From: Parasphingorhabdus litoris DSM 22379
Lineage (GTDB): Bacteria > Pseudomonadota > Alphaproteobacteria > Sphingomonadales > Sphingomonadaceae
Assembly (NCBI RefSeq): GCF_020906275.1
Contig: NZ_CP086727.1
Span: 2,666,001-2,730,000, forward strand
Reading direction: 5' to 3'
Length of the DNA stretch: 64,000 nt
In this document: positions 1-64,000 of the stretch, in pieces
Numbering within the stretch: position 1 is the stretch's first letter
Layout of the letters: each line of letters begins with the position of its first letter
Translations under genes and position numbers: made by a program
Notes under the pieces: generated by a model
What the model was told of the DNA's origin: nothing
Database searches by the model: none
What the model saw: only the letters and a program-made list of their open reading frames with translations

Positions 1-384
1 CGGAACAAATGGTGCCAAACCCGCACGATCGGCACGGCGGTTTCGGCGCTCTGCGGATGCCGCTTGCAGTTTTGCGGAATCAAGTAACAACGGCCGCAAT
101 ATGTCGGCGGTGGGGGCTGTACAAAAGGTTTTGGCCCTACATCCGTTTGTATAAAGACAGGGCAACCGACCGCTATGATCAAGATGGGCATGAGTCAGGA
201 TGACCGCGTCAATGGCTCCAGGGTCGAAAGGAAGGCTCTCATAATTCAGCCGCTCAAGCGATCTGGTACCTTGAAAAAGCCCACAATCGACAAGGATCGT
301 CTTTCCGGCACCGCTGATTTCAAAGCAGGAACCGGTTACCGTGCCGGCCGCTCCGTGAAATTTGATGATTGTGGTTTCGGCCAT
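1..384 (-). CDS. MBL-fold metallo-hydrolase (beta-CASP/RNA-exonuclease-like), 3' end outside window
   Basis: The reverse strand encodes 128 residues starting MAETTIIKFHGAAGTVTGSC and running off the left edge with no stop. The metal-binding motif HAHLDH of the metallo-beta-lactamase fold is visible at about residues 60-65, after ILVDCGLFQG, which is typical of the beta-CASP/YcgI-type nucleases and related hydrolases. The start is ATG at 384 with GGGAG upstream. It begins 18 bases after the universal stress gene stop, so both are probably co-transcribed. The fold is seen directly; RNA as substrate is inferred from family resemblance, and the missing C-terminal part would be needed to confirm a beta-CASP domain. 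Confidence 0.8.
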   Translation of the reverse strand, partial: MAETTIIKFHGAAGTVTGSCFEISGAGKTILVDCGLFQGTRSLERLNYESLPFDPGAIDAVILTHAHLDHSGRLPCLYTNGCRAKTFCTAPTADILRPLLLDSAKLQAASAERRNRRADRAGLAPFVP

Positions 385-402
385 TACGCAACTCCCGAAA
401 AC

Positions 403-1215
403 CTAGCGAGCAACAATAAGCGGTATGGAGCATTCCCTGAAAAGACTTCGCGTAACACCGCCAAATAGAAATTCGCGCGCTCGGCTATGACCATAGGCGC
501 CCATCACCATATAGCTGGCATGGAGGGCTTTGGCCGAAGATTCGAGCACAGCTTCAACCGAAGGCTTTTTCGCTGACATGCTATGGATTTCGGAGGTAAT
601 CCCGTGACGTGAAAGATATTCCGATGCGCTCAGCGGAGGGAGATCGTGATCCTTATCTTCATCAACCGTGAGGATGTGAACAGCACTGGCCAGATGCAGC
701 ATGGGAACAGCGGCGCGCAGAGCATTGCCGGCCTCAAAGCTGCCGTTCCAAGCAACCACCGCAGCACCGGTGGCATCAAATTTTTTGGTATCGTCAGGCT
801 GGACCAGCGCCGGAACATGGGTGTTGAAAAGGACGTCGCCCAATATGCCCATTGGTAGAACATTGTCCTTGTCACCACTGGCAGAGCTTAAAACCATGAT
901 GTCGGCCAGAGCCGAGTTGCGGGCAAGCCCTCGGGCCGGACTGGCATTGACCTCTTCATAATGCCACGGCACATCTTCATCCGCCAATCGGCTTTCAATC
1001 TCGTTGCGTAGCCTTTGATCAGCCTCCCGTGTGAGCTTTGCGACATCATAGACCACTGACATGCCTGTTACCCCATCAAAGGCCATTTGGGGATTATAGG
1101 GATTGGCGCGCAGACAATGGAGGTGACCATTTGTTGCGCGGGTTACATCCAGCGCTGCCTGCAGCCTCGCCTCCAAACCAGTGTCATCATTGACGTAGAG
1201 CAGCACGGATTTCAT
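403..1215 (-). CDS. Universal stress protein (UspA family, two-domain)
   Basis: A 270-residue cytosolic protein. The C-terminal half holds the Usp nucleotide-loop signature MGAYGHSRAREFLFGG followed by VTRSLF and ends SIPLIVAR, as Usp domains do. The N-terminal half (MKSVLLYVNDDTG) looks like a second, degenerate Usp domain, giving the usual tandem length. The start chosen is ATG 1215, which has AGGAGA seven bases upstream; an upstream in-frame extension to 1260 lacks such a site. In the loop the last Gly is followed by Gly rather than Ser/Thr, so ATP binding is uncertain. It likely forms a stress operon with the metallo-hydrolase downstream. Confidence 0.85.
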   Translation of the reverse strand: MKSVLLYVNDDTGLEARLQAALDVTRATNGHLHCLRANPYNPQMAFDGVTGMSVVYDVAKLTREADQRLRNEIESRLADEDVPWHYEEVNASPARGLARNSALADIMVLSSASGDKDNVLPMGILGDVLFNTHVPALVQPDDTKKFDATGAAVVAWNGSFEAGNALRAAVPMLHLASAVHILTVDEDKDHDLPPLSASEYLSRHGITSEIHSMSAKKPSVEAVLESSAKALHASYMVMGAYGHSRAREFLFGGVTRSLFRECSIPLIVAR

Positions 1216-1328
1216 GAATTTTCTCCTATTTTTGATGAACTTCCGTATCGAAAGCATCACTAGGAGAAGTCTACGCCCATCACTTTTGGCTCTGTATAAG
1301 GGATGTTACGGAGTCACATTCGTCTGGT

Positions 1329-1910
1329 TCAATCACCATTGGCGCCATGGTCGCTTATCTTTTGCAGCCAGCGCTTGCGATGTTTAGGGCTGCCATCGAC
1401 ATTGCCGACAAGCGAAGTTGCAACTGGATCAATTCCGGACAATGCCAATATGTTTCGCTTAAAACTGCGCACGCTATGTGCGGCAAAATAGGCGCGATAA
1501 AATAGGGCAGGCATCCCCATGGTTACAATCAAACGTGCCGTGCGGCCACCGAGCAACTTCTTGGGCGCGCGCTTGCCTTCTTCGTAGCTTAGCGCAAACC
1601 CAGGACGGAACGCGTGCTCGATAAAGGCTTTTAAAAGAGCCGGCATGTCACCCATCCATAGAGGATAGAGAATGACGACATGCTGCGCCCATTTTATTGC
1701 TTCCTGCCCTGGCTTAACGTCGTCCGGTACAGGATGCTCCATCCATTGAGTCCGACTTTCCAATATCGGAATGTCTTTCCCTGCCAGTCGAATTTCTCGG
1801 ACTTCATGACCAGCTTTTTTGGCGGCCTCAGCATAAGCGGAAACCAAGGCGTGTCCGAAACGTGCGGGATCCGGATCAGGATGTGCATCAATAATCGCGA
1901 TACGTTTCAT
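1329..1910 (-). CDS. NAD(P)H-dependent oxidoreductase, flavodoxin-like fold (quinone reductase type)
   Basis: 193 residues beginning MKRIAIIDAHPDPDPARFGHA, the pattern of the KefF/MdaB/NQO1 family, where the first strand and following loop bind the FMN or FAD phosphate. VILYPLWMGDMPALLKAFIEH around residues 85-105 matches the family's YP-W-G-P-LK-D/E region. These enzymes pass two electrons from NAD(P)H to quinones or similar acceptors in the cytosol. AGGATGACAAG precedes the ATG. It follows the secreted protein gene at 1923-2555 by 12 bases in the same direction, so the two probably share a transcript. The physiological acceptor cannot be told from sequence. Confidence 0.85.
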   Translation of the reverse strand: MKRIAIIDAHPDPDPARFGHALVSAYAEAAKKAGHEVREIRLAGKDIPILESRTQWMEHPVPDDVKPGQEAIKWAQHVVILYPLWMGDMPALLKAFIEHAFRPGFALSYEEGKRAPKKLLGGRTARLIVTMGMPALFYRAYFAAHSVRSFKRNILALSGIDPVATSLVGNVDGSPKHRKRWLQKISDHGANGD

Positions 1911-1922
1911 CTTGTCATCCTG

Positions 1923-2555
1923 TCATTCTTGGTTCCCGTCGTTGTTTGATTCTGGGCTTTGCCATTGGAAAGCAGCGACCAACTCCATCAGGGCCTCTTG
2001 TGCAGGTACATCAAGCTCGTGCGCATAAGATGCGATCAAGCGGGCATCCCAATATCCATAGTCAATGGCGGTCAGGCTGACGTGCCACGGCACATTGTCT
2101 TTCTGCCCATCAAATATGCCTTGATAAGCAGAGAGATCATCTCGTCCCGAAATGAAATAATCGCCTTCTGATTCAACGGAAGCACTGGCATAATGCGACA
2201 TGACCGAGGGCTTGATAATCCGATAATGATCACGAGCGGTCAGGTCCTCAAGATGGACCACTGTAATGTCCACCGCAATTAACTGGTCTCCAATGGTGCG
2301 TTCATAACGAATTTGAAAATTGTCACCGGAAAAGTCAGTGGTCATCTCGCACAAGCGTCTGAACCCGGCCACTTCGGCTGGAAAAACGAAACCGCTATCT
2401 TTGTGCACTATGGCTGAGCCACCCTTATAGGGCGCGAAGGGATCGAAAAGTGGTTCAGAGCCGATTACACATTCCGCTGCAGCCGGACCGCTGGTGAAGC
2501 ATAGCAGTCCGGCACCAATCAAAAGGGCGCGCGACAATTTGGATGGAGAAAGCAT
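1923..2555 (-). CDS. Secreted protein of unknown function
   Basis: 210 residues with a clear Sec signal peptide: basic start MLSPSKLSR, hydrophobic core ALLIGAGLLCFTSG and a probable cleavage site after PAAA-EC at about residue 27. The mature part has two cysteines and alternating strands but no motif that I recognise. The ATG at 2555 has AGGAAA just upstream. It lies 12 bases after the next gene's stop (2568) and 12 before the flavoprotein, in a three-gene minus-strand run. A periplasmic location is inferred; function unknown. Confidence 0.75.
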   Translation of the reverse strand: MLSPSKLSRALLIGAGLLCFTSGPAAAECVIGSEPLFDPFAPYKGGSAIVHKDSGFVFPAEVAGFRRLCEMTTDFSGDNFQIRYERTIGDQLIAVDITVVHLEDLTARDHYRIIKPSVMSHYASASVESEGDYFISGRDDLSAYQGIFDGQKDNVPWHVSLTAIDYGYWDARLIASYAHELDVPAQEALMELVAAFQWQSPESNNDGNQE

Positions 2556-2567
2556 CGGGATTTCCTT

Positions 2568-2927
2568 TCATTCCTGACAGCGGATCACCCTGAACGGTAG
2601 CTCGCTGCCATCAGCTTCGGTGATCGTCAGATACTCACCGGCCTTTATCGGATGACTTTGCAATCCGAATATTACCTCGTCATCGTCATCGCCGACTTTG
2701 TAGGAGAAGGCCCAGCCTTTTTCGGTGGTAATCACCACGCCATTCTGGTCGGGTTCTCCGGGCCAGAAACGTCGCACTACCGGACGCTTTTCCGCTTCAC
2801 GGAGCGCTTTCGGTTCAATGAAGCCGGCATCATCCAGGGGAACGCGAAAGACATAAGCATGAGCTGATGATCCATTGGGATGCTCAGCGGTTCGGGCCAA
2901 TTCAAGGCGTATTGTTTTCCAAGTCAT
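2568..2927 (-). CDS. Conserved hypothetical protein, 119 aa
   Basis: A small soluble acidic protein beginning MTWKTIRLELARTAEHPNGS. It contains RPVVRRFWPGEPDQ and YLTITEADG near the C terminus and has no signal peptide or membrane segment. I do not recognise a named domain. The ATG at 2927 is preferred; a TTG two codons upstream (2933) is possible and neither has a strong ribosome site. It is first in the run with the secreted protein and flavoprotein genes. A perfect 16-bp palindrome lies 36 bases upstream and may regulate the run. Confidence 0.65.
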   Translation of the reverse strand: MTWKTIRLELARTAEHPNGSSAHAYVFRVPLDDAGFIEPKALREAEKRPVVRRFWPGEPDQNGVVITTEKGWAFSYKVGDDDDEVIFGLQSHPIKAGEYLTITEADGSELPFRVIRCQE

Positions 2928-2962
2928 TCCCAATATTTGGCTTCAGAAACGGGACGGCGCGA

Positions 2963-2978
2963 TACGCAATATTGCGTA
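2963..2978. promoter_or_regulatory. 16-bp perfect palindrome upstream of the 2568-2927 gene
   Basis: TACGCAATATTGCGTA is identical on both strands and sits 36 bases before the ATG at 2927, inside the 295-base gap that separates divergent genes. Such a dyad is typical of a dimeric repressor or activator site, but no regulator is encoded next to it. Nothing else recognisable lies in 2928-3222 except the strong ribosome site of the following gene. Confidence 0.45.
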
Positions 2979-3222
2979 GGTGGAAAGTGTCGATGTGGGT
3001 ATGCCGGCCTCGCCAGAATGAAATCAACAAAGGTGATTTCACTATGTTGTCGATTGCCAGCGGGTAGATGGAATTGGGGGAATTGCAACGCACATCTCAT
3101 CGCCTGTTGTGCAGTCGGTGCTTGCCATTTTCGATGCAGTGGACAGCTTGGCGTCGTTGATGATATCTTAATCGGAAGAAAAACTGCAAAATCAAAACAT
3201 CTACTCATCGGGGGAGGAGCTT

Positions 3223-3957
3223 TTGCATTCAAGGCGGTCCTATCTATTCTTTGCGATGATGGGAGTGCTGTTTCTGGCGGTCGCTGTGGTTGGATTTGCC
3301 CCATCATTCCTCTTTCCGATCCTGAGCGGCAATTTCGATTTTCCACTTGCCGTTTTTATCCATGCCGCGATCATGTTCAGTTGGCTTGGACTGTTCATCT
3401 TGCAGGCCGTGCTAGCGAGCAGAGGCCCCAGCCGAATACACAAATATCTGGGAACAGCATCGCTCTTTTTATTCATATTGATCATGATTTCCGGCTTTAC
3501 GCTGTCCGTTGCAAACTTCTTGCAAGACTTGCCGCAACCGGTCGAGGCGCGACTGGACAGCATCTTTTTTCTGCAACTCTGGACGGTCGTGTTGATACCT
3601 CTATTCTATTGGCTTGGATATCGAAAGCGGCGCCAGTCACCCGATGAACATATGCGTTACATGTTGCTGCTAACGTTCTTTTTAATTGAAGCGGCGGCCA
3701 GCCGGATAACCTTTCTGCCGGGAATGTTGGATGATGCGACGTTCATCTACGCACAATATATTTATCTCGATCTGATGTTGGTCCCGCTTTTCATTTTTGA
3801 CTGGCAACAATTGGGTCGCTTGTCCAAAGCAACAATCATCGGGTGCAGCATTTTGCTCTTCTATCAATGCACCGCCTTGGTAATGTGGGACAATGAGCTG
3901 TGGCTCAAAACGACCGATATTCTCGACAACTGGTTTCGGACATACTGGCCAATATAG
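3223..3957 (+). CDS. Integral membrane protein, about six to seven TM segments
   Basis: 244 residues, dominated by hydrophobic helices (LFFAMMGVLFLAVAVVGFA, AIMFSWLGLFILQAVL, ASLFLFILIMISGF, LQLWTVVLIPLFYWLG, MLLLTFFLIEAA, IIGCSILLFYQCTALVMW). Between helices are short polar loops such as SRGPSRIHKYLG, a pattern shared with DUF2306-type and related membrane proteins. The start is TTG at 3223: GGGGAGGAG lies five bases upstream, a strong ribosome site with no ATG at the right distance. Function unknown. It stands alone between divergent or convergent neighbours; just past its end is the acyl-CoA synthetase remnant on the other strand. Confidence 0.7.
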   Translation: MHSRRSYLFFAMMGVLFLAVAVVGFAPSFLFPILSGNFDFPLAVFIHAAIMFSWLGLFILQAVLASRGPSRIHKYLGTASLFLFILIMISGFTLSVANFLQDLPQPVEARLDSIFFLQLWTVVLIPLFYWLGYRKRRQSPDEHMRYMLLLTFFLIEAAASRITFLPGMLDDATFIYAQYIYLDLMLVPLFIFDWQQLGRLSKATIIGCSILLFYQCTALVMWDNELWLKTTDILDNWFRTYWPI

Positions 3958-3990
3958 CCTTGCCACGGCCTGCTCACGCGTATTCATTTT

Positions 3991-4106
3991 TCACAGAGGT
4001 AATAAACGAAGATCGCTGACTTCAGCGAGGCTTTTGCCCCCCGATAATCTTTACCTTCCTCGCGAAGAGACTGTTTCAGGGTTTTGCCGGGTGCTGTGTG
4101 AGATGG
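3991..4106 (-). pseudogene. Remnant of an acyl-CoA synthetase C terminus
   Basis: Reading the minus strand from 4106 to a TGA at 3991 gives SHTAPGKTLKQSLREEGKDY and then RGAKASLKS. This aligns with the end of the intact acyl-CoA synthetase at 12749-14356, [20 protein letters not shown] and QLKSLA, including the conserved Gly-Lys of the AMP-binding C-terminal domain. DNA identity is obvious between 4058-4104 and 12791-12837. No start and no upstream domains remain, so this is the last 38 codons of a deleted gene. It is different enough from the intact copy to be an old paralog rather than a recent duplication. Confidence 0.7.
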
Positions 4107-4142
4107 AAAGTGTCTGAGTGCATATGTCGATACGCACAACTC

Positions 4143-5465
4143 TTACAGTTCAGCAGCCACATCGCTCATCGCCACCGCAGCCCGATCAATAGCCTCGTCA
4201 ATCAGAGCCTCGTCCATGATGGTTGACATGGCCATAAGGCCGCGGCCTGCAATGAATAAGCCTTGATTAAGCGCCGCAATATGGAAACGGCTCATGGCAG
4301 CCTGGTCTTCTCTCATAAGGGCTGCTTGGGGTATTTCGTTTGAAAAAAAGACGTTCATTAACGATCCAACATGACTAACACAAAATGGTAGATTTACCTT
4401 TTGTGCAGCTGCGGCCAGGCCATTTTTTAAGCGTTCGGCAAGCTTTTCCATCTCATCAATTGACTTTTGAGTCAGATCGCGAACAGCTACTACACCTGCA
4501 GCCGTAGTAACCGGATTTCCATTGAATGTCCCTGAATGATAGGTCCGCAAGTCTGATGATTGGAACACGTCCATCAAATCGTCCGGACCACCTACTGCAC
4601 CAACCGGAAATCCTCCACCAATCAATTTACCAAGCATTGTAAGATCTGCTTCGATACCCAATGCTTTTTGACGGCCTCCTTCATGCAAGCGAAACGTAAC
4701 AACTTCGTCCAAGATGAATAAAGCGCCAGCCTTATGTGCTGCCTCTTTTACTCGCAGCAAAAACTCTCGATCAGCAGCGATGATGCCAGCCGAGCCCAAA
4801 ACGGGCTCCAGGAAAACAGCGGCAATTTCTTCGCCATGATGTTCTAGAATATTTTCAAAACTCTCGGCATTGTTGTATTCTCCAAGATAGGTTGTCGCCG
4901 GATAGTCATGATTGAAAGAGCCGGTTTCAGTCTCGGTCAGACTGCCGTGATAGCCAAATCTGGACATCAATATCTTGTGGCGCTTGGTTACGGCACGGGC
5001 GATGGACAAGGCAAGATTGCTGGCCTCCGTACCCGAGTTTGTAAACCGCACTTTATCAATGGCAGGTATCCGCTCAACCAATAGCTCAGCAAGGTCAATT
5101 TGATGCTCATTTTGGGCGGACCAAACAGTACCGTTTTTAATCTGACGATCCACTGTTTCCAAAATAGGGGGATAGGCATGGCCGTGAACCAATGAAGTGT
5201 AATTGTTGGTAAAATCGATATATCGACGACCATCAACATCTGTGAGATGAGCACCATCAGCACTGGCTATCGCGATTGGATGAGGAGACCAATATGATAC
5301 TTGTCTCGAGTTGCCACCAGCCAGGGCTTGCTCGGCCCGCAAATGCAGCACTTCGCTGCCTTGCGTAGACTGCCTATATGCATCAACAATGGGGCTACGC
5401 GGAATGGTAAGGTCGAATCCCGAGCCTTTTTCGGGGCGTGGGTAGGTCAGTTGTTGAACAGACAT
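4143..5465 (-). CDS. Class III PLP-dependent aminotransferase (glutamate-1-semialdehyde aminomutase-like)
   Basis: 440 residues. ALFILDEVVTFRLHEGG carries the Asp that contacts the pyridine nitrogen of PLP, and LTMLGKLIGGGFPVGAVGG contains the Schiff-base Lys; RFTNSGTEASNLALSIAR is the phosphate-binding region. Family members move amino groups between amino acids or amines and keto acids, or isomerise glutamate-1-semialdehyde. It is not likely to be the housekeeping hemL, since it follows a TonB receptor by 32 bases in what looks like one transcript. AGGAGA precedes the ATG. Substrate unknown; context suggests it handles an imported compound. Confidence 0.85.
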   Translation of the reverse strand: MSVQQLTYPRPEKGSGFDLTIPRSPIVDAYRQSTQGSEVLHLRAEQALAGGNSRQVSYWSPHPIAIASADGAHLTDVDGRRYIDFTNNYTSLVHGHAYPPILETVDRQIKNGTVWSAQNEHQIDLAELLVERIPAIDKVRFTNSGTEASNLALSIARAVTKRHKILMSRFGYHGSLTETETGSFNHDYPATTYLGEYNNAESFENILEHHGEEIAAVFLEPVLGSAGIIAADREFLLRVKEAAHKAGALFILDEVVTFRLHEGGRQKALGIEADLTMLGKLIGGGFPVGAVGGPDDLMDVFQSSDLRTYHSGTFNGNPVTTAAGVVAVRDLTQKSIDEMEKLAERLKNGLAAAAQKVNLPFCVSHVGSLMNVFFSNEIPQAALMREDQAAMSRFHIAALNQGLFIAGRGLMAMSTIMDEALIDEAIDRAAVAMSDVAAEL

Positions 5466-5497
5466 AGCGAGTCTCCTGGAAGGTGATTGAAAGCGGG

Positions 5498-7840
5498 TTA
5501 GAAATTGGCTTCTAACTGGACCACAAAAGTACGCGGCGGATTGACAAATGCTCCGTGCGTTCCGCTAAAAACCGGCACATCAAAACTATAGATTTTAGCG
5601 CGCTTGTTGCCGAGGTTTTTGGCAATGACCGATAGTTCCAAACCACCGTCCATGAATGTGGCCCCAGCCCTCAGATCCACAATCGAATAACTGCTCTGAC
5701 GGTCGGCCGGGTCCAAATCGAGTTGATAAAATTGCGCTCCGGTAAAAGTCGCTTCCAGACGCGTGAAGAGTTCAACATCACCGATGGGCTTGTTCAATCC
5801 CAGAAATATGTTTCCGCTCCACTTTGGCGCAAATAGCGTTGGGCGCCCAGAAAGATCTTGCACTCCATCGGTCCCGGCGATTGTTGGCGCATTTTCGAAT
5901 GAACGGAATTTGGAGTCGAGATAGGCAACCGCGCCACCAATCTCGAACAGTTCAGAGGGTGACCAGACACCATCGAGCTCTATGCCCTGAGCCCGCGACT
6001 CCGCTGCATTGCCGACATCAAAAGTCAATCCATTAAATGCCGTGACTTGCAGGTTATTGTAGTCGGTTCGAAATGCAGCTGCATTCAAACGTAATGTATC
6101 GTTGAACAGTGATAATTTGGTGCCAACTTCGTAGGTCAGCGCTGTTTCATTATCGAAACTGAAAACGGAGTTGGGGCTGGTAATCTGTTCGCTGAATCCA
6201 CCAGATTTGAACCCGCGTGCAATACTGGCGTAAACGAGACCGTCATCCAAAACATCGACTTCGATCGATAGACTTGGTGACAGGTCTGAATAGCTATCAT
6301 TTTCGGCTTTCTGAGGTGTAGGAACAAGCCCTAATGCAGTGGAAGTTTGCACTTCCGGAGTCGCTGCCCCCAATGCATCAGCTGCAGATTGAGATAGAAA
6401 CGGTAAGATATCGTAACGTACCCGCGCATCCTTTTCTTCGTAAGAATAACGTAACCCAGCTCGCAATCGAGCCGACGGAGAAACCGACCATATCAATTGC
6501 CCAAAAGCCGCGAATGCGCGGACATCTTGGCTGAACGTGCGAAATGTTGAAAAATCAGTAAATCCCAACAAAGAGCCAGCCACATGCTCATTCCTTGTAA
6601 TTTCGAAACTCTGATTTTGCGCGTATAGGCCAGCAAGATATTCGACCGTATCGTTTCCTTCTGAAGCAACGCGTAATTCCTGGCTTATCTGCGAGAATTC
6701 TCCGCCTGGCGTGTCTACAACGATAAGAGGCAAGGGCCCATAATCGGAATCAAATACCCGATCCATGTCGAACGAAGAATAGCTTGTAACCGAGGTAATT
6801 GTGGCTTCATCAAGCTCATAGTCTATTGAGACAACCGCGTTAAACGTCTCTGTGTTGTCGCGTTCATCATTATAACGCGCAGGTGCTACCGGCAATCCGA
6901 AGGCTGCATTATTCCGAAATGTCAGCAGACTGCGTTGACTGTCGATACCGCCACCAAACGACGGATCGTTCCGGGTCGGTGTCAGTGCGCCTAGTGTCTC
7001 AGCGCCTGGCCCAAGAATACTGATCTGGCTGTTTACGCCAGATTGATCAAAAGCCCCACCTTCAATCTTGAGGTAGACTGTGGTTCTGTCTGTGGCATCC
7101 CATTCTAAACTTCCGCGCAATAACCAAAGGTCCGTCGACACCTCCTCCTCATTGGATGCCGAGTTCGTAAAAAAGCCGTCTGACCAGCCCACTTTGCCGG
7201 TTAAACGCACTCGCACATTGTCGCCGACCGGTCCCGACACCGCGCCTTCAAAGGATCGCAACTCGGTCTCACTTTCATATCTTGCGAGGGCAAAGCCTTC
7301 AAAGTTGTAGCTAGGTCTAGTGCTTGTAATGTTAATTGCACCCGCTGTTGTATTTTTGCCAAGCACAACACCTTGTGGTCCTTTTAACACCTCCACATTC
7401 TCAATATCTAAAAACGGCGCAAGGAACTGTCTGCTTCGGCCGAGATAAACACCATCGACAAAGAGGCCGACAGACTGTTCAAACCCCTCGTTAACGCCGG
7501 AACCAGCGCCGCGCATAAAAATAAAATTATTTTCAGCACCTTGTTGAATGGTAACGTTCGGCAGTCGCTTGCTCAGTTCATCAAGGCTAGCGATCGCGCC
7601 TTCATTGAGGGCCTCTCCCGAAACCACAGAGATTGAAGCTGGAATATCCTCAAGTGTTTCGGCGCGTTTAAATGCGGTGACAACAATTTCATTGCTGCGT
7701 TGAGATTCATCAACAGCCTGCTGATCATCGATATCTTGAGCCTGCGCCGCTGCCCCGAGCAGAGCACCGCTTAAACAAACCGCAAAATATGTTCCGCCCA
7801 TCAAAAATGTTTTGAATTTTCGGTATCCCTTGGCGTGCAC
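5498..7840 (-). CDS. TonB-dependent outer-membrane receptor
   Basis: 780 residues. A signal peptide (FLMGGTYFAVCLSGALLGAAAQAQ) is followed by a TonB-box-like NEIVVTAFKRAETLEDIPASI, the plug domain (GVYLGRSRQFLAPFLDIENVEVLKGPQGVVLGKNTTAGAI region) and a long beta-barrel ending PRTFVVQLEANF with terminal Phe. This is the sphingomonad catabolic-type receptor rather than a classical siderophore receptor, but ligand cannot be read. The start is GTG 7840 with GGGGAGA six bases upstream. The promoter region is shared with the divergent NmrA-like gene and contains a GTAC-centred operator candidate over the -10. The aminotransferase gene follows. Confidence 0.92.
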   Translation of the reverse strand: MHAKGYRKFKTFLMGGTYFAVCLSGALLGAAAQAQDIDDQQAVDESQRSNEIVVTAFKRAETLEDIPASISVVSGEALNEGAIASLDELSKRLPNVTIQQGAENNFIFMRGAGSGVNEGFEQSVGLFVDGVYLGRSRQFLAPFLDIENVEVLKGPQGVVLGKNTTAGAINITSTRPSYNFEGFALARYESETELRSFEGAVSGPVGDNVRVRLTGKVGWSDGFFTNSASNEEEVSTDLWLLRGSLEWDATDRTTVYLKIEGGAFDQSGVNSQISILGPGAETLGALTPTRNDPSFGGGIDSQRSLLTFRNNAAFGLPVAPARYNDERDNTETFNAVVSIDYELDEATITSVTSYSSFDMDRVFDSDYGPLPLIVVDTPGGEFSQISQELRVASEGNDTVEYLAGLYAQNQSFEITRNEHVAGSLLGFTDFSTFRTFSQDVRAFAAFGQLIWSVSPSARLRAGLRYSYEEKDARVRYDILPFLSQSAADALGAATPEVQTSTALGLVPTPQKAENDSYSDLSPSLSIEVDVLDDGLVYASIARGFKSGGFSEQITSPNSVFSFDNETALTYEVGTKLSLFNDTLRLNAAAFRTDYNNLQVTAFNGLTFDVGNAAESRAQGIELDGVWSPSELFEIGGAVAYLDSKFRSFENAPTIAGTDGVQDLSGRPTLFAPKWSGNIFLGLNKPIGDVELFTRLEATFTGAQFYQLDLDPADRQSSYSIVDLRAGATFMDGGLELSVIAKNLGNKRAKIYSFDVPVFSGTHGAFVNPPRTFVVQLEANF

Positions 7841-7892
7841 AGAATTTCTCCCCTCAAAATTATTTTCGGTGGCTTAGCTGCCATCTCATAAA

Positions 7893-8000
7893 GGTACATA
7901 TGTTCTTTTTTATGCTTGCGTCAATCCTATAAATGTACTTTAATCGCGCTATAAACCAAAATTTCCAGACTTTTCTGCATTTATTAGTATTTACGTACCT
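7893..8000. promoter_or_regulatory. Divergent promoter with GTAC-type operator sites
   Basis: For the receptor (minus), TTGACG at 7924-7919 is followed after 17 bases by ATATGT at 7901-7896. For the NmrA-like gene (plus), TTGCGT at 7916-7921 is followed after 17 bases by TTTAAT at 7939-7944. The two -35 boxes interlock. Three GTAC-centred sites lie here: minus-strand ATGTACCTTTA covering the receptor -10 (GGTACATATGTTCT on plus, 7893-7906), ATGTACTTTAA at 7933-7943 over the other -10, and ACGTACCTAAA at 7993-8003 near the ribosome site. They resemble the dyads at 10210 and 11598. Confidence 0.55.
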
Positions 8001-8014
8001 AAAAGGAGAATCCT

Positions 8015-8881
8015 ATGAAGAACATTTTGCTGATTGGCGGCCACGGCATGCTTGGCCTACCCGTAGCGCGCCAACTGAAACATGACGGCTTTTCAGTGAG
8101 CTTGCTCGCACGATCGCCAGACGCTGTGCGTTCAAAACTCGGAGATGAATTTGACGTTCTAAAAGGGGATGTGGAAGATAAGGGTTCACTAGAGTCCATC
8201 TTCCCTGGGTTCGACGGCGTACATGTCAATCTCTCTGGAGGCCCTCTGCCCGAAGATTACGACCGAATCGAACATCTTGGCACAGCGAACGTTGCGGCAG
8301 CTGCCAAGCCGTCAGGCATACAACGAATTACCTATCTCACTGGTACGTCATCAGGCCCTGATCATTCCTACTTCTACGCGACCGCAGCAAAATGGGCTGG
8401 CGAACAAGCTGTCCATCGTGCCGGGATTCCCTACACGATATTTCGCGCATCATGGTTTATGGAATCTCTGCCGCTTTTCGCTACCGAGGACGGCGTCAAT
8501 CTAGTGGGTGATCATATCAACCCGATACATTGGCTAAGCGCCAGCGACTATGCAGCAATGGTTTCAAAAGCCTATCAAAGCAAAGCTGCGGAGAACCAGA
8601 CATATTATATATACGGCCCCAAAGGAATCTCGATTTCGGACGCGATCAAACGGTATCAGGCAGAAAACAGACCTGAACTTCCACTTGTTCGAACCTCAGC
8701 TTCGGATATGATTTCCTACGCTCAAAGCGTCAACGATCATGCCACGGAAGACTTTGCCCGGCTGATGAACTTTTTTGAGACATTTATTGAGGACAAGGAT
8801 CCTGAACCTGCGAACATGCTCCTAGGGGCACCTACCGTTACTCTTGACCAATGGCTCAATGAACGCCAATCAACTGAGTGA
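8015..8881 (+). CDS. NmrA-like NAD(P)-binding protein / atypical SDR
   Basis: 288 residues opening MKNILLIGGHGMLGLPVAR, the Gly-rich Rossmann dinucleotide loop (GGHGMLG) of atypical short-chain dehydrogenases. RITYLTGTSSG and YFYATAAKWAGEQAV occupy the positions of the catalytic strand and Tyr/Lys helix, here with AAKWAGE. Such proteins are NAD(P)H-dependent reductases or redox-sensing regulators. AAAGGAG lies seven bases before ATG. It is the first plus-strand gene of the 8-12.5 kb cluster, sharing a control region with the TonB receptor and followed by two TetR genes. Substrate unknown. Confidence 0.82.
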   Translation: MKNILLIGGHGMLGLPVARQLKHDGFSVSLLARSPDAVRSKLGDEFDVLKGDVEDKGSLESIFPGFDGVHVNLSGGPLPEDYDRIEHLGTANVAAAAKPSGIQRITYLTGTSSGPDHSYFYATAAKWAGEQAVHRAGIPYTIFRASWFMESLPLFATEDGVNLVGDHINPIHWLSASDYAAMVSKAYQSKAAENQTYYIYGPKGISISDAIKRYQAENRPELPLVRTSASDMISYAQSVNDHATEDFARLMNFFETFIEDKDPEPANMLLGAPTVTLDQWLNERQSTE

Positions 8882-8941
8882 TGAACAGAGCGTTCGGCAC
8901 AAGCCATAGCGCTCAGGCTCAAAAGCAGGTCAACAGGCGCT

Positions 8942-9535
8942 ATGGAAGCTCGACAGTCCAGATCAAAAAATACGGTAGAACGCATATTGGCTTCCGTATT
9001 GGTTATCTATGCCGAGAAAGGTTTGAAAGCGGTCACCCATCGCGCTGTGGCAGAACATGCAGGGGTTTCAGTATCGTCCACAACACGGTTTTTTAAATCA
9101 AAACCCGATCTCATCAGCAAAGCCTACCAATGGGGTGTCGAGAAAGCCAGGGCACGCTATGCATCGACGGCAGAGGAAATGGATTTCGGTGACAAAGCTG
9201 AGCTTGTTCAATATTGCAGAAGCGTTCTTGGCGCGGATTTGAACGATCACGCTGTTTCAAATCTGGCGTGGTATCATTTTTTAATTGAATCAACTCGCGA
9301 TCCTTCACTTCGCCCTATAACTGTTCAGAGCTTTTCGGATATGAGCCTCTTTTGGCGCGACCTTGCAAGACGTTCGGGAATTGAAGATGAAACCAGCATT
9401 CAAACGCTTCTCGATTATCTGATCGGTGAATATTATTTGGTTTTCGCTGCATCTGGATCTCGATCGGACGAAGTTGGACGGGCTCAACGACGAGTTCGTC
9501 GTGTGGCTCAATCCATTCAAGCATCAACTTCATGA
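8942..9535 (+). CDS. TetR family transcriptional regulator (first of a tandem pair)
   Basis: 197 residues. The N-terminal helix-turn-helix is clear: ERILASVLVIYAEKGLKAVT then HRAVAEHAGVSVSSTTRFFKSKPDL, ending in the F/Y-F-x-S/N-K signature of TetR proteins. The C-terminal ligand domain is divergent, as usual. ATG 8942 follows the NmrA-like stop by 60 bases. Its stop overlaps the next TetR gene's start by four bases (ATGA), implying translational coupling. It is a good candidate to bind the GTAC dyads in this block, possibly together with its neighbour as a heterodimer, which is inference. Confidence 0.88.
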   Translation: MEARQSRSKNTVERILASVLVIYAEKGLKAVTHRAVAEHAGVSVSSTTRFFKSKPDLISKAYQWGVEKARARYASTAEEMDFGDKAELVQYCRSVLGADLNDHAVSNLAWYHFLIESTRDPSLRPITVQSFSDMSLFWRDLARRSGIEDETSIQTLLDYLIGEYYLVFAASGSRSDEVGRAQRRVRRVAQSIQASTS

Positions 9536-10140
9536 CCAAGAAAGCTACCACTCAACAAAATAGGGGTATTGCGACACGTGAAGCGATAATAGCCGGTGCA
9601 CTGGAGTTGATCGGAAGCGTCGGTCTGGCGGAGTTAAATCATCGATCTGTGGCGAAAACAGCCAAAGTCAGCTTGGCGCGCACGACCTACTATTTTGAGT
9701 CGCGCGATGATATTATTGTCGCCGCCCAATCACGCCTGGCTGAACTGGATGCCAAGCGCTTCGCTGCAGCGGTTGACAAAATAGGTGTTAGAACGGCGAC
9801 TAGAGAAGGCGTCATTCGCGCCGCTATGGAAGTTTTGCTAGCAGACCTCGGAGCGCATCGCCCGCAAACAACGGCATATCTCGAACTCGGCCTTGAGGCA
9901 GCGCGCTCTTCTGCTGCGCAACAATTATTTGATACGATGTTTTCCCATCGCCTCGACTACTTTAGGCGACTTTTTGAATGCGCAGGCATAAGTGATCCTG
10001 AAGAACGGGCACGAATTTATCTCAGCTGCTATCTCGGACTCGTGTTACAAGAGCTGTCCTGCTCCAATAAGATCCCTGATGTCAGTTCCACCGAACATCG
10101 CATGGCCGCCTATTTGGACATGGCTTTGCGCCTCGACTGA
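9532..10140 (+). CDS. TetR family transcriptional regulator (second of a tandem pair)
   Basis: 202 residues with a TetR DNA-binding domain: REAIIAGALELIGSVGLAEL then NHRSVAKTAKVSLARTTYYFESRDD. The recognition region resembles that of the preceding regulator (HRAVAEHAGVS against HRSVAKTAKVS, and TTRFF against TTYYF), so the two look like paralogs. Start ATG 9532 overlaps the upstream stop. The 106-base gap downstream holds the transporter promoter and a large inverted repeat that is a probable target. Effector ligand unknown; a local-repressor role follows from position. Confidence 0.88.
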   Translation: MTKKATTQQNRGIATREAIIAGALELIGSVGLAELNHRSVAKTAKVSLARTTYYFESRDDIIVAAQSRLAELDAKRFAAAVDKIGVRTATREGVIRAAMEVLLADLGAHRPQTTAYLELGLEAARSSAAQQLFDTMFSHRLDYFRRLFECAGISDPEERARIYLSCYLGLVLQELSCSNKIPDVSSTEHRMAAYLDMALRLD

Positions 10141-10192
10141 GTTTCATCATTTAAAACAATGCGTCGTGATCGATTTTGGTAAAATTGCTCGC

Positions 10193-10240
10193 TTGACTTC
10201 GCTATTATAGGTACTAATGTACCTATAATAGCGAAGGGAG
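10193..10240 (+). promoter_or_regulatory. Promoter with 40-bp perfect inverted repeat before the transporter
   Basis: Positions 10197-10214 and 10219-10236 are perfectly complementary 18-base arms around the 4-base centre TAAT. The middle is AGGTACTAATGTACCT. A -35-like TTGACT at 10193-10198 overlaps the left edge, and a -10 would fall about 10215-10221, inside the dyad; TATAAT also occurs at 10224-10229. The ribosome site GGGAG (10236-10240) abuts the right arm. The core lies 17 bases from the -35, nearly the same spacing as the receptor promoter (18), which supports a common repressor. As RNA it would also form a strong hairpin beside the ribosome site. Confidence 0.7.
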
Positions 10241-10246
10241 TGTCCT

Positions 10247-11122
10247 GTGATTGAGAATATTATTCTACCCTTGGGGATATTTTTCCTCATGTTCGGATTG
10301 GGCCTCTCTTTACGTTGGGAAGATTTTTCGCAGATCGCAAAATTTCCTGGCGGTTATATTGCAGGGCTGTTTGGCATGTTAATCGCGGTTCCAGCATTTG
10401 GTTTACTGCTGGTAATCGCATTCGATGTCCCGCCCGTTTTGGCCATGGGCGTGATGCTTATTGCCACGGCACCAGGCGGGCTGTTCTCAAATCTGATTAC
10501 CCATATGGGTGGCGGAAATCTTGCACTATCCATTGCACTGACCACGACGCTAAGTATCATCTATATTGGCGCCATCCCGTTTGTTGCGGGTCTGCTCTAC
10601 ATGTATTTTATCGGTGAAACAGCTGCTATCGAAGCCCCTGTTTCAGCAATTGCGTTGCCACTTTTCTTCATCACTTTGCTACCCCTGACATTGGGTATGT
10701 TTGTCACACGTTTTGCTGAGAATTTTGCGAAAAGGATCCAAAACTGGCTTCGCAAAGCTTCTGCGATCTTTATCTTCGCTGCGTTTCTGGCTCTGGCATT
10801 TGATCAGCGTGACAGCCTGATTACCTCTCTCCAAACTGTTCTACTGCCGGTGCTTTTACTCAATTTAGGGGCTATCACTATTGGTTTTCTAGTGACACGG
10901 TTATCGCGGTTGAACCGCGCTGATACGATAGCGGTAACGATCGAGCACTCCGTGCGCCAAGAAGGAACAGCAATCTACATTGCAGCAACCGTATTAGGGT
11001 CTGCCCAGATGGCCCTACCCCTCATCTTAAATGGCTGCTTCGCATTATCGCTGTCATTTTTATTCACCTATTGGATCAATAAACGCTCGGCCAAAAGAAT
11101 AGCCGTACAGCAAGGAGTTTAA
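10247..11122 (+). CDS. Bile acid:sodium symporter (BASS/SBF) family transporter
   Basis: 291 residues with about nine hydrophobic segments. The early GLGLSLRWEDF and later MLIATAPGGLFSNLITHMGGGNLALSIALTT segments are the hallmark SBF region with the Pro-Gly crossover and sodium-site polar residues; SVRQEGTAIYIAATVLG near the end is the second crossover. BASS carriers import organic anions (bile acids, pyruvate, pantothenate and others) by sodium symport across the inner membrane. The start is GTG 10247 with GGGAG six bases upstream. It heads a three-gene run under the large inverted repeat. The cargo is unknown; with the TonB receptor it could complete an uptake route. Confidence 0.85.
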   Translation: MIENIILPLGIFFLMFGLGLSLRWEDFSQIAKFPGGYIAGLFGMLIAVPAFGLLLVIAFDVPPVLAMGVMLIATAPGGLFSNLITHMGGGNLALSIALTTTLSIIYIGAIPFVAGLLYMYFIGETAAIEAPVSAIALPLFFITLLPLTLGMFVTRFAENFAKRIQNWLRKASAIFIFAAFLALAFDQRDSLITSLQTVLLPVLLLNLGAITIGFLVTRLSRLNRADTIAVTIEHSVRQEGTAIYIAATVLGSAQMALPLILNGCFALSLSFLFTYWINKRSAKRIAVQQGV

Positions 11123-11124
11123 CC

Positions 11125-11595
11125 ATGAAATCGATATTGACGACCACCGCCATACTGCTGGCTGCCATGTCGGCAGGCCAGGCCAAGGGAAAAGAATTTT
11201 CCGGAACAATTGGTCTTCAAGCAACCGTTTCAGAAACAATCAAGATGCCAAGTAATCGCGGGCGATTCAATACGCGGTTTCTTGGGGCAGGCGGATTGTC
11301 ATTCGCTGACGAGACTGATCTGAAGCTGTTCACATTTTCTTGCATAGGACAAGACACCACGCAAGACGGTTCAGTTGTTGAACTAAAGGCGGACTGTGAG
11401 CTGCGATCAAACGAAACCTCAGCCATCTTCGCGAGTTTCGATCCGGCATTGTCCCGATTCATTGTTACCGGCGGCGAAGGTGACTGGGCCGGTGCAGCGG
11501 GCTTTTTCACAGCCGAATACAAAGCCACCCCGCCTTCGTCCGACGGCCATCTGATGTTTTTTTCGACGCTTAAGGGTGAAATCACACAGCCTTAA
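11125..11595 (+). CDS. Secreted protein, possibly AOC-barrel-like
   Basis: 156 residues. MKSILTTTAILLAAMSAGQAKG is a Sec signal peptide. The mature part has a pattern of beta strands ending FIVTGGEGDWAGAAGFFTAEY, which recalls the G-x-G-x-F/W-x-G-A-x-G turn of allene-oxide-cyclase-like or dirigent-type barrels; that similarity is by eye and weak. Two cysteines could pair in the periplasm. The ATG is two bases after the transporter stop, so it is certainly co-transcribed. A periplasmic binding or cyclase role for the cluster's substrate is speculation. Confidence 0.7.
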   Translation: MKSILTTTAILLAAMSAGQAKGKEFSGTIGLQATVSETIKMPSNRGRFNTRFLGAGGLSFADETDLKLFTFSCIGQDTTQDGSVVELKADCELRSNETSAIFASFDPALSRFIVTGGEGDWAGAAGFFTAEYKATPPSSDGHLMFFSTLKGEITQP

Positions 11596-11596
11596 T

Positions 11597-11612
11597 TGGT
11601 GCATTAGTACCC
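11597..11612. promoter_or_regulatory. Third GTAC-type operator candidate, upstream of second NmrA-like gene
   Basis: TGGTGCATTAGTACCC lies just after the stop of the secreted protein gene. Its reverse complement contains GGTACTAATGCACC, which matches 13 of 14 bases of GGTACTAATGTACC at 10210-10223. No convincing -35 lies at the matching distance, so it may serve as a secondary or roadblock site inside the operon. Confidence 0.5.
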
Positions 11613-11626
11613 TATCGGAGTTATGT

Positions 11627-12460
11627 ATGTATTTGATTACCGGTGCCACAGGAAACGTTGGCAGTATGATTGTTCATCAAATGATCCAAAAGGACCAAAA
11701 GGTGCGCGCGTTCGTCCGTGATCCATCAAAAGCAAGAGCAGAGTTGGGCAACAAAGTTGAATTGTTCAGCGGAAACTTTGAAGATATCGAAACATTCAGG
11801 GCGGCGGCTTTGGGTATTGAGGGTTTGTTTCTTGTTACAACGGAAAGCGACAGCTTTCTCGAAGCACTCCCTGGCCTGCTCCAAACTGCGAACGACACAG
11901 GAGTTACTAACATCGTGGCGCTTTCAGCCACAGCCGATGCAGATTCTCCAGCGTTCTTCCTGCGCCGCCACGCGGCGATTGATGCCATTATTCGACACTA
12001 TACACCTCATGCGACAATCTTGCATCCGGATTGGTTCATGCAAAATTTTCTCGCTTGGATGACATCGAGAAATATGGTTTTTCCGGCCGGAAGGGGAAAA
12101 ACAAGCTTTGTTGATGTGCATGATGTAGCTGAGATAGCGATCACCTGTCTCAAGGATGCAAGACATGCGGGCTATTTATATCGTCCCACCGGTCCAGAAG
12201 CCATGTCTTTTGAGAATGTAGCAAGCCGAATCAGCCAAACGCTTGGTCGGTCATTCTTGTATCATGACATAAGCCCGACCGTGTTCGCTGAACAACTGCA
12301 AGCAACGGGCATGGAAAAATGGCGCGCGGATATGCAGGCCGAAATGACCTTTGCGTTGAGAGCAGGTGTAATCTCACCACCGACAAATGATGTAATGTTT
12401 GTTCTTGGCCGCGAACCTAGATCATTGGATGATTTTCTCTCGTCTAACACCGAAGCTTGA
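11627..12460 (+). CDS. NmrA-like NAD(P)-binding protein
   Basis: 277 residues starting MYLITGATGNVGSMIVHQMI with a canonical GATGNVG dinucleotide loop, then KVRAFVRDPSKA, whose Arg suggests NADP(H). The remainder follows the NmrA/QOR2-type atypical SDR layout (ATILHPDWFMQNF around residue 130 is characteristic). It differs from the 8015 gene at most positions, so they are distant relatives. ATG 11627 has GGAG six bases upstream; a longer in-frame reading would overlap the preceding gene. Last gene of the regulated block. Likely reduces a carbonyl, alkene or quinone; substrate unknown. Confidence 0.82.
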   Translation: MYLITGATGNVGSMIVHQMIQKDQKVRAFVRDPSKARAELGNKVELFSGNFEDIETFRAAALGIEGLFLVTTESDSFLEALPGLLQTANDTGVTNIVALSATADADSPAFFLRRHAAIDAIIRHYTPHATILHPDWFMQNFLAWMTSRNMVFPAGRGKTSFVDVHDVAEIAITCLKDARHAGYLYRPTGPEAMSFENVASRISQTLGRSFLYHDISPTVFAEQLQATGMEKWRADMQAEMTFALRAGVISPPTNDVMFVLGREPRSLDDFLSSNTEA

Positions 12461-12748
12461 CACAAGAGACAGCCTTTTCTTCTTTCGGAAGAAATGCCTT
12501 TCCTACACTATCGCTGCCATGCCATATTTCATGCTGACTCACTCGTCCTGGATTCAGCAACTTTAGAGTTTTGTTTCAGAGATCGGCAATTTTTTAAGAT
12601 CGATTCTGTGTCGAACCTGTATAATCTTTATCAAACAGCAGCCGAATATGAACGAATCACGCAGCTAAGACACTTGCGCTGATCGTCGCATTTTCAACCG
12701 CACTTATCCAGCGGCCGGCCAAGTTTTGAACAGATTGAAGCCTTATGC
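12461..12748. other. Intergenic region between convergent genes
   Basis: The 288 bases separate the NmrA-like gene from the end of the acyl-CoA synthetase gene. I see no RNA gene, no clear terminator and no protein-like reading frame with a start signal. It marks the boundary between the accessory block and core genes. Confidence 0.5.
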
Positions 12749-14356
12749 TCAGGCGTCAGCAAGGCTCTTGAGCTGATAGTCCTTATACTCGTCGCGAAGA
12801 GCCCGTTTCAGGATCTTGCCGGTTGCTGTGTGCGGCAGTTCATCAATGAACTTCACTTCATCGGGCAGCCACCATTTGGCCACTTTGTCAGTCAGATAGG
12901 CCAGCACTTCTTCTTGGGTCACATCCGCGTCCGGTTTCTTTACGATCAATAGCAAAGGCCGCTCGTCCCATTTCGGATGATAGACGCCAACAGCCGCTGC
13001 TTCGGCGACACCGGGACAGCCAACTGCTGCATTTTCCAGCTCGATCGAGCTGATCCATTCACCGCCCGACTTGATGACATCCTTTGCCCGATCGGTAATC
13101 TGCATTGTGCCATCCGGATGAAGGACCGCAACATCTCCGGTATCGAACCACAGATCATCTTCGACCGCTTCTTCATCGGCCCGGTAATAACGCTGGATAA
13201 TCCAGGGGCCTCGGATCTCAAGCGTACCGCTGGATTCACCATCGCGGGGCAGTACATTACCTTCGTCATCCACGACGCGCAATTCAACGCCAAAGGGCGG
13301 CCGGCCCTGCTTGCAAATCACATCGACCTGCTCGTCAAAGCTCAGATCATCCCAATTGGCTGGAAGCGAGCCAGCCGTACCGATGGGCGAGGTTTCCGTC
13401 ATGCCCCACGCATGTGCCACCCGCATGCCGTTTTTCATCAACCGCTCGATCATCGAACGCGGACAGGCCGAACCACCAATAGTGATCACCTGCAACTTGC
13501 CATAGTCGCCGCCATTGGCGTCCATGTCAGCAAACATTGACAGCCAGACCGTCGGCACACCGGCGCTATGGGTCACGCCTTCTTCGCGGATCAGTTTCCA
13601 CAAAACCGGTGCCTCGTTGCTAGCCGAAAAGACCATTTTTGCGCCGACCGCCGCACAAGCAAAGGGCAGCCCCCAGGCATTGGCGTGGAACATCGGCACG
13701 ATAGGTAACATCACGGATCGGGTGGCAAGATCCATAATGTCCGGCTGCACTTCGGTCAGGGCATGCAGAACATTGGAGCGATGCTCATAAAGCACACCCT
13801 TGGGATTGCCAGTGGTGCCGCTGGTATAACATAGACCGCAAGGATCATTCTCATCCACATCAACCCAGTCAAAATCACCATCTTCGGCATCGACCAGTTC
13901 TCGGAAAGTCGGATAGTCGCCTTTCTCTCCATCAAACTGGATATAATGCTCGACTGTCTTCAACTGAGGCTTCAGCATTTCGATGATTGGCGTGAACATC
14001 TTGTCGAACAGGAGGACACGGTCTTCGGCATGATTGATGATGTAAACCAGCTGCTCTTCAAACAGGCGCGGGTTCACGGTGTGGAGAATTCCCCCAATGC
14101 CAGCCGAACCGTACCAGCTGATCAGATGGTGCGCGTGATTCATGGCAATCGTTGCAATCCGGTCGCCCTTTTTCATGCCGAGCCGTTGCAGCGCTTGCGA
14201 GAATTTTCGCGCATCCTGGCCAATCTCACCCCAATTGGTGCGGGTTAGCGAACCATCGGCCCAATAGCTTACGATCTCGCGCGATGTATGCTCGCGCGCA
14301 GCATGATCAATCAAGTTGGTGATTTTGAGCGCACTGCCCTGCATAGCTCCAGCCAT
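12749..14356 (-). CDS. Fatty acyl-CoA synthetase (AMP-forming)
   Basis: 535 residues. [19 protein letters not shown] is the ATP/AMP P-loop-like motif of ANL enzymes, [10 protein letters not shown] the A5 motif, [15 protein letters not shown] the A7 motif, and [15 protein letters not shown] ends with the catalytic Lys of the mobile C-terminal domain. The enzyme activates a carboxylic acid to its CoA thioester. Length and sequence resemble medium/long-chain fatty acid ligases of sphingomonads. GGAGAG precedes ATG. It lies 45 bases after dnaE on the same strand. A decayed relative survives at 3991-4106. Confidence 0.9.
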
Positions 14357-14401
14357 TAGTCTCTCCGTGTCATTATCTTGTTGTTTTTTGACCGAAACGG
14401 C

Positions 14402-17400
14402 TCAGCTTACAAGCCTTAAATTAGGCCTTAAATTGGAATTGCGATGGCGCACAGGCCGAGAGCCGGTAGCGGGGCCCAGACGGATATTCTCAAGCCCTGC
14501 GATATGGCCAAGCGTCTCGGCGGCTTGCGCGTCTAATTGAAAGGAACGCCCCAGACACAGATGCGCCACTTCACCGTCAAAGCTCGGGACACTCGCGATG
14601 ATTTCGCTCTTACCTCCGGACAATGGAGCGAGAAAATTCTTCAACTCTTGAAGTCCGTCTTGAGTAACTACGTCCAGTTCCAATCGCGTACGGGTCGTTT
14701 TCTCCAAGCCATCCATCGGCTGCGCACGCCGAATGGCAACGCGGGGGCTTTCATCATCAGAGCGCTGGTCGAGCTCAACATTAAGCAGAGCGCAACTGCC
14801 TTCCTTGGCCATTTCTGCCAATAGCTCACATTGCTCTTCTTCAAAGCAACTGCCGGAAAACTGACCGCTGCTGTCCGACAAATCAACCAATACGAACCGT
14901 TTGCCGCGTTTGCTCTCTCGCCAGCGCACACCCTCAATCAAGGCCGCCATTACCGCTGGTTTGCGTTGGCCTTCTGCAATCGGCCCTTCTTCACATAAGG
15001 CAGCGTAGGTCAGCGCTCCATGAGAGGAAGTGACGGCCTGAAACTGCGTGACCGGATGAGAGGCAAAGTAAAAGCCATAAGCATCCCGTTCCCGGGCCAT
15101 GATCTCACTCAAGTTCCAGTTGCTATTTGCGGGCAATCGGATCGCCTGCATATCACCGCCAGTGCCTTCACCAAATAGGCCGCCCTGCCCGCTATTCCTC
15201 GCCTCTGCGGCGCTGTTGGCAACAGACAAGAGCATATCGGCGCCCTCATAAACCGCCGCGCGATTGGGTTCCATCTCATCAAATGCACCGGCAGCAGCCA
15301 GACTCTCAATCTGTCGCTTGTTCATACCGGAAGGATCAACCCGGTTGGCAAAGTCATCCATGGATTTGAACGACCCGCTCTCTGCCCGCTCAGCGACGAG
15401 CGATTGCATGGCTTTTTCGCCAACATTTTTCAGTCCGGCCAAAGCATAGCGCACCGCAAGCAGAGAGCCCTCCTGCTCTTCCACAGCAAAATAGGGGCGG
15501 CTTTTGTTAATTGACGGCGGCAATATCGTCACGCCCAACCGCTTCATGTCATCAACAAAAATACTGAGCTTGTCACTCTGATGCATATCGAAACACATAG
15601 AGGCTGCGTAGAATTCATGCGGGTAATGCGCTTTGAGCCAAGCGGTCTGATAGGCCAGCAAGGCGTAGGCCGCCGCATGGCTTTTGTTAAAGCCGTAGCC
15701 CGCAAATTTATCGATCAGGTCGAACAATTCATTGGCCTGCTGATTCTCAACACCGTTTTTGGCGGCGCCCTCAACAAACACGCTGCGCTGTTTATCCATT
15801 TCTGACTGGATCTTCTTACCCATCGCGCGGCGCAGCATGTCCGCTTCTCCGAGGGAATAGCCAGCGATGACCTGCGCCGCTTGCATCACCTGTTCCTGAT
15901 AAACGATGATGCCGTAAGTTTCTTTTAATATGTCCTCAAGCAGTGGGTGAGGATAGGCCAGCTCCGCCCGACCGTTTTTACGATCGCCAAATAGCGGAAT
16001 ATTGTCCATCGGACCGGGGCGATAGAGCGATACCAGTGCAATGATATCGCCGAAATTCGTAGGCTTCACGGCTGCCAGTGTCCGGCGCATTCCTTCCGAT
16101 TCAAGCTGAAATACACCGACTGTATCACCGCGCTGCAGCAACTCGAACACCTTGGGATCGTCCCAGGCAAGCGTAGAAAGATCGACTTCAATATTACGCT
16201 CAGCGAGCAGTTCTACGGCCTTTTTCAAGACGGAAAGCGTTTTCAAACCCAGAAAGTCAAACTTCACCAGACCCGCTTGCTCTACAAACTTCATGTCAAA
16301 CTGCGTCACTGGCAGGTCTGACCGGGGATCACGATAAAGCGGAACGAGCTGGTCCAGTGGTCTATCGCCAATAACCACTCCAGCCGCGTGGGTTGAACTG
16401 TGACGCGGTAAGCCTTCCAATTTCATGGCGAGATCAAACAGACGCTTCACATCAGCCTGCTTATAGTCTTGCGCTAACTCCGAGATGCCGTTCAACGCCC
16501 TCTGCAGATCCCAAGGATCAGTCGGATGGTTGGGCACCAATTTGGTCAAGCGATCAACCTGGCCATAAGGCATTTGCAGAACGCGACCGACGTCTCGCAG
16601 AACCGCGCGTGCCTTCAGTTTACCAAAGGTAATGATCTGGGCGACCTGCCCCGTTCCATATTTTTCCTGCACATAGCGGATCACTTCACCACGGCGGGTT
16701 TCGCAGAAATCGATATCGAAGTCTGGCATTGAGACACGTTCTGGGTTCAAGAAACGCTCAAACAATAGGCCCAGTTTAATCGGATCGAGATCGGTAATTG
16801 TAAGTGCCCACGCAACCACCGAACCGGCGCCGGAACCACGCCCAGGTCCCACGGGAATGTCGTGATCTTTTGCCCATTTTATAAAGTCGGCGACGATCAA
16901 GAAATAGCCGGGAAAGCCCATATTGACGATCACATCAATTTCGAAATCTAGCCGATCAAAATATGCCTGCCGCTCTGCCCCTTCGATGCCGCCAATATGA
17001 GCAAGGCGAGCCTCAAGGCCTGCCGTTGCATCGCGGCGCAACTGTTCTGCCTCGCCTGCCAGATCACCGGCCAGACTTGGCAAGATCGGATCGCGGTGTG
17101 GCGGAGAATAAGCGCAGCGTTTTGCCACAACCAAAGTATTTTCCAGTGCTTCTGGCAGATCAGAGAACAAATCCTGCATTACCAGGTCGCTTTTTATCCA
17201 AAGATGCGGCGACGGTTTATCGCGATCGTCATTTTCAACATAAGCCGATCCTGCAATGCATTTCATCGCATCATGCGCCTCATGGAAATCTGGTTCCGCA
17301 AAACAGCTGGGATTGGTGGCAACCAAGGGAATGTTGCGGTCCATCGCCAATGCTATCAATCCGGCTTCGGCAGCCGTTTCGACAGGGTCATCCCGCCGGG

Positions 17401-17923
17401 ACAATTCGATATAGAGGCGATCCGGGAAATATTGCTGAAGCCTTGAAAGATAGGCTTCCGCTTCGGATTGCTGTTCTTCAGCCAGCAATCGCGCTACGGC
17501 GCCTTCGCCGCCTCCGGTAAGCGCCAAGAGTCCCGTGTTGTGTTGCTCAAGCATCTCGAGCGGAATATGCGCATCCAGCTCAGCCGGCCGTTCCAAATGA
17601 GAAGCCGAAACCAATCGGCAGAGATTTTCATAGCCGTCTTCATCTTGGGCATATAGCGCGACCCAATCCAGCACCGGCTTGTCGCTTCCGCTGCTGCCGG
17701 GTCGCGCAACCCTCAAGAAACAGCCGGTTATCGGTTGCACGCCGTTCGCACGGCAGCCATCATCAAATGCCATTGATGCGAACAGGCCTATACGATCCGT
17801 CAGCGCGATCGCTGGAAAACCACGCTCTTTCGCGACGGCACCAATCGCCTTTGGCTCCATCGCACCGTCCAAAATAGTATAGGCCGAAAAAGCACGCAGA
17901 TGGACGAACGGTGTCTGTGACAT
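14402..17923 (-). CDS. dnaE: DNA polymerase III subunit alpha
   Basis: 1173 residues, full length for replicative DnaE. The catalytic Asp cluster MPDFDIDFCE is at about residues 399-408 (D401, D403, D405), preceded by PVGPGRGSGAGSVVAW. PGPMDNIP and GYGFNKSHAAAYALLAYQTAWLKAHYP match the fingers and tandem helix-hairpin-helix part, with an OB fold near the C terminus. In the PHP domain the usual HSxY start is FSAY here, so a metal-binding His is replaced and the domain is probably inactive as a nuclease; proofreading would need a separate epsilon subunit. Core replication gene. Confidence 0.97.
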   Translation of the reverse strand: MSQTPFVHLRAFSAYTILDGAMEPKAIGAVAKERGFPAIALTDRIGLFASMAFDDGCRANGVQPITGCFLRVARPGSSGSDKPVLDWVALYAQDEDGYENLCRLVSASHLERPAELDAHIPLEMLEQHNTGLLALTGGGEGAVARLLAEEQQSEAEAYLSRLQQYFPDRLYIELSRRDDPVETAAEAGLIALAMDRNIPLVATNPSCFAEPDFHEAHDAMKCIAGSAYVENDDRDKPSPHLWIKSDLVMQDLFSDLPEALENTLVVAKRCAYSPPHRDPILPSLAGDLAGEAEQLRRDATAGLEARLAHIGGIEGAERQAYFDRLDFEIDVIVNMGFPGYFLIVADFIKWAKDHDIPVGPGRGSGAGSVVAWALTITDLDPIKLGLLFERFLNPERVSMPDFDIDFCETRRGEVIRYVQEKYGTGQVAQIITFGKLKARAVLRDVGRVLQMPYGQVDRLTKLVPNHPTDPWDLQRALNGISELAQDYKQADVKRLFDLAMKLEGLPRHSSTHAAGVVIGDRPLDQLVPLYRDPRSDLPVTQFDMKFVEQAGLVKFDFLGLKTLSVLKKAVELLAERNIEVDLSTLAWDDPKVFELLQRGDTVGVFQLESEGMRRTLAAVKPTNFGDIIALVSLYRPGPMDNIPLFGDRKNGRAELAYPHPLLEDILKETYGIIVYQEQVMQAAQVIAGYSLGEADMLRRAMGKKIQSEMDKQRSVFVEGAAKNGVENQQANELFDLIDKFAGYGFNKSHAAAYALLAYQTAWLKAHYPHEFYAASMCFDMHQSDKLSIFVDDMKRLGVTILPPSINKSRPYFAVEEQEGSLLAVRYALAGLKNVGEKAMQSLVAERAESGSFKSMDDFANRVDPSGMNKRQIESLAAAGAFDEMEPNRAAVYEGADMLLSVANSAAEARNSGQGGLFGEGTGGDMQAIRLPANSNWNLSEIMARERDAYGFYFASHPVTQFQAVTSSHGALTYAALCEEGPIAEGQRKPAVMAALIEGVRWRESKRGKRFVLVDLSDSSGQFSGSCFEEEQCELLAEMAKEGSCALLNVELDQRSDDESPRVAIRRAQPMDGLEKTTRTRLELDVVTQDGLQELKNFLAPLSGGKSEIIASVPSFDGEVAHLCLGRSFQLDAQAAETLGHIAGLENIRLGPATGSRPVRHRNSNLRPNLRLVS

Positions 17924-18018
17924 GCCTAAACTCTAGCGCAGGAAAATAGCTTTGACCACGGCCAGATCATAGCGATGCGAGCTATCGACCGGTTTTCCAC
18001 AACTAGTTGAGAATTTTG

Positions 18019-18492
18019 CTAGAGCAGCGCTTCGATCTCGCTCCTCAGCTGCTCGGGCTTGACCGCCGGGCCATGCCGCGCAACCACATTTCCGTCACGA
18101 TCGACAATGAATTTAGTGAAATTCCATTTGATTCGTGATCCCAGCAGACCAGATTTTTCGGATTTCAAATGCTCCCACAAGGGATCCGCATCTTTGCCGT
18201 TTACATCAATCTTTCCCATCAAGGGAAAGCTCACATCATAGTTTAAGGTACAGAAATTCTTTATTTCTTCTGCGTCACCTGGTTCTTGATGGCCAAATTG
18301 ATTGCAGGGAAAAGCCAATATTTCCAAACCCTTGTCGGCATATTTCTTATACAGGCTTTCCAGCCCTTCATATTGCGGCGTAAAACCGCATTTCGAGGCT
18401 GTGTTTACGATGAGTAGAACCTTGCCCTTATATTTGGACAAGTCCGACATCGAACCATCTGCCTGCTTAACTTCAAACTCTGTGATTTGCAT
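18019..18492 (-). CDS. Glutathione peroxidase (thiol peroxidase type)
   Basis: 157 residues. VNTASKCGFTPQYEGLE carries the peroxidatic Cys at residue 35 (in place of selenocysteine); FPCNQFGHQEPG supplies the conserved Gln and IKWNFTKFIVDRDG the Trp/Asn of the catalytic tetrad. The second Cys in FPCNQF is conserved in the thioredoxin-dependent GPx/BtuE group, so thioredoxin rather than glutathione may be the reductant. It removes hydroperoxides in the cytosol. It sits between dnaE and lolD, same strand, 95-100 bases from each, and appears to be a separate unit. Confidence 0.93.
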   Translation of the reverse strand: MQITEFEVKQADGSMSDLSKYKGKVLLIVNTASKCGFTPQYEGLESLYKKYADKGLEILAFPCNQFGHQEPGDAEEIKNFCTLNYDVSFPLMGKIDVNGKDADPLWEHLKSEKSGLLGSRIKWNFTKFIVDRDGNVVARHGPAVKPEQLRSEIEALL

Positions 18493-18591
18493 AGATTCGC
18501 CCCGTTCTTTGCAATTTTGTCCCCATAATGGATATCAGATTGATAGTCGCCCGCTAAATGTCAAAGTCTATCTTGTTTCACTTTGAAAACG

Positions 18592-19275
18592 CTAGCTTAA
18601 TAATCCGTCATGAAGCCTGACAACCCGGTCCATCTTCGCAGCCAAACGCTCATTATGGGTTGCGATAAGTGCAGCGCTACCTTCTTCGCGAACCAGCGCC
18701 ATCAGTTCGGCCAGCACAATATCTGCCGTTGTTTCATCAAGATTGCCCGTGGGTTCATCGGCCAGCACCAGCTTGGGCGCATTGGCCAGCGCTCGCGCCA
18801 CCGCTACGCGTTGCTGCTCACCGCCTGACAATTTGCTGGGTTTGTGATCCAGTCGCTCACCAAGTCCCAAACTACGAAGCAGGGATTCTGCCCGCTCTTC
18901 AGCGGCTGCTTGCGATGTCCCGGCAATGAGTTGCGGCATAACCACATTTTCTTCTGCTGAAAAATCAGGGAGCAAATGGTGAAACTGATAGACGAAGCCG
19001 AGCAATTCCCGTCGAATTCGCGTGTGTCCACTTGCCGACATTTGAGCCGTTTCCTCACCATCAAGCTTGATGGATCCCTCAAAACCGCCCTCAAGCAAGC
19101 CAACAGCTTGCAACAATGTCGACTTTCCCGAACCAGACGGTCCCAACAGCGCAACAATTTCATTGGATCGGATATCCAGATTAACGCCTCGAAGCACGTC
19201 GATCTGCACATCTCCTTGCTTAAAACTGCGCTTTACGTCGCGCAGTTCAACAACTTTATTTCCCAGATCATTCAT
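18592..19275 (-). CDS. lolD: Lipoprotein-releasing system ATP-binding protein LolD
   Basis: 227 residues. Walker [10 protein letters not shown], signature [16 protein letters not shown] and Walker [14 protein letters not shown] are intact, and the Fx[19 protein letters not shown] stretch matches LolD. It powers release of outer-membrane lipoproteins from the inner membrane. The start at 19275 overlaps the end of the permease gene by eight bases; an upstream reading would run deep into that gene. Together with the permease it forms the Lol exporter; alphaproteobacteria commonly use a single LolC/E-type permease. Confidence 0.95.
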
Positions 19276-20518
19276 AGCGCAGCACCTGAACCGGATCTGT
19301 GCTCGCGGCCTTATAGGCGGGATAGAGGGTCGCAAGGAAACTGAATAAAAGTGCCAGCATCGCTATGCCCAATACCTCCATCGGATCTGTTCTTGCGGGC
19401 AATTCGGTTAAAAAGCGGATGGATGGGTCCCACAGATTTTGCCCAGTGATCAATTGCACAAAATTCACAACATTCTGCCGGAAATGGATAGCAATCAGCC
19501 CCAAGACGATGCCAGCGGCGATGCCTAATGCACCAATTGATGTCCCGACAGTGACAAAAATTCTGGTCAGCGATGCGCGTGATGCCCCCATGGTTCGTAA
19601 TATCGCGATATCCCGGGTTTTGGCGCGAACCAGCATGATCAGCGATGACAGGATGTTAAACACCGCCACCAATATGATAATTGAGAGGATCACAAACATC
19701 ACCACGCGCTCAATTTGCAGCGTTTCGAACAGCGACGCATTCATTGATTTCCAGTCGGTGATGACCGCTCGATCCACGACTTTGGGATAGAGTGGTGCGA
19801 TGATTTCCGCGACATTATCGGCGTCATTGGTCTTGATCTCAATCATTCCGATTTGATCACCCAAAAGCATAAGTGTCTGCGCATCTTCCATCGGCATGAC
19901 TACAAATGCTTTGTCGTAATCATATACACCAACTTCAAATATCGCGGTTACTTCATAAGAAATTTCGCGCGGCACGGTTCCAAAAGGTGTCGTGCGGCCT
20001 TGCGGGTTGATCACTGTGATCTGGCTACCAAGTTGAGCCCCCAATGTGGTGGCCAATCGGCTACCGATCGCAACACGGCCGGAATCCGGCTCCAATCGGG
20101 CCAAATCACCCGCTACGGTCTTTCCTTCAAGTGTCTCGTTCTCGAGAATATCGGGAACAAGCATGCCCCGGACCAAAATGGCTTCTACGCGCCCATTGAA
20201 GGTTGTTAATAGTGGCTGCTCTATCAAAGGAGAAGCCGACACTACACCGTCCGTTTCCCTCACATCTTCAAGCAAATCACGCCAATCAGGCAACCGCCCA
20301 CCATAGCCCTGAATCACGGCGTGGCCATTCAGCCCGACAATTTTGTCGAATAGTTCGGCTCGAAAGCCGTTCATTACGCTCATCACAACGATCAGTGCAG
20401 CAACGCCAAGCATGACCGCGACCAGACTGATGCTGGCCACGAGAAAAATAAAGCCCTCACCTTTGCCAGGCAGAAGATAACGTTTTGCGATGACCCATTC
20501 ATAACGGGATAGGAGCAT
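19268..20518 (-). CDS. lolC: Lipoprotein-releasing system permease LolC/LolE
   Basis: 416 residues beginning [28 protein letters not shown], typical of LolC/E. TM1 is about residues 24-48, a large periplasmic domain follows, and three TM segments lie in the C-terminal third ([61 protein letters not shown]) as in MacB-fold permeases. ATG 20518 fits the family N terminus better than the upstream extension. Only one permease gene is present, so LolC against LolE is not distinguishable; it probably works as a homodimer with LolD. Confidence 0.92.
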
Positions 20519-20811
20519 AGGAGTTTGATCTTCCTCAAAAACTATTGTGGCTTTACGGTCGCGAAGCGCCACAGGCAAGAGCGATACTGGTTAAAATGCT
20601 GTTGCTATTATGACACAAGCCTGAACCAATATTGCACATTTGTGAAAAATTGCATGACAATAGCGGTCATCGCGATCACAGATAGTGACAGAATCAATCA
20701 CCGCGTAAAGGTCATGGTTCAGGGATCCTTTCTGGTTCCGCCGAATGTTGGGGGACAAACGGCGTCGAATAAGACAGGAAAACAGGGGGACGATATTATC
20801 GTCACCATTTT
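20519..20811 (+). other. Leader or possible small RNA region ahead of an intrinsic terminator
   Basis: No protein-like gene is convincing between the lolC start and 20811 on either strand; plus-strand frames run straight through the terminator stem. The segment contains two GGGGGAC blocks (about 20749 and 20785) and ends in a textbook plus-strand terminator, so some plus-strand transcript must end there. Since no gene precedes it, a small RNA of 100-250 nt or an attenuated leader is the simplest reading. Promoter not identified. Confidence 0.35.
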
Positions 20812-20844
20812 CGCCCGGAGTCAGAAATGGCTCCGGGCGTTTTT
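20812..20844 (+). terminator. Intrinsic terminator (orphan)
   Basis: CGCCCGGAG and CTCCGGGCG form a perfect 9-bp stem around a 10-base loop and are followed by TTTTTG. It is oriented for plus-strand transcription only. Confidence 0.75.
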
Positions 20845-20876
20845 GTTTCAACCGCTTTTCTCGATATTTTGAACCT

Positions 20877-20996
20877 CTTGAAATCGTAAATTCTGATAAT
20901 ATCTTGATGGAGCGAGACGCCTTTCTTGGGTTTCGCATCACAAAACCGGACGCCGCAAGGGTCCAACATTTTAATTGCTCAACTGAGGATAAAGAT
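20877..20996 (+). promoter_or_regulatory. Heat-shock promoter candidate and ROSE-like RNA thermometer
   Basis: CTTGAA at 20877-20882 followed by GATAATAT around 20895-20902 is a plausible promoter, the first box fitting the RpoH -35. Immediately before the hsp20 ATG the leader reads TTGCTCAACTGAGGAT: CTC pairs with GAG of the ribosome site, leaving a G-G opposition and a U-A pair beyond it. That is the hallmark arrangement of ROSE elements (UUGCU against AGGA), which melt on heating to free the ribosome site. Presence ahead of an ibpA-type gene in an alphaproteobacterium is the classic context. Confidence 0.65.
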
Positions 20997-21476
20997 ATGA
21001 ACCGTTTTGATTTTACCCCCTATCGCCGCTCAACTGTTGGTTTTGACCGGCTTTTTGATTTGCTCGAGAATAATAGCCGAGCACAGCAATCTGAAAATTA
21101 TCCCCCTTTTAACATCGAACGCAGCGGCGAAGACCATTACCGGATCACACTGGCCGTCGCTGGTTTTAAAGATGATGAAATAGAAATTACGGCACAGCAA
21201 AATTTACTGCTCGTGGCCGGTAACAAAGGCTCTGATGAAAATGAGGGAAAGCAGTTCCTCCATATGGGAATAGCGAATCGCAATTTTGAACGACGCTTTG
21301 AGCTTGCTGATTTCGTCCGCGTAGACAATGCGGCATTGAGCGATGGTCTGCTTGTCATCGATTTGGTGCGCGAAATTCCCGATGCGATGAAGCCTCAGAA
21401 AATCGCTATCAACGCTGGCGACAATGTCACACAGATCGACCATAAATCTGACAAATCGAGTGACAAAGCCGCTTAA
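20997..21476 (+). CDS. Hsp20 family small heat-shock protein (IbpA-like)
   Basis: 159 residues starting MNRFDFTPYRRSTVGFDRLFDLLE, the usual class A alphaproteobacterial IbpA N terminus. The alpha-crystallin domain runs from NIERSGEDHYRITLAVAGFKDDEIEI to LSDGLLVIDLVREIP, about residues 38-125, with the L-x-I/V-like tail in KIAINAG. It holds unfolding proteins in a refoldable state in the cytosol. ATG 20997 is preferred over longer readings because it carries the ROSE-like leader and GAGGA. A terminator follows directly. Regulation is likely at both transcription and translation. Confidence 0.93.
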   Translation: MNRFDFTPYRRSTVGFDRLFDLLENNSRAQQSENYPPFNIERSGEDHYRITLAVAGFKDDEIEITAQQNLLLVAGNKGSDENEGKQFLHMGIANRNFERRFELADFVRVDNAALSDGLLVIDLVREIPDAMKPQKIAINAGDNVTQIDHKSDKSSDKAA

Positions 21477-21499
21477 GCGCCGATCATTCGAGTAACGGA

Positions 21500-21530
21500 A
21501 GGCAGCCAATTCGCTTTGGCTGCCTTTTTT
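21500..21530 (+). terminator. Intrinsic terminator of hsp20
   Basis: AGGCAGCCAA and TTGGCTGCCT form a perfect 10-bp stem with a 6-base loop, followed by a T run ending at 21530. It starts 23 bases after the hsp20 stop. Confidence 0.85.
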
Positions 21531-21645
21531 GATTCTCAGCTTTGGAGAAAAAATGGGGCAGCCAGATGAGGATCCGACTGCCCCTGACACCCGCGTGGTG
21601 TCACTCTTGACGAAATTAGCCCGGGTCGCAAATGGCCAACTTCAT

Positions 21646-22362
21646 TCAAGAATCCGCATTGGCAATATTGGAAAGGACAGCGTGATTCAAAATCCGTACT
21701 TTCCCACTTTCAACCGAAACAATGCCATCTTCTGACCAGGTTGAAAGTTGCCTGTTAATATGTTCCCGCGACATCCCGGCAAAGTTGCCAAGCTCGCTTT
21801 GACTCAAATCCAGCTTTAATCGCCCCTCTTCTGCGCCGACGACAGATAGTCTCAAAAGATAGCGCGCTAGCCTGGGCCCAGATGTATAGGCCCTGTCTCC
21901 CTCAATCATGGTATTTGCCGTTCTAATGCGGTTTGCCATGACCTTAAGTAGCCGTAATGCCATATTTTTGTGCTTTTTCAAAATTTCTTCGAAAGCAGCA
22001 CGTGTAATCGTCAAAGCTGTGGTCGGCTCAATCGCCGTCACACTGGCCGTTCGCTCACCACCATCAAGCAGCGCAATCTCGCCCAAAACCTGGCCTGGCT
22101 CGGCATAATCCAGAACAATTTCATGGCCATTGCTGGCGATCAAACTGGTTCGCGCATTGCCCGATAATAATATCAGTAATGAGTCGCCAGGATCGCCCTG
22201 CATGATCAAATCATCCCCTTTGTCATATTGCACGAAATGTCCGCGCAATATCAAATCTGCCAATTCGGCTTCGTCACAATCCGAGAACAGACTGTGCTCG
22301 GCCAATATGCCTGCAAGTTCTTCGGCTTTCACTAAACTCGTCCCATCCCCAATCGCTTGCAT
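21646..22362 (-). CDS. Crp/Fnr family transcriptional regulator
   Basis: 238 residues. A cyclic-nucleotide-binding fold occupies about residues 20-135 (LSGNARTSLIASNGHEIVLDYAEPGQVLGEIALLDGGERTASVTA contains the PxxxxGE-like loop with GEIALLDGGERTASV), followed by a dimer helix and a winged helix with LSQSELGNFAGMSREHINRQLSTW as recognition region. No N-terminal Cys cluster is present, so it is not an oxygen-sensing FNR. The phosphate-loop Arg is present in GGERTAS, so cAMP or a similar ligand is possible. It is monocistronic, facing the hsp20 gene. Targets unknown. Confidence 0.9.
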   Translation of the reverse strand: MQAIGDGTSLVKAEELAGILAEHSLFSDCDEAELADLILRGHFVQYDKGDDLIMQGDPGDSLLILLSGNARTSLIASNGHEIVLDYAEPGQVLGEIALLDGGERTASVTAIEPTTALTITRAAFEEILKKHKNMALRLLKVMANRIRTANTMIEGDRAYTSGPRLARYLLRLSVVGAEEGRLKLDLSQSELGNFAGMSREHINRQLSTWSEDGIVSVESGKVRILNHAVLSNIANADS

Positions 22363-22438
22363 CGGTTAACTGATTGATAACCAGTTTTCATTGCTTGGAT
22401 GTGACAATAGTCACTTGGTGTAAAAAGGATTGGATAAA

Positions 22439-24070
22439 TTAGACAAGTCGGCTTTGTTTTACCGCTGCAGCGATAAACGAAGCAAAAAGTGGATGCGGAT
22501 CAAAGGGTTTGCTCTTGAGCTCCGGATGATATTGTACGCCAACAAACCAGCTATGGTCAGGGCGCTCGACAATCTCCGGCAACTCACCATCTGGCGACAT
22601 TCCAGAGAATATCAGCCCGGTCTTCTCAAGCCGTTCCACATAGCCCTTGTTGACCTCATAGCGGTGGCGATGGCGTTCGCTGATCGTGTCGGAACCATAG
22701 ATTTCGCTGACTTTCGAGCCTTGCTGCAAACGCGCTTCGTAAGCGCCAAGTCGCATGGTTCCGCCTAGATCACCACCCGACTCGCGCTTTTGCAGGCCTT
22801 CCTCAGTCATCCACTCGGTGATTAAACCAACAATAGGTTCGGCTGTTTCACCAAATTCAGTGGTCGAGGCAGCATCGATTCCCGCCAAATTGCGCGCCGC
22901 TTCAACACATGCCATTTGCATACCCAGACAGATGCCAAAAAACGGAACATCATGTTCTCGTGCGAATCGCACGGATCCGATCTTGCCTTCACTTCCCCGC
23001 TCGCCAAAGCCGCCAGGAACGAGAATCGCATGCAGCGGTTCGAGATTCGCCGCCAAATCGCTTTCATCCTCAAAAAGCTCAGCATCCAGCCAGCGCACCT
23101 GTACTTTCACCCGATTTGCGAGGCCGCCATGGAAAAGTGCTTCTTGCAGCGACTTATAAGCATCCTGCAAACCAACATATTTTCCGACAACCCCAACAAT
23201 CACCTCTCCTTCAGGATTATCAATCCGCTCCATCACATCCGTCCATCGCGACAGATCGGGATCCGGGGCGTTGATAATTCCGAAAGCGTTCAGGACTTCG
23301 CTATCAAGGCCCTGCTCATGATATTGTAGCGGCACGTTATAAATGCTGCTCGCGTCCAGAGCGGGGATCACGGCCTCTTTCCGAACATTACAGAATTGCG
23401 CGATTTTGGCGCGTTCTCCATCCGGCAAATCATGTTCGCAGCGACAGAGTAATATATCGGGTTGAATTCCCAAAGACGTCAGTTCCCTCACGCTGTGCTG
23501 AGTCGGTTTTGTCTTCAGCTCGCCAGCAGCCGCAATATAGGGCACCAGCGTCACATGTACGGAGATCGCATTGGCGCGGCCAACTTTGTTTCGCAGCTGC
23601 CGAATCGCCTCGATAAATGGCAGGCTTTCGATATCGCCGACCGTCCCACCAATTTCGCAAAGCACAAAGTCAATGCCATCGAGTTGGTCTTGCGCAAATT
23701 CCTGTATCGCGTCCGTCACATGGGGAATCACCTGAACTGTAGCACCGAGATAGTCACCACGGCGTTCCTTGTTGATGATCGACTGATATATCCGCCCTGA
23801 CGTAACATTGTCCGACTGAAGGGAAGGAACACCGGTAAATCGCTCATAATGGCCCAAGTCCAGATCTGTCTCTGCGCCGTCGTCCGTCACATAGACTTCA
23901 CCATGCTGGTAAGGAGACATCGTCCCGGGATCGACATTCAAATATGGGTCCAGTTTGCGGATCCGTACCGAATATCCACGAGCTTGCAGAAGCGCGCCGA
24001 GGCTCGCTGCCATGAGACCTTTGCCAAGTGAGGAAACCACACCGCCGGTAATAAAAATATATCGCGCCAT
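22439..24070 (-). CDS. pyrG: CTP synthase
   Basis: 543 residues, standard length. The synthetase domain starts [20 protein letters not shown] with its P-loop, and includes [18 protein letters not shown]. The class I glutamine amidotransferase domain has the nucleophile in [11 protein letters not shown] (Cys381) and the His/Glu pair in [11 protein letters not shown] near residue 520. It converts UTP, ATP and glutamine to CTP. The gene follows secG by 124 bases on the same strand, a common alphaproteobacterial order. Confidence 0.98.
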
Positions 24071-24194
24071 GGGAGGAAAGGCTTAAGGCTAGTCGAACCG
24101 AATTGGCAAGCGTGCGAATCCGAAAAAGCGAAATTTATTTTCAATCGGTACCAAATTTTACGCGCAATTGCGCATAGCCATCGAAAAGGATGGA

Positions 24195-24602
24195 TTATTG
24201 ATCGAGCGGAACCGCACTATCCGTTGCAGCTGGCGCTTCATCTTCCGCGCCTTCGGCTTGCGCCGCAGCGGCCGCCAACGGATCATCACCGACCAATGGA
24301 ACAGCATCAGCAGGCGCAGCGGGCGCCGCAGGAATGCTGGTATCACGCTCTAGTGATTGATCAATTGTAGAAGGCTGGCCTTCGGAGGCCGCCAAAAAGG
24401 CCAGCGAAATCGACAATGCCACAAACAGCACCGCCAGTACCGTCGTCGTCCGGGTGAGCAGATCAGCCGCGCCGCGCGCCGACATCATACCTGATGGGCT
24501 GCCACCTACACCAAGGCCGCCGCCTTCTGACCGCTGCATCAATATAACGCCGACAAGAGCGGCTGCGACAATCGCTTGAACAACGGTGAGAAACAGAAAC
24601 AT
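24195..24602 (-). CDS. secG: Preprotein translocase subunit SecG
   Basis: 135 residues. MFLFLTVVQAIVAAALVGVILMQRSEGGGLG is the conserved first TM segment and cytosolic loop of SecG, with MMSARGAADLLTRTTTVLAVLFVALSISLAFLA the second. The C-terminal 50 residues are an Ala/Pro/Asp-rich low-complexity tail, longer than in E. coli but usual in sphingomonads. It assists SecYE-mediated export in the inner membrane. Position upstream of pyrG supports the call. Confidence 0.95.
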   Translation of the reverse strand: MFLFLTVVQAIVAAALVGVILMQRSEGGGLGVGGSPSGMMSARGAADLLTRTTTVLAVLFVALSISLAFLAASEGQPSTIDQSLERDTSIPAAPAAPADAVPLVGDDPLAAAAAQAEGAEDEAPAATDSAVPLDQ

Positions 24603-25050
24603 ATCTAAATCCGAACATAATCGATTAATAATGAGCAGCGCACATAGCGATTGGTCAGTACAAGTTCAAGCGGTGATGCAACGCGCGCTTCCCGCTCCCA
24701 ATCAGAAAAATGGCTGGCGAAACGCCGCTTCAAATATCCATTTTGACAGATGCCACCGATCACGAACCGAAAGCCGGCCTTGTGCGATATTCTCGGATTG
24801 ATAATTCTGGGCGAAGTTCACAAAGTGCACAGTGTCTATGGGTGATCCGTTCCGCAGCTTGATCAATCCAAAGTTCACACAATTCACACTGCCTCTTTTG
24901 AACCACATATCCAGTTATAACTGTTATTTTATATATATTTATGAAGCTTTCCTCACCATCTTACTCACGTCTTTCAAAGAATAAAGCTGAAGATAATATA
25001 TAGGCTACAAAGTCATCTGTAGGAAAGCGCATTTCAATCGCCTTTTATCA
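24603..25050. other. Long divergent intergenic region between secG and the M13 peptidase
   Basis: About 450 bases without a credible gene on either strand. It holds two copies of a TTCACA-based repeat (24814-24891), an AT-rich stretch around 24915-24945, and CTACA/TGTAG half-sites at 25005-25022 that precede the peptidase promoter. The secG promoter should lie near its right-hand side on the minus strand but no clear boxes were picked. Confidence 0.5.
24814..24891. repeat. Pair of 21-bp direct repeats built from TTCACA units
   Basis: AAGTTCACAAAGTGCACAGTG (24814-24834) and AAGTTCACACAATTCACACTG (24871-24891) agree at 17 of 21 positions and are 57 bases apart. Each contains two TTCACA-like hexamers nine bases apart, giving four half-sites. 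The arrangement looks like a cooperative regulator site, perhaps for secG-pyrG. Confidence 0.5.
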
Positions 25051-25079
25051 TTGACTACAGATGTAGTTTGTCGATAGCT
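25051..25079 (+). promoter_or_regulatory. Promoter overlapped by a BlaI/CopY-type box
   Basis: ACTACAGATGTAGT (25054-25067) has perfect 6-base arms around GA and fits the TACA-N2-TGTA operator of BlaI/MecI/CopY repressors. It overlaps TTGACT at 25051-25056, a -35 that is followed after 17 bases by ATAGCT (25074-25079). A looser CTACA...TGTAG pair lies at 25005-25022. The repressor is not in this window. Confidence 0.55.
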
Positions 25080-25181
25080 AATCAAGGTTCATCGAGCAGT
25101 ACCATTGCGATACTTTACAACCTTGTCGCGATTGGTATCTGGCGAAACCAGTATTTGTATCCCGTTGCAAAGGCTTCCTTC

Positions 25182-27281
25182 ATGAAAATCTTCCCCGCTC
25201 TTTTTCTTTCCTCTGCCCTCATTGCACTGCCGCAATCCCATATCGCGCTGGCATCTTCGTCATCAAATGGCGTTGAACGGGTATCGAGCGAAAAAGACCA
25301 TCCCAAAACGTCCTTTGGGGCTTGGGGCATAGGCCTGGACAATATCGATCACTCTACAAAAGCTGGTGATGATTTTTTCCGTCATATGAACGGTCGATGG
25401 CTGGATAAGACCGAACCACCCGCTGGCCGCGCCAGATGGAGCGCGTTTAACGCACTCGCAGCCGATACCAATGCATTTACACAAAGCATAATTGATGACG
25501 CCATTTCTGCATCAGCGCCCGACAATACGCCGCTCCAACGGATTGGCGATCTTTACCGTGCATTTACTGACCGGACCAGTATCGACAACAAAGGCCTTAC
25601 CCCCATCCAGACGGATCTTGACGCTATACAATCCGCCACGAGCCATGAAGATATTGCTCGCTGGATGGCGGACCCACGCGCCCATTCTATCTCCAGCGTC
25701 ATAGCCTGGCTCAATCCAGAAAACCCGTCCCAGCATATCATATATCTTGATCAGATTTCGTTCAGCCAGGGCATGCTCGGCTTGCCGACCAAAACGCACT
25801 ATATCAGCGAAGACGCGCCCTATCCGGCAAACCGAGCCGCTTATGTCGATCATATTGAGAATATGTTCAAAATTGCCGGATTTGAACAAGCACGCAATCG
25901 GGCCGAAGCGGTCATGGCGCTCGAAACAGATCTGGCGGAACGCAGCTGGGATCAGGAGAAGCTGCGCCAGCGCACCGCGAATATCAACGTCATGCCGCGA
26001 TCCGAGCTGGAGAGCTTTGCGCCGGGCTTTCCCTGGACAGTTTTCCTGACCGCCCGCGGCGTGAATGATACGCCGACCATCAACCTCGGCACCGACACTG
26101 CCATTCAAGCGTCCGCAAAACTGTTTCGGCAAATACCCGTGGAAACATGGCGCGATTATCTCAGCTATCACTGGATCAAGACCCACAAGGACTTGCTTCC
26201 CACGGCGGTGACAGAGGAATGGTTCTCCTTCTATGCGACCACCTTACGGGGCGTCAAATCGCCCTCCCCGCTTGAAAAAAGAGCGGTACGCTATGCCAAT
26301 CGGCAACTCGGGCAGCAGATTGGACAAATATATGCAGAGCGCCATTTCCCCGAAAGCTACCGCGCACAAATGGAAGAATTGGTCGGCTATCTGCGATCGG
26401 CCTTTGTTGACAAGCTTGGCGAGGCAAGCTGGATGGATGAACCCACCCGGCGCGAGGCTCTGGCCAAGATTTCCAAAATGGAACTAGCCGTCGGCTATCC
26501 TGGGAAATGGAATGACCGCGTTGGCCTCGTCATCCGTGCTGATGATCCGGTTGGCAATTACAAACGGATATTGGATCAGAATTGGCAGCAAGAGCGCGCG
26601 CTGCTCGGCGGCCCCTATCCAGCGGGAAAATGGTGGATGAATGCGCAAACAGTCGATGCATCGTTCAGCCCGCAACTGAACCGCATCACCTTTCCTGCCG
26701 GAATCTTGCAACCGCCGTTTTTCAATCCTGATGCCGATCCCGCTGTCAATTTCGGCGCGATTGGAGCGATTATTGGCCATGAAATGGGTCATGGCTTTGA
26801 TGATCAAGGATCCGGTTTTGATGCCAAAGGACAGGCCCGCGACTGGTGGAGCGAAAATACGCGCGCAGAATATGCAAAACGAGTCAAAGCTTTGTCCGAC
26901 CAATATAGTGCGTTCGAGCCGCTGCCTGATACACCGATCAATGGTGCACAAACGGTGGGCGAGAATATGGGAGACCTGATTGGCGTATCTATCGCCCTGC
27001 GCGCCTATGAGATTTTTGCCAAGAAGCAGGCGCTGTCGCTAGATGAAAAACGCGATGGTTATACCGGTTATCAGCGCTTTTTCATGGGATGGGCCCAGGC
27101 ACATCGGGCGGTTTACAGCGAAAAGGGACTGCGCGAAGAACTCGTCCGCAGCTTTCACTCACCCCATCCCTACCGGGTTAATGGCGTCGTGCGGAATATG
27201 GACAGCTGGTATAAAGCCTTCAATGTCGGCCCGGAACACAAGCTCTATCTGGCACCCAAAAATCGTATCCGGTTCTGGTGA
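25182..27281 (+). CDS. M13 family zinc metallopeptidase (neprilysin/PepO-like)
   Basis: 699 residues. A signal peptide (MKIFPALFLSSALIALPQSHIALAS) leads into an M13 N-terminal domain beginning GLDNIDHSTKAGDDFFRHMNGRWL. The zinc site is HEMGH at residues 533-537 in IIGHEMGHGFDDQG, with the third ligand in ENMGDLIG (E594, D598); NAQTVDASFSPQLNRITFPAGILQPPFF is the substrate-binding Asn-Ala-x-x-x-Pro equivalent region. It cleaves oligopeptides in the periplasm. ATG 25182 is chosen because it begins the signal peptide; an upstream TTG reading does not. A BlaI-type box lies at its promoter. Confidence 0.93.
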   Translation: MKIFPALFLSSALIALPQSHIALASSSSNGVERVSSEKDHPKTSFGAWGIGLDNIDHSTKAGDDFFRHMNGRWLDKTEPPAGRARWSAFNALAADTNAFTQSIIDDAISASAPDNTPLQRIGDLYRAFTDRTSIDNKGLTPIQTDLDAIQSATSHEDIARWMADPRAHSISSVIAWLNPENPSQHIIYLDQISFSQGMLGLPTKTHYISEDAPYPANRAAYVDHIENMFKIAGFEQARNRAEAVMALETDLAERSWDQEKLRQRTANINVMPRSELESFAPGFPWTVFLTARGVNDTPTINLGTDTAIQASAKLFRQIPVETWRDYLSYHWIKTHKDLLPTAVTEEWFSFYATTLRGVKSPSPLEKRAVRYANRQLGQQIGQIYAERHFPESYRAQMEELVGYLRSAFVDKLGEASWMDEPTRREALAKISKMELAVGYPGKWNDRVGLVIRADDPVGNYKRILDQNWQQERALLGGPYPAGKWWMNAQTVDASFSPQLNRITFPAGILQPPFFNPDADPAVNFGAIGAIIGHEMGHGFDDQGSGFDAKGQARDWWSENTRAEYAKRVKALSDQYSAFEPLPDTPINGAQTVGENMGDLIGVSIALRAYEIFAKKQALSLDEKRDGYTGYQRFFMGWAQAHRAVYSEKGLREELVRSFHSPHPYRVNGVVRNMDSWYKAFNVGPEHKLYLAPKNRIRFW

Positions 27282-27363
27282 CGCAGCGGAGATTGCCAAA
27301 ATCGGCTCCTGCCCCAGCGGATTGAAAGCATCCGGCAAATATTGCGTAAAATAAATATCTCTT

Positions 27364-27401
27364 AACGATCCCGCATGGTTGTTCGTGCGGGATCGTTTTC
27401 T
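27364..27401 (+). terminator. Intrinsic terminator after the M13 peptidase
   Basis: Twelve-base arms at 27364-27375 and 27386-27397 (AACGATCCCGCA and its complement) surround a 10-base loop and are followed by TTTTC. It lies between convergent genes and may also slow the minus-strand tpiA transcript. Confidence 0.8.
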
Positions 27402-27415
27402 CTTGTGCGGTCAGT

Positions 27416-27631
27416 CTATTTATAAATTGCCCGGCGATCCCCAAAATCTCGAACGCGTTTGCGCCACGCCCGATAACTGCCGGTTTTCAGGTTCGATCGC
27501 ATAATCGCCTTCACTTCATCAGGGCTCACCCCATGAAGCGTGCGGATGGTATCAAAGGGCACATGGTCACTCAGCGCCATTTCGATGATTTCGCTTATGA
27601 TATCTTGGGGCAGATCCGGCGTTTTGACCAT
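27416..27631 (-). CDS. DUF2805 / TIGR03643 family small protein
   Basis: 71 residues, MVKTPDLPQDIISEIIEMALSDHVPFDTIRTLHG then SPDEVKAIMRSNLKTGSYRAWRKRV, the characteristic helical pattern of the DUF2805 family with its Trp-Arg end. It looks like a small helix-turn-helix-type fold but no function is established that I can cite. The ATG shares one base with the tpiA stop (TAATG), so it is translationally coupled to tpiA. Confidence 0.85.
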   Translation of the reverse strand: MVKTPDLPQDIISEIIEMALSDHVPFDTIRTLHGVSPDEVKAIMRSNLKTGSYRAWRKRVRDFGDRRAIYK

Positions 27632-28377
27632 TAACTTGCGGCAGCAGCCTCGATAATCGGTCCAAATTTCTCTGCTGTCAGGCTAGCACCGCCAACCAGG
27701 CCGCCATCGACATTGGGAACCGCCAACAATTCGGCAGCATTGCCGCCGTTCATTGAACCGCCATATAGGATACGAACGGCATCGGCGCCGTCGCCCATGA
27801 GTTCACCCAGTTTTTGGCGAATGGCAGCGTGCATCTCTTCAACATCAGCCGCTTCAGGCACCCGGCCAGTGCCGATTGCCCAAACGGGCTCATAAGCAAT
27901 GGTGAGCCATTTCGCGTCCGCCCCATTAGGAAAAGACCCTTGGAGTTGACCGCAAACTACATCGACCGCCTGACCGGCATCGCGCTCTTCTTCCGTTTCC
28001 CCGACACAAATGATCGCGCCCAATCCGTTAGCATGCACCGCTTCTGCTTTGGCTTTAACATCGGCGTCGGTTTCGTGCTGGTCAGCGCGGCGTTCACTAT
28101 GGCCGAGGATTGAGAAACTTGCCCCGGCCTGTTTGATCATCGCGGCCGAAACGCAGCCCGTATGCGCACCTTTTTCGTTGAAATGGCAGTCCTGCGCACC
28201 AATTGAAAAAGCGGCGTTTTGAGAGACTGCAGAAGCTATCAGCGTAACCGGCGGACAGATGGCGGCATCAACTGACGGATGGTTCGCTGCGATCGAAGCA
28301 ATATCAGCAATGTCTGACAATTGATCATTCAGGCCGTTCATCTTCCAGTTGCCGACAATATATTTGCGATTTGCCAT
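27631..28377 (-). CDS. tpiA: Triosephosphate isomerase
   Basis: 248 residues. The active-site Lys is in KYIVGNWKMNG, the catalytic His in SILGHSERR and Glu in AYEPVWAIGTGRVPEAADVE; ILYGGSMNGGNA binds phosphate. It interconverts dihydroxyacetone phosphate and glyceraldehyde 3-phosphate. ATG 28377 has GGAG seven bases upstream and begins the standard N terminus; an in-frame extension to 28503 is ruled out. Divergent from ppiD. Confidence 0.97.
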   Translation of the reverse strand: MANRKYIVGNWKMNGLNDQLSDIADIASIAANHPSVDAAICPPVTLIASAVSQNAAFSIGAQDCHFNEKGAHTGCVSAAMIKQAGASFSILGHSERRADQHETDADVKAKAEAVHANGLGAIICVGETEEERDAGQAVDVVCGQLQGSFPNGADAKWLTIAYEPVWAIGTGRVPEAADVEEMHAAIRQKLGELMGDGADAVRILYGGSMNGGNAAELLAVPNVDGGLVGGASLTAEKFGPIIEAAAAS

Positions 28378-28556
28378 TTTCACTCCGCCCGTTGTTAATG
28401 TTTTACGCTCCGCTAACAAATTCCGACACGCCTGCCAAACGGCTTTCGGAAAAAAGCCTTTTGACCGGCTTCCTGCGCCCTTTTGCTTGAACGAAAAACA
28501 CAAGCCGCCTAAAGCATCGGAAAACCTATTTGCCCTAACAGAATTGCAATATTCTC

Positions 28557-30500
28557 ATGATTACATTTTTCCGCAATATCTTCGCCTCCAAAATTGGCCT
28601 GTTTCTTACAATGTGCTTTGTCGCACTGATCGCGATTGCCTTCGCTTCTGCCGATGTGACCGGGTCTGGCGCCTTTGGCGGTGTGACCGGGTCTGGAACG
28701 GCGGCACAGGTTGGCGATTCCAAATTATCGACCTCTGAGCTCAGTCAATCGGTCAACAATGCCTTTCGTGCAGAACAGCGGGAAAATACCGGACTGGATC
28801 TCAGAACCTATATCGAAGGCGGTGGGTTTGATGGCATATTGGACCGGCTAATCAATAGTTTTTCGATTGCGGCATTTGGTAATAAATATGGCATGACGGC
28901 GGGCAAACGGCTGGTTGATGGTGAAATTGCCAGCATACCGTCTTTCCAAGGAGCGGACGGGCAGTTTAGCGAAGAAAATTTCCGCCGCGCACTGCAACAG
29001 CAAGGCATCAAAGAACAGCAATTGCGTGATGATTTTACCCGCAACTTGCTGGCTGATCAGCTGCTGCCAGTTGCTGGATTTGGTGCGGCCGTGCCGCAAA
29101 ATCTGGTAACGCCCTATGCATCCCTGTTGCTTGAAGCGCGTCAGGGCCAAATCGCCATCGTACCTTCTGCTGCCTTCATCGAAAACACGACACCTGCGGA
29201 CACGGCGCTAGCGGCTTTTTATAGCAAAAATGCCTCCCGCTATACCATCCCGGAGCGGCGAACCATCAGCTATGCCCTGTTCTCTAAAGAGCGGTTCAAC
29301 GACAAAGTGCAACCGACTGAGCAAGAAATTCAGGGTCAGTTTAATCTCGACAAAGCAAAATATGCGGCGAGCGAAACCCGCAATATCGATCAGGTCATCC
29401 TGCCCACACAAGCGGCAGCGCAGGCCCTTGCAGACAAGATCTCAGGAGGAGACTCCATCGCCGCTGCCGCACAATCTGTCGGACTTTCGGTGGCGGAAGT
29501 TGGATCGGTCAACAAATCGGCCCTGGCTGGAACGGCCTCGCAAGCTGTCGCAGATGCTGTCTTTTCCGCATCATCAGGCGGCGTTTCTGCGCCAGCGCAA
29601 AGCGCGCTCGGCTGGCATATAGCCAAGATCAATGAGGTTACCAAAGTTCCAGCCCAGACGCTGGATCAGGTTCGAGCAACGATCGTTGCCGAACTGACGC
29701 GCGAAAAAATTGACGAGGCAATGGCTACTCTGACCGTGTCGATGGAGGATGAATTTGCAGGCGGATCTTCATTCGAAGATGTTGCCAATGCAGAGGAACT
29801 CAAGATTGAGTCCACGCCTGCCTTGCTGGCCAATGGGCAAAATCCGGAAGATCAGAATTATCGCCCCATACCCGAAATGCAGCGGATTCTTCCCGTCGCC
29901 TTTTCGCTGGAGGAGGATTCCGATCCGCAAGTTGTGGAGATTATTCCCGGACAGCAATATGCGATCCTGGACGTGACCAACATAACGGAAGCCGCTCCGC
30001 CTCCGCTCAACAAGATCAAACCCATCGTCACACGGGACTATCTACTTGATGAAGGCTCCAAAAAGGCAAAGACCATCGCCGATCAGATTGCCAAGGAAGT
30101 GGGCAGCGGCACTGCCCTTTCCAAAGCGGTCGCCAATGCAAAAGTAAGCCTGCCCAATATCGAGAATGTGAACAGTACACGGGCTGATCTTGCCAGACAG
30201 AGCCAGCAAGGACAGGTACCACCGCCTTTGACGCTGATGTTCAGCATGGCCGAGAATACCGCAAAAACGCTGAAAGCACCACAAGATCAAGGTTGGTTTG
30301 TCGTCAATCTCAACAAAATTAATCGCGGCGATGCCTCTGAACGTACAGATTTGCTGAACGCCACGCGGGGACAATTCAAACAGGTATTCGGCAACGAATA
30401 TACCGAACAATTTATCAACGCGATGAAACAGGATGTCGGTGTTGAACGGAATGAAGATGCTCTCGCGGCCCTGAAAAACCAACTGACAGGCCGCAACTAA
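28557..30500 (+). CDS. Membrane-anchored peptidyl-prolyl isomerase (PpiD/SurA-like)
   Basis: 647 residues. A single TM anchor (KIGLFLTMCFVALIAIAFA) at about 12-32 is followed by a SurA-N-like chaperone domain (residues 50-200, with FNLDKAKYAA further on) and a PPIC/parvulin-like domain around residues 265-370 containing AVFSASSGGVSAPAQSALGWHIAKINEV. These proteins assist folding of outer-membrane proteins at the periplasmic face of the inner membrane. The parvulin domain is divergent, so catalysis is uncertain. It lies 30 bases before trpE, a linkage seen in other sphingomonads. Confidence 0.9.
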   Translation: MITFFRNIFASKIGLFLTMCFVALIAIAFASADVTGSGAFGGVTGSGTAAQVGDSKLSTSELSQSVNNAFRAEQRENTGLDLRTYIEGGGFDGILDRLINSFSIAAFGNKYGMTAGKRLVDGEIASIPSFQGADGQFSEENFRRALQQQGIKEQQLRDDFTRNLLADQLLPVAGFGAAVPQNLVTPYASLLLEARQGQIAIVPSAAFIENTTPADTALAAFYSKNASRYTIPERRTISYALFSKERFNDKVQPTEQEIQGQFNLDKAKYAASETRNIDQVILPTQAAAQALADKISGGDSIAAAAQSVGLSVAEVGSVNKSALAGTASQAVADAVFSASSGGVSAPAQSALGWHIAKINEVTKVPAQTLDQVRATIVAELTREKIDEAMATLTVSMEDEFAGGSSFEDVANAEELKIESTPALLANGQNPEDQNYRPIPEMQRILPVAFSLEEDSDPQVVEIIPGQQYAILDVTNITEAAPPPLNKIKPIVTRDYLLDEGSKKAKTIADQIAKEVGSGTALSKAVANAKVSLPNIENVNSTRADLARQSQQGQVPPPLTLMFSMAENTAKTLKAPQDQGWFVVNLNKINRGDASERTDLLNATRGQFKQVFGNEYTEQFINAMKQDVGVERNEDALAALKNQLTGRN

Positions 30501-30529
30501 ATGTCTGTCATTTGTCTGCCTTTCGACTG

Positions 30530-32050
30530 ATGCCGGAAAGCTTTGGCATTGAAGCTGCCCAAAAAGCGTTGGCATCAGGCAAGCCCGCGCTGGTCTGGCG
30601 CAAGCAGGTCGCGGATACCGACACTCCGGTTTCTGCAGCGCTCAAGCTCATGGAAGCAGAACGTGGCGATTTTCTGCTCGAATCCGTGGAAGGCGGAGAA
30701 ACCCGCGGACGGCATAGCCTGATCGGCCTTGCCCCTGATCTTGTGTTTCGCGCCGATGGCGAGAAGGCCGAGATCAATCCGCACTGGCTGACCGATCGCG
30801 AAGCTTTTGAACCGGAAGCGGCCAATAGTCTTGATGCACTACGCACGCTGGTCACACGTTGTCAGATGGATGTTCCAGAGGGGTTGCCGCGAGCACTGGC
30901 CTGTCTGGTCGGCTATTTCGGCTATGAAACGATCGGATTGGTTGAAAAGCTGCCACGAGCAGCACAATCCGAATTGGATTTGCCGGACATGCTGTTCGTT
31001 CGTCCCACCATCATCGTAATCTTTGATCGCTTAGCGGACGAGATGTTCCTCGTTGCTCCGGTTTGGCCTGAAACCTCTGGCGATGCGGACAGCAAGATAG
31101 CGCGCGCAGAAGAACGGCTGGATGAAGTCGAGCGACAAATTGCCGCGCCCGTCCCGACAGCAAATGTCGAGCAGGATATTGGCAGTCCTGACGATCTTGC
31201 ATTCCAACCGAAGCTGGCGCCCGATCAATATGAAAATATGGTGCTCAGCGCCAAGGACTATATCCAGTCGGGCGATATTTTTCAGGTCGTATTGGCACAG
31301 CGATTCACGGCGCCTTTTGCTTTGCCGCCAGTGGAGCTTTATCGTGCGCTCCGGCGGATTAACCCGTCCCCTTTCCTGTTTTTTCTGGACCTGCCAGGCT
31401 TTGCCTTGATCGGATCCAGTCCCGAAATATTGGTGCGTGCCCGCGACGGAGAGGTTACCATTCGTCCCATTGCCGGAACCCGCCCACGCGGAGCCAATGC
31501 GGCAGAAGATAAAGCCAATCGTACGAGCTTGCTTGCTGACCCCAAGGAACGTGCCGAGCATCTGATGCTGTTGGACCTCGGCCGCAATGATGTTGGCCGG
31601 GTCAGCGCCGCCAATAGTGTGGAAGTGACCGACAGCTATACGGTCGAGTTTTACAGCCACGTCATGCATATTGTTTCCAACGTCGTCGGCCAATTGGCGC
31701 CGGACAAGGATGCACTTGATGCTTTGTTTGCCGGCTTCCCCGCCGGAACAGTGAGCGGCGCGCCAAAGGTCCGTGCCTGTGAAATCATCGCTGAACTGGA
31801 GCCTGAAACCCGCGGTGCCTATGCGGGCGGTGTCGGATATTTTTCACCCGATGGCAGCATGGACAGCTGCATCGTTTTGCGCACCGGTATTGTCAAAGAC
31901 GGCATGCTCCATGTGCAAGCTGGCGCGGGGATCGTGGCGGATAGCGATCCAGCCTATGAACAGCGAGAATGCGAGGCGAAATCCGGCGCGTTGCTAGCCG
32001 CAGCAAAAGAGGCGGTACGACGCGCGCAGGACATTGGCTTCGGGCAATAG
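30530..32050 (+). CDS. trpE: Anthranilate synthase component I
   Basis: 506 residues from ATG 30530; a TTG at 30512 would add six residues and neither start has a clear ribosome site. The chorismate-binding domain is intact: ITIRPIAGTRPRG-type motif, LLDLGRNDVGRVS, FPAGTVSGAPKVRACEII, and the Mg-binding AGAGIVADSDPAYEQRECEAK. LLESVEGGETRGRHSLIG at the N terminus is the tryptophan feedback-site segment. It makes anthranilate from chorismate with TrpG. The glutamine amidotransferase partner is not in this window. Directly follows ppiD. Confidence 0.95.
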   Translation: MPESFGIEAAQKALASGKPALVWRKQVADTDTPVSAALKLMEAERGDFLLESVEGGETRGRHSLIGLAPDLVFRADGEKAEINPHWLTDREAFEPEAANSLDALRTLVTRCQMDVPEGLPRALACLVGYFGYETIGLVEKLPRAAQSELDLPDMLFVRPTIIVIFDRLADEMFLVAPVWPETSGDADSKIARAEERLDEVERQIAAPVPTANVEQDIGSPDDLAFQPKLAPDQYENMVLSAKDYIQSGDIFQVVLAQRFTAPFALPPVELYRALRRINPSPFLFFLDLPGFALIGSSPEILVRARDGEVTIRPIAGTRPRGANAAEDKANRTSLLADPKERAEHLMLLDLGRNDVGRVSAANSVEVTDSYTVEFYSHVMHIVSNVVGQLAPDKDALDALFAGFPAGTVSGAPKVRACEIIAELEPETRGAYAGGVGYFSPDGSMDSCIVLRTGIVKDGMLHVQAGAGIVADSDPAYEQRECEAKSGALLAAAKEAVRRAQDIGFGQ

Positions 32051-32098
32051 CGCTTTTCGTATCGACGATTTCGGATAACTATGGTGCTTGGTAGCGCC

Positions 32099-35000
32099 TT
32101 AAGATTCCGAAACCGCGATCACATTGTCATCGCCATTGCGATCAATATATTTGTTGTAGGGATCGATACCCACAAATTCCGGTTTTTTGGATGACATTAT
32201 TTTGATGACCTGTTTCCCGGATTCTATCAGCTTGCGCTCCATGGAAATCACGTCTTCCTTACCAAATGCCCCCAGACCAGGTCGTGCTGTGAACAGACCT
32301 ACCTCGATCTCGTCAGACAGCTTAGCCTTTGTTTCCTTGCCTTGGCCGTCGGCATAATATTTCTCGGCAGAAATGGTCAGGGTCGTTTCGTACCTGCCAT
32401 CGCCCAGCTTACGCATGGTCGCCTCATCGACTTTCATATCGTAAATGGTGATTTTTTCGAGCAGATCACTGATCAATTGACGTTCCGCTTCATTGCGAGC
32501 GAGCGACTTGAAGCCATCCACCAGGTCATAGGAATTGGCATAAGGCTGGCTCTTGAAGCGATAACGATCGAGCAGGTTTGCCAACATGACATTGACCCGG
32601 TCTTCGCCCAGCCGATCCTGCAGCAGATACATCACCACCGCGCCTTTGCGATAATGGATATAGCCCTGGTTCTCGACCCGGTTAAGCGGCAGTTCTTCAA
32701 TCGCCTCACTGCCACGTGCGCTTAGGTAGCGGTCCAGCTCATATTTCAGGAAGCGGCGAATTTTATCCTCGCCATATATTTCTTTCATCACCATCAATGC
32801 GGAATATTGCGCCATGGTTTCGACCAGCATGGTGCCACCCTGTTGATCGGCACTGATCAGCTGATGCGCCCAATATTGATGGCCAAATTCATGCGCCGTC
32901 ACGTAGGTCACATAATCGATCTCATCAGGATCGCTATTATCGGCGATAAAACCGATCCTCTCAGAAAACGGTATGGTGCCGGCAAAAGCCTGAGCAAAGG
33001 TTTGATAGCCTGGGAACTCGATAATCCGTGCATAATCAAACTGATAAGGTCCGAAATTTCTCTTGAAATAGGCCAGTGATGTTTCGGTCGCATCCAGCAT
33101 TGTATCGACATTATAATCATGTGTCGGATGATAGTAGACCGCCATATCCACGCCATCTGCCGTCCGCTTCTTCACGGCATATTCGGCGGACTGGATAGAG
33201 AAGAAAGACAGAATCGGATTTTCCGAAACGAACCGTGCGATGCGCCGGTCCCCTTTCACCTCATCCGAAACCTTGCTGCCTGGCGCAACCGGTGTCTGTT
33301 CCTTGCTCGTACTGACTGTAATGTCCGACATCACCCAGTCGGCGTTACCGACATAGTTTTTCTCGCGCGCAGAATCATCTTCCAGCTTCGGCAGACGCAG
33401 TTCAGACGGCAGATCATATTCCCTCCGGGTTTGCCGATCCGACAACAGGCCGCTGCGGTTCATTCCCAACTGTGGGGCGAACTCGCTATTGTTGAGGAAC
33501 GTACCGTTCTTGACCAGACGGGTATCATTACCGCTGGCTTTGAAACCACGCTGTGATCGTGACGATTTAAAACGGATTGTCCGCTGCTCGTCTGTCGCCA
33601 TTGGTGTATCGAGACGATATATCCGGTATTTCAGCGCCTCGTCATTCATTTCCAGCGTCGCGTTCGGAATTTCAACCGCTTCGATCTTCACATTAGGGTC
33701 GGGAAAGCGGACATGCAGCACCTCGACCGGAGCGCCAGTGTCGTTGACTATCCCGATCGAACCCGCTGCCTTCATGATCCGCTCTTGCGGATAGATGTCG
33801 ACGTTCAGTTTGAAATCCGTGAATGATGGCTGTTTCAGCGTTTCATATTTGAGATATTTTTTCTCATAATCCGCTAGCTGCTTTTCTTGATCATCCTGCG
33901 TGACATATTGATTTTTCACGTTCGTGTTTTGGAAGATATAAGCGCCGCTGGCCGCTGCAGTGACAGCTGCCCCCGCGATGATCAATCCGGCTACGCTTTT
34001 CATGCGGCCTGGTAATTGACGCAAGCGCGGCATCAGGCTGGTCTCCGTGCCACGGCGCCACAACAAATGGGCCAAGGTCACCAATATGATGGCAAAAGCA
34101 CCCCAATAAAGACGTAACCACCATCCGACAGCACCATTTACCTCATTGCCATTGAGGTCAGAGAATAGAGGTGTCGGCGCCGCATCCCCATAGAGATAGA
34201 GCGGATGTTCAAAACCAATATTTGCCATGGTTATCGAGGCCACCAGATAGATGACCATGATGCCCCAACCAATATATTTGTTCGGGCTCAACGCCTGAAC
34301 AAATACAGCCAGAACAGCCAGAATGATCATGTCGACACCCCATGGCAGCAGGTACCAAAGGAAATACTGGTCCAAAGCAATGTCGGTGAAACCGCGCACC
34401 AACTGGATCAGAACCGCCGCAACCACGGAAATGAGCAAAGTGGCAAAAAGGACGAGAGACACGGCAATCGTTTTGGGCACCATATAGGCCCAGTTGGGCA
34501 AAGGCGTAGAATCGATAATCTCGTGCATCTTCCGATCACGATCGCGCCACACCAGCTCTCCCGCATAGTAGATGGCGATGATGACGGGGATAATCCCAAA
34601 GGAACCCATCAGGGTCAGCAACAGCGTAAAGGTAAGTGGCCGAGCAGGCGTGCCGTAAATCTCATTGCCGAAAGCCAGAGCGCCGCTGGCATTGAACAAT
34701 CCGATCAAAACCAACACGATGAAGGCCGGGCTTTTGAAAACCTGGGTCATTTCAAAACTGGTTCGCGATACCAGGCGGCTCCAGGCCGTGCCATTTTCGC
34801 TGGTCGCTGGCAGATTATCAACCGTCTGCGGTGCAACAGATGCGAGCTTCGCAGCTTTCTTCGCTTGTTGTTTTGCCTTGCGCGCTGAAACACCGCGGTC
34901 GGCGAAACTGAACCAGCGATAGGCAAGTGCAAGCGCACAGAAAGAGACACCGATCCAGATCAATCGGTTCCAGACAATTGCCCCCTCAATCGCAGGCAAT

Positions 35001-35692
35001 AGATTATTGGATTCAGATGCGGTCCAATAGCGAATGACATTGTTAAGCGTCGCAAAACCGAACGGGTCAGCATAGCCGGTAAATTCGCGCAGCTCGGGCA
35101 TATTATCCGTGCTGACATTGAACACAATATAGAGAACGAGCAGCACGATAACGCCCAAATAACTGTACATCATCGATCGCGTAAGTGTCGCCACCGCAAA
35201 GAATATGCAGGACGTCAGGAATATACCTGGCAGCGCCATCAGGAAATAGGCATAGGCATAATAATACAGCCGGTTTGCCCCCAATGTTTCTTGGTCAAGC
35301 CAGGGCATGAGCGACCCGAGCCAGATGGCAAATGGCACCGTCAAAAATGCGATCGCCGCCGCCATAAAAGCCCCGGTAAAGCGGCCAAATAGATAATCAA
35401 ACTTCTTCACACGGGTTGAACGAACCATTGGTCCGAAGCCGCTTTCATCATCCCGGACAATCACATTGGCGACAAAGGCCGTAGTCACGAACATGAAAAA
35501 TAATGTCAGGATCAGGTGAATTTGAACAATCGCAACCGGGCTATTGGCATTCACATTACCACCACTGCCGATCGAAATACCATCGACGGTCATCGCCCCG
35601 AAAGTGAGCAAGAAAAATAATATGGAAACGACCCAGAAAACCGGATTTCTAAACTGATAGCGAAGCTCAAAAGCAGCAATTTTTGCGAACAT
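32099..35692 (-). CDS. ABC transporter permease fused to an M1 family aminopeptidase
   Basis: 1197 residues. The N-terminal half is an ABC-2-type permease with about twelve TM segments in two sets (residues about 10-270 and 330-560). A further TM near 600 leads to a periplasmic M1 peptidase domain with zinc motif HEFGH at about residues 934-938 and the downstream Glu in MLVETMAQYSALMV. The usual G-x-M-E-N exopeptidase motif is not evident; FAGTIPFSERIGF stands in its place. ATG 35692 is 13 bases after the ATPase stop, so the pair forms one transporter. Such fusions are known but substrate is not. Confidence 0.88.
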   Translation of the reverse strand: MFAKIAAFELRYQFRNPVFWVVSILFFLLTFGAMTVDGISIGSGGNVNANSPVAIVQIHLILTLFFMFVTTAFVANVIVRDDESGFGPMVRSTRVKKFDYLFGRFTGAFMAAAIAFLTVPFAIWLGSLMPWLDQETLGANRLYYYAYAYFLMALPGIFLTSCIFFAVATLTRSMMYSYLGVIVLLVLYIVFNVSTDNMPELREFTGYADPFGFATLNNVIRYWTASESNNLLPAIEGAIVWNRLIWIGVSFCALALAYRWFSFADRGVSARKAKQQAKKAAKLASVAPQTVDNLPATSENGTAWSRLVSRTSFEMTQVFKSPAFIVLVLIGLFNASGALAFGNEIYGTPARPLTFTLLLTLMGSFGIIPVIIAIYYAGELVWRDRDRKMHEIIDSTPLPNWAYMVPKTIAVSLVLFATLLISVVAAVLIQLVRGFTDIALDQYFLWYLLPWGVDMIILAVLAVFVQALSPNKYIGWGIMVIYLVASITMANIGFEHPLYLYGDAAPTPLFSDLNGNEVNGAVGWWLRLYWGAFAIILVTLAHLLWRRGTETSLMPRLRQLPGRMKSVAGLIIAGAAVTAAASGAYIFQNTNVKNQYVTQDDQEKQLADYEKKYLKYETLKQPSFTDFKLNVDIYPQERIMKAAGSIGIVNDTGAPVEVLHVRFPDPNVKIEAVEIPNATLEMNDEALKYRIYRLDTPMATDEQRTIRFKSSRSQRGFKASGNDTRLVKNGTFLNNSEFAPQLGMNRSGLLSDRQTRREYDLPSELRLPKLEDDSAREKNYVGNADWVMSDITVSTSKEQTPVAPGSKVSDEVKGDRRIARFVSENPILSFFSIQSAEYAVKKRTADGVDMAVYYHPTHDYNVDTMLDATETSLAYFKRNFGPYQFDYARIIEFPGYQTFAQAFAGTIPFSERIGFIADNSDPDEIDYVTYVTAHEFGHQYWAHQLISADQQGGTMLVETMAQYSALMVMKEIYGEDKIRRFLKYELDRYLSARGSEAIEELPLNRVENQGYIHYRKGAVVMYLLQDRLGEDRVNVMLANLLDRYRFKSQPYANSYDLVDGFKSLARNEAERQLISDLLEKITIYDMKVDEATMRKLGDGRYETTLTISAEKYYADGQGKETKAKLSDEIEVGLFTARPGLGAFGKEDVISMERKLIESGKQVIKIMSSKKPEFVGIDPYNKYIDRNGDDNVIAVSES

Positions 35693-35705
35693 ATAGTCTC
35701 TCCGC

Positions 35706-36605
35706 TTAAGCTGCTTGGGAAGAATTGGTGGCGCCTCTGCGGGTCGCAGCGAGGGTTGAGAAATAGACATCCTCCAACCCTCCCTCGACGGCAGCAAATC
35801 CATCACCGGGATTATTTGTCTCTAATATGTGGATGATTGTGGAACCAGCGAACAAACGGGTTGAGATAACCTCATATTTCGCTCGATATTCCTCCAGTTC
35901 CTCCCGTTTTATCGTCTTCGACCAGATTGTGCCTTTGGTCTTGCCGATCAGGTCCAGCGGCGCTCCTTCGAGCTGAATACGGCCATTGGCAATGACCGCC
36001 ATATTGGGGCAAAGATCAGCAACATCTTCGACAATATGAGTCGACAGGATGATGACAACATTCTCGCCAATTTCAGCGAGCAGATTGAGAAACCGGTTAC
36101 GTTCTTCGGGATCAAGGCCAGCTGTCGGCTCATCTACGATGATCAGCTCTGGGTTTCCGATCAGCGCCTGCGCAATACCGAACCGTTGACGCATACCGCC
36201 AGAAAAACCGGCTATCGCTTTCTTGCGTACGTCCCATAAATTGGTCTGATTGAGCAGAGTTTCGACGGTCGCCTTGCGATCGGCCTTTGATGCAATGCCT
36301 TTCAAAACCGTCATATGCTCCAGCATGTCATAAGCGGAAACGCGAGGGTATACGCCGAAATCCTGCGGCAAATAACCCAGCCGCTCACGCAGGTTCTCAG
36401 GGTTTTTCAGAATATCTGTATCGCCAAAATGGATCTCTCCGGCTGTCGGTGTTTGCAAGGTTGCAACCGTCCGCATCAAGGTGGATTTGCCCGCGCCATT
36501 CGGACCCAGCAACCCAAACATACCCTTGGGTATGGATAGCGTGACATTGTCCAGCGCCTTCGTTCCATTGGGGTATATATGAGTAACTTCTCGCAAATTT
36601 AGCAT
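35706..36605 (-). CDS. ABC transporter ATP-binding protein
   Basis: 299 residues. Walker A GLLGPNGAGKSTLM, signature FSGGMRQRFGIAQAL and Walker B LIIVDEPTAGLDP are intact, with the YLPQDFGVYPRVSAYDML Q-loop of CcmA/ABC-2 exporters. It energises the permease/M1 protein encoded next. ATG 36605 starts the conserved MLNLREVTHIYPNG; the upstream extension to 36644 is not supported. The promoter should lie in the 478-base gap upstream. Confidence 0.93.
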   Translation of the reverse strand: MLNLREVTHIYPNGTKALDNVTLSIPKGMFGLLGPNGAGKSTLMRTVATLQTPTAGEIHFGDTDILKNPENLRERLGYLPQDFGVYPRVSAYDMLEHMTVLKGIASKADRKATVETLLNQTNLWDVRKKAIAGFSGGMRQRFGIAQALIGNPELIIVDEPTAGLDPEERNRFLNLLAEIGENVVIILSTHIVEDVADLCPNMAVIANGRIQLEGAPLDLIGKTKGTIWSKTIKREELEEYRAKYEVISTRLFAGSTIIHILETNNPGDGFAAVEGGLEDVYFSTLAATRRGATNSSQAA

Positions 36606-36748
36606 CACTGTCTCCACAAATTCATTGAGGTGATATATGTGCATAATACACCAATGGCAATAGCCTGTAACAAAGATGATTGCTTTTTCTGGAGCAACAG
36701 CCCCTTATTTCTATCTTCGCGGAAATTTCGCAGCCTGCCGTTATTCCA

Positions 36749-36783
36749 GAAAAAAGGCCGACTGATGTTGCCACCAGCCGGCC
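36749..36783 (-). terminator. Minus-strand intrinsic terminator (orphan)
   Basis: On the minus strand GGCCGGCTG (36783-36775) pairs with CAGTCGGCC (36764-36756), nine base pairs with one G-T, followed by a T run (A run at 36749-36755 on plus). The nearest upstream minus-strand gene ends at 37084, 300 bases away. Confidence 0.65.
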
Positions 36784-36848
36784 TGTTCACTTTCGGAACC
36801 GGGATCGCTCCGAGGCAATATGGAGTGACCGTTGGATTTGAATTTTAA
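36762..36848 (+). pseudogene. C-terminal remnant of a TonB-dependent receptor
   Basis: The plus-strand frame ending at the TAA of 36848 reads GLFTFGTGIAPRQYGVTVGF followed by EF. The APRQYGVTVGFEF end, with final Phe, is typical of the last barrel strand of sphingomonad TonB-dependent receptors (compare PRTFVVQLEANF of the intact receptor at 5498). Nothing upstream reads as barrel, and a plus-strand terminator sits 44 bases after the stop. I infer a receptor gene was deleted and its tail and terminator stayed. The match is by eye and short. Confidence 0.5.
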
Positions 36849-36891
36849 GGGGCGTTACTCGCGTCCCTTCGCCTCCCAAAGGCATCCTCTT

Positions 36892-36921
36892 AAGAACCCT
36901 GTTTCTGCAGGGTTCTTTTTT
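36892..36921 (+). terminator. Intrinsic terminator following the receptor remnant
   Basis: AAGAACCCTG and CAGGGTTCTT form a perfect 10-bp stem with a 6-base loop, followed by TTTT. It faces plus although no intact plus-strand gene precedes it. Confidence 0.8.
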
Positions 36922-36963
36922 GTCGACCGCCACTCACGACATTCCGACAGCCTATATTGGATC

Positions 36964-37001
36964 ACCGGACACCCATCGACAATTGCGACCAGGTGTCCGG
37001 T
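36964..37001. repeat. 10-bp perfect inverted repeat with 18-base loop
   Basis: ACCGGACACC (36964-36973) and GGTGTCCGGT (36992-37001) are exact complements. No T run follows on either strand, so it is a hairpin or a spaced operator rather than a terminator. It lies 83 bases past the stop of the 37084 gene. Confidence 0.5.
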
Positions 37002-37083
37002 AACGGCCAAAATGATGTTTACTGCTCGTTGAATATCAGGCGTAGATTATCGCAGGTTTGCGCAGCCTTTTAACGACATCACC

Positions 37084-37659
37084 CTATTGGGTAACAGTGA
37101 TGTCCTTCTCCACGAAAGCGTTGACCAGCTGACCGGGGACCATCACCGCTGAACGTCCGGTAATGATGCCGGAAACCAACAATGCAGCGGCGGTATTGCC
37201 GCGTCCTTCCTGACGATGTTTGCCCCGCAAAGAATATTCCGTGCCGTCGACCGTCACTGTATCGAAGGTGATTTCAAATTTTGCCGATTTACCAAAAATG
37301 CCTTTGCCGGTGCGCCAGGATACTGTCCCGACGACAGGAGAATTAAGCGGAATAACAGTGACGCCGTCACTCACAACGGCTTCGGCGACCCGAAAATTGC
37401 GCTCAGTGCCCTCTTTCATTTTTTTGGATGTAATTTCCTCTGTCGGGGTCACAACAACGATGGTGTCCGCAGGCACGGTGACTGTTTTGGCGACCGGTAC
37501 AGCCGCTGCCTCCGTTGCTGCTTCTGCTGTTGCTTCCGCCGCTGCTCCAGCCGATTCTTCGACTGCAGTTTCAACAACTTCTGCCTGTTCTGCCTGCGCG
37601 GCAACGCCGCTGGAAATCGCGATGGACGACGCCGCGACGATACTTAGAACCCGTTTCAT
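37084..37659 (-). CDS. Secreted protein with Ala/Glu-rich linker, function unknown
   Basis: 191 residues. MKRVLSIVAASSIAISSGVAAQA is a signal peptide; residues 24-60 are low-complexity Ala/Glu/Thr repeats (ESAGAAAEATAEAATEAAA); the rest is a compact domain with NSPVVGTVSWRTGKGIFGKSAKFEITFDTV and a C-terminal VMVPGQLVNAFVEKDI. Similar beta-rich domains occur in envelope proteins of sphingomonads, but I cannot name the family. Probably periplasmic. Monocistronic, followed by a hairpin and a distant terminator. Confidence 0.7.
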   Translation of the reverse strand: MKRVLSIVAASSIAISSGVAAQAEQAEVVETAVEESAGAAAEATAEAATEAAAVPVAKTVTVPADTIVVVTPTEEITSKKMKEGTERNFRVAEAVVSDGVTVIPLNSPVVGTVSWRTGKGIFGKSAKFEITFDTVTVDGTEYSLRGKHRQEGRGNTAAALLVSGIITGRSAVMVPGQLVNAFVEKDITVTQ

Positions 37660-37875
37660 AATTCCCCCCGTTACTTACCTAATAAATGGTGTGGGAAAGA
37701 TAGCGGGGCTTGCAAATTACACAATAGTGTAAAGTCAATTTCGCGAAACGATTAGCGGGCTAATCCGGCGCCCCGATCGGGCAGATCATCGCCGCCATCT
37801 TCTATCGCCATTTTCTGTTGGCCGAAAATGTCAAATGTCGTTATGTCTCTTGCACAAATGTGTCGGGGGGCATCT

Positions 37876-38538
37876 ATGTGTGGGCGCAAATATGCGAGCG
37901 AGGAACTCACGTGGGCTGAATATCGTGAAATGCTCAACATCATTCAGCCGACATCCAATTTGCAGCCCAATTACAACATCGCTCCAACCCATGTCATGCC
38001 CGTCTGCATCTGGGAAAGCGGTCGCGCGGCTTTGAAACCCATGCAATGGGGCCTGATCCCGACCTGGGCCAAAGATGCCAAGCGATCATATGCCATGACC
38101 AATGCGAGATCCGAAACATTGGAAGAAAAACCATCTTTCAAAAACCTTCTGAAATCCTGCCGCTGTGCGGTGCTGGTCTCTGGCTTTTACGAGTGGCGAC
38201 GCGATGGCAAGCACAAGCAAGCCCACAAGGTGGAACGCGGCGATGGCAAGCCGATGATCCTGGCCGGGCTTTGGGCCGATAATCCGGTGCTGGAAAGCAC
38301 GACCTACACGGTCATAACCACCGACGCGACACCGGCTTTCGCCCCAATCCACAATCGCCTGCCAGCGATCCTGGAACCTGAACAGGTGCACAGCTGGCTC
38401 ACCGACCAGTGGAGCGAAGCGGGCGCGATGCTGAAACCCTATGCCGGCGCTATTGACGCGATACCGGTGTCTAATGATGTCGGGAATGTCAGGAATAACT
38501 ATCCGGAGCTTCTAAGGCCGATGGTGGCGATGGATTAG
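37876..38538 (+). CDS. SOS-response associated peptidase (SRAP/YedK/HMCES family)
   Basis: 220 residues starting MCGRKYAS. Met removal exposes the catalytic Cys2 that crosslinks abasic sites in single-stranded DNA. Other conserved residues are visible: NIAPTH, MTNARSETLEEKPSF (the Asn and Arg), FYEWRRDG (Glu) and PIHNRLPAIL (His). It protects abasic ssDNA from strand breakage. The start must be ATG 37876 for Cys2 to be exposed; a 16-residue upstream reading would bury it. Stands alone. Confidence 0.95.
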   Translation: MCGRKYASEELTWAEYREMLNIIQPTSNLQPNYNIAPTHVMPVCIWESGRAALKPMQWGLIPTWAKDAKRSYAMTNARSETLEEKPSFKNLLKSCRCAVLVSGFYEWRRDGKHKQAHKVERGDGKPMILAGLWADNPVLESTTYTVITTDATPAFAPIHNRLPAILEPEQVHSWLTDQWSEAGAMLKPYAGAIDAIPVSNDVGNVRNNYPELLRPMVAMD

Positions 38539-38539
38539 G

Positions 38540-38770
38540 GGGCTGTTTCCCACGCCCGCGCGGGAGGCTCTGCATTCCACTGGGTCCTGCGTCCGGCCAC
38601 GCAACCGATGCGCACTCTCCCGGCTCATGCCAACAAAGGCAGCCGCCGCCTTCACCGACCCACAGCGGGCCAAGGCTTCGAGAAACCGGCCCTGTTTTTC
38701 GGGTGTCCAGCGCGGGGTTGGCGTATTGAGCGTTTCGGTGGCGGGTGTTCGGGGATAGTTGGGTCATCAT
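38540..38770 (-). pseudogene. Frameshifted helix-turn-helix gene fragment
   Basis: The minus strand begins MMTQLSPNT in one frame, then the recognisable sequence continues in another: PRWTPEKQGRFLEALARCGS, VKAAAAFVGMSRESAHRLRG. This is a common sphingomonad HTH layout (WTPxxQxxFLEAL...GMSRESxYRLR). A one- or two-base indel near 38745 breaks it, and the region after the HTH runs into the end of the SRAP gene without the expected C-terminal part. I infer a decayed gene. A GGTTATA/TATAACC dyad lies just upstream at 38784-38809. Confidence 0.5.
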
Positions 38771-38851
38771 GCATTCTCACATTGGTTATAGATGACCCAT
38801 GATATAACCTATATGGTACGTTGTAGGAAAGCGGGGAATTGAAGGCCCGTT

Positions 38852-38892
38852 GTGACGACTAGGTCCGCTTATCCCGAAAGCGGACATTAGAA
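38852..38892 (+). repeat. REP-like hairpin, copy 1
   Basis: GTCCGCT (38863-38869) and AGCGGAC (38879-38885) flank TATCCCGAA; the preceding GACGACTAG matches copy 2 at 39093. Sequence GTCCGCTNNNCCCGAAAGCGGAC is a dispersed type of element in sphingomonads as I recall it. Confidence 0.6.
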
Positions 38893-38902
38893 AGGGCCAT
38901 GC

Positions 38903-39064
38903 CTAGTTACAAGCTGGGGAATTCTTAGCAGCGCTGTCCGTACACACCTTGTCCTTTGGGATTGGCATCATGCTCAATTCGGGCGGGAAAAAAATCAACT
39001 TTATTCCAATCAAGCCGACGATAGCGAGCATTACTAGTAAAGCAATTTTGATGAATTGTTTCAA
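38903..39064 (-). CDS. Small membrane protein, 53 aa
   Basis: Reads MKQFIKIALLVMLAIVGLIG followed by IKLIFFPPELSMMPIPKDK and CTDSAAKNSPACN. One TM helix (about residues 5-25) and a short tail with two Cys, probably facing the periplasm. The start is TTG 39064 with GGAG eight bases upstream; the frame opens further but without a start signal. It is enclosed by two REP-like hairpins. Function unknown; small size leaves real doubt that it is expressed. Confidence 0.5.
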   Translation of the reverse strand: MKQFIKIALLVMLAIVGLIGIKLIFFPPELSMMPIPKDKVCTDSAAKNSPACN

Positions 39065-39092
39065 TTCACAATCTCCACAACAAACCACGTGC

Positions 39093-39138
39093 GTCACGAC
39101 TAGCAAAGTCCGCTACATCCCGAAAGCGGACGCTAGGA
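39093..39138 (+). repeat. REP-like hairpin, copy 2
   Basis: GTCCGCT (39108-39114) and AGCGGAC (39125-39131) with a 10-base loop containing CATCCCGA, plus outer CTAGC/GCTAG arms. Same orientation as copy 1, 245 bases away, sharing the CGACTAG leader and CCCGAAAGCGGAC. Confidence 0.6.
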
Positions 39139-39177
39139 AAATAGCCGATGGACATCTCTCTACGCTTCTTATTTTGA

Positions 39178-40053
39178 CTAGCGGCGATCCTCATAAGCCA
39201 CGAGACGAAGCGCTGCTGTCGTCGATAGCTTCCCGTCGAAATCCGCTATCGCTCCGCCAGTTCTTTTGATCCCGATCTTCTCAATTTGATCGAGATGACT
39301 GCCTCCATAAAGAGGATATGCCAATCTCCCTCTCATGGACTTCATCTCGACGCCTAGTTTGTCCTTAAAAAGTTGAAATGCGTCGAAGGAATCTTTGGTA
39401 ATCTCTGCATGATGGCCAATTATATCGTACAATCCAAAATTGTTGGGTGGGAACAATCCAACTGGGCCACCCGAATGCTCAGGCCAGTTTTTTTGGGTTG
39501 AGCCAAAACCGTATGCGAAACCGAAACTTGAATGGCTTCTTGTTTCATAAACCATCGCTTTTTCTGGATCAGGGTCATCTCCCCATGGATATTTCCCAAC
39601 AGATTCTGCACGAGCAAACCACTCCCATTCATCGTTCGTGGGCAAATCAACTTTTAAGCCGGCATGCGTTGCAACCCAATCGGCATAGCAACGCATCTGA
39701 TGGATATTCAAGCTTACAACGGTCCATCTAATATCCAGCTGTTTGATCGTTATTGGGTCTGCCTCAAGGGAATAAGTCAGATTTCCAGGCATCGTACATT
39801 TGCCTTGCGAGACAGATTTTAAGTAGTCTGTCCAAGTAAGCTCATATTTTGCAACGTATTTTATACGCCGTAACCCTTCCGGTGCCTGTGGCACACGAAC
39901 AAAAACAGGGCATTCCTTGCAAAACTTTCGTTCCCCACCAACCGCAGTTAAGCCTTCCATTTCTATGATGCCAACTTGCTTCGTTTCAGCAGCGCAAAAA
40001 CTTGAAATCGTCAGTCCTAAGATGGCAAGAAGGATATGTTTCAAAAAACTCAT
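39178..40053 (-). CDS. Secreted formylglycine-generating-enzyme-like (SUMF1) domain protein
   Basis: 291 residues from ATG 40053. A signal peptide (MSFLKHILLAILGLTISSFCAA) precedes an FGE-sulfatase fold: KYELTWTDYLKSV, VSLNIHQMRCYADWVATHAGLKVDLPTNDEWEWFARA and YPWGDDPD follow the family order. The usual GNVWEW near the C-terminal third is replaced by GHHAEITKDSF, and the catalytic cysteine pair of true FGEs is not apparent, so enzyme activity is doubtful. Base composition is visibly more AT-rich than neighbours and it lies beside REP-like repeats, suggesting acquisition. Possibly a periplasmic binding or effector-type protein. Confidence 0.75.
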   Translation of the reverse strand: MSFLKHILLAILGLTISSFCAAETKQVGIIEMEGLTAVGGERKFCKECPVFVRVPQAPEGLRRIKYVAKYELTWTDYLKSVSQGKCTMPGNLTYSLEADPITIKQLDIRWTVVSLNIHQMRCYADWVATHAGLKVDLPTNDEWEWFARAESVGKYPWGDDPDPEKAMVYETRSHSSFGFAYGFGSTQKNWPEHSGGPVGLFPPNNFGLYDIIGHHAEITKDSFDAFQLFKDKLGVEMKSMRGRLAYPLYGGSHLDQIEKIGIKRTGGAIADFDGKLSTTAALRLVAYEDRR

Positions 40054-40132
40054 AACACACGGTTTAAACATTCAATCCTGAATTTGTCATCAGATAACTA
40101 GTGTCCTCTTCCGTACCCAAACCAAACACCAC

Positions 40133-42943
40133 CTAATGCGCTTCATCCCAACTCTTGCCGGTTCCGATATCGACATCCAGCGGCACCGATAGTTTCAAGG
40201 CTGGCTCTGCCGCGCCGGACATGACCGTGCGGATCACATCGGACGCCGCCGCGACGTCGCTTTCGGGCAGTTCGAAGACCAGTTCGTCGTGGACCTGCAT
40301 CAGCATCTTGACCGCTGGCAAGTCTGCCTCGGCCAGCGCGGGGAGCATGCGGGCCATGGCGCGTTTGATGATGTCGGCGCTGGTGCCCTGAATCGGGGCG
40401 TTGATCGCGGCGCGTTCGCTGCCCTGGCGTTCGGCCTGGTTGGCGGATTTCAGACGCTCGAACCATGTTTTGCGGCCGAACAGCGTTTCCGTATAACCGC
40501 ATTCCCGCGCCGCTTGCAGGGTTTCGGAAATATAGCGGTTGATGCCGGGGAAGCGTTCGAAATAGGTGTCGATCATCGCCTGCGCTTCATCCGCGTCGAC
40601 CTCCAGCCGCTTGGCGAGGCCCCAGCGCGAGATGCCATAGAGGATCGCGAAGTTGATCGTCTTGGCGCGGGCGCGGGTGTCGCGGTCGACCGTGCCGAAC
40701 AATTCCTGCGCCGTGCGGTTATGAATATCCTCACCCGCCGCGAACGCCTCTTTCAGGGTTTCGACATCGGCAATATGCGCGGCGAGGCGCAGTTCGATCT
40801 GGCTATAGTCGGCGGCCAGGATGACATTGCCCGGTGCCGCGACGAAGGCTTGCCGGATTTGCCGGCCGATTTCGGTGCGGATCGGGATATTCTGCAGATT
40901 CGGTTCGGTCGATGACAGCCGCCCGGTCTGCGCGCCGCTGAGGCTATAGGACGTATGCACGCGGCCGGTCTTGGCGTTAATCTGTTCCTGCAGCGCATCG
41001 GTATAGGTGGATTTGAGCTTCGACAATTGCCGCCAGTCGACGACCTTTTGCGCAATCGGTTCGCCATCACCCGCCAGCCGTTCCAGCACCGTGACATCGG
41101 TGGAATATTGGCCGCTCTTCCCTTTCTTACCGCCTTTCAGGCCGAGTTTGCCGAACAGGATTTCGCCCAGTTGCTTGGGGCTGCCAATGGCAAAGGGCTC
41201 GCCCGCCAGCTCGTGAATTTCTTTCTCAAGGCTTTCCATATTTTCGGCAAAACTCTGCGACAGCCGCGCCAGTTCTTCGCGGTCAACCAGGACGCCGGTT
41301 TCTTCCATCTTGGCGATGACCGGGACCAGCGGACGGTCGACCATCTGGTAGACGCGCGTCGCCTGTTCCGGCGCCATGCGCAGACGCAATAGCTCCCACA
41401 GGCGCAGGGTGACATCGGCGTCCTCGGCGGCATATTCCGTGGCCTTGTCGAGCGGGACTTCGGCGAAGGTGATCGCTTTCTTGCCCGTGCCGGTCAGCGA
41501 TTTGAAGCTGATACACTCATGGCAGAGATGCAGCTTGCTGAGTTCGTCCATCCCGTGCCCATGCAGGCCCGCGTCAAGGTTGAAGCTCATGACGAGCGTG
41601 TCGTCAAACGGGGTTATCTGAATGTCATGCTGGGCGAGCACGGTCATGTCATATTTCAGGTTTTGCCCAACCTTCAGCACCGCGCCGTCTTCCAGCAACG
41701 GTTTCAGCCGCGCCAGCGCCTCGTCAGTCGCAATCTGCTTGGGCGATTCCGCAAACATATCGCCGCTGCCATGGCCGAGCGGGATGTAGCAGGCCTCGTT
41801 TGGCCCGGTCGCTATGCAGACACCCACAACCCGCGCCGTGACGCTTTCCAGACTGTCCGTCTCGACATCAACCGCCATCACGCCCTTGGTGCGCGCGCGA
41901 TCAATCCATTGATCGAGCGTATCGATATCCTGCACACATTGATAGGCGCTGCGATCAATTGCCGGCGCTTCCACCGGTTTGGCCGCGGCGGGCGGCGCGC
42001 TATTGCCAATGCCGCCATCGACATCGGGATTTTGCGGCTCGGCCTGACCACCGCCGAGCTTCTTCAGCAGCGAGTTAAACCCGTGATGGGTCAGAAATTC
42101 ACGTAACGGCCCATCGGGAATATCCTGCAGCAGGAAACTTTCCAGCGTATCGGGCAAGGGGCAATCTTCTTTCAGTGTGACCAGCACCCGCGACAGACGC
42201 GCCTGTTCGATATTCTCGAGAATATTTTCCTTCATCTTGGACTTTTTCATGTCCGGCGCGGCGGCGAGCACCGCTTCGATATCGCCATATTCGTTGATCA
42301 GCTTGGACGCGGTTTTCGGACCAATGCCGGGAACGCCGGGAATATTATCCGCGCTGTCGCCCATCAGGCCGAGCACATCGCCTAGCTTTTCCGGACCGAC
42401 GCCGAATTTTTCCTCCACCGTCGCCTTGCCCATGCGGACATTTTTCATCGTGTCCAGCATATCAACGCGGCTGTCATCGGACGGTTCGATCAGCTGCATC
42501 AAATCCTTGTCGGACGAAACAATCGTGACCTTCCAGCCTTCGGCGACCGCTGCCTTGGTATAGCTGGCGATCATGTCGTCGGCCTCGACATTTTCTTCCT
42601 CAATCAACGGCAGCGAAAAGGCGCGGGTCGCATCGCGGATCATCGGGAATTGCGGGCGCAAATCCTCGGGCGGCTCGGGACGATGGGCCTTATATTCGCT
42701 GTAGAGTTCGTTGCGAAAGCTATGCGATGACTTGTCGAGCACGACCGCCATATGGGTCGGGCCATCGGCCTTGTGCAGTTCATCCGCCAGCTTCCACAAC
42801 ATGGTCGTATAACCATAGACCGCGCCCACGGGCTCGCCATGAATATTGGTGAGCGGCGGCAGGCGATGATAGGCCCGGAAAATATAGGCTGAACCATCAA
42901 CCAGATAGAGATGTTTTTGTTTGCTGGAATCACTGTCTGTCAT
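40133..42943 (-). CDS. polA: DNA polymerase I
   Basis: 936 residues from ATG 42943 (MTDSDSSKQKHLYLVDGSAYIFRAYH). Three parts are present: 5'-3' exonuclease (residues 1-300, with MGDSADNIPGVPGIGPKTA), 3'-5' exonuclease starting MAVDVETDSLES with its Asp/Glu pair, and the polymerase with DYSQIELRLAAH (motif A), RAKTINFAILYG (motif B) and MQVHDELVFELP (motif C). It processes Okazaki fragments and repair gaps. This gene is noticeably GC-richer than the genes on either side. Confidence 0.98.
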   Translation of the reverse strand: MTDSDSSKQKHLYLVDGSAYIFRAYHRLPPLTNIHGEPVGAVYGYTTMLWKLADELHKADGPTHMAVVLDKSSHSFRNELYSEYKAHRPEPPEDLRPQFPMIRDATRAFSLPLIEEENVEADDMIASYTKAAVAEGWKVTIVSSDKDLMQLIEPSDDSRVDMLDTMKNVRMGKATVEEKFGVGPEKLGDVLGLMGDSADNIPGVPGIGPKTASKLINEYGDIEAVLAAAPDMKKSKMKENILENIEQARLSRVLVTLKEDCPLPDTLESFLLQDIPDGPLREFLTHHGFNSLLKKLGGGQAEPQNPDVDGGIGNSAPPAAAKPVEAPAIDRSAYQCVQDIDTLDQWIDRARTKGVMAVDVETDSLESVTARVVGVCIATGPNEACYIPLGHGSGDMFAESPKQIATDEALARLKPLLEDGAVLKVGQNLKYDMTVLAQHDIQITPFDDTLVMSFNLDAGLHGHGMDELSKLHLCHECISFKSLTGTGKKAITFAEVPLDKATEYAAEDADVTLRLWELLRLRMAPEQATRVYQMVDRPLVPVIAKMEETGVLVDREELARLSQSFAENMESLEKEIHELAGEPFAIGSPKQLGEILFGKLGLKGGKKGKSGQYSTDVTVLERLAGDGEPIAQKVVDWRQLSKLKSTYTDALQEQINAKTGRVHTSYSLSGAQTGRLSSTEPNLQNIPIRTEIGRQIRQAFVAAPGNVILAADYSQIELRLAAHIADVETLKEAFAAGEDIHNRTAQELFGTVDRDTRARAKTINFAILYGISRWGLAKRLEVDADEAQAMIDTYFERFPGINRYISETLQAARECGYTETLFGRKTWFERLKSANQAERQGSERAAINAPIQGTSADIIKRAMARMLPALAEADLPAVKMLMQVHDELVFELPESDVAAASDVIRTVMSGAAEPALKLSVPLDVDIGTGKSWDEAH

Positions 42944-43036
42944 GGTGACAAGCACTAGCAGCGGCATCACTGTCCGTCATGGCTAAATTGTTGCAGCCAG
43001 CAGCCAGTCAGATTTCAGAGATAGCGCGCCTCTGGA

Positions 43037-43876
43037 TCAGGCACGAATAGGGGTAAGATTGTGAACATTGCCCGCTTCATAAAAGGGTCGCGGCTTTTCA
43101 CGCATACCGGGTTTGTAAAGAACGCACTGGTTGCGACCACGCCGCTTTGCCTCAAACAACGCGCTGTCGGCATTGCGCATCGGAAAGGCGCGTTCTTCAT
43201 GCCGCGAAACACCAGTCAAGCCGATACTCACCGTGATCCGATGCGGTATGCCTTCATGCGGTTCAAACAATGTATTTTCAATTTCATGACGGATCATCTC
43301 ACCGATAATTTCACCTTCGGCCGCACAGGTATCGGGCAACAATACACCGAATTCCTCACCGCCAATGCGTCCAACCAGATCATCCTTGCGTAATATCCGT
43401 TTAAACACGGCAGCCAGCAAAACCAACGCTTTGTCCCCTACTGGATGCCCATAGCCGTCATTGATGTTTTTAAAGTGGTCAGCATCAACGATCATCAGAA
43501 TATTATCCTGATATTTCATCCGCCGTTGGTCAAAAAGCTCGATAAAATGCTCACGATTGGCAAGACCGGTCAGACCATCAAAGCTCGCGCGATGTTGCAG
43601 ATCCTTGTTCACGCGCTGCAACTCTTCCTGCGTCTCTTGAAGCCTGTCCGCCATATCAATTAATTCTTTGCGCTGCTTGGTCACATAAAGATTGGCCGGA
43701 ATACAGATGACCCAGGGTACGATGAAAGCCAATGTCATGACATTCCAGAAATTATCATCGACTCCAAAAACCGTCAGGTAGATGATCCCGGTTACAGCAA
43801 AGGCCATTAGGACCTCCGTAGCTGACATTATACCTGCCTGTCGTGCCGGCGATAATTTCAAGATCGTTTCGAGCAT
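43037..43876 (-). CDS. Diguanylate cyclase (GGDEF domain, membrane-bound)
   Basis: 279 residues from ATG 43876 (a TTG at 43906 is possible). Two TM segments in the first 75 residues, a coiled linker (RKELIDMADRLQETQEELQRVNKDL) and a GGDEF domain: FDGLTGLANREHFIELF, MIVDADHFKNINDGYGH, and active-site loop GRIGGEEFGVLLPD. GGEEF is an active variant that makes cyclic di-GMP from two GTP. No inhibitory RxxD is seen at the usual place before GGEEF (LRKDDLVGRIGGEEF). A PilZ receptor is encoded at 59731. Signal unknown. Confidence 0.92.
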   Translation of the reverse strand: MLETILKLSPARQAGIMSATEVLMAFAVTGIIYLTVFGVDDNFWNVMTLAFIVPWVICIPANLYVTKQRKELIDMADRLQETQEELQRVNKDLQHRASFDGLTGLANREHFIELFDQRRMKYQDNILMIVDADHFKNINDGYGHPVGDKALVLLAAVFKRILRKDDLVGRIGGEEFGVLLPDTCAAEGEIIGEMIRHEIENTLFEPHEGIPHRITVSIGLTGVSRHEERAFPMRNADSALFEAKRRGRNQCVLYKPGMREKPRPFYEAGNVHNLTPIRA

Positions 43877-43974
43877 GCCCACGATGGTAAAGCCAATAAA
43901 TTGCAAGGCTGTGCAATTTTATAGTTAAGACGCCATCAAAAAGACCATTTTTTTCAGTGATATGCTTCGAATTT

Positions 43975-44901
43975 TCAGTTAACCAATGGAGATTGGTTTA
44001 CCTTATCCTGTAACTCTCCTTTCAGCATGGCCTGGTTGTCGCGCAGCACCTCTTCGGCAAAATCCATAAATGCTCGGACCCGGGCCGTGCGGCGCAGATC
44101 TTCATGGGTCAATATCCAGATATCGCGGGACGGAGTTGGGTCCCGCTTCGTCGCCCGGACCAGATCAGGCATGGCGTCACCGGCAATACAGGGGATCATC
44201 ACCAGTCCCATGGCCGCGCGGGCCATTTCAATCTGAAGACCAATGCTGGCAAAATTCCCCCAGACCGGAACACGCGCAAATTCGGTTTCCTGCGTCCAAT
44301 CGGGAAAGCGGCTTTCGCGGTCGGTCCAGCCCAACCAGCGCGCTTGCTCTGGATGGTTCACAAAATCATGACGGGCCAGATAGTCGGGATGGGCATAGAC
44401 GGACGTCGTATAAGCAAATAGTCTCTTTCCAACGAGCGTATCGGGCGGATTATTATCCATGCGAATGGCGATATCCGCCTCACGCCGTGCCACATCCAGC
44501 AAATCATAGCTGGTCAATATTTCCAGTTCCAAGCCGGGATAAGCATCGCAAAATTCCGGCAGTCGCGATGCGAACATCGTCGTGGCAAACGGCTCTGCCA
44601 TAGTTACCCGGAGCTTCCCACTCAATTCATTATCCCGCCCGGCAATATGGCGTTCGACCTTCACCAGATCGTCCGCGAAAGTACCAGCGGCCTGCGCCAG
44701 GTCTTCACCAGCAGAGGTTGGAAAATATCCTTCCGGTCGCCGTTCAAACAGAGTCACACCCAGTGCCTTCTCAAGATGATCAATTCGGCGACTGACCGTA
44801 CTATGATGGACGTTGAGAGATTTGGCCGCCGCCCGCACGGTGCCGCCATTCATCACTTCCCGAAATGTCTTGATATCTTCCCAGTCCATATTCTGGTCCA
44901 T
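43975..44901 (-). CDS. LysR family transcriptional regulator
   Basis: 308 residues. MDWEDIKTFREVMNGGTVRAAAKSLNVHHSTVSRRIDHLEKALGVTLF is the LysR winged-HTH, followed by a periplasmic-binding-like effector domain (VTMAEPFATTMFASRLPEF and onward). ATG 44901 is chosen because GAGGG precedes it by six bases; other in-frame ATGs exist at 44925, 44913 and 44889. Divergent from the MAPEG gene at 45070 with a 168-base gap, so regulation of that gene is plausible but untested. Confidence 0.9.
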   Translation of the reverse strand: MDQNMDWEDIKTFREVMNGGTVRAAAKSLNVHHSTVSRRIDHLEKALGVTLFERRPEGYFPTSAGEDLAQAAGTFADDLVKVERHIAGRDNELSGKLRVTMAEPFATTMFASRLPEFCDAYPGLELEILTSYDLLDVARREADIAIRMDNNPPDTLVGKRLFAYTTSVYAHPDYLARHDFVNHPEQARWLGWTDRESRFPDWTQETEFARVPVWGNFASIGLQIEMARAAMGLVMIPCIAGDAMPDLVRATKRDPTPSRDIWILTHEDLRRTARVRAFMDFAEEVLRDNQAMLKGELQDKVNQSPLVN

Positions 44902-45069
44902 GGCATCCCTCATCAACGCTGTCATCGCCTGTGCTGCCCAATGCTAACGTAAGTACAAGTAAAAAGCATGGCTCAATTTTGCACCATTGATGTGCGTATA
45001 CTCTCTTAGACTTTGCTTTTTTTAGCCGGTAACACATGCACAGATAATAGGACAATTGGGAGAAACCGA

Positions 45070-45486
45070 ATGACTGTACCGATTATTTCCGCTTATGCTG
45101 GCGCCCTGCTGATCATCCTCCAGGGCGTGCTGATGGTCCTGACCGGACTGCACCGTGTCAAGGCCGGGATCAATCTGGGCGTCGGTGATGATCCAGTCAT
45201 GGAGCGGAAAATCAGGCGGCATGGCAATTTGGCGGAAAATGCCGGCCTGTTTGTTGCGGTTCTCGCCATAGCCGAAATGACGATCGTCCCGTCGTCGGCC
45301 ATCATGATCATTGCCAGTGCCTTTGTAATCGCGCGCTTTTCCCATGCCATCGCACTGTCGACCGAGGCTGGCTCGCATGGCGCAGAAGGCGGCAAGATAT
45401 TCGTCCTCGCGCGGGTAATCGGCGCCTTTGGCACATTGATTTGCTTTCTTGCGCTCGGCGGAATTCTTCTATTCAACCTTATGTAA
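45070..45486 (+). CDS. MAPEG family membrane protein
   Basis: 138 residues, four TM helices. VKAGINLGVGDDPVMERKIRRHGNLAENAGLFVAVLAIAEM matches the MAPEG signature (R-x-H-x-N-x-x-E), the glutathione-site motif of microsomal glutathione transferases and leukotriene C4 synthase. Bacterial members are poorly defined but likely conjugate or reduce hydrophobic electrophiles in the membrane. ATG 45070 is preferred by family N terminus. A DUF1993 gene follows after 38 bases and a soluble GST lies at 47006. Confidence 0.88.
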   Translation: MTVPIISAYAGALLIILQGVLMVLTGLHRVKAGINLGVGDDPVMERKIRRHGNLAENAGLFVAVLAIAEMTIVPSSAIMIIASAFVIARFSHAIALSTEAGSHGAEGGKIFVLARVIGAFGTLICFLALGGILLFNLM

Positions 45487-45524
45487 CAAGCCCCGACCAA
45501 CAACCTCACCATCAAGGATCGATA

Positions 45525-46040
45525 ATGACCGTAGCGCTTTCCCATATCTTCAAATCCTCCACCGCTCAGGCTTTTCGCGGACTGACCAACATATTGGAAA
45601 AGGCCAAGGCCCATGCCGAAGCCACCGAAACCGCTGAAGAAGCTTTTATGGAAAACCGTTTGTTCCCCGACATGCACGAGATGAAATGGCAAGTGCAGAT
45701 GATCACCGAATTTGCGGTGCGCGGCGCCGCGCGGATGACCGGCGTGGCGACCGACGATCTGCCGAACCTGCCGATGGAAGGTGATACGTTCGATGCCCTG
45801 ATCGCCCGTATTGCCGAATGCGGAGCGACCGTTGCCAAGGCCGATGATGCAGCGATCGATGGCAATGCAGAGATGCAAATCTCCATGCCGATCGGCCCGG
45901 ATCAGACCATGGAAATAGATGGCCAAAGCTATGTCCTGAGCTTCTTCCTCCCCAACCTGTTTTTCCATGTCACGACGGCTTACAATCTGTTGCGCATGCA
46001 GGGCGTGGCCGTGGGTAAGAAAGACTATATGGGGATATGA
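45525..46040 (+). CDS. DUF1993 family protein
   Basis: 171 residues, helical, starting MTVALSHIFKSSTAQAFRGL. MKWQVQMITEFAVRGAARMTG and FFLPNLFFHVTTAYNLLRMQGVAVGKKDYMG are the conserved blocks of DUF1993, a DinB-like four-helix bundle group. The His in FFHVTTAYNLLR sits where DinB-like proteins place a metal or catalytic His. Function unestablished. Downstream of the MAPEG gene by 38 bases, so likely co-transcribed. Confidence 0.85.
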   Translation: MTVALSHIFKSSTAQAFRGLTNILEKAKAHAEATETAEEAFMENRLFPDMHEMKWQVQMITEFAVRGAARMTGVATDDLPNLPMEGDTFDALIARIAECGATVAKADDAAIDGNAEMQISMPIGPDQTMEIDGQSYVLSFFLPNLFFHVTTAYNLLRMQGVAVGKKDYMGI

Positions 46041-46235
46041 GACCGTAGAAGCTTTTATCCTGATTTAAAAAAGGCTTACATGACGTTTCCATCATCAGCG
46101 AGGTAGGCCAAACCCAAGACCAAAAATTTGCACATACCTGTGAATTATGTTAACGAAAAATTAGGGTTCGCATAACTCGGGATTTTCTTTGTCCCCACTG
46201 GTTTAATATCCAGTGTCTTGAATAGGGTAGTCTTC

Positions 46236-46874
46236 ATGAAAAGATATCTACTAGCTGGTAGCGCTTTTGCGCTATTATCAGCCGTTCCGGCGCAAGCCGC
46301 AGAGGTCATTTTCACCGACCGGACGGCGTTTAACGCGGCTGCCGGAGCAGGCCTGACTTTCGAAAGTTTTGAAACGGCACAGTCCGGCGCAACGGTAAAT
46401 TATCCCGGCTTTTCCGTCACGGAATCAGGCGGCGCCAATTTTATTACCCATACCTCAATCAACAGCTTCTTCACTTCTGCAACATCTGATGGAGCCAATT
46501 CCATTTGGTTCGATGACAATGGCAACAGTTTGGCAACGTTCGTTTTCGACGCACCGATAACCGCGTTCGGATTTGACGTCGCGGCAGCTGCGGCTGGCAC
46601 CATGACCTTTTCAGGCGGTGCTGCCGGATCTTTTGCTCTTGGCGCAGATACTCCAACATTCTTTGGTGTAATTTCAGATACCGCATTTACAACATTGCAG
46701 TTCGATATGTCTGGCGGACCTGAAGTCGGCTTTGATGCGCTCTCATTCGGCATCGCAAATGCTGGCGCGGTTCCAGAGCCAGCAACATGGGCCTTCATGA
46801 TCTTTGGCTTTGGCGCCATCGGTGGCGCCATGCGTCGTCAGCGCAAAGCCAATGTGAAAGTCAGCTACGCTTAA
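46236..46874 (+). CDS. PEP-CTERM (PEPxxWA type) exported protein
   Basis: 212 residues. Signal peptide MKRYLLAGSAFALLSAVPAQA; a beta-rich body with repeated FDAPITAFGFDVAAAA-like strands; then the sorting tail VPEPATWAFMIFGFGAIGGA followed by MRRQRK. That tail (PEP motif, TM helix, basic end) is recognised by exosortase, and the PEPxxWAxMI form is characteristic of sphingomonads. The protein is probably released to the surface or matrix. No exosortase gene is in the window. A terminator follows within 25 bases. Confidence 0.9.
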   Translation: MKRYLLAGSAFALLSAVPAQAAEVIFTDRTAFNAAAGAGLTFESFETAQSGATVNYPGFSVTESGGANFITHTSINSFFTSATSDGANSIWFDDNGNSLATFVFDAPITAFGFDVAAAAAGTMTFSGGAAGSFALGADTPTFFGVISDTAFTTLQFDMSGGPEVGFDALSFGIANAGAVPEPATWAFMIFGFGAIGGAMRRQRKANVKVSYA

Positions 46875-46898
46875 GCGACTTTCGACAGCAAAATTTTA

Positions 46899-46933
46899 AA
46901 AACCCCGTTGGTACCGATCCAGCGGGGTTTTTT
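46899..46933 (+). terminator. Intrinsic terminator after the PEP-CTERM gene
   Basis: AAAACCCCG and CGGGGTTTT form a 9-bp stem with a 15-base loop, followed by TT; the A/T ends make it potentially bidirectional. Confidence 0.75.
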
Positions 46934-47005
46934 GTGTTCAGCGCAATATTGGCTGGCCAAGCATGTCCGCCTATGCTCGAACGCATCAGCAAGTGAGGAC
47001 ACTAT

Positions 47006-47650
47006 ATGACCGCCTCTGTCATCGTTCATGGCTATCACATCAGCGTTTATAACCGGATCGTGCAAATGACCCTTCGTCAGAAAGGTGTCGCTTACACATC
47101 TGTCGAGATTAACCCCTTCTCAGACGCCGTGCCGGACAGCTATCGAGAGATGCACCCTTTCGGGCGTGTGCCGGTATTGGTTCACGGAGAATTTCAAATC
47201 TACGAAACGGCTGCGATAGCGCGTTACATCGATCAGGCTTTTGATGGACCGCCTTTGGTTCCGCAAGAAGCCAGACCAGCAGCGCGGATGGCGCAAGTCA
47301 TCTCGATTGTCGACAATTATGGCTATTGGCCAATGGTGCGCCAGGTCTGTTCCCATCGGGTTTTTCGGCCTTTGCAGGGTCAACCAGCCGATGAAGCAGA
47401 AATTGCAAAAGGCCTGAAAGCATCGCGGACAGTTTTGTCTGCACTGGATAGGATTGCCGGCGAAGGCCTGGTGCTTGATGCACAAACGATCACATTAGCC
47501 GACTGCCATTTGGCGCCGATGATTGGTTATTTTGTGCAAGCGGTTGAAGGAGAAGAGGAGCTCAAACGCCGTCAAGCGCTTGCGGATTGGTGGGCATGGG
47601 TCGCAGATCAGCAAAGCTTCAAAGATACCGCCCCACAATTGCCGTCTTAA
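47006..47650 (+). CDS. Glutathione S-transferase family protein
   Basis: 214 residues. N-terminal thioredoxin-like domain: [21 protein letters not shown], then [27 protein letters not shown], with the cis-Pro in VPVL and the gamma-glutamyl-binding E-T/S-x-x-I motif. The helical C-terminal domain starts near residue 90. Active-site residue of the N-terminal loop is probably Ser/Tyr in SVYNR. Likely conjugates glutathione or reduces electrophiles. Its stop codon overlaps that of the convergent rimO gene (TTAA). Confidence 0.9.
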
Positions 47651-49014
47651 GAGGCTGCAGGTACTCCGAACAGATCATGCGCGTCGGCGTCTTCGATTTC
47701 TGCATCGATAATATCTCCCACCGCAACATCCCCGCTCACATTGCGCAGGAATACATTACCATCGATTTCCGGCGCATCGGCCTGCGATCGTGCCGTTGCT
47801 CCGATGTCGCCATCCTCATCAGGCTCGCCGATTTCGTCAATGATGACGGGCAGCGTGCGGCCCACCTTGGCCTGCAGTCGCGCGGCACTGATCGCAGCGG
47901 TTTTTTCCATTAGGCGTTGGAAGCGGTCTTCCTTGACCTCCTCGGGTACAGCACCGTCTAGGCTATTGGCCGCCGCACCTTCAACCGGTTCAAAGCGAAA
48001 GCCGCCGACACGGTCGAGCTGCGCTTCTTCCAGCCAGTCGAGCAGATATTGGAAATCTTCTTCCGTCTCTCCCGGGAAGCCAACCACGAAGGTTGAACGG
48101 ATCGTAAGGTCCGGGCAGATGTCGCGCCAGCTTTTGACCCGCTGAAGCACTTTGGCTTCATTTGCCGGCCGCTTCATGCGTTTCAGCACATTGGGCGCGG
48201 CATGCTGGAACGGTATGTCGAGATAGGGCGTGATCTTGCCCTCGGCCATTAGCGGGATGATCTTGTCGACATGCGGATAGGGATAGACATAGTGCAGCCG
48301 GGTCCAGACGCCGAGTTCGCCCAGCGCAACCGCCAGATCGGTCATATGGGCACGCACTTCGCGGCCCTGCCCGATCGGGCCGTTCCAGATTTGCGGCTTG
48401 TGGCGGATATCAACACCATAAGCCGAGGTGTCCTGACTGATGACCAGCAATTCCTTGGTGCCATTGGCGACGAGCTTTTCTGCTTCACGCAGGATCGCAT
48501 CGGGTCGCCGGGATACCAGATCACCGCGCAAGGACGGGATGATACAGAAAGAGCAGCGATGGTTGCAGCCTTCGGAAATCTTCAAATAGCTGTAATGGCG
48601 CGGTGTCAGTTTCAGGCCGGCATCGGGGACCAGGTCAACAAACGCGCCGCGCGCCGCCGGGGCGGCCGCATGGACCGCCGTGACAACATCTTCATATTGA
48701 TGCGCGCCGGTGACGGCCAAAACATCCGGGAAGCGTTCCATGATTGTGTCGGCTTCATTGCCCATGCAACCGGTGACGATCACCCGGCCATTTTCGGCCA
48801 TCGCTTCACCAATAGCTTCGAGCGACTCTTCCTTCGCACTGTCGAGAAAGCCGCAGGTGTTGACCAGCACCACATCTGCGCCGGAATAATCCGGCGACAT
48901 TTGATAGCCGTCGGAGCGCAGCTGCGTCAAAATGCGTTCGCTATCGACCAGCGCCTTGGGACAGCCAAGGGACACCATGCCGACTTTGGGCGGAGAAGTT
49001 ATTGCGGTAGCCAT
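47647..49014 (-). CDS. rimO: Ribosomal protein S12 methylthiotransferase RimO
   Basis: 455 residues from ATG 49014. The N-terminal MTTase domain starts [20 protein letters not shown] with cluster cysteines (Cys in [25 protein letters not shown]); the radical-SAM motif is [13 protein letters not shown]; the C-terminal TRAM domain runs from [16 protein letters not shown]. DxALVDSE and KISEGC are typical of RimO rather than MiaB. It methylthiolates an Asp of ribosomal protein S12. Divergent from the 49082 gene. Confidence 0.96.
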
Positions 49015-49081
49015 ATTCCAACGCCGCATAGTCCCATTGTGCGCGCTTGTCATCGATAATGTCCGTCTCTATTTCAATCAC

Positions 49082-49582
49082 ATGATCATCAGCATCACCA
49101 AAGGATCGGATCGCGACTGGATAAAGATCGAGCGGGAGGATGGTTCGGTTGTGGAAACCACATTCCCGAAAAAGGGAATAATTCCTCATGATGCCGTCCA
49201 CTTTCATGTTGAACGGGAACTGGCGATGCGCGCTGGTTTCTGGGGCCATGTCGCTGGTGGAACCCACCCGGAGGATATCCAGCATATTGTCAAACAGGCG
49301 GGCCATGCCAGTTCCGTTCGCGCTGCCACGCCCGATGCCCATATCGTCGAGTTGCTGCAGGCCGAGCGGTTGGTGGAATGTTTTGAAGCGGACATGTGGA
49401 GCGAGCCCAGTGATTATCAGACGCTGCGAAACGTTTTTAGCGCTGCCTGCCAGTCGTCTCACATAGATCCGCCAGAGCTGTCTGATGACCAGATCGACAC
49501 AATCCGCTCATCGATCAGTGCTTTTGCCAAGCAGTGGATAGCCGCCGAAATCGGGGAAACTTTCCAACTCCACTGGAGTTGA
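49082..49582 (+). CDS. Hypothetical cytosolic protein, 166 aa
   Basis: Starts MIISITKGSDRDWIKIERED and includes HDAVHFHVERELAMRAGFWGHVAGGTHPEDI, a His-rich stretch conserved in a small family I know only as hypothetical. No signal peptide or membrane helix. ATG 49082 is used since it begins a compact first strand; the frame upstream overlaps rimO. Ribosome site weak. Followed by a DUF1761 gene after 37 bases. Function unknown. Confidence 0.65.
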   Translation: MIISITKGSDRDWIKIEREDGSVVETTFPKKGIIPHDAVHFHVERELAMRAGFWGHVAGGTHPEDIQHIVKQAGHASSVRAATPDAHIVELLQAERLVECFEADMWSEPSDYQTLRNVFSAACQSSHIDPPELSDDQIDTIRSSISAFAKQWIAAEIGETFQLHWS

Positions 49583-49619
49583 TGTATATCGATCTAACCA
49601 AAAATTTTCTGGGAGGGGA

Positions 49620-50033
49620 ATGATGAATATTTTCGATGTAAATTGGATCGCTGTTGTTGTTGCAGCGCTCGCGGGCTTTCTGGTCGGAGGCATCTGGTAC
49701 GGACCGATCATGGGCAAGAAATGGATGGGCGCGGTAGGCCTGACCGAGGAAGAAATTCAGGGCGGCAATATGGGCGCCATCTATGGCGGAGCCTTTGCTT
49801 TCAGCCTGGTTGCCTCATGGACTTTGGCGCATACTTTCGCGAGCTATGGCACAGATTTCTCTTTTACCATTAAAGTGCTGACTGCCTTTGGTGTCGCACT
49901 GGGTTTCATTGTTCCAGCCATCGGCACCAACTATCTGTTCTCACAGAAGAGCAAGACCCTGTTCTTCATTGATGCCGGCTATTGGCTGCTTTTTTACACG
50001 GCCATGGGCGTGGTGCACGCCTGGCTGGGATAG
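49620..50033 (+). CDS. DUF1761 family membrane protein
   Basis: 137 residues, four TM helices. NWIAVVVAALAGFLVGGIWYGPIMGKKWMG at the start and the closing YWLLFYTAMGVVHAW are the family signature: a Gly-rich first helix with WYGP motif. GGGAGGGG lies directly before ATGATG. Function unestablished. Its end faces the PhyH gene with three bases between. Confidence 0.85.
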   Translation: MMNIFDVNWIAVVVAALAGFLVGGIWYGPIMGKKWMGAVGLTEEEIQGGNMGAIYGGAFAFSLVASWTLAHTFASYGTDFSFTIKVLTAFGVALGFIVPAIGTNYLFSQKSKTLFFIDAGYWLLFYTAMGVVHAWLG

Positions 50034-50036
50034 GCC

Positions 50037-50933
50037 TTAGACCGTTTCGCTGGAGCGCCGACTGACGCTTTCGTATAGATCGTCACCGTCGCTCCAGTCG
50101 GTCACTTTGCCTGAGAAAAGAAACTCCGGTGGCACCACTTCGGGGCTTTCACCCGGACCGGTCGGCGGCGTGTAATAGCCGAGCGCATAGCTGCCCATGC
50201 AATAGCCGAGCAGGTCCCGCAGTGCCGGATCGAAATCCTTGGCAATGTGCGGCGGGCACGACAGATACTGGTTCTCCTCTTGCCGCAACCAGCCAAGCGC
50301 ATAGGTGATGTTCAGCCCCATTCGGTCATGATCGGCCTCATTGGCACCGCCGCTATGAATGACCGACCCGGAATAGACCAAAACAGAACCGGCTTTCATC
50401 TCTGCATATTGGATTTCATCCGGTTTGGCCTCCCGCCCCGCTTCCCAGTTGTTCGAACAGGGAACGACCTGTGTCGCGCCATTTTCCTGTGTGAAATCGG
50501 TAACCGCCCAGATCGTATTAAATTGCGGCTCAATACTGTCCTGCAGAAAGCCGCCCCAGGCCAGCCGGTCGCGGTGGAGCGGTTGTTTAACCTGTCCCGG
50601 CTGGATACGGATCAGCTGCGTCAAGTGAAGCTGCACCCGCTCGCAAAAGGGTTTCAGAAAGGCATTGGCACCGCCCAAAATCAAATCATCCATGACAAGA
50701 TCGCGGCATGCTTCGGACCGCGCAACCAGCGCACCAGTGCGCGTCGTCTTGCGTCCGGTGAAATCATCCCGGCCGGGCTCGGTCGCCTCGACATAGGGCA
50801 TGATTTCGGATTTCAGTCTTTCCAAGGCCGCGGCGTCAAGGACATCTTCGACAATCGCGGCGCCATCATCGCGTAAAGCCTGCGCCAGCCGTTCCGGATC
50901 ACTGGCGGCGGATAGGTGTTGTAATTGCGGCAT
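50037..50933 (-). CDS. Phytanoyl-CoA dioxygenase (PhyH) family protein
   Basis: 298 residues. The Fe(II) facial triad is visible as HRDRLAWGGF (HxD) with the distal His in VYSGSVIHSGGANEADHDRMGLNITY, whose Arg would hold 2-oxoglutarate. The body (IQPGQVKQPLHRD) matches PhyH-type 2-oxoglutarate oxygenases that hydroxylate small molecules or CoA esters. AGGAGA precedes ATG 50933. The nearest same-strand gene upstream is an alpha/beta hydrolase 59 bases away. Substrate unknown. Confidence 0.85.
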   Translation of the reverse strand: MPQLQHLSAASDPERLAQALRDDGAAIVEDVLDAAALERLKSEIMPYVEATEPGRDDFTGRKTTRTGALVARSEACRDLVMDDLILGGANAFLKPFCERVQLHLTQLIRIQPGQVKQPLHRDRLAWGGFLQDSIEPQFNTIWAVTDFTQENGATQVVPCSNNWEAGREAKPDEIQYAEMKAGSVLVYSGSVIHSGGANEADHDRMGLNITYALGWLRQEENQYLSCPPHIAKDFDPALRDLLGYCMGSYALGYYTPPTGPGESPEVVPPEFLFSGKVTDWSDGDDLYESVSRRSSETV

Positions 50934-50992
50934 ATTTTCTCTCCTGCTCAGGAGGATATGCTGAATTTTGTCCGGTTACAAGGTGCAGGCGG

Positions 50993-51718
50993 TCACGCCC
51001 GTCCTGCCAGCGTGTCAGCGATAATCCGCCATACTTTGGGATTGAAACCAAGCCCCAGATGCCCGCCATCGACTCTGATGTTGCGGGCTTGCGGATTGTA
51101 GATATCCTTGGCGATATCCGGTCCGACAATGCCATCGCGATTGGAATAGAGCACCGTCAATGGCTGGCTGAAACCAATACTATTGCGCGCATGCACCTCT
51201 TTTTCGAAGTTATCCAGATTGATCTGAGCCGATTTCGCATAGCGTTGACCCGGCGTTGTATATTTCGGCCCGCCAATAATCGGCGTTCCCATTGTGATGA
51301 CTTCACGGACCAGATCGGGGGACAGCCGGGCGACTTCCCGCGCGATTATCCCGCCCAGTGACCAGCCGATTAGCGTCAATGGCTGCCGGTCATTGCTGTT
51401 ATATTGGGCTTCCGCAACAGCGGTAAAACGCTCGACATCGCGATCAACCGAGCCCTGGTTCCTGCCCAGTCCCCAATCAGAGACTTCATAGTCCAGTCCT
51501 GTCAAAAAGGCTTTCAGCGGTCCCATCGACAATTCGCTGCCGCCATAGCCGGGGATCAGGAAGATCGGACGTCCGTCACCCTTGGGCGCCGTTACAACCC
51601 GCGGCCATTGCAAGCCAAAGCGGACAAAATCGAGTGGCAGCGCCAGTTCGCTAAATTGCGCCAGCCGGTTCGGCGGACGCAGGCCGCTTGGCATCGGTAT
51701 CGCATTGGCCTCGCTCAT
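50993..51718 (-). CDS. Alpha/beta hydrolase
   Basis: 241 residues. IFLIPGYGGSELSMGPLKAFL provides the oxyanion region, LIGWSLGGIIAREVA the nucleophile elbow (GWSLGG), SNRDGIVG the acid loop and VDGGHLGLGFN the catalytic His. The PGYGGS and GSPIIG-like features resemble lipase/PGAP1-type esterases. No signal peptide, so probably cytosolic. AGGAG is seven bases before ATG. Probably co-transcribed with the PhyH gene. Substrate unknown. Confidence 0.88.
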   Translation of the reverse strand: MSEANAIPMPSGLRPPNRLAQFSELALPLDFVRFGLQWPRVVTAPKGDGRPIFLIPGYGGSELSMGPLKAFLTGLDYEVSDWGLGRNQGSVDRDVERFTAVAEAQYNSNDRQPLTLIGWSLGGIIAREVARLSPDLVREVITMGTPIIGGPKYTTPGQRYAKSAQINLDNFEKEVHARNSIGFSQPLTVLYSNRDGIVGPDIAKDIYNPQARNIRVDGGHLGLGFNPKVWRIIADTLAGRA

Positions 51719-51802
51719 GGCACTTCTCCTGCAGAAAAACGGCTATCTTGCAGATGTCATAGCAGGTTTGTTCGCAGGTGCAACATAGGCCGCTCCGCCC
51801 GC

Positions 51803-52867
51803 TTACGCATCTTCCTCAGCAGGACGGTTACCAGAGCCGTTGCCGGGCATGATCTCCACGATAATATCGCCGGCTTCCAGTTTTTTGGCTTCTTCTTCCC
51901 AAAATCCGTACATATTATTCTCACGATAGATACGGACGCCCAGCCCCTCTTTGACAATATCTTTCATCGCCATGCCGACTTCGTTGTCTTCAACCGGGCG
52001 CTGGACCAGTTTGACTCGTCCGGTCGCCGACGCCAGATCGCTGAGATAGTCGGATATCTTGGCACCTTCGCAGCTTCCTGCCAGCAACAGTCCGGCGAAG
52101 CTGACGGGATTGATCACAGTGGTCGCTCCCGCCTGCCGCGCCAGCAATTCATTATCCGCCGCACGCACCGACACGCTGATCGGCAGATGATAGGCAAGAT
52201 GACGCGCGGTCAGTACAATCAGGATGCTGGTATCATCGCGCCCGGCCGAGACAATCATTGATCGTGCCCGCGATATCTTCACGTTCATTAGCGTTACGTC
52301 GCGCGTAGCATCGCCATTGATCACGGCGCAGCCAAGCTTCTCCGCCTGTGCCAGTGCCTCGTCAAACGGATCGACAACCACAATTTCTTCCGGATTGGTC
52401 CCACGTGCAATCAGTTCCTGTACGGCTTCTTTCCCGCTGGTGCCAAAGCCGGCAATCACAATATGATCGTGCAAATTATTCTGAATGATTTTCATGCGCC
52501 AATTGTCCAAGGTTCTTTTGAATACGAAATTATAGGCCGTGCCGACGAAGATAAGCACAACAAAGATACGAATGGGAGTCACAACCAATGCGTCGAACAT
52601 CCGCGCCCGCTCTGTTACAGGGGCGATATCCCCGTAACCGGTGGTCGTTATCGATATCATCGTGAAATAGACGACATCAAGAAAACTGACATGGCCGTCA
52701 TAGCTGTCCTGCAAGCCATTGCGGTCAAACCAGTGGACAGCGACAGCCGTACCGATCAGTCCCAATACAAACAACACCCGCCAGGCAATATCCAGCCAGA
52801 CCGGCAGGCTTGAACGGCGGCGCAGCGTCAAATAATCGGAAATATTTCGGGAATAGCGCCTGGACAT
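51803..52867 (-). CDS. Potassium channel with TrkA-N (RCK) domain
   Basis: 354 residues. Two TM helices (about 28-48 and 88-112) flank a pore with selectivity filter TTTGYGD. The cytosolic RCK domain begins DHIVIAGFGTSGKEAVQELI, with the nucleotide loop GFGTSG, followed by VVDPFDEALAQAEKLGCAVINGDATRD. A RCK-C-like end follows (EVGMAMKDIVKEGLGVRIYREN). It passes potassium across the inner membrane under ligand control. Starts seven bases after the nlpD-like stop, so it is in that operon. Confidence 0.93.
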   Translation of the reverse strand: MSRRYSRNISDYLTLRRRSSLPVWLDIAWRVLFVLGLIGTAVAVHWFDRNGLQDSYDGHVSFLDVVYFTMISITTTGYGDIAPVTERARMFDALVVTPIRIFVVLIFVGTAYNFVFKRTLDNWRMKIIQNNLHDHIVIAGFGTSGKEAVQELIARGTNPEEIVVVDPFDEALAQAEKLGCAVINGDATRDVTLMNVKISRARSMIVSAGRDDTSILIVLTARHLAYHLPISVSVRAADNELLARQAGATTVINPVSFAGLLLAGSCEGAKISDYLSDLASATGRVKLVQRPVEDNEVGMAMKDIVKEGLGVRIYRENNMYGFWEEEAKKLEAGDIIVEIMPGNGSGNRPAEEDA

Positions 52868-52874
52868 AGAAGGA

Positions 52875-53960
52875 TCAGGTCCGCTTAGGCAGATGGGAGA
52901 CGGGGTTTACCGGTTTTCGATCTTTACGAATTTCAAAATGCAATTGCGGTTCCTGTACATAGCCGCTGTCTCCAGCCAAACCGATGATATCACCCGCTTT
53001 GATCTTTTGTCCACGCGTAACATTGAGTTTGTCCGCATGACCATAGGCAGTGACCCAGCCATCCCCGTGATTGAGCAGGATCAAACCGCCGAAAACATAG
53101 ATTTCATCGCCGCTATAGGCGACCACGCCATCGGCGGCCGCGCGAATAGGGGTGCCCTTGGCTACCGCGATATTCAACCCGTCATTGACCTTGCCGCCGC
53201 CTTTACTGCCGAAGCTGGAGAGCAATTTGCCCTCGACGGGCCAATTGAACCGGCTGTCAAATGCCGCTGGCACAGCAATCACAGCAGGTGTTTTTAAGGC
53301 CGGTGTTTTTGGCGCGATGGCCTTGCGCCATTCGGATGGCTCCTCTGCAGCGGCCTTGTCGGCCAGCGCGGGCTGGCTACCGGTCACAATATCATCGATA
53401 TCGAGTTCAAAAGAGGCTGCGCGCTGCTCGATGCTCATCGTCTGCGGATCGACAGGGGCCTCTACAGGCAGTAATAATTTCTGACCGACCCGCAGGATAA
53501 ACGGTTCTTCCAATCCGTTAAGCGCCACGACTTCGCGCCACGGAACGCCATAAGCACGGGCAATGGCAATACCGGTCTCCCCGCCATTGACCCAGTGATA
53601 GCGTCCGCCGGTAATCTTCAGTCGCTGGCCAGGTTGAATGACATAGGGCGCGGCAAGGCCGTTTTGTTCCGCGATAATCTGTGAACTGGCGCCTGTTTTA
53701 TTGGCGATCCCGCGCAAACTATCTCCAGGTTTCACAATATAGATGCTGTCGGCAATGGTCATTGCATTGGGCGTCACGCTTTGCGCAGTCCAGGTCGGCG
53801 GTGGCGCCTGTTCAGGGCTCTGGCCAAAAATCGATGCATCCGTTTCCAGCCTAGGCGCCGCTTGCTCCGCGGCAGTACGCCCCGGCCAACCATCATCGCG
53901 CCCCGGCGGGATGCAGGCGGACACCGCAAAAACCAGAATAAGGAATAGAATTTTACGCAT
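52875..53960 (-). CDS. NlpD-like lipoprotein: two LysM domains and degenerate M23 (LytM) domain
   Basis: 361 residues from ATG 53960. Lipobox LVFAVSAC places the lipid-modified Cys at residue 16. LysM domains lie at about 72-116 (YIVKPGDSLRGIANKTG) and 122-166. The LytM domain has NDGLNIA where active enzymes have HxGxD, and PQLHFEI at the end, so zinc ligands are lost as in E. coli NlpD and EnvC. It probably activates a cell-wall amidase during division instead of cutting itself. Neighbours surE and serS support the NlpD identity, though an SDR gene on the other strand interrupts the run. Confidence 0.87.
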   Translation of the reverse strand: MRKILFLILVFAVSACIPPGRDDGWPGRTAAEQAAPRLETDASIFGQSPEQAPPPTWTAQSVTPNAMTIADSIYIVKPGDSLRGIANKTGASSQIIAEQNGLAAPYVIQPGQRLKITGGRYHWVNGGETGIAIARAYGVPWREVVALNGLEEPFILRVGQKLLLPVEAPVDPQTMSIEQRAASFELDIDDIVTGSQPALADKAAAEEPSEWRKAIAPKTPALKTPAVIAVPAAFDSRFNWPVEGKLLSSFGSKGGGKVNDGLNIAVAKGTPIRAAADGVVAYSGDEIYVFGGLILLNHGDGWVTAYGHADKLNVTRGQKIKAGDIIGLAGDSGYVQEPQLHFEIRKDRKPVNPVSHLPKRT

Positions 53961-54142
53961 AACTGCCCCGTTCACTCATTCTCACCCCAATGAGAAAAGC
54001 TTTTCTAGCAGCAATTGCGATGGTTGCCAGCCCTGCTTGCAAGAGCCGTCAAAGGCGCCGCGGAATATAAGGAATTTTTGGCCTGGCAAGATGGCAATTA
54101 ACAGCACTATACATCGACGTTCTGTTCGGCCAATGTCCGTTT

Positions 54143-54916
54143 ATGAAACTACATCTCGACAATAAGACCGTCCTTGTTACCGCGGGAAGCAAAGGGATTG
54201 GATTGGCAACCGCTTTAGGTTTTCACAAATGCGGTGCCAAGGTCGCCATTTGTGGGCGATCGCAGGATAGTCTGGATGCCGCCGCCGCGCAGATGACGGG
54301 CTGTTTGGCGCTGACCGGAGATGTTTCCAAATCAGAAGATATTGATCGGGTTATTCAGGCCGTTACGGAAGAATTTGGCGGTATCGATATATTGGTGAAC
54401 AATGCAGGCGGCCCGCCTCCGGGCCTGTTTGAAGACTTGGCCGATGAGGATTGGGATCAAGCCATAGAACTGACCCTAAAGTCCGTCATCCGCGCGACAC
54501 GTCTGGTCCTGCCGCATATGCGTTCCCAGAAATGGGGCCGGATCATCAATATTTCGTCGTCCGGAGTGAAGCAGCCGGTGCCTGGCCTAACCTTGTCCAA
54601 CAGCATCAGAATGGCCGTGCTGGGCTGGGCCAAGACGCTTGCCAATCAAGTGGCGGGCGACAACATATTGGTGAACACGGTTTGCCCCGGATTTACCAAT
54701 ACCGACCGGGTCACCCAAATTCTGGAACAACAATCGGCGGCGTCGGGCAAGAGTACGGATGAGATTGCAGCGGGCATTGCTGCACAGATTCCGATGCAAC
54801 GGATTGGCGAGCCACATGAGATCGCCAATCTCGCAGTTTTTCTGGGATCAGAAGCAGCGAGCTATATTACCGGAACAGCTATTCAGGTTGATGGCGGATC
54901 CGTCCAAGGCTTTTAG
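54143..54916 (+). CDS. SDR family oxidoreductase with altered active site
   Basis: 257 residues. The cofactor loop TAGSKGIGLAT and NNAGGPP are standard for classical SDRs, and the C terminus (YITGTAIQVDGGSVQGF) matches 3-oxoacyl-ACP-reductase-like members. The catalytic region reads ISSSGVKQPVPGLTLSNSIRMAVLG: by alignment on the following Val-x-Gly, the Tyr is Ser and the Lys is Arg (SxxxR for YxxxK). This variant occurs in a subgroup of SDRs; activity may differ. It lies on the opposite strand between nlpD-like and surE genes. Confidence 0.85.
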   Translation: MKLHLDNKTVLVTAGSKGIGLATALGFHKCGAKVAICGRSQDSLDAAAAQMTGCLALTGDVSKSEDIDRVIQAVTEEFGGIDILVNNAGGPPPGLFEDLADEDWDQAIELTLKSVIRATRLVLPHMRSQKWGRIINISSSGVKQPVPGLTLSNSIRMAVLGWAKTLANQVAGDNILVNTVCPGFTNTDRVTQILEQQSAASGKSTDEIAAGIAAQIPMQRIGEPHEIANLAVFLGSEAASYITGTAIQVDGGSVQGF

Positions 54917-54934
54917 GGCCAACGGGTCGCTCGG

Positions 54935-55702
54935 TCAGTCGCCGTATAAACCGTTGAGCGTATCCATCGACTCATAGTGGGTGAGATCGAGATGTAGCGG
55001 CGTAATCGAGACATAGCCGTCTTCGATGGCTTCCAGATCGGTGCTGTGCGCAGGCGTTTCTACCATAGGACCGAGGCCGAACCAGTGATATTCAAAACCG
55101 CGCGGGTCCCGGTTGCTGACGATTTGCAGGCGGCCATAATCGCGAATGCCCTGCGACACCACGCGAATGCCTTTGACCTCACTGGCGGGCAATGCGGGAA
55201 AGTTGATATTGACCAAAGTTCGGTGATCCATGCTCTGCTTGATCAACGGCCTCAACACCCGTTCTCCCCATTGCAGTGCCGCTTCAAATGGCACTTCGTC
55301 GCCCATTTCGCCGCGCGCATAGGCCTGGCTCAATGCGATGGACGGGATACCGGCCAAAGCGCCTTCCATCGCCGCAGATACTGTGCCCGAATAGGTCACA
55401 TCTTCGCCCAGATTTGCCCCACGATTGACGCCGGAGAGGATCAGATCAGGCGGCCCGTCTTTCATGATTTTCGCAACCGCCATCATCACGCTGTCGGTGG
55501 GTGTGCCATCAACCGAATATTGTTGATCGCCGCGTTTGCGAATGCGCAAGGGGCGGGTGAGCGTGAGCGAATGGCCCGCGCCGCTATTCTCGTCCGAAGG
55601 CGCGACAATCCAGATATCGTTGGAAAAATGCTGCGCAATGTCGAGCAAGACTTTCATGCCCGGGGCGTCAAATCCATCGTCATTGGTCAGCAATATGCGC
55701 AT
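54935..55702 (-). CDS. surE: 5'/3'-nucleotidase SurE
   Basis: 255 residues starting [19 protein letters not shown], with metal-binding Asp8-Asp9; DENSGAGHSLTL and LSGVNRGANLGEDVTYSGTVSAAMEG complete the SurE active site. It removes phosphate from nucleoside monophosphates and helps stationary-phase survival. The ATG shares one base with the serS stop (TGATG), so it is translationally coupled. Confidence 0.97.
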   Translation of the reverse strand: MRILLTNDDGFDAPGMKVLLDIAQHFSNDIWIVAPSDENSGAGHSLTLTRPLRIRKRGDQQYSVDGTPTDSVMMAVAKIMKDGPPDLILSGVNRGANLGEDVTYSGTVSAAMEGALAGIPSIALSQAYARGEMGDEVPFEAALQWGERVLRPLIKQSMDHRTLVNINFPALPASEVKGIRVVSQGIRDYGRLQIVSNRDPRGFEYHWFGLGPMVETPAHSTDLEAIEDGYVSITPLHLDLTHYESMDTLNGLYGD

Positions 55703-56991
55703 CAGCTTACAGGCTCCAGTTTTTCGATACCGCCCATATAGGGCTTTAACGCGTCCGGAATTATGACACTACCATCTTGCTGCTGAAAATTTTCAACAAC
55801 CGCGACCAAAGTCCGGCCAACCGCAAGGCCAGAGCCATTGAGCGTATGGACAAATTGCGTGCCCTTGGTCTCACCTTCTGCGCGGAAACGGGCGTTCATC
55901 CGCCGCGCCTGATATTCGCCGCAGGTCGAGACACTTGAAATCTCGCGATAGGTGTCCTGCCCCGGCAACCAGACTTCCAGATCATAGGTCTTGCGCGCCG
56001 TTGCCCCCATATCACCGGTGCACAGCAGCATTTTGCGATAGGGCAGTTCCAGCGCCTTGAGGATCGATTCGGCCGCTTCGGTCATCCTCTCATGCTCGGC
56101 ATCGCTGTGATCGGGATGAACAATCGCCACCATCTCGACTTTCTCAAACTGGTGTTGCCGGATCAGGCCTTTGGTATCCTTGCCAGCCGAGCCTGCCTCG
56201 CTGCGGAAACACGGAGTCAGCGCAGTCAATCGGATCGGCAGCTGTGTCTCGTTCAAAATCTGTCCGCGCACGCTGTTGGTCAGGCTGACTTCTGCGGTCG
56301 GGATCAGCCAGCGCCCATCAGTCGTTTGAAACGAATCTTCTGAGAATTTTGGCAGCTGGCCGGTACCGAACATCGCCTCATCACGCACCAGCACTGGTGG
56401 CGCGCATTCCTGAAAGCCGTTTTCCATGGTCTGTTGATCGAGCATATATTGCCCGATCGCGCGCTGCAGTCGGGCCATTTGTCCGCGCAGAAATGCAAAG
56501 CGTGCGCCGGACATCTCCGCCGCCGTTTCAAAGTCCACGCCCAGCGGCACGCCGATATCGCTATGTTCGCGCGGCTCAAAGTTAAATTTACGCGGCGTGC
56601 CCCAACGGTCTACCTCGACATTATCGTCCTCATCCGCACCTTCAGGCACATCGGCCGCAGGTATATTGGGAAGCCCAGCCAGAACATCCCGTAATTTACC
56701 AGCAACCTCGCGCGCCTGATCCTCCAAAGCGGGCAAGCTCGCCTTCAGTTCCGAAACCTCAGCCATCAGAGCCTGTGCGGTTTCCTCGTCGCCCTGCCCC
56801 TTGGCTTTGCCAATCGCTTTGGACGCCTCATTACGCCGCGCCTGGCCTTCCTGCAGCTTCGTCGAAAGGCTGCGATTCTCTTCATCCAACGCCAAAATGG
56901 TCGCCGCCACCGGTTCAACACCCCGGCGCGCCAAAGCGGCATCGAAATCGGCCGCGTTTTCTCTGATAGTTTTTAGATCATGCATGGCCAA
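55702..56991 (-). CDS. serS: Seryl-tRNA synthetase
   Basis: 429 residues. The N-terminal coiled-coil arm (about residues 30-105) binds tRNA-Ser; class II motifs follow: motif 2 [28 protein letters not shown] and motif 3 [18 protein letters not shown]. It charges tRNA-Ser (and tRNA-Sec). First gene of the serS-surE run. The antisense frames here are not genes. Confidence 0.98.
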
Positions 56992-57045
56992 AGCCTATGC
57001 CGAGACACGCGCTCTGGTTCAAGTGCCGAGCATGGCCTACACCAT

Positions 57046-57075
57046 AAAAAAGCGGCCGGATCGCTCCAGCCGCTT
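57046..57075 (-). terminator. Intrinsic terminator of the serine-rich gene
   Basis: On the minus strand AAGCGGC (57075-57069) pairs with GCCGCTT (57056-57050), followed by a T run (A run 57046-57051 on plus). It lies 28 bases after the stop at 57103. Confidence 0.7.
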
Positions 57076-57102
57076 CTTGAAATTACTATGTCAGCTAGCT
57101 GC

Positions 57103-58581
57103 TCAGGCAGCGGTCGCTTTCTTAGCTTTGCGGCTGCGCGCAAATAACGCGGCTGCCGCTGCACCGAAGAGTAGGACCACGGGTGGAGCCGGAACCGGGG
57201 TACCGCCGGTTGAACCACCTGTTGATCCACCACTACTCGAACTCGAACTCGAACTTGAGCTAGAGCTGGAACTGCTCGAAGAACTTGAGCTCGACGTGCT
57301 GCCACCAAAGCTTGATGACGTGCTGCTGGCACCCGAAGATGTCGAGCTTGAGCTGGATGATCCGCTGCTACCCGAAGAACCCGAGCTGCCGTTGGAACCG
57401 CCGCCACTGCTCGAACTGGATGAGCTTGAACTGCTGGAGGAGCTCGAGCTGGAACTGCTTGAGGAACCGCCAGATGATCCACTGCTACCGGACGAACCAG
57501 AACTGCCGGATGAACCGGAACCGCCCGAAGAGCCCGTGCTGCCGGTTGAACCGCCGCTGCTCGAGGAACTGGAGCTGCTGGAACTGCTCGAAGACGAGCT
57601 TGAGCTGCCTGAAGAGCCGCTGCTACCCGAAGACCCTGAACTGCCGGATGATCCAGTGCTGCCGCTGCTTGTGGACGTACCAGGGTGACCACTTGAAGTC
57701 ATTCCACTTGAAGTCATACCGCTGGAACCACTGCCACCTGAGCTGGATGAGCTGCTCGACGACGAACTGGAAGAGCTACTGGAAGATGAGCTTGAACTGC
57801 TCGATGAACTGGTAGAGCTCACACCACCAGTGGATGTGCTGACACCGCCGGTCGATGTGCTCACCCCGCCTGTTGAAGTACTCACTCCACCAGTAGAGGT
57901 GCTAACACCTCCTGTTGATGTACTGACACCACCAGTAGAAGTGCTGACACCTCCTGTTGAGGTACTAACTCCACCAGTACTCGAACTTACATTGCCAGAA
58001 CTCGTATTACTGTTATCTATGTTAATCACAACACCGCCGGAACTGCTTCCACCCCCATTACCTGGGTCTCCCGGATCAGCAGGATCACCGGGTTCAAATC
58101 CACCACCCGTTGATGTGCTGGTCGATCCGCCGCTGCTGGTCGACGAGATGACCACGGAGCCACCGCTAGAACCGCCGCCGCCAAAGAAACCGCCGAAGAA
58201 GCCGCCGCCAAATCCGCCACCGTAACCGCCACTACCGCCAATCACGACAGGTACAGAGCCACCGCCACTTTCGAGAACAGGAACCTCTGGCAGGGGAGCA
58301 GGAACATAGGGTGGCGGCAGGGGCACTGGCTGTGGTGCCTGAGTGATTGTAACAACACTTGGTGCACAGGCCGTCACCGTTTTGACGGTGCGCCGAATGC
58401 GCTTAACCTTACGCGCCGACTGCCCCCTTTTCAGAACACGAGCGCGAGCTTTCTTTTTCTTGTCGACCTTTTTGACATAAGGCGCTGCAGGTGCTTCTGA
58501 CACGTGCACAGCACCACCACCAATTAATGCACCGCCGCATGTGCAAGCGCATAGTTTTGCTAAAGCCATTTTTACCGACAT
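57103..58581 (-). CDS. Serine-rich repeat surface protein with VPAP-type C-terminal sorting signal
   Basis: 492 residues from ATG 58581 (a GTG at 58590 is possible). After a short hydrophobic start (MALAKLCACTCGGALIGGGA) comes a basic stretch KKKKARARVLKRGQSARKVKRIRR, a Pro-rich part, a Gly/Phe part (YGGGFGGGFFGGFFGGGG), eight copies of a seven-residue STSTGGV repeat, then about 230 residues of almost pure Ser/Gly. The end VPAPPVVLLFGAAAAALFARSRKAKK is a PEP-CTERM-like signal (VPAP, TM helix, basic tail). The product is likely exported and exosortase-processed, perhaps glycosylated on Ser. Homology of the middle cannot be judged. Confidence 0.75.
   Translation of the reverse strand: MSVKMALAKLCACTCGGALIGGGAVHVSEAPAAPYVKKVDKKKKARARVLKRGQSARKVKRIRRTVKTVTACAPSVVTITQAPQPVPLPPPYVPAPLPEVPVLESGGGSVPVVIGGSGGYGGGFGGGFFGGFFGGGGSSGGSVVISSTSSGGSTSTSTGGGFEPGDPADPGDPGNGGGSSSGGVVINIDNSNTSSGNVSSSTGGVSTSTGGVSTSTGGVSTSTGGVSTSTGGVSTSTGGVSTSTGGVSTSTGGVSSTSSSSSSSSSSSSSSSSSSSSSSSSGGSGSSGMTSSGMTSSGHPGTSTSSGSTGSSGSSGSSGSSGSSGSSSSSSSSSSSSSSSSSGGSTGSTGSSGGSGSSGSSGSSGSSGSSGGSSSSSSSSSSSSSSSSSSSSGGGSNGSSGSSGSSGSSSSSSTSSGASSTSSSFGGSTSSSSSSSSSSSSSSSSSSSSSGGSTGGSTGGTPVPAPPVVLLFGAAAAALFARSRKAKKATAA
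57823..57985 (-). repeat. In-frame 21-bp tandem repeats (eight copies)
   Basis: Eight contiguous 21-base units encode the heptad TGGVSTS. Codons vary between units (synonymous differences), so the array is old or under protein-level selection rather than freshly amplified. Confidence 0.85.
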
Positions 58582-59040
58582 AATATCCACTCTCTTCCGC
58601 TTGGAAAAGCAATATGCGGACCGCCAAGAATAAGCTGACCGCTGTTTTGCCTTTCAACACGAATCAAAAAATGCAGAAGACAGCGGCAATCACAATTCTG
58701 TTAACCTTGTTTCGGGCGGAAAAATCGAAAAATCCTTATCAATATCTCGCCAAGCACGGTTAATGTCCCGAATTGACACCCTTTATCGAGAGCATCTTGC
58801 CCATCTGGACGAAAACCATTGAAAATCTTGACTTTTGGCTATGCTCGCGATTCGCCAAAACGGCTGATTTAGGCGGCCAACCCCACGTTTCCGCCGTTAG
58901 CCCAGGCATCAGCAAAACAATTTGCTCAATAGCGACATATTGCATCTTGTCTAAGACGAACGCCAAGTTTATAGGCCCGCTTTATGGCCAGTCCTTTGCC
59001 AACCCATATCGGGTTGGAGGGCAGATGTTGGAGAGTATAT
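58582..59040. other. Divergent intergenic region before dksA
   Basis: About 460 bases between the serine-rich gene and dksA. TTGACT at about 58829-58834 is a plausible plus-strand -35 for dksA; AT-rich sequence near 58690-58745 may serve the serine-rich gene. No protein-like frame or RNA gene was recognised. Confidence 0.4.
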
Positions 59041-59505
59041 TTGGCGTCCTCAGCGAAAAATTCATCCGGTTCAAAGAGCGGCTCAAACGGCGAAATCGTG
59101 CTGGAAGAAGGCTATAAGCCCAGTGCGGATGAAGAATTTATGAATGAGCGGCAACTCGCTTATTTCAAAAATGCGCTGGAACATTGGAAATTGGACATTA
59201 TTGAAGAATCCAAAGAAACTTTGGCACATTTGCAGGATGGACCGATCCAAGAGGCTGATCTAAACGATCGCGCATCGAGTGAAACCGATTGGGGCCTTGA
59301 ATTGCGCACCCGGGATCGGCAACGGAAGCTGACTTCTAAGATAGATGCGGCTCTGCGCCGTATCGAAGAAGGCGAATATGGTTACTGCCAGGTTACCGGC
59401 GAGCCAATTTCACTCGAACGCCTGGAAGCACGTCCCATCGCAACGATGAGCGTTGAGGCGCAAGAAGCGCATGAACGCAACGAGAAAATCTCCCGCGATC
59501 AATAG
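59041..59505 (+). CDS. dksA: RNA polymerase-binding transcription factor DksA (cysteine-poor)
   Basis: 154 residues. FMNERQLAYFKNALEHWKLDIIEESKETLAHL is the coiled-coil entering the polymerase secondary channel; RASSETDWGLELRTRDRQRKL and IDAALRRIEEGEYGYCQVTGEPI lead to the globular end. Only one of the four zinc-finger cysteines remains (YCQVTG; the second pair reads TMSVEAQ), as is usual in alphaproteobacterial DksA. The start is TTG 59041 with GGAGAG six bases upstream, giving MASSAKNSSG; a longer ATG reading from 58984 lacks a site. It acts with ppGpp on promoters. Confidence 0.93.
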   Translation: MASSAKNSSGSKSGSNGEIVLEEGYKPSADEEFMNERQLAYFKNALEHWKLDIIEESKETLAHLQDGPIQEADLNDRASSETDWGLELRTRDRQRKLTSKIDAALRRIEEGEYGYCQVTGEPISLERLEARPIATMSVEAQEAHERNEKISRDQ

Positions 59506-59730
59506 CTTGACCTTACAGGCTCAATAAACCGAACACTGAAAGCATCTATTTTCTGTTAGGTTGCCTTGCCTTAACAGGCTCATGCTAGTCGATTCCTAAG
59601 CGTGAGTTATCGCGCCATCATGACACATCTTTGATGCATAATCTCTCCTCGGAATTAACCAATTTTCCATCTTTATCCGGCAATTATCGAGTCCAAGACA
59701 CGTTGTTTTACATGAACCTGCGGGAAGCAA

Positions 59731-60141
59731 ATGAAAGAACCTTTTGACAATAACTTGGGGAAAAATGCCCAGACCAGCGGCCTGCCCAAGCGTGAGCTTG
59801 ATCGTGATAGCCTGTTTCTGAGAGCGGTTCTGCGCTTTGTCGATGGCGATGATTGCGGCGAAGTACGAATTCGTAATTTGTCCGCTGGCGGTTTGATGGC
59901 TGAAGCGCCCGTCATTGCTAAACGTGGTGACAAAGTGGAATTGGAACTGCGCAATATCGGCCGCGTAACTGGCTATGTTGCATGGGTTGCACAAGGCCGT
60001 CTCGGCATTGCTTTCGATCATCCGATTGATCCTAAACTCGCTCGCAAACCCGTTGGTCAGTCGAAAATGGAGTTGCCGCGTTATTTGAAGCAGCACAATA
60101 GTAAGCACCAGCCATTGGGACACGGCCAGCGCCCCCGCTAA
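59731..60141 (+). CDS. PilZ domain protein
   Basis: 136 residues. KRELDRDSLFLRA contains the RxxxR arginines and EVRIRNLSAGGLMAEAP the N-x-S-x-x-G motif that together bind cyclic di-GMP; GYVAWVAQGRLGIAF closes the small barrel. It is a stand-alone receptor, likely cytosolic. The C-terminal 35 residues are basic and unstructured. The leading 225-base gap holds no gene. A cyclase is encoded at 43037, but direct pairing is not implied. Confidence 0.88.
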   Translation: MKEPFDNNLGKNAQTSGLPKRELDRDSLFLRAVLRFVDGDDCGEVRIRNLSAGGLMAEAPVIAKRGDKVELELRNIGRVTGYVAWVAQGRLGIAFDHPIDPKLARKPVGQSKMELPRYLKQHNSKHQPLGHGQRPR

Positions 60142-60222
60142 GATTCCTAGCATAAATCTGCTTGATTAGAATCCACCCCCTGCATAGGACCGTTTAATCA
60201 TCTGATTAAACAGGAGCGGGAT

Positions 60223-61263
60223 ATGGCCGGACCACTGGCAGGAATTAATATTGTAGAATTTGCAGGCATTGGTCCTGGGCCTTTTTGCGGTATGATGCTC
60301 GCGGACCAAGGAGCCACTGTCACCGTGTTGCACCGCCCCGGTGGCGCTCCAGATAGCCGTCTCGCCCTCTCGCGCTCACGCAATCTCGTAGAAGTGGATT
60401 TGAAAAGCGAAGCTGGTATCCAGCAGGCACGTGACCTCGTCAAACAATCTGATGGCCTGATCGAGGGCTTTCGTCCCGGTGTGATGGAGCGACTGGGCCT
60501 TGGGCCAGATGTGCTTTTGCAAGATAATCCCAAACTCGTTTACGGCCGGATGACGGGATGGGGCCAATACGGACCGCTGGCTCATGCAGCTGGGCATGAC
60601 ATAAATTACATTTCAATCTCTGGCGCGTTGCATGCCTTTGGCCGTGCTGGTGACAAACCAACGCCGCCGATAAACATGGTCGGAGATTTTGGCGGCGGCG
60701 GCATGATGCTGGCACTAGGGATGGTATCGGCTTTGTTGCACGCAAAAACGGGTGGTGTTGGCCAGGTGGTCGACTGCGCCATGACCGATGGCTCGGCCGC
60801 GCTTATGGCGATGATTTTCGATTTCCACAATATCGGTCAATGGCGCGACGAAAGAGGCGTCAATCTGCTCGATACCGGCGCGCATTTCTATGACAGTTAT
60901 GAAACAGCTGATGGCAAATATATCTCCCTGGGATCGATTGAGCCGCAATTTTATGCGCAATTGCGCCAAGTCGCAGGATTGGAAGAGGATAAAGATTTCG
61001 ATCTTCAGATGAATCCCCAAGCATGGGCCCCGCTCAAGGAAAAACTGACCGCTCTGTTCCTAACAAAATCGCGAGATGAATGGTGCGCGTTGATGGAAGG
61101 CACAGATATTTGCTTTGCCCCTGTATTGTCACTGGCGGAAGCAAAACAACATCCTCACAATGTAGAGCGGGAAACATTTGTCGATGTCGGCGGGCATATG
61201 CAGCCTGCCCCTGCTCCACGCTATTCCGTTACAGTGTCAGACAAGCCGAAGCCGCCGAGCTGA
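60223..61263 (+). CDS. CaiB/BaiF family CoA-transferase (alpha-methylacyl-CoA racemase-like)
   Basis: 346 residues. GINIVEFAGIGPGPFCGMMLADQGATV is the family N terminus and R-SRNLVEVDLKSEAG follows; the catalytic Asp is in GHDINYISISGAL, as in AMACR (GHDINY). Length fits racemase rather than the longer formyl-CoA transferases. It would epimerise 2-methylacyl-CoA esters for beta-oxidation of branched chains. AGGAG is seven bases before ATG. A PhyH protein and an acyl-CoA synthetase elsewhere in the window would fit branched-lipid breakdown, but linkage is loose. Confidence 0.9.
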   Translation: MAGPLAGINIVEFAGIGPGPFCGMMLADQGATVTVLHRPGGAPDSRLALSRSRNLVEVDLKSEAGIQQARDLVKQSDGLIEGFRPGVMERLGLGPDVLLQDNPKLVYGRMTGWGQYGPLAHAAGHDINYISISGALHAFGRAGDKPTPPINMVGDFGGGGMMLALGMVSALLHAKTGGVGQVVDCAMTDGSAALMAMIFDFHNIGQWRDERGVNLLDTGAHFYDSYETADGKYISLGSIEPQFYAQLRQVAGLEEDKDFDLQMNPQAWAPLKEKLTALFLTKSRDEWCALMEGTDICFAPVLSLAEAKQHPHNVERETFVDVGGHMQPAPAPRYSVTVSDKPKPPS

Positions 61264-61302
61264 ACCACCAACTAACCGTAGATGCCGATTGGGCAATCGA
61301 AA

Positions 61303-62034
61303 TTATTGCGCCAAGACACTCATTGCTGCTTTCACAAAGCTTGGGCCAATCGTCAGCTCTGTTCCATCTTGCATGACGACGAAACGGCGACGGCCCTTGC
61401 GGCGGACATCCCTAACAAAATTGCGATTCACGGCAGCCGAGCGATGCACGCGAACAAAGATATCCGCTGGCAGTCTTTGCAATAAAGACTGCATTGATTC
61501 ATGCACCAGATAGCTGCGTTCAGGCAGGCATAGTCGCATATAATCACGGTCTGCCTCTATCCACCCAATATCACCGCAGCCAATCTGTACCGCTGTATTT
61601 CCATCCTGCACCCAAAGCCTTTGGTCGCTTTTAGTTTGCAAAGTCGACCCGGTGGTTTGGCGCTTTTTTTGAACACGCTCTAGCGCCTCTCTGAGTAAAT
61701 CTTCTTTTACAGGCTTCAGAAGATAGTCCGTCGCATCAAAGCGAAAGGCTTCTACGGCATATCTGTCATGAGCGGTTGTGAATATGATTTCCGGAACATT
61801 GGTCATCTGTCGGCATTGTTTCGCGACCTCCATGCCGGAAAGGTCCGGCATATCGATATCCAGCAACAATATTTCCGGACAATTTTGCGCAACCATGTCC
61901 AGTGCTTCCCGGCCGCCACTTGCCATATCCACACGATTGATGTTGGTCATCCTGTTGCACAGGGATTTTATACGACCACGTGCCAATGGTTCGTCATCGA
62001 CAATCAGAATGTCGAGCTTCTGGTTAGACATCAT
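61303..62034 (-). CDS. LytTR family response regulator
   Basis: 243 residues. Receiver domain: ILIVDDEPLARGRIKSL, phospho-acceptor Asp in EILLLDIDMPDLSG (about residue 55), Lys in YLLKPVKEDLL. The C-terminal LytTR DNA-binding domain (GDIGWIEADRDYMRLCL to FVRVHRSAAVNRNFVRDV) follows. The ATG 62034 overlaps the kinase stop (ATGA), so the pair is translationally coupled. Targets unknown. Confidence 0.93.
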   Translation of the reverse strand: MMSNQKLDILIVDDEPLARGRIKSLCNRMTNINRVDMASGGREALDMVAQNCPEILLLDIDMPDLSGMEVAKQCRQMTNVPEIIFTTAHDRYAVEAFRFDATDYLLKPVKEDLLREALERVQKKRQTTGSTLQTKSDQRLWVQDGNTAVQIGCGDIGWIEADRDYMRLCLPERSYLVHESMQSLLQRLPADIFVRVHRSAAVNRNFVRDVRRKGRRRFVVMQDGTELTIGPSFVKAAMSVLAQ

Positions 62035-63191
62035 AGACAATAATCTCTGAAAATCTGTTTTTCGTCCGGAATGATGATCGTCGCTACCATCTTGTTTTCG
62101 TCATCAATGCCGGTGAACAAAGCGGCAGCCGGCCCATAAAGAGCTGCCAGTCGCTCGCTTATATTCGCCAGCCCCATGCCATTGCCGCTGGTAGTATCAT
62201 CGCTGGCCCCTATGCACCCATCATTGGAGACTACGAGCTTCAGGCGATCTGTATCTTTCGAGGCAGAGATAGTAACCGTGACCGGGTTACAGGTGCGCGC
62301 GACGCCATGTTTGATAGCATTCTCAACCAGCGGCTGAATGATCAGAGTGGGGATTTTCCAATTGCGCACATCATCTTCAATATGCACTTCGAAAGACAGG
62401 CGTTTGGGAAACCGGACCTGCTCAATCTCTAGATAACGAACCTGTTGAGCAATTTCCTGTTCAACGGTCATCATGTCATCGTCTTCATCATTAAGTACCG
62501 AGCGCATATAGTCGGCCAACCCATCAACCAAGTCTTCGGCTTGGCTGTTTTTCTGATCGATGATCAGGCTGCTGACCGAATTCAACGCGTTAAAAACAAA
62601 ATGAGGATTTAGCTGGTAGCGCAAGGCGCGCATTTCGCTCTTTCGAGTAACCCGTTCGAGATTTCGGCTGTGTATCAGCGCAGCTTGTGTTTTGCGGCTG
62701 TTGGCCATCGCCAAATATAACCCGCCCCAGCCTACTAATATAAGGTAGTCTACAAATGCCGTATCAAAAAAATGAGACAATGCCTTGCCAGGCGGAAGAT
62801 TGTGATTGGTGCTGATATGATCCAGTATTGGCATGGGAAAAGCCAATATGAAGTCGGTCAAATAGGCGATGGCCAGTGCCAGAAATATGGTTGGCATCGT
62901 CAAAATCAACAACGCGCTCGTCGTGCGATCACCAACAAGGATCAAACAGCGATACAAAGCCCAGGTGACGGTGACCGAGATGATCGCGGTTATCAAATAT
63001 GTCGTAAGCGAATGGCTGTGATCAGGTGCACCCCAGAGTATCGCCCTCAGCGCATTAACCATAAAGTAAGCCGACCAAACCCCAAAGATACTCTTCATCG
63101 CCAAATCGATATTGATCGGGAATATCCGGTGCCAGAAAGGCGACACTCTTGGCGATAAATTGTCGGCAAGTGGGATCGGTTGCGTAGCCAT
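62031..63191 (-). CDS. LytS-type sensor histidine kinase
   Basis: 386 residues. The N-terminal half has about four to five TM helices (residues 30-190). The kinase domain is of the His_kinase (LytS/YehU) type: RYQLNPHFVFNALNSVSSLI with the phospho-acceptor His in NPHF, and IPTLIIQPLVENAIKHGV as the N box, GNGMGLANISERL as the G box. It presumably phosphorylates the coupled LytTR regulator. GGAG precedes ATG 63191. Six bases separate it from the DUF2891 gene stop. Signal unknown. Confidence 0.93.
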   Translation of the reverse strand: MATQPIPLADNLSPRVSPFWHRIFPINIDLAMKSIFGVWSAYFMVNALRAILWGAPDHSHSLTTYLITAIISVTVTWALYRCLILVGDRTTSALLILTMPTIFLALAIAYLTDFILAFPMPILDHISTNHNLPPGKALSHFFDTAFVDYLILVGWGGLYLAMANSRKTQAALIHSRNLERVTRKSEMRALRYQLNPHFVFNALNSVSSLIIDQKNSQAEDLVDGLADYMRSVLNDEDDDMMTVEQEIAQQVRYLEIEQVRFPKRLSFEVHIEDDVRNWKIPTLIIQPLVENAIKHGVARTCNPVTVTISASKDTDRLKLVVSNDGCIGASDDTTSGNGMGLANISERLAALYGPAAALFTGIDDENKMVATIIIPDEKQIFRDYCL

Positions 63192-63197
63192 GGCCGT

Positions 63198-64000
63198 TTA
63201 CTCCGTTTCCGCTACTGAAGCGGACGGACGGGTCTGATCTTGCTGGTCATTCACCACCGGTTCGCGATTTAATCCCCTTTCAGTGCGCCAATATGTGGCG
63301 AAACTGGCCAACCAGTGGCTCCCGGCATAATGAGGAGTGCGAACGGATTGCTCCCCGGCATCTCCATGCAGTTTTGCAGACGCCAGCAGAGCGGCTTTAC
63401 GGCTGTCTCCTTCCGGCAGCGCTGTGGCTATCCCTTCCAAAGCCCATGCGCGCGAAAGGTTCAAACCATCGAGATGTACAAGTTTGCCATCGGTTGGATC
63501 CCTGACGATGCCGACCTCCAGCCAATCAGCGCTGCCATCTGTTGGTATATCTGGCAGAAAGGCGGTCAACCACTCGGCAAATTCCCTTTTAGTCAAAATC
63601 CGACGCATCAAATCTGCTTCCATCAGGCATGGCGACAGAAAATCTTCACCTGATGGTTCATACGCGAGCGGACAACTATTGTCGTAGACATGGAACTCCA
63701 TGCTTTTATCCGCAATCAATTTTACCATCTGGTCATCGCCAGTAATCCGAGCCCAATCCAGAAACAGGCCGAAAGCAAAGGCAGACTGGTTGTGAGTGCC
63801 CAGCCGGATCGGATAGGCAAGTTTGGGAACCCAAGAGGTAATGCGATCCTTGATAGCCGCCTCCAGTGGCTTCAACCGGTCCAGCCATATCTGCGCCTGC
63901 TCCGCCTTGGTATTACCCCGGGACGCAATTTCGCTAAGCTCTGCGGTCAATTGTAAAAACCAGGCAAGACCATAGGGCCGCTCAAACGAAGCCCTGCCCT
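63198..64000 (-). CDS. DUF2891 family protein, 5' end outside window
   Basis: The minus-strand frame is open to the right edge: FERPYGLAWFLQLTAELSEI is visible at 63930-63990, and the frame ends at 63198 after a Gln/Thr-rich tail. LGTHNQSAFAFGLFLDWAR, EPSGEDFLSPCLMEADLMRR and HYAGSHWLASFATY are characteristic blocks of DUF2891. The fold resembles alpha/alpha toroids of glycan-active proteins, but function is not established. It is upstream of the LytS-LytR pair in one run. Confidence 0.88.
   Translation of the reverse strand, partial: GRASFERPYGLAWFLQLTAELSEIASRGNTKAEQAQIWLDRLKPLEAAIKDRITSWVPKLAYPIRLGTHNQSAFAFGLFLDWARITGDDQMVKLIADKSMEFHVYDNSCPLAYEPSGEDFLSPCLMEADLMRRILTKREFAEWLTAFLPDIPTDGSADWLEVGIVRDPTDGKLVHLDGLNLSRAWALEGIATALPEGDSRKAALLASAKLHGDAGEQSVRTPHYAGSHWLASFATYWRTERGLNREPVVNDQQDQTRPSASVAETE

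Follow-up and report, generated by a model that had tools for sequence, protein, structure and literature searches.

The question raised by this locus (Table 1) is whether a TonB-dependent receptor, an aminotransferase, two NmrA-like proteins, two TetR regulators and a transporter of the bile acid:sodium symporter family (BASS), whose genes are accompanied by a recurring GTAC palindrome, are controlled together. The initial annotation of the window, i.e., of the whole 64-kb stretch of Parasphingorhabdus litoris DNA analyzed here, proposed one local regulon linking the receptor and aminotransferase genes with the NmrA/TetR/BASS cluster, and our analysis supports this proposal. Judging from the gene layout, there are probably three transcription units, receptor-aminotransferase, NmrA1-TetR1-TetR2 and BASS-p156-NmrA2 (p156 being the 156-aa protein); the shared site is present before each of them and before NmrA2 as well, with no exact match to the pattern elsewhere in the genome. 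We consider it likely that one local, self-contained regulon under TetR control uses these four sites, A-D, as its operators.

Table 1. Genes and candidate operator sites of the cluster (window coordinates).
Feature	Position	Strand	Remarks
Class III aminotransferase	4143..5465	-	Second gene of receptor unit
TonB-dependent receptor	5498..7840	-	First gene of receptor unit; GTG start
Site D	7889..7910	-	5' of TonB receptor; 15/22 identical to A
Site C	7981..8004	+	TTATTAGTATTTACGTACCTAAAA, directly 5' of NmrA1 Shine-Dalgarno; 18/24 identical to A
NmrA1	8015..8881	+	NmrA-like NAD(P)-binding protein
TetR1	8942..9535	+	TetR/AcrR regulator with TetR_C_31 domain (domain search; TetR-family PDB relatives)
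TetR2	9532..10140	+	TetR1 paralogue; start overlaps TetR1 stop (ATGA)
Site A	10197..10236	.	Candidate primary operator; perfect 18+4+18 bp palindrome in TetR2-BASS gap, core GGTACTAATGTACC
BASS-family transporter	10247..11122	+	GTG start
156-aa protein (p156)	11125..11595	+	No family match; N-terminus signal-peptide-like (by eye)
Site B	11593..11616	+	31-bp gap 5' of NmrA2, core GGTGCATTAGTACC; 16/24 identical to A (other strand)
NmrA2	11627..12460	+	NmrA-like; relative of YtfG and triphenylmethane reductase
Acyl-CoA ligase	12749..14356		

The core of site A is found exactly at 10210-10223, where the initial annotation had placed it, but it is the middle of a 40-bp perfect palindrome and thus stronger than was then described; among perfect inverted repeats of the window with loops of at most 12 bases, no other has arms longer than 12. 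The other two copies reported at that time are also there: the reverse complement of the site B core, at 11598-11611, matches the site A core at 13 of 14 positions, and the looser copy at 7893-7906 is GGTACATATGTTCT, with two mismatches to GGTAC-N4-GTACC. Of two proposed half-sites, the one at 7993 is present but turns out to be part of a full degenerate site, C (18/24 against the palindrome core), while the one at 7933 is missing from the best matches that a half-site scan listed. Site B overlaps the final bases of the p156 open reading frame (ORF), and an earlier GTG start of NmrA2 in the ORF list, 11576, would place it inside that ORF too; the start given in Table 1 is favored because a glycine-rich nucleotide-binding motif just after its ATG and a Shine-Dalgarno sequence can be recognized by eye.

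An inverted repeat of about 15-30 bp that is intergenic and close to a regulator or target gene is fully realized in A, and B, C and D are degenerate repeats of this kind, the numbers of symmetric positions being 10/12 in A, 5/12 in B, 7/12 in C and 9/12 in D. TetR regulators typically have palindromic operators (PMC4482099), and the dyad symmetry of the sites suits a dimeric helix-turn-helix protein, which argues for the TetR reading. The pairwise identity of B, C and D is low (11-13/24). Their well-kept half is GTACC, located on the start-codon side each time; this counts against the operator reading, since a symmetric operator needs no such orientation.

When the 20- or 22-base core of A is used as a query, the three next-best matches in the 64 kb are B, C and D, all intergenic and all in the same cluster, and none of 2000 composition-matched shuffled palindromes matched the other three places as well (20-, 22- and 24-base queries). 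The ranking is less clear-cut with other core lengths: D is equaled by a place at 43.8 kb when cores of 16 or 18 bases are used, and with at least 24 bases it drops to background level or is equaled by another place, at 18.5 kb. The bare GGTAC-N4-GTACC motif with up to two mismatches occurs 12 times in the window against 8.67 expected, a count of at least 12 being reached in 15 of 100 shuffles; as the bare motif is not enriched, the signal emerges only once the center and the A+T-rich flanks are included. This lack of enrichment, the A+T-richness of the gaps that hold the sites and a conceivable common ancestry of the NmrA1 and NmrA2 leaders would be in line with chance resemblance of A+T-rich gaps near an unrelated palindrome. 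We regard this explanation as highly improbable in view of the shuffling result and of the centers of the sites: the bare motif with up to one mismatch has 23 places in the 3.61-Mb genome, and only A and B, which are 1.4 kb apart, have a TAAT/ATTA center among them. Likeness of the two leaders by descent is also unlikely because NmrA1 and NmrA2 share only 20% identity.

It had been considered that the motif might be scattered genome-wide, which is not the case: exact matches to a pattern derived from all four sites are confined to A-D in the 3.61-Mb genome. Since the pattern was made from these sites, matching them is by construction, and the evidence consists only in the absence of further matches. 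With the same pattern, no match was obtained in 31 congeners; among 395 other genomes of the order, 8 have it, at 9 scattered places in all, and all but one of these places are within ORFs of at least 100 aa. Of the 23 places of the bare motif, 15 were examined and 12 of them, including the two other exact ones, are inside mechanically called ORFs of this size. A repeat family or mobile palindrome was ruled out, there being no other exact match to the four-site pattern in the genome. Separately, ATAGGTAC-N4-GTACCTAT was observed in 16 stretches of viral contigs, which, with 16 fixed bases, we attribute to chance.

The sites at the receptor and transporter promoters had been described as lying 17-18 bases from a TTGAC -35 element, over the presumed -10. 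The TTGAC sequences are indeed present, at 10193 on the forward strand and with the 5' end at 7924 on the reverse strand, and the spacers of 17-18 bases lead into the sites, but the hexamers found there (AATGTA; ATATGT or TATGTA) are weak -10 sequences. A consensus promoter scan of 3900-12800 found 8 promoter-like sites versus 10.0 expected, none of them at any of A-D, so the promoter geometry first proposed is not supported. For B and C, no TTGAC at a plausible spacing was seen by eye, and B, for which no promoter is visible, is located within a probable operon.

Instead of a DNA operator, the palindrome could be an RNA element, with a hairpin in the 5' leader of the BASS message controlling message stability or translation and weaker hairpins formed before NmrA1 and NmrA2. 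As RNA, A is predicted to fold into a very strong hairpin (-35.1 and -34.8 kcal/mol, z -7.8 and -8.2), the distance from the center to the ATG is 22.5 nt in B as in C, with the motif directly before Shine-Dalgarno sequences, the single mismatch in the B core would pair as G-U, the predicted fold contains a 5-bp B hairpin, and the constant orientation of GTACC toward the start codon would also fit. However, shuffled sequences fold as well as B, C and D do (z -0.15, +0.67 and +0.32), and at D the distance between center and start codon is 59.5 nt. Significant RNA folding at A only means that the common feature is the DNA sequence. Moreover, the proposed -35 element would put the transcription start inside the palindrome, so that the resulting message would lack the complete hairpin. 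We therefore find an RNA element quite unlikely. An intrinsic terminator for TetR2 was ruled out as well, since the palindrome lacks a T-run and does not appear in the list of terminators.

If the sites are TetR operators, the candidate readers are at hand, for a TetR pair is encoded in the middle of the site-bearing cluster, as the initial annotation had it. TetR1 and TetR2 are 28% identical over 148 residues. The TetR_N helix-turn-helix domain (PF00440, cut-off 24) scores 33.2 bits in TetR1 and 22.5 bits, slightly below the cut-off, in TetR2, over the N-terminus of which TetR-family PDB relatives and TetR1 align; for TetR_C_31 (PF17940, cut-off 27.4) the scores are 28.7 and 43.4 bits, respectively. 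A single-sequence structure prediction for TetR2 (mean pLDDT 43.7) was discarded as useless. A word-limited protein search returned TetR1 alone, and for TetR2 13 other proteins, 28-39% identical, were found. At E 1e-10, neither protein is matched in any of the 31 congeners, nor is TetR2 in 198 others of a family sample at E 1e-25.

It is possible, though in our opinion unlikely, that TetR1 and TetR2 act on the same four sites as a heterodimer, or successively. The overlap of the genes, the level of identity of the proteins and their common C-terminal domain family are compatible with a heterodimer, and B, C and D, in which a good GTACC half is joined to a poor one, would be suited to a protein with two dissimilar DNA-reading heads; yet the strongest site, A, is perfectly palindromic, which is best explained by a homodimer, and tandem TetR genes could equally respond to two ligands separately. 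A literature search found no direct precedent for paired or heterodimeric TetR regulators among the papers listed, which does not prove that none exists. Similarly doubtful is a broader scenario, in which the two translationally coupled, diverged paralogues with no close relatives would constitute one heteromeric regulator of A and its three half-degenerate versions, the island having moved between genomes as a sealed unit with its own reader and all operators.

The sites and both TetR genes are jointly absent from the 31 congeners; since the whole cluster is missing there, this joint absence is a single event. An orthologous cluster was not found in the samples searched. The receptor has matches in 12 of the 31 congeners at E 1e-60, all 30-34% identical. 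BASS relatives include one at 57% identity, the next being at 40-41%; BASS queries returned one locus (31% identical) in a named-genome scan, 5 records (27-34%) in a plasmid collection and, at E 1e-30, matches in 26 of 395 other genomes in the order sample, with identity of at most 40%. In the neighborhoods of 19 of 29 other BASS matches in the order sample and on the contig from the named-genome scan, no relatives of the NmrA, TetR or 156-aa proteins were present at E 1e-6, a threshold that distant TetR genes would escape. Distant relatives of both receptor and aminotransferase occur in two of these neighborhoods (28% and 23% in L077, 29% and 27% in L092) and an aminotransferase relative alone (25%) in L074.

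The closest PDB sequences of the aminotransferase are a class III aminotransferase, beta-transaminases and GSA aminomutases. At E 1e-70 it has matches in three of the 395 other genomes: G246 (59%), where the neighboring ORFs resemble, by eye, an ammonia lyase/aminomutase, a thiolase and a CoA ligase and other cluster genes are missing; G242 (38%), where it adjoins a 23% identical receptor in the same order; and G108 (36%), with a 23% receptor about 3.5 kb away. None of the three has the exact site, so receptor-aminotransferase pairs exist elsewhere without this motif. No paper combining a beta-phenylalanine aminotransferase with TonB was found in a literature search, which does not prove that none exists.

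The acyl-CoA ligase gene to the right of the cluster is present in 32 of 32 genus genomes. Its downstream flank was taken from 13 of the 31 congeners (12 usable, one being shortened by a contig end), and at E 1e-8 no island genes were found beside it in these 12, except for one 26% receptor match. The left border of the island is not fixed, because genes at 403-3957 are also missing from the congener flanks. The cluster is best read as an acquired, self-regulated island.

TetR regulators can act at a distance, and the link between the TetR pair and the sites is deduced rather than observed, so a regulator encoded elsewhere might bind the sites while the TetR pair controls something else. This is very unlikely given that exact sites are lacking elsewhere in the genome and in the congeners, as would be the case had the sites been acquired along with their reader, and that the TetR genes are located among the sites and are equally private.

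Under the preferred reading, that of local TetR operators, the island probably switches the receptor, enzymes and transporter together. Expression of the NmrA1-TetR1-TetR2 unit would yield TetR1 and/or TetR2, acting as a homodimer or a pair of homodimers, which would bind GGTAC-N4-GTACC-type palindromes overlapping each of the three units at its promoter or 5' end. D would serve receptor-aminotransferase, C would serve NmrA1-TetR1-TetR2 (autoregulation), and A would serve BASS-p156-NmrA2, with B inside the latter unit, 5' of NmrA2. The bound repressor would block RNA polymerase until released by a small molecule, probably the compound imported by the receptor or its product, perhaps an amino compound; uptake, transamination, reduction and membrane transport would then begin together. 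Binding, repression, the ligand and the identity of the acting TetR are all inferred here.

Of the known systems, QacR of Staphylococcus aureus, which controls the multidrug transporter gene qacA (PMC4150764) and binds a 28-bp palindrome as a tetramer (PMC4482099), and CprB, which like QacR binds cooperatively as a dimer of dimers (PMC4150764), are similar in being TetR-family proteins with palindromic operators long enough for more than one dimer. The length of A would allow such binding. As far as these sources describe QacR and CprB, the present locus differs in that its palindrome is perfect and 40 bp long, that four sites are spread over 3.7 kb, that the TetR genes are a tandem pair and that the probable targets are receptor, aminotransferase and NmrA genes. 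As in classical local TetR regulation, a regulator gene is in or next to the controlled unit and the palindrome is in an intergenic gap, but here three units and one internal gene have a common site, and the regulators are distal genes of one probable controlled unit, whereas most of those covered in PMC4482099 are divergent to their neighbor. In another sphingomonad, Sphingobium sp. SHPJ-2, the repressor PheR links catabolic genes with TonB-dependent uptake (PMC13273656). A repressor is tied to such uptake in both cases, putatively for TetR here; PheR, however, belongs to the IclR family and has another operator, and its effect on receptors is described in this source from transcriptomes of a deletion mutant, not from shared local sites.

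The regulon would join the TonB receptor, the aminotransferase, two NmrA proteins, the BASS transporter and the probably exported 156-aa protein into one likely functional unit, which predicts that its proteins serve one substrate. With four sites, two candidate readers and no other exact match to the pattern in the genome, it may provide a small and sharply bounded test system.

A perfect inverted repeat of 18+4+18 bases, CTTCGCTATTATAGGTAC-TAAT-GTACCTATAATAGCGAAG, occupies positions 10197-10236 (site A) around an exact GGTAC-N4-GTACC site at 10210-10223; the runner-up perfect inverted repeat in the window, with loops of up to 12 bases, has arms of 12. From sequences of this kind, all of which a direct check of the window found where they had been placed, the initial annotation proposed a GTAC operator joining receptor, reductases and transporter in one local regulon. 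With 2 mismatches allowed, the bare motif GGTAC-N4-GTACC shows no enrichment in the window (12 occurrences against 8.67 expected, with at least 12 in 15 of 100 shuffles) and in that form is therefore unconvincing; the signal appears when the query is changed to the palindrome core itself. The top non-self matches of the 20-base core in the 64 kb are 11595-11614 (15/20), 7983-8002 (14) and 7890-7909 (14), followed by a 13, and the same three places lead for the 22-base core (16, 15 and 15; next 14). All three fall in intergenic gaps of the cluster, before NmrA2 (site B), NmrA1 (site C) and the TonB-dependent receptor (site D). Other core lengths separate the sites less cleanly: with 16 or 18 bases the receptor site is tied with a place at 43.8 kb, and with 24 bases the NmrA1 site scores 18, the NmrA2 site 16 and the receptor site 15, the last not above four other places. 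As a control, the palindrome arms and centre were shuffled 2000 times with composition and symmetry retained, and matches as good were required, two at distinct positions of the receptor-NmrA1 gap and one at the NmrA2 gap. None of the 2000 shuffled palindromes was equally good with 20-, 22- or 24-base queries, or with the three scores summed. By eye, the stretch 7933-7948, ATGTACTTTAATCGCG, is like the palindrome arm ATGTACCTATAATAGCG minus one base; this stretch, between C and D, may represent another half-site.

Across the genome, 23 places match GGTAC-N4-GTACC with no more than 1 mismatch (3 exact), and a TAAT/ATTA centre is found in only two of these, A and B, which are separated by 1.4 kb. 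Fifteen of the 23 were examined: 12 lie within ORFs of at least 100 aa, both other exact ones among them, and site A and two others lie outside. The pattern WAWWRGWRYNNNNGTACCYWWW was derived from the four sites, so that it matches them by construction and the evidence is its emptiness elsewhere. Its exact matches in 3.61 Mb are at the four sites only (A on both strands), one mismatch adds four places (three within ORFs of at least 100 aa), and the 31 other genomes of the genus contain none; the reversed control pattern has 11 matches in the 32 genus genomes. In the order sample (395 other genomes, five of them congeners), WAWWRGWRYNNNNGTACCYWWW has 9 matches in 8 genomes, never two per contig, and 8 of the 9 are within ORFs of at least 100 aa.

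Genes of the cluster and the four candidate operator sites
Feature	Coordinates	Strand	Remark
Class III aminotransferase	4143-5465	-	after receptor
TonB-dependent receptor	5498-7840	-	aminotransferase comes next
Site D	7889-7910		
Site C	7981-8004		
NmrA1	8015-8881	+	
TetR1	8942-9535	+	
TetR2	9532-10140	+	
Site A	10197-10236		
BASS transporter	10247-11122	+	
156-aa protein, probably exported	11125-11595	+	between BASS and NmrA2
Site B	11593-11616		
NmrA2	11627-12460	+	

Judging from the gene gaps, the cluster would form three transcription units, each preceded by a site, and a separate site precedes NmrA2. The TetR1 and TetR2 genes overlap by ATGA, and their products are 28% identical over 148 residues and have the TetR_C_31 domain in common. 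TetR1 belongs to the TetR family; TetR2, with an N-terminal Pfam score slightly under the cut-off, is probably a member too, judging from its C-terminal domain and PDB relatives. A protein search that reaches only relatives with common 5-residue words returned nothing but the query for TetR1; for TetR2 it returned the query plus 13 proteins that are 28-39% identical. At E 1e-10 neither has a match in the 31 congeners, the sole second match of each being the other, and at E 1e-25 TetR2 was not found in 198 other genomes of a family sample. One genome thus has both the sites and the TetR genes, and 31 lack both; this co-occurrence counts as one event, not many, because the receptor likewise lacks a close relative in the congeners (matches in 12 of 31, all 30-34% identical).

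Third-position G+C is mostly lower in the island genes (4143-12460; 0.38-0.52) than in four right-side genes (0.53-0.62), ranges that nearly touch, which is in keeping with acquisition. To the left of the cluster, about 80 bases (4022-4101) align with 12756-12833, the 3' end of the right-side acyl-CoA ligase gene (identity in 61 of 79 columns by visual count), and are either what is left of a second ligase copy or a sign of how the island came in.

The dyad symmetry of the sites, the TetR genes among them, the site at the front of the probable unit holding these genes, and the position of A, B and C immediately upstream of Shine-Dalgarno sequences suggest an autoregulated repressor that would bind sites A-D and block transcription. 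The proposed placement of the site over the -10 at the receptor and transporter promoters is the weak part of the proposal: a TTGAC motif starts 23.5 bases from the centre of A and another 24.5 bases from that of D, so that the -10 would lie within the site, but the -10 hexamers are poor and a promoter scan has nothing there. The centres of B and C are exactly 22.5 bases from the ATG. The three degenerate sites, B, C and D, always have their intact GTACC half on the side of the start codon, an orientation for which a symmetric operator offers no evident explanation. The sites might instead act as an RNA hairpin, and A does fold strongly (z -8.2), but this reading does not hold for B, C and D (z -0.15, 0.67 and 0.32).

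For a repressor of the TetR family, palindromes are described as typical binding targets, with E. coli TetR bound as a dimer to 15 bp and QacR as a tetramer to 28 bp (PMC4482099), and CprB is described as binding as a dimer of dimers (PMC4150764). Site A, a perfect palindrome of 40 bp, could accommodate two dimers; the other sites retain only about the inner 20-24 bases of the palindrome.

The best PDB matches of the aminotransferase are a class III aminotransferase and beta-transaminases, then GSA aminomutases, and a 59% relative in one genome of the order sample (G246, locus L097, 8352-14366) adjoins ammonia lyase/aminomutase-, thiolase- and CoA ligase-like ORFs (named by eye); together these suggest a beta-amino acid as a possible substrate. 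By eye, that locus resembles a beta-aromatic amino acid breakdown cluster. NmrA2 is similar to YtfG and triphenylmethane reductase, and for the 156-aa protein neither NCBIfam nor Pfam gave a match, while the PDB gave none better than E 0.21.

The proposal of one local regulon is supported, beyond what could be known when it was proposed, with a weak promoter part and a putative operator role. The cluster would work like a TetR local regulon, a familiar arrangement of which this is a new example with two unusual traits: a coupled TetR pair, with no close relatives found in the searches made, and a perfect 40-bp palindrome.
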